DNA of 14,028 nucleotides from Acidobacteriota bacterium (GTDB taxonomy: Bacteria; Acidobacteriota; Terriglobia; Acidiferrales; UBA7541), in the NCBI GenBank assembly GCA_003131705.1, contig PKUY01000325.1:22430-36457 (forward strand), in the 5' to 3' direction. The position numbers were made by a program, and so were the translations under genes. The notes beneath the pieces are model-generated. The model made no database searches and was not told where the DNA came from. It saw nothing but the letters and a program-made list of their open reading frames with translations. This document shows, in pieces, positions 1 to 14,028 of the stretch. The number at the start of each line of letters is the position of its first letter. The stretch's first letter is position 1.

Positions 1-1
1 C

Positions 2-322
2 GACGCGCAGGGCAACTACCGCTTCGTCACCATCAAGCCTGGCGCGTATCCCTGGGGAAACCATCCGAACGCGTGGCGGCCGCCGCACATCCACTTTTCG
101 CTGTTCGGAACGGCGTTTGCGACGCGCCTCGTCACGCAGATGTATTTTCCGAACGATCCGCTACTCCCATTCGATCCGATCTTTAATTCCGTTCCGGATG
201 AAAGGGCGCGCCAGCGCATGATCTCGAAGTTCGAGATGGACTTGACGCAACCCGATTGGGCTCTCGGGTACAGATTCGATATCGTGCTGCGCGGACGCGA
301 GGAAACTCCCTTTGAAAAGTAA
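2..322 (+). CDS. pcaH: Protocatechuate 3,4-dioxygenase beta subunit, C-terminal part (5' end outside window)
   Basis: This is the last 106 residues of an intradiol dioxygenase beta subunit, open at the left edge of the window. With PcaG it cleaves protocatechuate between the two hydroxyls, using non-haem Fe(III), to give 3-carboxy-cis,cis-muconate in the cytoplasm. The surviving part carries the C-terminal iron site: the tyrosine of AYPW (bases 47-49), the conserved arginine of WRPPHIH (77-79) and the two histidine ligands (86-88 and 92-94). In the characterised Pseudomonas enzyme the fourth ligand, another tyrosine, lies further upstream, so it is probably outside the window. The HIHF motif with both histidines marks the catalytic beta subunit and not alpha. 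The gene ends at or just inside the start of pcaG, as expected for co-translated subunits of one complex. Confidence 0.95.
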   Translation, partial: DAQGNYRFVTIKPGAYPWGNHPNAWRPPHIHFSLFGTAFATRLVTQMYFPNDPLLPFDPIFNSVPDERARQRMISKFEMDLTQPDWALGYRFDIVLRGREETPFEK

Positions 323-323
323 T

Positions 324-896
324 ATGGATCTCGTCCCCATTCCCTCGCAAACCGTTGGCCCGTATTTTCAAATTGGCCTCACTGGTAACCGCGCTATAGC
401 GCGCATCGCCGGGCCGGATGTGAAGGGCGAAAGAATCACGCTCATATGCAATGTTTTCGATGGCGAAGGCCAAGCGTTGGGCGATGCCATGATTGAAATA
501 TGGCAGGCCAATGCGGATGGGAAGTACAACCATCCTGATGACTCGCAGGCGAAGCCGGTTGACCCGGCGTTCTTCGGTTTTGGGCGCCTGGTGACGGATG
601 CCAACGGGACATGCGCGTTCGAGACCATCAAGCCGGGACGCGTGCCGGGCCCGAACAATCATTTGCAGGCGCCGCATTTGTCGGTTTCCGTTTTCGCGCG
701 AGGACTACTGCGACGCCTTCCGACCCGCGTCTATTTTGCCGGGGAGCCTGCGAATGATCAGGACCCCATACTGGCGCTGGTTCCCCAGGATCGGCGCGAC
801 ACTTTGATGGCTCAGCCAGTGCCGGGCCAGCGCGATGCGTGGCGGTTCGACATCCATCTTTGCGGCGAGCAGGAAACTGTATTCTTCGACGTGTAA
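324..896 (+). CDS. pcaG: Protocatechuate 3,4-dioxygenase alpha subunit
   Basis: This 190-residue intradiol dioxygenase alpha subunit (family usual length about 200) forms the heteromeric enzyme with PcaH. Family marks are PSQTVGPYF near the N-terminus, the IEIWQAN segment (about residues 55-61), a GFGR turn and a C-terminal beta strand ending in a short FFDV tail. The alpha subunit contributes to the substrate pocket but does not hold iron: where beta has HIH, this protein has a PHLSVSVFARG segment. The start is ambiguous. ATG at 324 lies one base after the pcaH stop and gives the usual N-terminus. A TTG at 312, in the same frame, has the better-placed ribosome binding site (GAGGAA at 299-304, 7 nt away) and would add four residues and overlap pcaH. 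ATG is preferred for codon and family fit. Confidence 0.93.
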   Translation: MDLVPIPSQTVGPYFQIGLTGNRAIARIAGPDVKGERITLICNVFDGEGQALGDAMIEIWQANADGKYNHPDDSQAKPVDPAFFGFGRLVTDANGTCAFETIKPGRVPGPNNHLQAPHLSVSVFARGLLRRLPTRVYFAGEPANDQDPILALVPQDRRDTLMAQPVPGQRDAWRFDIHLCGEQETVFFDV

Positions 897-972
897 CGCG
901 CGGCGAGCGATTCTGAGGATTCGTAGCTCGGCGCGACGAGCGTAGAAAATCGCATCACAGGGAGAGCAGCGC

Positions 973-2340
973 ATGCCTGCGCGGCTAATCGACAGTCTCG
1001 GAACCACGGGCCCACTCGCCGATCTTTTCAGCAACGATTCCATTCTGCAAGCAATGCTGGATTTCGAAGTTGCACTCGCCCGCGCCGAAGCTCGCACGGG
1101 CATCGTGCCGCAGGCAGCGGCTGACGCGATTCACGCTGCAGCGAAGGCGAGCAACTTCGATGCAGCCGCGCTCGCCGGGGAAACACTTCGCGCTGGCACT
1201 GCGGGCATACCCTTGGTGAAAGCGCTCACGTCGCGCGTGCGCGCCGGCGACTCCGCCGCCGCGCGTTTCGTCCACTGGGGTGCGACGAGCCAGGACGTGG
1301 CGGATACCGCGCTGATCCTGCTGCTCAAGCGTTCGCAGGCAATTCTCGCCGCCGATCTTTCTCATCTGGAAGCAGCGCTGCACCGTCTCTCCGATAAACA
1401 TCGCGACGCAGTGATGCTCGGCCGTACGCTTTTGCAGGCCGCGCCGCCCGTCACCTTTGGATTGCAAGCCGCGGGCTGGCTCGCGGCGATACGGCGCAGC
1501 CGTGCGCGCTTGGAAGCGGCTTACGCGGAGGCGCTCGTCTTGCAATTCGGCGGCGCTAGCGGAACGCTTGCCGCGCTGGGCGACAAAGGTCTCGAGGTAG
1601 GCCGCGCGATGGCGCGCGATCTGGCTCTGGGATTTCCAGATGCGCCCTGGCACGCGCATCGCGACCGGCTGGCCGCCCTGATGGCCGCGTGCGGCGTGCT
1701 GACCGGCTGCCTGGGAAAAATGGCGCGCGATATCAGCTTGCTGATGCAGGGCGAGGTGGCGGAGGTTTCTGGGTCTGGCGGCGAAGGGCGCGGGGGTTCA
1801 TCGACCATGCCGCAGAAACGGAATCCGATCGCGTCGGCATTGACGCTGGCTGCGGCAAATCGCGTTCCCGGACTCGTGGCATCGTTTTTATCCGGCATGG
1901 TTCAGGAGCACGAGCGCGCGGTGGGCGGCTGGCAAGCCGAATGGCCGACGATTGCGGCGACAATTCAGGCGACAGGGCTCGCCGTTGCGTCGATGGCGGA
2001 AGCGGCCGAAGGACTCGTCGTACACGAAACGCAGATGCGCAAAAATATCGACGCCACGCGCGGCGCCGTCTTCGCCGAGAAAGCGACGATGCTGCTCGGC
2101 GCAAGCCTGGGGCGCGAGGCGGCGCATAAGCTCGTCGGCGAAGCGGCCCGCCGCAGCGAATCCGAGGGCCGCAAGCTTTCGGAAGTGCTGGGCGAGCTGC
2201 CCGAAGTCACGAAAGTGCTGGACAGCAAAGTCCTGCGTGAACTCGATGTGCCCGAAACATATCTGGGCGCGGCGGAGGAGCTGCGCAAGCGGCTGCTATC
2301 TGGTCAGGATCGCGACGATTCGAAAACGAAGAAGGGCTAG
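973..2340 (+). CDS. pcaB: 3-carboxy-cis,cis-muconate cycloisomerase
   Basis: This 455-residue member of the fumarase/aspartase superfamily converts 3-carboxy-cis,cis-muconate to 4-carboxymuconolactone, the second step after ring cleavage. The family signature is at residues 275-285 (GSSTMPQKRNP), within the flexible loop that carries the catalytic serine. HWGATSQD at about 101-108 is the first conserved region, typical of PcaB and adenylosuccinate-lyase-like members. Length matches bacterial PcaB (about 450). Start choice is supported by a purine-rich ribosome binding site (GGGAGAG at about 960-966) 6 nt before ATG. A 76-nt gap separates it from pcaG, and the next gene starts 5 nt after its stop, so it sits inside the operon. 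Argininosuccinate or adenylosuccinate lyase would be the alternative from sequence alone, but the neighbours settle the substrate. Confidence 0.94.
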   Translation: MPARLIDSLGTTGPLADLFSNDSILQAMLDFEVALARAEARTGIVPQAAADAIHAAAKASNFDAAALAGETLRAGTAGIPLVKALTSRVRAGDSAAARFVHWGATSQDVADTALILLLKRSQAILAADLSHLEAALHRLSDKHRDAVMLGRTLLQAAPPVTFGLQAAGWLAAIRRSRARLEAAYAEALVLQFGGASGTLAALGDKGLEVGRAMARDLALGFPDAPWHAHRDRLAALMAACGVLTGCLGKMARDISLLMQGEVAEVSGSGGEGRGGSSTMPQKRNPIASALTLAAANRVPGLVASFLSGMVQEHERAVGGWQAEWPTIAATIQATGLAVASMAEAAEGLVVHETQMRKNIDATRGAVFAEKATMLLGASLGREAAHKLVGEAARRSESEGRKLSEVLGELPEVTKVLDSKVLRELDVPETYLGAAEELRKRLLSGQDRDDSKTKKG

Positions 2341-2345
2341 AGACC

Positions 2346-3521
2346 ATGCCGTTCGCGACGATCGACAAGATACGTGTGTACTACAGGCTCGAGGGCAATT
2401 CCGGCCTCCCGATGCTGGTCCTTTCGAGTTCGATCGGCTCCGACCACAGCCTCTGGGCGCAGCAGATGCCCGATCTTCTAGAACATTTTCAAGTGCTCCG
2501 TTACGACACGCGCGGCCACGGCGCAACGGATGCGCCCAAAGCCGAATATTCGATCGAGTTGCTGGCGCGCGACCTGCTCGAGCTTGCCGACGCGCTTAAA
2601 ATCTCGCAATTCGCTTTTTGCGGCCTTTCGCTCGGGGGAATGGTCGGCCAGTGGCTTGGCATGAATGCCTCGAATCGGCTGACGAAACTGGTCCTCGCCA
2701 ATACCTCGCCGCGCATGGCTCCAAAATCGAATTGGGACGACCGGCGCCGCACAGTGCTCGCAGGAGGAATGGCGTCGATCGTGGACACGTCGATGGAGAG
2801 ATTTTTCCTCGCTGAAACATTGGCGCACGCCGATCCGTACGTCAGCACTGCGCGGGCGATATTTCTGGGGACCGATCCGGTGGGCTATGCGGGATGCTGC
2901 TCCGCCATTCGCGACATGGACCATACGAAAGACCTCGCGAAAATCAAAGTTCCCACGCTTGTAATCGTGGGAGATCGCGATGTCGCAGCTCCGTGGACCG
3001 GTCACGGCGAAATACTTGCGCGCTCGATTCCAGGCGCGAAAGCGGTTCTTCTGCCGGCCGCGCACCTTTCGAATATCGAGCAGCCGCGCACCTTTGCCAC
3101 GGCACTGCTGAATTTTCTGCTGCCGAGCGCCGCGACGTATGGAGCCGACCCGCTGGAACCGGGCTTCGCCGTACGGCGCGAGGTGCTGGGCGAAGCGCAC
3201 GTGGACCGATCGATCGCCGCGACCACCGATTTCAATCGCGAGTTTCAGGAACTCATCACGCGCTACGCCTGGGGAACTATCTGGACTCGGCCGGGGCTCG
3301 ACCGGCGCACGCGACGCCTTTTGGTGCTCGCGATGATGGCCGCTCTTGGACGCTGGGAGGAATTCCGCATGCACGTGCGCACCGCGCTCGAGCACGGTTT
3401 CGAACCCTGCGATCTGAAGGAGTTGCTCCTGCAGTCGGCAATTTATGCGGGAGTGCCGGTCGCGAATACCGGGTTTCACATTGCAATCGAGGAAATTGAA
3501 AAGCTAAAACTGAAGGACTAA
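2346..3521 (+). CDS. pcaL: Fused 3-oxoadipate enol-lactonase / 4-carboxymuconolactone decarboxylase
   Basis: This 391-residue two-domain enzyme carries the last two steps to 3-oxoadipate. Residues 1-260 are an alpha/beta hydrolase (PcaD type): nucleophile Ser95 in GLSLG, likely acid Asp212 in GDRD (209-212), His240 in AAHLSN, and an oxyanion-side segment around SSSIGSDHSLW (27-37). Residues about 271-391 are a carboxymuconolactone decarboxylase domain (PcaC type), with RYAWGTIWTRPGLDRRTR (306-323) and RMHVRTALEHG (341-351) followed by a helix ending YAGVP. The order PcaD then PcaC is the one called PcaL in actinomycetes. The product of the C-terminal domain is the substrate of the N-terminal one. 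GAAGAAGGG at 2328-2336 inside the end of pcaB is a good ribosome binding site for ATG 2346. It is the last recognisable pca gene here; no 3-oxoadipate CoA-transferase or thiolase follows. Confidence 0.94.
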   Translation: MPFATIDKIRVYYRLEGNSGLPMLVLSSSIGSDHSLWAQQMPDLLEHFQVLRYDTRGHGATDAPKAEYSIELLARDLLELADALKISQFAFCGLSLGGMVGQWLGMNASNRLTKLVLANTSPRMAPKSNWDDRRRTVLAGGMASIVDTSMERFFLAETLAHADPYVSTARAIFLGTDPVGYAGCCSAIRDMDHTKDLAKIKVPTLVIVGDRDVAAPWTGHGEILARSIPGAKAVLLPAAHLSNIEQPRTFATALLNFLLPSAATYGADPLEPGFAVRREVLGEAHVDRSIAATTDFNREFQELITRYAWGTIWTRPGLDRRTRRLLVLAMMAALGRWEEFRMHVRTALEHGFEPCDLKELLLQSAIYAGVPVANTGFHIAIEEIEKLKLKD

Positions 3522-4171
3522 GGAACTCCTCCGCCACTGAGGAATCTGCCTGTCCGGCCCGAATCTGTGTTTTCAGTAGTGGGCAGTCTCCGATTGATGT
3601 GTCGGGTAGGGCCATGGCGCGTAGCGGGCTTGGAATGATGCCGACGTTTCCATAGCCCTCCCTAAAATTCCCTACGGCGGGTTTTCCCCAGTACGGCTTC
3701 AAGGCCGGGTGTATCAGACAGGGCCTTCCCGTTCGGCGCATCCCTCGCGCCGGTCCGGGTTCTTCTGTCCAGGTCCATCCTCACTTGCGGCCCCATCCGC
3801 CCCACTCGCAGGCACATCCCGATTTCACCGCTTGGCGGCTTATACCAGATGCCTTCGCTGTGCACACTGCGCCTAGCCGACCTCTGAGTGGTTCCAAGCT
3901 TTCACTGTCCGTCCTTCCTGACATGCCGCCCTCTACGACTCCGGGGAGATCGCAACCGGTTGGTTCCAGTCATGCGGTTCCGGCGTAGGCCTTCGCCATG
4001 TTATGAGTGGCTCGGCTCTCCCGACTACCACCGGGACTTTTACTTCCAGGCTTCCGACGAGTCGGTCACCCTTCTCGCCGCTGGATATAACTACGACAGT
4101 CACTGGACTGTTCTGTCGGTGGGACTTTCACCCATTGGAATGACAGCTAGCCTTGCTGCAGCATAACGACG
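3522..4171 (-). ncRNA. Structured non-coding block, possibly the 5' half of a decayed group II intron
   Basis: About 650 bases without a convincing gene. Read on the minus strand from about 4170 downwards, it has the texture of a large structured RNA: a GGGTGAAAGTCCC segment (plus-strand 4121-4133), then a compact hairpin (plus-strand arms ACAGTC 4096-4101 and GACTGT 4106-4111, loop 4102-4105), a second small hairpin (CCGA 4054-4057 and TCGG 4062-4065), and long purine-rich joins. GGTGAAAGTCCC-like segments are common near the 5' end of bacterial group II introns, where the reverse transcriptase follows in domain IV. Here no reverse transcriptase and no domain V can be seen; on this reading the element was cut off at the pcaL side. 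No clear GUGYG 5' boundary was found either. The group II assignment is an inference from style; a different structured RNA or a decayed element is possible. Confidence 0.35.
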
Positions 4172-4242
4172 TCGGCCTCGCGACGGTCCGAGTAGACTGT
4201 TTCGGTGTTCACCCTAACAGTGCTCGGACCGAAGGAGGCCGA
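4172..4242 (+). promoter_or_regulatory. Long stem-loop over the IS110 transposase ribosome binding site
   Basis: Seventy-one bases fold into one nearly continuous hairpin. Outer stem TCGGCCTC (4172-4179) pairs with GAGGCCGA (4235-4242). The next stem, CGGTCCGAG (4184-4192), pairs with CTCGGACCG (4223-4231). Then ACTGTT (4196-4201) pairs with AACAGT (4216-4221), and GGTG (4204-4207) with CACC (4210-4213) at the tip. In total 26-27 base pairs form, with small internal loops. The ribosome binding site AAGGAGG (4232-4238) lies inside the right-hand arm and the ATG at 4244 is just outside. The fold could block translation of read-through transcripts, as known for other insertion sequences. It could also be part of the non-coding RNA (bridge RNA) that IS110-group elements encode upstream of the transposase. 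The pairing is directly visible; the role is inferred. Confidence 0.7.
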
Positions 4243-4740
4243 GATGAGAATTATAGGATGTGACTTGCACGCTCGCCAGCAAACGTTGGCGATGCTGGAC
4301 ACCACAACGGGAGAGGTGGTGGAGAAGACCCTGACGCACGAAGGCAACAACGTGCGGGAGTTTTATTCCACGCTTCCGGGGCCCGTGCGCGTGGGGATCG
4401 AAGCGACCGGATCGATGCAGTGGTTTGTGAACCTGATGGAAGAGCTAGGGATCGAATGCCAGGTCGGTCACCCGGCGACGATTCGTGCGGCCGAGCCACG
4501 GAAGCAGAAACATGATCGGCGAGATGCGGACTTGATTCTGAAGCTGCTGGTAGAAAACCGCTTTCCGTCGATCTGGCTGCCTCCGAAGGAACTGCGAGAT
4601 CTGCGGGCCTTGCTACTGCACCGTCATCAGTGGGTACGGATGCGGACGCGAGTACAGAATGCCCTGCAGGCCATCGCCTTGGCGAACGGTTTACGACGGG
4701 GCCCCTCTCTGTGGAGCCAAGACGGGCAACGCACCATAGC
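4172..4740 (+). mobile_element. IS110-family insertion sequence fragment
   Basis: This is the left part of an IS110-family element: the upstream hairpin plus the N-terminal domain of the transposase. The right boundary is set where the protein stops resembling the family (about 4735-4740); the true left end may lie further upstream. IS110 elements lack clear terminal inverted repeats and usually make no target duplication, so exact ends cannot be read from the window. The fragment lies next to the structured block and between two unrelated operons, which suggests repeated insertion and deletion at this spot. Confidence 0.6.
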
Positions 4741-4783
4741 GTACTGTGTCTACATCTCGCTTACTGAGATTAACCGTTATTAA
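4244..4783 (+). pseudogene. IS110-family transposase, N-terminal DEDD domain only (truncated)
   Basis: The reading frame gives 179 residues; full IS110 transposases are usually about 300-400. The RuvC-like DEDD domain is present: Asp in IIGCDLHA (near residue 6), Glu in GIEATGS (about residue 50), and the paired acids in KHDRRDADLILKLL (about 88-101). The similarity runs through a NGLRRGPSLWSQDGQ segment, after which the last 15 or so residues no longer look like the family and end at a stop. The C-terminal domain with the catalytic serine is missing, so the protein cannot catalyse transposition alone. The start at 4244 is chosen for its strong ribosome binding site (AAGGAGG, 5 nt away); a start at 4205 would fall inside the hairpin. 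A frame interrupted by deletion is more likely than a short functional protein. Confidence 0.85.
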
Positions 4784-4849
4784 TGTTCCGCATGCACGGC
4801 GAACGGACGTATTCTGCGATTCAATCAATGGCCAATGGGCAACCTGTAG

Positions 4850-4858
4850 TGATATAGT
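4850..4858 (+). promoter_or_regulatory. Possible extended -10 promoter
   Basis: TGATATAGT fits the extended -10 pattern TGnTATAAT with one mismatch. No good -35 hexamer stands 16-18 bases upstream, which extended -10 promoters can tolerate. It would place the transcript start about 300 bases before the first EPS gene, giving a long leader. Weak evidence by itself. Confidence 0.25.
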
Positions 4859-4914
4859 TGTTACGTGAATTGATAGTGTCAGCCGTTTCGGTATCGTGCT
4901 ATGTACGCCGCGAA

Positions 4915-4992
4915 TTCGAAATAGGAAGCGCAGCCGATCAGCCCCAATGGAATCTTGATCGCGGCGTTCGAAAGACGTGTTCGATTGTTCGA
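4915..4992 (+). repeat. Cluster of four TTCGA sites upstream of the EPS operon
   Basis: TTCGA occurs at 4915, 4967, 4980 and 4988 within 78 bases. The first two are full TTCGAA palindromes, and the last three share the longer form GTTCGA (4966, 4979, 4987). The spacing is 52, 13 and 8 bases. They lie between the possible promoter and the first gene, so they may be operator half-sites. No regulator is encoded in the window to pair with them, and a chance cluster is possible. Confidence 0.3.
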
Positions 4993-5168
4993 GTTGTGTT
5001 ATGTAGTTTTTCCGGCCCATCCCCAGCCACAGTTAATCGCGACCGCTCCGGTCGTCGCAACTCCATGTTCTTGTTGGACCTCGTTCCGATTTCGGGTCTG
5101 TTAGAAGGCTCGGAGGGAGTCGAGAGGTGCCGTTTGTCGCTGCCAGCCAGCCGCTGGAGAGGATAGCA

Positions 5169-8100
5169 ATGAATGTTCACAGGTTGGGTGCCAGGACAAT
5201 AGGCGTACCCGAATCGCGGAAGACGATGCCATTCGTGGTATGCATTCTACTGAGTTTTCTCTCGTTCGCAGCAGCCGCCAATGGCCAAAATCAGAGGTCC
5301 ATTCCTATACAGAATTCGGATTTGGCTCGGCAAAATATGAATCAAGTCGCGGCGTCGGCCGGGCAAATCAAAGAGGTTCTGCTGAAAGATGCAGGGCTCA
5401 TGGTGGAATTGAAACAGTGGGTTGCCAAAGATGCGACAGACCATGGCCAGATCATTAGTGAATCGGACCTAACGAACGATTCGCTATTTGATCGGCTGGA
5501 GAACGATGTACAGCTTCGCTCAGTCGCCACGCGAATGCTTCAGCGTTACGGCTACCTTGTCCCAAAAGTGAATCCTGATTCGGAGCTCGGCAAGCAACAG
5601 GAGCTACTCGTCCAGGAACGCGTGAAGTGGATTACCCAAGAGGAGGAGGAAGCACGGCAGCAGCAACACGCGCAGGCCCAGCAGAAAATAGAGCAAGCCC
5701 GCTTGTGCGCGCAAGGGCAGCAATCGAGCTGTGTCGGACAGCAGAGACGCTCACAGCCAACTTCTGCGCCCGAAGACGAATCCAGCCCGAACGCCCCGCC
5801 GCTGAGGAGCAATCCTAGCGGGCCAAATCCGCCTGCGCTGCCGCAGGGACAGAATGATCTCGTACAGCGCGCACAGCTTATGCAAACCGGCGAAGAATCC
5901 GGTGGCGATGTCTCCGGATACCCTTTTGATGAGGGCTCATTTGGCGATTCCTATGGTGCGGCCCAATCAATGGGGATGTCGAGCGGCCTGGGCGGCCAGC
6001 TCACGCCATCTCTCTTGCAGCAACTTCAAAATGGCGAGAACGGAGACACCGGTTCTGGGGAAGGAGGTGCTGGTCTGGGACTCCAAAGGAGCCTGCTGAA
6101 TTCATCAATGGGTGGGATGGGTATGGGTGCAATGGATCTGGGCGGTTCCTTGGATCAGAACGATCTGAGCTCGCTTGATATGGGGCAAGCGAATGCAACT
6201 GGAATGAATTCTTCGGCGACTCGCGGTAATTCCTCGCAGGCCTTCACACAGCCCTTCAGCGGGCAGCGCCGAAACCGAGAGCTTCTGGAACCAGTGGAAA
6301 TGGTACGTGCCGCCAACCCTTATAAAGACATCCCTTCGTTGTACGACATGTATATGCAGGCGGTGCCTCGGCCTGCGGTTCCCAGGCGATTCGGCATCGA
6401 TGTTTTTCAAAACCAAACCCAGGGCTCGCGATATCTACCGATGGATCTACCCGCCGGTCCGGATTACGTAGTCGGGCCCGGCGATAGTCTAACGATCGAT
6501 CTATGGGGGGGCATTTCTCGCCGATTTGTCCGCACGGTCGATCGAGAAGGGAGACTGAGTCTTCCAGAGGTTGGGCCCGTACTCGTAAGCGGAAAGAGTT
6601 TGACGGAGGTTCAGGAGAACGTGCAGCAGGTTCTCAGGTCCCAGTATAAGGATGTGTCTGCTGACATTTCGCTATCGCGTTTACGGACCATACGGGTATA
6701 CGAGGTGGGAGATATCGAAAATCCCGGTGCGTACGATATCAGTTCGCTTTCGACTCCCCTCAATGCGCTGTTCTCAGCTGGTGGTCCAACGTCCCGAGGA
6801 TCGCTGCCAATTGTGAAACATTACCGCGGCAATCAGCTTGTCGAGGATGTAGACCTGTACGACCTGCTCCTCCACGGCGTCAAGGGGGATATGCAACGTC
6901 TCGAAAACGGCGACACGATTCTTGTCCCTCCCATTGGACCGCAAGTAACGGTCGATGGGATGGTACGCCGCCCGGCAATATATGAACTGAAGGATGAAAA
7001 AGACTTGGCAAGAGTTCTCGAATTGGCTGGTGGCCTCTTGCCGACGGCTGCATTGCGCCACATTGAAGTGCAGCGCCTCGTGGCTCACGAAAAGCAGACG
7101 ATGCTGAGTCTGGATATTCCTAATACGGATGATGATGCACAGGTGACGCAGGAACTAAAAGCCTTCGAGATTCACGATGGAGACCAAGTTCGGGTATTCC
7201 CAATAGCGCAAGGAAATGAGGACGCCGTTTATTTGGAGGGCCACGTTATTCGTCCCGGGCGGTACTCCTATCGCGCCGACATGCGAGTGACGGATATGAT
7301 TTCGTCCTTTAAGGAATTACTACCGGAACCCGCGACCGAATATGCCGAGATCATTCGCCTGAACGCGCCCGATTTTCATCCCACTGTTGAGAGCTTCAAT
7401 CTATCGGAGGCGCTCGAAAATCCATCGCAGGCGCCGACTCTGCACCCTATGGACACCGTGCGAATCTTTAGCCGGTTCGACTTTGAAAACCCGCCGACAG
7501 TTTCCGTTTTGGGCGATGTACGGAGGCCTGGAACCTACCAGACATCGGGACAAATCCATTTGGCTGACGCCATTCACTTGGCTGGCGGACTTGCCCCGGA
7601 TGCGCAGACAAGCGATGCCCAAGTATTCCGGCACTTGCCCGACGGCACGTCCAAAATCTTGAGCGTTAGTCTGAGTCAGGCACTGGAAGGAAATACCACC
7701 GAGAATATCGTTCTCGAGCCGCGTGACAGATTGTTAATCCACGGGAACAGCGAGGCAGTAGAACCCCCGACCGTCTATATCCACGGCGAGGTAGAGAAGC
7801 CCGGACGCTATCCGTTGACGACGAATATGACCGTTGCGGATTTGATTCGGGTCGGCGGAGGAATGAAGCTCAGCGCGGACACGCAAGCAGGCGATCTCAC
7901 ACGTTACGAATACACGAAGGAGTCGAATTCGGACCAGACCAAGCTCACGGGCCAACATGAATCCGTCGCAATTTCCGCCGTGCTTTCCGGAGACTCGCAT
8001 TCGAACGTACCTGTTCATAACGGAGACGTACTGACGATTCGGCAACTCCCGGGATGGAACGATTTGGGAGCTTCGATCAGTCTGCGGGGCGAAGTGAAGC

Positions 8101-8822
8101 ATCCAGGGACGTATGGGATTCGTCCAGGTGAACGGCTAAGTTCCGTTCTTGAGCGCGCTGGCGGGTTTCAGCCAGATGCGTATCCCTACGGGGCCGTCCT
8201 GGAAAGAGTGCAGGTACGCGAACTGGAGGGCAAGCAACAGGATGACTTAATCCTCCGTGTAAAGGACGCTGAAAGCAGCCTGCAACTTCTGCCGGATACG
8301 ACCCCGCAACAGAAGCAAGCGAAAGAAGCAGCGCTAGCTCAATATCAAACAACACTTCTTCACCTGGACGCTAATCCCCCGCTCGGCCGCGTGTCCATTC
8401 GGATTTCTTCGGAGATGAAACACTGGAAGAATGCGGCCGCTGATGTCGAAGTACGAGCGGGAGACACTCTCATCATTCCGAAGAGGCCGAGCTACGTGAT
8501 GATTACCGGCCAGGTTTTCAACCCCACTGCGGTTTCGTATCGGCCAGGGAGAAGCGCGAAATGGTATCTCAGCCAGTCCGGAGGGCCCACGACAACTGCC
8601 AATAAGAAAGGCATTTTTGTCATTCGGGCCGATGGTTCGGTAGTGGGCGAGAAGGAGGGTTTATGGAGCGGAAGTGCCCTGGGAACAGTTCTTCAACCAG
8701 GGGACACCATCGTGGTGCCGGAGAAGGTAATTGGTGGTGGTATTCAATGGGCGAACCTCTTCCAGGCAGCGTCGATAGCGTCCTCTATCGCCAGTACCGT
8801 ATTCATTGCAGTGCGCTACTAG
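5169..8822 (+). CDS. Large Wza-like polysaccharide export protein with about seven SLBB-type repeats
   Basis: This 1217-residue protein should carry capsule or EPS across the periplasm and outer membrane. The N-terminus has a long basic leader then a hydrophobic stretch (about 20-37) ending AAANGQ, a likely signal peptidase I site; there is no lipobox, unlike classical Wza. Residues about 150-180 are Glu/Gln-rich, likely coiled coil, and about 190-390 are a low-complexity Gly/Met/Ser/Gln/Asn region. The polysaccharide export domain begins near 427 (DYVVGPGDSLTIDLWGG). SLBB-type repeats with the G-x-V-x-x-PG-x-Y pattern or close variants follow from about 505, 592, 684, 776, 867, 967 and 1108. 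The last segment (about 1190-1217) is hydrophobic with Trp and a terminal Tyr and could be the outer-membrane helix. ATG 5169 has a ribosome binding site (GGAGAGGA, 5155-5163); GTG 5127 and ATG 5226 are alternatives. Wza is usually under 400 residues with two or three such domains. Confidence 0.88.
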   Translation: MNVHRLGARTIGVPESRKTMPFVVCILLSFLSFAAAANGQNQRSIPIQNSDLARQNMNQVAASAGQIKEVLLKDAGLMVELKQWVAKDATDHGQIISESDLTNDSLFDRLENDVQLRSVATRMLQRYGYLVPKVNPDSELGKQQELLVQERVKWITQEEEEARQQQHAQAQQKIEQARLCAQGQQSSCVGQQRRSQPTSAPEDESSPNAPPLRSNPSGPNPPALPQGQNDLVQRAQLMQTGEESGGDVSGYPFDEGSFGDSYGAAQSMGMSSGLGGQLTPSLLQQLQNGENGDTGSGEGGAGLGLQRSLLNSSMGGMGMGAMDLGGSLDQNDLSSLDMGQANATGMNSSATRGNSSQAFTQPFSGQRRNRELLEPVEMVRAANPYKDIPSLYDMYMQAVPRPAVPRRFGIDVFQNQTQGSRYLPMDLPAGPDYVVGPGDSLTIDLWGGISRRFVRTVDREGRLSLPEVGPVLVSGKSLTEVQENVQQVLRSQYKDVSADISLSRLRTIRVYEVGDIENPGAYDISSLSTPLNALFSAGGPTSRGSLPIVKHYRGNQLVEDVDLYDLLLHGVKGDMQRLENGDTILVPPIGPQVTVDGMVRRPAIYELKDEKDLARVLELAGGLLPTAALRHIEVQRLVAHEKQTMLSLDIPNTDDDAQVTQELKAFEIHDGDQVRVFPIAQGNEDAVYLEGHVIRPGRYSYRADMRVTDMISSFKELLPEPATEYAEIIRLNAPDFHPTVESFNLSEALENPSQAPTLHPMDTVRIFSRFDFENPPTVSVLGDVRRPGTYQTSGQIHLADAIHLAGGLAPDAQTSDAQVFRHLPDGTSKILSVSLSQALEGNTTENIVLEPRDRLLIHGNSEAVEPPTVYIHGEVEKPGRYPLTTNMTVADLIRVGGGMKLSADTQAGDLTRYEYTKESNSDQTKLTGQHESVAISAVLSGDSHSNVPVHNGDVLTIRQLPGWNDLGASISLRGEVKHPGTYGIRPGERLSSVLERAGGFQPDAYPYGAVLERVQVRELEGKQQDDLILRVKDAESSLQLLPDTTPQQKQAKEAALAQYQTTLLHLDANPPLGRVSIRISSEMKHWKNAAADVEVRAGDTLIIPKRPSYVMITGQVFNPTAVSYRPGRSAKWYLSQSGGPTTTANKKGIFVIRADGSVVGEKEGLWSGSALGTVLQPGDTIVVPEKVIGGGIQWANLFQAASIASSIASTVFIAVRY

Positions 8823-8834
8823 GGGGCGAATAGG

Positions 8835-11342
8835 ATGCTGAAATGGGCTCGACTCACGGTCGGTATTTGCTTGCTAGCGATATCTATCGCCGTAAGCACG
8901 AGTTGTTACGCCCAGTCTCAGCAACAGCCCGTATCGGAAGCCGAATCTTCCAGCGGGGCGAAGGCGGCGGTGGCAGACTCTCCAGATTACGAGAATTCGT
9001 TGGGGCCGCACTTGCTAAAGAGCATTGGCGAAGATCAAAAAGCCATCTGGACGAGCCCGGCGCGAATTCGCCTCGACGACATGATCTGGCTTGTGCCGCT
9101 CGGCGGTCTGACTGCCGGCTTTCTTGTGACAGATAGGGACACGAGCAAACATCTTTCGAACTCGGCCAGTCAGATTAAGTACAGCACAGACCTCTCGAAT
9201 TACGGTATTGGTTCGCTCGTCGCCGTCGGAGGCGGCCTGTACCTTTGGGGCCGCATTACGCGCGACGACCACAAACGCGAGGCGGGATTTCTGGCGGGTG
9301 AGGCGGCGCTCAACAGTCTTGCCGTGACCTACGCGGCAAAGTATGCATTCGGCCGCGAACGACCGTTGCAAGATGATTTCCGGGGGAACTTTTGGCAGAG
9401 CGGAGTTTCATTTCCTTCTGAACATGCGGCGGCCGCTTGGTCGATTGCGAGTGTGATCGCGCATGAGTACCCGGGTCCCTTAACCACATTTCTTGCCTAT
9501 GGTGCCGCTACGGCGATTACAGCATCGCGAGTAACCGCGAAGCAGCATTTTCAATCGGATGTACTGATCGGAAGCGCTATTGGTTGGTTTGTGGGCGAGG
9601 AAGTTTACCGCCGTCACCACGACCCAGAACTCGGTGGTGGCGAATGGAAGAGCCCGGCCGAGGCTCTCCTAAGCGATCATCCTTATCAACCGAAGAATAT
9701 GGGCTCGCCCTATGTGCCCATGGACAGTTGGGTTTACCCATCCCTCGACCGCCTGGAGGCTTTAGGCGACATCCCGGAAGGTTTCCTGGGACAGCGGCCG
9801 TGGACTCGCATGGAATGCGCCCGTCTGATCAGTGATGCAAGAGACAGAATTACCGAGAATTCTTCGAGCCCCGAGGCCGCCAGTCGTATCCTGCAAACGC
9901 TCGAAGATGAATTCGCCCCTGAGCTCAATTCGCTTGGGGGGGGCACTAACCGGAATGTCCGCCTGGAGTCGGCTTATGCACGCGTGACGGAGATAAGCGG
10001 GAAGCCGCTGAGCGATGGCTCTAAGTATGACTTTGGTCAAACGATTGTGAATGACGATGGCCGTCCCTACGAGCAAGGAACCAACATGATTGTTGGTGGT
10101 TCGGGATGGGCGACCGCAGGGCCGCTGGTCGGTTACGCTCGCGCTGAATATCAGTACGCACCTTCCGCTCCGGCTTTGCCGTTTCAGGAACGCCAAGTGA
10201 TACAGCAGGTGCAGCTCCTTCCCACGGTTCCCCCTGGCAATCCTATTCCGGCGATAGGACAAGCCGACCTGCTCGAAGGCTATGTGGGCATGCAATTCGA
10301 TAATTGGCAATTTACTTTCGGCAAGCAAGAGCAGTGGTGGGGACCAGATCAAAGTGGGGCAATGCTTTTGAGCACCAACGCTGAACCCATAGAGATGTTT
10401 CAAATCAATCGAGTGACACCGTTCATACTGCCTGGCGTTTTCAGATTATTAGGAGGCATTCGAGTGCAGATCTTTCTCGGACGAGTGTCCGGCCAGCATT
10501 TCGTGTACGGGGTCCCCACCGGAATTATTGGCACATGGGAGCAGCCACTGAGCGATCAGCCATTTATCGAAGGCGAAAAGATTAGTCTCAAGCCTTCCCC
10601 GAACTTGGAGTTCGGTATGGGCGTCACCACTCTTTTTGCCGGAGCAGGAGTTCCGTTCACGCTCCATAAGTTCGGGCAAGTTTTGCTTCCGACAGGTAGC
10701 GGTCTCCCAGGAACTCCCGGAGACCCGGGAGACCGGCGAGGCGGGTTCGACTTTACATATCGGATTCCGAAGTTGCGCGATTGGCTCACGTTTTATGGTG
10801 ATGCTTTCACCGATGATGAGATCAGTCCTTGGCGCCGCTGGGATAAAGCCGCAGTGACGAGTGGAATCTATTTGCCTCGAATTCCCAAGGTTCCCAAATT
10901 GGATTTTCGCGCGGAAGGAATATACACGGACCCTCCAACAATGCAACCAGCGTTACAGCACGGCTTCTTTTACTTCAACGCTCGCTATCGGAGCGGATAT
11001 ACGAACGGCGGAAACTTGATTGGAAGCTGGGTTGGACGGCAAGGGCAGGGGGCCGAAGCATGGACAACTTATTGGTTTACGCCCAAGGACAGTTTGCAAT
11101 TTAGCTTTCGTCATCAAAAGGTCAGCAAAGGTTTCATCCCCGAGGGTGGTACGTTAACGGACGCAGGAGTCCACGCGACAGCTTGGGTCGGTTCCACGCT
11201 CAGCGTTTCCGCTTCCGTGCAGTATGAAACTTGGAATTTTCCGGTTATATCACCGGCAAGGCAAACCAACGTTACGAGCTCGATCGGGTTGACATTTTGG
11301 CCATGGTCTCGGCATACCGTGGCTGCTAACGAGACCAATTAG
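8835..11342 (+). CDS. PAP2 phosphatase domain fused to a Wzi-type capsule assembly outer-membrane protein
   Basis: An 835-residue two-part protein. A signal peptide covers about residues 1-27 (cleavage after CYA). Residues about 80-265 are a PAP2 phosphatase with all three motifs: K169-x6-R176-P177, P194-S-E-H197 (usual form PSGH), and S231-R232-x5-H238-x3-D242. Several moderately hydrophobic helices surround them. Residues about 295-835 resemble the Wzi capsule assembly family: a helical start (YPSLDRLEALGDIP then RPWTRMECARLI) followed by alternating strands typical of an outer-membrane barrel, with a WQFTFGKQEQWWGP segment. Wzi binds capsule at the cell surface; PAP2 enzymes remove phosphate from lipid pyrophosphates such as undecaprenyl pyrophosphate. 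The gene starts 12 nt after the export gene with a G-rich ribosome binding site (8821-8828), so the two are co-transcribed. The substrate and the final membrane of the PAP2 part are unknown. Confidence 0.85.
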   Translation: MLKWARLTVGICLLAISIAVSTSCYAQSQQQPVSEAESSSGAKAAVADSPDYENSLGPHLLKSIGEDQKAIWTSPARIRLDDMIWLVPLGGLTAGFLVTDRDTSKHLSNSASQIKYSTDLSNYGIGSLVAVGGGLYLWGRITRDDHKREAGFLAGEAALNSLAVTYAAKYAFGRERPLQDDFRGNFWQSGVSFPSEHAAAAWSIASVIAHEYPGPLTTFLAYGAATAITASRVTAKQHFQSDVLIGSAIGWFVGEEVYRRHHDPELGGGEWKSPAEALLSDHPYQPKNMGSPYVPMDSWVYPSLDRLEALGDIPEGFLGQRPWTRMECARLISDARDRITENSSSPEAASRILQTLEDEFAPELNSLGGGTNRNVRLESAYARVTEISGKPLSDGSKYDFGQTIVNDDGRPYEQGTNMIVGGSGWATAGPLVGYARAEYQYAPSAPALPFQERQVIQQVQLLPTVPPGNPIPAIGQADLLEGYVGMQFDNWQFTFGKQEQWWGPDQSGAMLLSTNAEPIEMFQINRVTPFILPGVFRLLGGIRVQIFLGRVSGQHFVYGVPTGIIGTWEQPLSDQPFIEGEKISLKPSPNLEFGMGVTTLFAGAGVPFTLHKFGQVLLPTGSGLPGTPGDPGDRRGGFDFTYRIPKLRDWLTFYGDAFTDDEISPWRRWDKAAVTSGIYLPRIPKVPKLDFRAEGIYTDPPTMQPALQHGFFYFNARYRSGYTNGGNLIGSWVGRQGQGAEAWTTYWFTPKDSLQFSFRHQKVSKGFIPEGGTLTDAGVHATAWVGSTLSVSASVQYETWNFPVISPARQTNVTSSIGLTFWPWSRHTVAANETN

Positions 11343-11504
11343 GGAACGCGATCGCCGGATGCACGGTCATGACGGGAATGAAAAGTTGTAGATTTAGCCG
11401 CAGAAATTTCATACGCAACGTGGCAATGCATTTAATATGTATTGACGGGCTAGTAGCGCGGAATTGAGTCTGGCTTTCAAGAACGAGCGTTGGTGACATG
11501 AACT
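11343..11504. other. Intergenic gap inside the EPS cluster
   Basis: One hundred sixty-two bases without a gene. A TAATAT hexamer at 11433-11438 is -10-like, but the best-placed -35 candidates (around 11409-11415) fit poorly. No terminator hairpin with a T-run is visible after the Wzi fusion, so read-through into the next gene is plausible. Confidence 0.4.
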
Positions 11505-12944
11505 ATGAGCAGAGACCCTCATCAGGTGATTCCGGACCTACCGAGCCAGGAAACTGTTTCAGGACTCGGGTATGAAGAAATCATGATACGTGAAGAGCTT
11601 AGTGATCCCAAAAGTCGTGAACGAACGATCGCCAATCTAAGGCTGCTTTGGACGCGCCGCAAGATGGTATGTAAAGTGTTGATATTTGGCCTCGTGGCGT
11701 CCTTCCTTATCGCTTTTCTGATTCCCTCGCGTTATGAATCGACAACCGAGCTGATGCCACCCGATCAACAATCCGGCAACCTTGGCATGTTAACCGCCAT
11801 TATGGGAAAGGAAGTCAGAGGGATAGACGGGCTCTCGAGCCTTGCAGGGAATGTGTTGGGCGCGAAGACCTCAGGGGATCTCTTCGTCGGGGTCCTTGAG
11901 AGCCGAACAATTCAAGATGACGTCATCAGTAAGTTCAATCTTCGAAAGGTTTATGGTGTTCGTTCTTGGGAAGATGCGCGCAAGAAGCTGACGTCCCACA
12001 CGGATATTGCGAGTGACCGAAAAAGCGGAATCATCTCCATCAAGGTGACAGACCATAGTCCGCAGCGAGCTGCGGCAATGGCCCAAGAATTTGTTGAGGA
12101 ACTAAATCATGTGGTTACAGATTTAAACACCTCTTCGGCTCACAGGGAGCGCGTATTCTTGGAAGGCCGGTTGACCGAGGTCAAGCAGGATCTCGAGTCG
12201 GCCGAGAAGGATTTTAGCGAATTCGCCAGCAAAAACACCGCTATCAATATACCGGAACAAGGTAAGGCAATGATTGCGGCGGCCGCGGAGCTGGAAGGGC
12301 AGCTGATCGCCGCGGAGACCCAACTCCAATCCTTGAGGCAGGTCTACACGGACAATAACGTTCGCGTGAGAGAAACGCAAGCGCGTGCAGATGAACTTCG
12401 ACGGCAGCTCGGGAAGATGGGGGGAGCCGCTGACGGTACCGCATCAACGAATAGTGGAGATGCGCAATCAATGTATCCGTCCATTCGTCAGCTTCCCGTT
12501 CTCGGAGTGAATTATGCGGATTTATATCGACGTACAAAAATTGAAGAAGCGGTATTTGAAAACTTAACGCAAGAATATGAGCTTGCAAGGGTGCAGGAGG
12601 TGAAGGAAACGCCAAGCGTTAAGATATTAGACCCTGCCAATATACCCGGAGAAAGATCCTTTCCCCCGCGGATGCTGATCGGTCTAGGAGGCATGCTGCT
12701 GGCTGGCGCCTTGGGCATGATGTGGGTGCTCGGGAATGAAAAGTGGCGACAAATCGATTCACAAGACTCGGGCAAGATTTTCGCGCTTGAGGTTGCCGAA
12801 ACCGTCCGAACGCGTGTGCCTTGGCGCTTTTGGAACGGATCCTCGGGAACTGTGCCCGGTATTGGAGTTTCGGATCAGCTGACTATAGGACAAGCTCGAG
12901 ACGGTGGAGTGGTCAAGAGACAAGTCGAAGACAAAGAGAAATGA
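11505..12944 (+). CDS. Wzz-type polysaccharide chain-length / co-polymerase protein
   Basis: This 479-residue inner-membrane protein of the polysaccharide co-polymerase family sets chain length in Wzy-dependent synthesis and couples polymerisation to the Wza-like exporter. It has a cytoplasmic N-tail of about 53 residues, TM1 at 54-73, the Wzz fold just after it (RYESTTELMPPD), a long periplasmic helical region rich in Glu, Ala, Gln and Arg (about 205-305), a GNVR-like segment (about 324-387, including YRRTKIEEAVFENLTQEYELA), a proline-rich join FPPR and TM2 at 389-410. A cytoplasmic tail of about 65 residues follows. There is no Walker-type tyrosine kinase domain, so any kinase would be a separate protein. 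The ribosome binding site is weak (GGTG at 11492-11495). The gene lies 162 nt after the Wzi fusion, on the same strand. Confidence 0.9.
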   Translation: MSRDPHQVIPDLPSQETVSGLGYEEIMIREELSDPKSRERTIANLRLLWTRRKMVCKVLIFGLVASFLIAFLIPSRYESTTELMPPDQQSGNLGMLTAIMGKEVRGIDGLSSLAGNVLGAKTSGDLFVGVLESRTIQDDVISKFNLRKVYGVRSWEDARKKLTSHTDIASDRKSGIISIKVTDHSPQRAAAMAQEFVEELNHVVTDLNTSSAHRERVFLEGRLTEVKQDLESAEKDFSEFASKNTAINIPEQGKAMIAAAAELEGQLIAAETQLQSLRQVYTDNNVRVRETQARADELRRQLGKMGGAADGTASTNSGDAQSMYPSIRQLPVLGVNYADLYRRTKIEEAVFENLTQEYELARVQEVKETPSVKILDPANIPGERSFPPRMLIGLGGMLLAGALGMMWVLGNEKWRQIDSQDSGKIFALEVAETVRTRVPWRFWNGSSGTVPGIGVSDQLTIGQARDGGVVKRQVEDKEK

Positions 12945-13051
12945 TTGTATCGCTGACACAATGGACAGAGCTAAGAGCTAGTAGACAGTGAAAAATTGGA
13001 ATACGCACAACTAGTTCCGCGGCTGCACCGAAGGGGACGGCATCGCTACTG
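12945..13051. repeat. Short spacer with a tandem heptamer
   Basis: The gap between the chain-length gene and the sugar transferase gene holds a perfect tandem AGAGCTA (12967-12973 and 12974-12980). In the downstream frame the nearest stop is TGA at 12989-12991, so the next gene cannot start before it. No promoter or terminator is evident. Confidence 0.4.
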
Positions 13052-14028
13052 ATGGCTTCGAAGGCTCAAACCGCAGGGGGCACGCGCTCCCTCTCCAGGA
13101 CTGCAGTTACCGGTAGCCACGAGTGGGCGCCCGTTACTGGAGTAAGTACCACCAGTGTCGGCGGAGCCTCCGAATGGCTCAATACAGATGGATCAAATCC
13201 GCAGGGCGATAGCGGGAAACTAACGAAACGGCGTATTGGCGGTCTTTGGGTACAGTTAGTTTACGCAGTAATCGATGTAGTTTGCGTTCTGGCGAACGGC
13301 GCAATCGCTTTCTCTCTACGTTTTTTGCCGGCTAATCTGCGACACCTATTCCTATCGGGACACCTTGCGCTTGCAACCGATCAGCCGCTCGATCGTTATT
13401 TGGGGTTTTTGTTGCTGTACGTCGCACTGATCCTGCTCTTTTGCCAGCTACAGGATCTCTATCGAACGCCGCGAGGACGATCGGCCTCGGAGGAGTCCTT
13501 TGCAGTCATCAAGGCAGTCTCTTTTGCCACCCTGCTCCTGACTGCATTCATTTATCTCTCGGGCGTCAAGATCGTTTCGCGTTCCGTGGTGATGATGAGC
13601 TTGCTGCTAAATGCGATATCCCTCGTCGCATGGAGGTATGCGAAGCGGCGGGTTGTGATCCACAGAGTCAAGAGTGGTATTGGAACGCGCAACGCCGTAA
13701 TCATCGGCGCCGGCAAGATCGGCCAAGCACTCGCGCAGCAATTAGAAAAAAACAAGCTTCTGGGCTACACATTTAAAGGATTCTTAGACGAGAATCATTC
13801 TGACGATCCTCGCATCCTTGGGAAAGTCGAAGACCTGCCGCGCATAGCCCGCGCCGAGTTTGTGGACGAAGTGCTCATTACGATCCCCTCGGAACGCGAG
13901 CTGGTGAAGCGCGTTGTGCTCGAAGCTCGTCAACATCATTTGGATGTGAAGGTGGTCCCAGACCTTTATGATGGACTCGGGTGGAATGCCCCACACCATC
14001 AGATCGGTGATTTCCCAGTCATGGAAAT
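13052..14028 (+). CDS. Polyprenyl-phosphate sugar transferase (WbaP/WcaJ type), N-terminal part; 3' end outside window
   Basis: An open frame of 325 codons runs off the right edge. It matches the N-terminal half of the enzymes that load the first sugar phosphate onto undecaprenyl phosphate at the inner membrane. After a Ser/Thr/Gly-rich tail of about 60 residues come four hydrophobic segments (about 66-93, 117-131, 153-172 and 178-196). A Rossmann-like CoA_binding_3 domain then begins at NAVIIGAGKIGQ (214-225), followed by GYTFKGFLDE (238-247), VLITIPS (274-280) and VKVVPDLYDG (299-308). The catalytic bacterial sugar transferase domain should follow beyond the window. The first in-frame ATG after the TGA at 12989 is 13052; the ribosome binding site is poor (AAGGGG at 13031-13036, rather far). 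The first sugar cannot be told from this part. Confidence 0.88.
   Translation, partial: MASKAQTAGGTRSLSRTAVTGSHEWAPVTGVSTTSVGGASEWLNTDGSNPQGDSGKLTKRRIGGLWVQLVYAVIDVVCVLANGAIAFSLRFLPANLRHLFLSGHLALATDQPLDRYLGFLLLYVALILLFCQLQDLYRTPRGRSASEESFAVIKAVSFATLLLTAFIYLSGVKIVSRSVVMMSLLLNAISLVAWRYAKRRVVIHRVKSGIGTRNAVIIGAGKIGQALAQQLEKNKLLGYTFKGFLDENHSDDPRILGKVEDLPRIARAEFVDEVLITIPSERELVKRVVLEARQHHLDVKVVPDLYDGLGWNAPHHQIGDFPVME

Follow-up and report, generated by a model that had tools for sequence, protein, structure and literature searches.

PAP2-type phosphatase domains joined to outer-membrane barrels have a predicted precedent in Porphyromonas gingivalis. According to PMC12704123, LpxE of this species and comparable proteins from 21 other species are composed of a signal peptide, a weakly hydrophobic PAP2 domain and a C-terminal beta-barrel, and the Porphyromonas protein, which has a higher insertion energy, is predicted to lie in the outer membrane. 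The tripartite motif was described for LpxE (PMC6581854), and the helices of outer-membrane proteins are reported to be less hydrophobic, so that the inner membrane does not catch them (PMC11845990). YfiM-type lipocone domains also combine a predicted lipid-headgroup enzyme with an outer-membrane barrel, as the protein studied here does, but they belong to another enzyme family than PAP2 (PMC12419801). Wzi of Escherichia coli group 1 capsules (2ynk; PMC3791409) has no PAP2 domain, and the words PAP2 and Acidobacteri are absent from the main text of a survey of Wzi homologues located near exporter genes (PMC9603273). A literature search with most subscription journals outside its range found no study on a Wzi–PAP2 fusion.

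In this work we analysed such a fusion, encoded in a stretch of 14,028 nucleotides (the window) from a soil acidobacterium. Like P. gingivalis LpxE as described in PMC12704123, it has the order signal, PAP2, barrel and is predicted to be an outer-membrane protein. In contrast with the C-terminal barrel of that protein, which has about 200 amino acids and eight predicted strands, the fusion carries a whole Wzi, with a helical bundle and 18 long strands, and lies in a polysaccharide-export operon. The association of PAP2 with an outer-membrane barrel is already published as a prediction, for a barrel other than Wzi. The features of the locus are collected in Table 1.

Table 1. Coordinates of the features of the PAP2–Wzi locus in the window
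Feature	Position	Strand	Basis or remark
SLBB/Poly_export exporter (OPX, Wza-type), 1231 aa	5127..8822	+	PF02563, PF10531, PF22461; conserved neighbour, directly upstream
PAP2–Wzi fusion gene, 835 aa	8835..11342	+	Stop-free open frame; PF01569 and PF14052; 40 fetched relatives alike
N-terminal signal-peptide-like segment, residues 1–26, possible cleavage YA|QS	8835..8912	+	Hydrophobic stretch and sequence, by eye
PAP2 domain, six-helix core, residues 80–261	9072..9617	+	
PAP2 motif 1, K169-x6-R176-P177	9339..9365	+	Sequence; fused-domain alignment
PAP2 motif 2, P194-S-E-H197	9414..9425	+	Fused-domain alignment
PAP2 motif 3, S231-R232-x5-H238-x3-D242	9525..9560	+	Fused-domain alignment
Wzi N-terminal helical bundle (SLH-like), residues 291–372	9705..9950	+	SLH-like match 8bz2; within 2ynk structural alignment
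Wzi-type outer-membrane barrel, residues 374–821	9954..11297	+	PF14052, predicted model, 2ynk alignment
Wzz/PCP chain-length protein, downstream	11505..12944	+	PF02706; conserved neighbour
Sugar-1-phosphate (polyprenyl-phosphate) transferase, N-terminal part	13052..14026	+	CoA_binding_3; TIGR03025 partial, below cut-off; contig end cuts gene

The first-pass annotation had read the two domains from motifs, with PSEH in place of PSGH, and this reading proved right: a Pfam search of the protein places PF01569 at residues 156–260 (63 bits, curated cut-off 27.2) and PF14052 at residues 398–811 (334.5 bits, curated cut-off 30.1), and all the motifs are present. The C-terminal barrel that it expected appears in the predicted model, in which the Wzi part has 18 strands of eight or more residues plus two short ones, a linker of about 30 residues separates the PAP2 domain from the bundle, and the structural alignment to 2ynk covers residues 291–824. 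By its sequence and modelled fold the protein is thus a PAP2 and a Wzi family member, and its C-terminal half is, in the model, a complete Wzi, barrel and helical bundle included. A third, S-layer (SLH) domain was considered and rejected, as the SLH-like match falls inside the helical bundle of Wzi itself. The signal-peptide-like start and the barrel would route the protein outward. In the source genome, whose assembly comprises 441 contigs and is 81% complete, the fusion is the only Wzi found, and two further PAP2 matches lie elsewhere.

The fusion is real and widespread in the class. Of 200 genomes from the class, 71 contain PF14052; the matches number 112, including two fragments. At least 48 of these matches, in 42 genomes including the source genome, are fused with PAP2, as counted by joining the PF14052 and PAP2 matches by hand through contig, position and open-frame length. 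Because the identical fusion recurs across so many genomes, and in the 40 loci that we fetched (of 47 fusions outside the source genome), an assembly or frameshift artefact is rejected. Within the family to which the window belongs, 19 of the 20 Wzi-bearing genomes have the fusion, G228 being the exception. In a sample of the phylum PF14052 was present in 30 of 149 genomes, and, judged by length, the frames from outside the class (387–732 aa) all fall below the fusion frames, of which the smallest has 810 aa. A protein search with the fusion returned 6246 proteins at E 0.001 or better, and each of the best 120, its own protein included, has both domains; the matches listed include JGI entries, 54–68% identical, that share the two-domain architecture under the name 'Capsule assembly protein Wzi/PAP2 superfamily', JGI giving the name only. 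An exact-pattern scan of contigs found only two relatives, a limit set by the exactness of the patterns. The fusion therefore stands, but it is less of a novelty than the first-pass annotation assumed, as it is widespread and already named in a database, and a PAP2–barrel protein with a predicted outer-membrane location was published in 2025 (PMC12704123).

The fused genes are frequently, though not constantly, found in the same surroundings. Defining 'directly upstream' as on the same strand and within 600 bases, we found an exporter directly upstream in 28 of the 40 fetched loci, and both an upstream exporter and a Wzz gene directly downstream in 23 by script; one more locus (L080) has an adjoining Wzz whose open frame overlaps. 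The idea that the fusion might always sit between an SLBB exporter and Wzz is not borne out by these counts. By family, the exporter is upstream in 19/21 (f1), 5/5 (f69), 4/12 (f2) and 0/2 (f70), and in both f70 loci it lies directly downstream of the fusion. A scan of 20 neighbour proteins from six loci detected domains of the Wzy_C, flippase-like, NusG-like, methyltransferase, glycosyltransferase and sugar transferase types, a set consistent with a Wzx/Wzy-type pathway. The NusG-like proteins lie near the Wzz or Wzi gene of the operon (L058, 12815–13429; L098, 8259–8885) and are possibly operon-specific antiterminators of the RfaH kind. Two other observations concern the window: the C-terminus of the exporter (8735–8819) appears by eye hydrophobic and helix-like, as a Wza-type outer-membrane helix would be, and an IS110-type transposase frame of 192 aa that adjoins the operon (4205–4783) matches only the N-terminal DEDD domain and looks truncated.

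The PAP2 domain looks like an optional, accessory module on the Wzi barrel, since the slot beside the exporter can also hold a Wzi without PAP2, and since the trees agree. Among 20 fetched Wzi genes without PAP2, four are directly behind the exporter (L098, L099, L105, L110), and in three of these four Wzz follows at once; the exporter lies downstream in three cases, and ten have neither exporter nor Wzz in the stretch. Conversely, no exporter or Wzz was found near 19 of 20 stand-alone PAP2 relatives in fetched stretches of 4.5–20 kb, and the last of them has an exporter-like frame at another place in its stretch. On trees of 61 rows for each half, the fused label needs three changes on the PAP2 tree, two of which are forced, that is, imposed by strongly supported branches, and eight on the Wzi tree, five of them forced. 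A single fusion event is therefore rejected, and the halves have partly separate histories in which gain is indistinguishable from loss. The two trees also conflict with strong support, as the PAP2 half of the window pairs with L053 and its Wzi half with L056 and L059, which suggests exchange inside the fusion gene. Both copies of one genome (G292: L053 and L075) share one Wzi clade with L070.

The reading that we favour, which we put close to an even chance but short of it, is that of an outer-membrane PAP2 enzyme carried by a complete Wzi in a Wzx/Wzy-type operon and performing phosphate chemistry at the polymer exit, with a polymer-linked substrate as the likeliest one. The Wzi half would hold or guide the exported polymer at the outer membrane, and the PAP2 half would travel there with it. 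Phospho-histidine chemistry would then remove or transfer phosphate at the exit, most likely at the phosphate-bearing end of the polymer or on its lipid carrier, which would affect release of the polymer or its retention by Wzi. The polymer end or carrier is our first choice of substrate because the gene lies in a polysaccharide operon; taken by itself, a polymer-linked substrate is a tentative proposal, whose chance we put somewhat below even.

Lipid A is the other candidate substrate, because of an LpxE-like fold and of the Porphyromonas case. In this case an LpxE-like PAP2 domain would dephosphorylate the lipid A that surrounds the polysaccharide port, to which Wzi would direct and anchor it. 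P. gingivalis LpxE, a lipid A 1-phosphatase according to its mutant, has the same order of parts and is predicted to be in the outer membrane (PMC12704123). As barrels filled the PDB list obtained with the full model, we made a PAP2-only model, which Foldseek matched to the PDB with weak E-values (best 1.9e-3). The two closest solved folds are LpxE of Aquifex (6ebu) and the PAP2 phosphatidylglycerophosphate (PGP) phosphatase of Bacillus subtilis (5jki), so that the PAP2 part is, in this model, of the LpxE/PgpB-like fold. The two are tied in fold score, and the fold therefore does not name the lipid. Both are inner-membrane proteins, whereas the helices of the fusion are less hydrophobic than those of the E. 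coli relatives that we measured, and unlike them the fused domains mostly have E, D or N before the motif 2 histidine. In addition, the barrel is of the polysaccharide-assembly type, within a polysaccharide operon, and lipid A is in the outer leaflet while the PAP2 domain should face the periplasm. Lipid A phosphatase activity is thus possible but unlikely.

A soluble, class A-type acid phosphatase, tethered in the periplasm by Wzi and acting on small molecules or polymer ends, is in our opinion improbable. Low hydropathy first suggested a plain soluble domain: 19-residue windows above 1.6 are found in none of the 40 fused domains, compared with four each in YbjG, PgpB and LpxT of E. coli (a count that omits the PAP2 frame at locus L004 of the source genome), and none of 76 closer relatives (mean identity of 60% to the protein of the window) reaches the hydropathy of the E. 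coli inner-membrane enzymes. There are also weak sequence matches to the class A enzymes 9htz, 8yc1 and 1d2t. However, the fold score is only about 9 for class A acid phosphatases compared with 13.6 for LpxE, and PF22778, which many class A relatives carry, is absent from the Pfam scan of the fusion. Furthermore, the alignment of the 76 relatives reveals four helix cores in PAP2, 15, 17, 14 and 13 columns long, in which no column exceeds 5% charged residues and the mean hydropathy is 1.0–1.5, and only one further low-charge run in the whole protein, in the barrel, at a hydropathy of −0.45. The 120 class A enzymes used for comparison are the more uniform set (71%, compared with 60% in the fusion relatives); their mature protein has a single run of this kind, in the PSGH helix (0.37), and their median peak is 0.69 compared with 1.33 in the fusion relatives. 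In a soluble control of helical, PcaB-like proteins (30 rows, 32% identity), the 455 columns contained two short runs, 11 and 12 columns long, and Wzz from the fusion loci gave its two expected inner-membrane helices at 2.1–2.2 and one further run at 0.68. The test thus weakens the plain soluble reading, although two of the six PAP2 helices lack a charge-free core, which counts against a membrane reading. Counted per sequence, uncharged runs (per 200 aa, 2.9 in the fusion PAP2, compared with 1.8 and 2.0 for a pair of soluble controls and 4.2–5.1 for three inner-membrane ones) do not clearly separate the fused domain from the control classes, and our conclusion on location therefore leans on the alignment-based test. 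Stand-alone PAP2 relatives (L113–L132; P0121–P0240), some named for Edaphobacter and Tunturiibacter, are mostly 235–380 aa long and have a higher peak hydropathy than the fused domains (median 1.65); seven of the 20 fetched have one window above 1.6.

In-between hydropathy of this kind matches the patterns reported in PMC11845990 and PMC12704123, although the scale and controls of the latter differ from ours, and it would place the PAP2 part, probably, within the outer membrane or on its periplasmic face. We consider it likely that the fusion is an outer-membrane protein. The topology problem raised by the first-pass annotation, a protein either spanning the envelope or bringing a phosphatase to the outer membrane, largely dissolves in favour of the second solution, as the three E. 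coli enzymes have much more hydrophobic helices than the PAP2 part and nothing calls for an inner-membrane anchor. An undecaprenyl-pyrophosphate (C55-PP) phosphatase working at the inner membrane in an envelope-spanning protein is accordingly very improbable: YbjG and PgpB have the PAP2 fold, and the protein weakly matches NF008813, a model for undecaprenyl-diphosphate phosphatase (24 bits, cut-off 229), but none of the 40 fused domains has an inner-membrane-type helix, the linker to the bundle is short, and the genome has a BacA-type sequence besides its two other PAP2 proteins, which also makes a role as the main carrier-recycling enzyme unlikely. The BacA-type sequence is in two adjoining frames (G000, contig C402, 1884–2668; L138 and L139), either through an assembly error or because the gene is broken.

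The PAP2 half is likely to have enzyme activity. Motif 2 of PAP2 enzymes is classically PSGH, with a glycine before the histidine; H238 is presumably the nucleophile and H197 the acid. Residues were counted on an alignment of 41 fused domains (that of the window and the 40 fetched ones), as an earlier motif regex missed one of the 40 fused and four of the 20 stand-alone proteins. H197, R232, H238, D242 and R174 are the same in all 41 domains, R176 occurs in 40 and K169 in 33, so that catalysis is probably kept; a loss of the catalytic residues in all homologues, which would have spoken against the initial reading, is not observed. Judging from the alignment, the position beside the motif 2 histidine has changed: residue 196 is E in 19 domains, N in seven, D in six and another residue in nine (G in one), and E in 34 and D in 32 of the 76 closer relatives. 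Thus 32 of the 41 fused domains have E, D or N in place of the glycine, which 14 of 20 stand-alone relatives retain. That the PAP2 part is now a non-catalytic binding or docking module, as loss of the motif 1 lysine in eight domains and replacement of the glycine in 40 might indicate, is hardly credible given the five invariant residues.

The fusion suggests that phosphate chemistry takes place where the sugar coat exits the cell. An outer-membrane PAP2 enzyme at this site would be one more example, on a barrel of another type, of how a lipid-phosphatase fold with several helices can be adapted to the outer membrane, and with PAP2 forming part of the Wzi protein next to the exporter, exit-site phosphate chemistry becomes testable.
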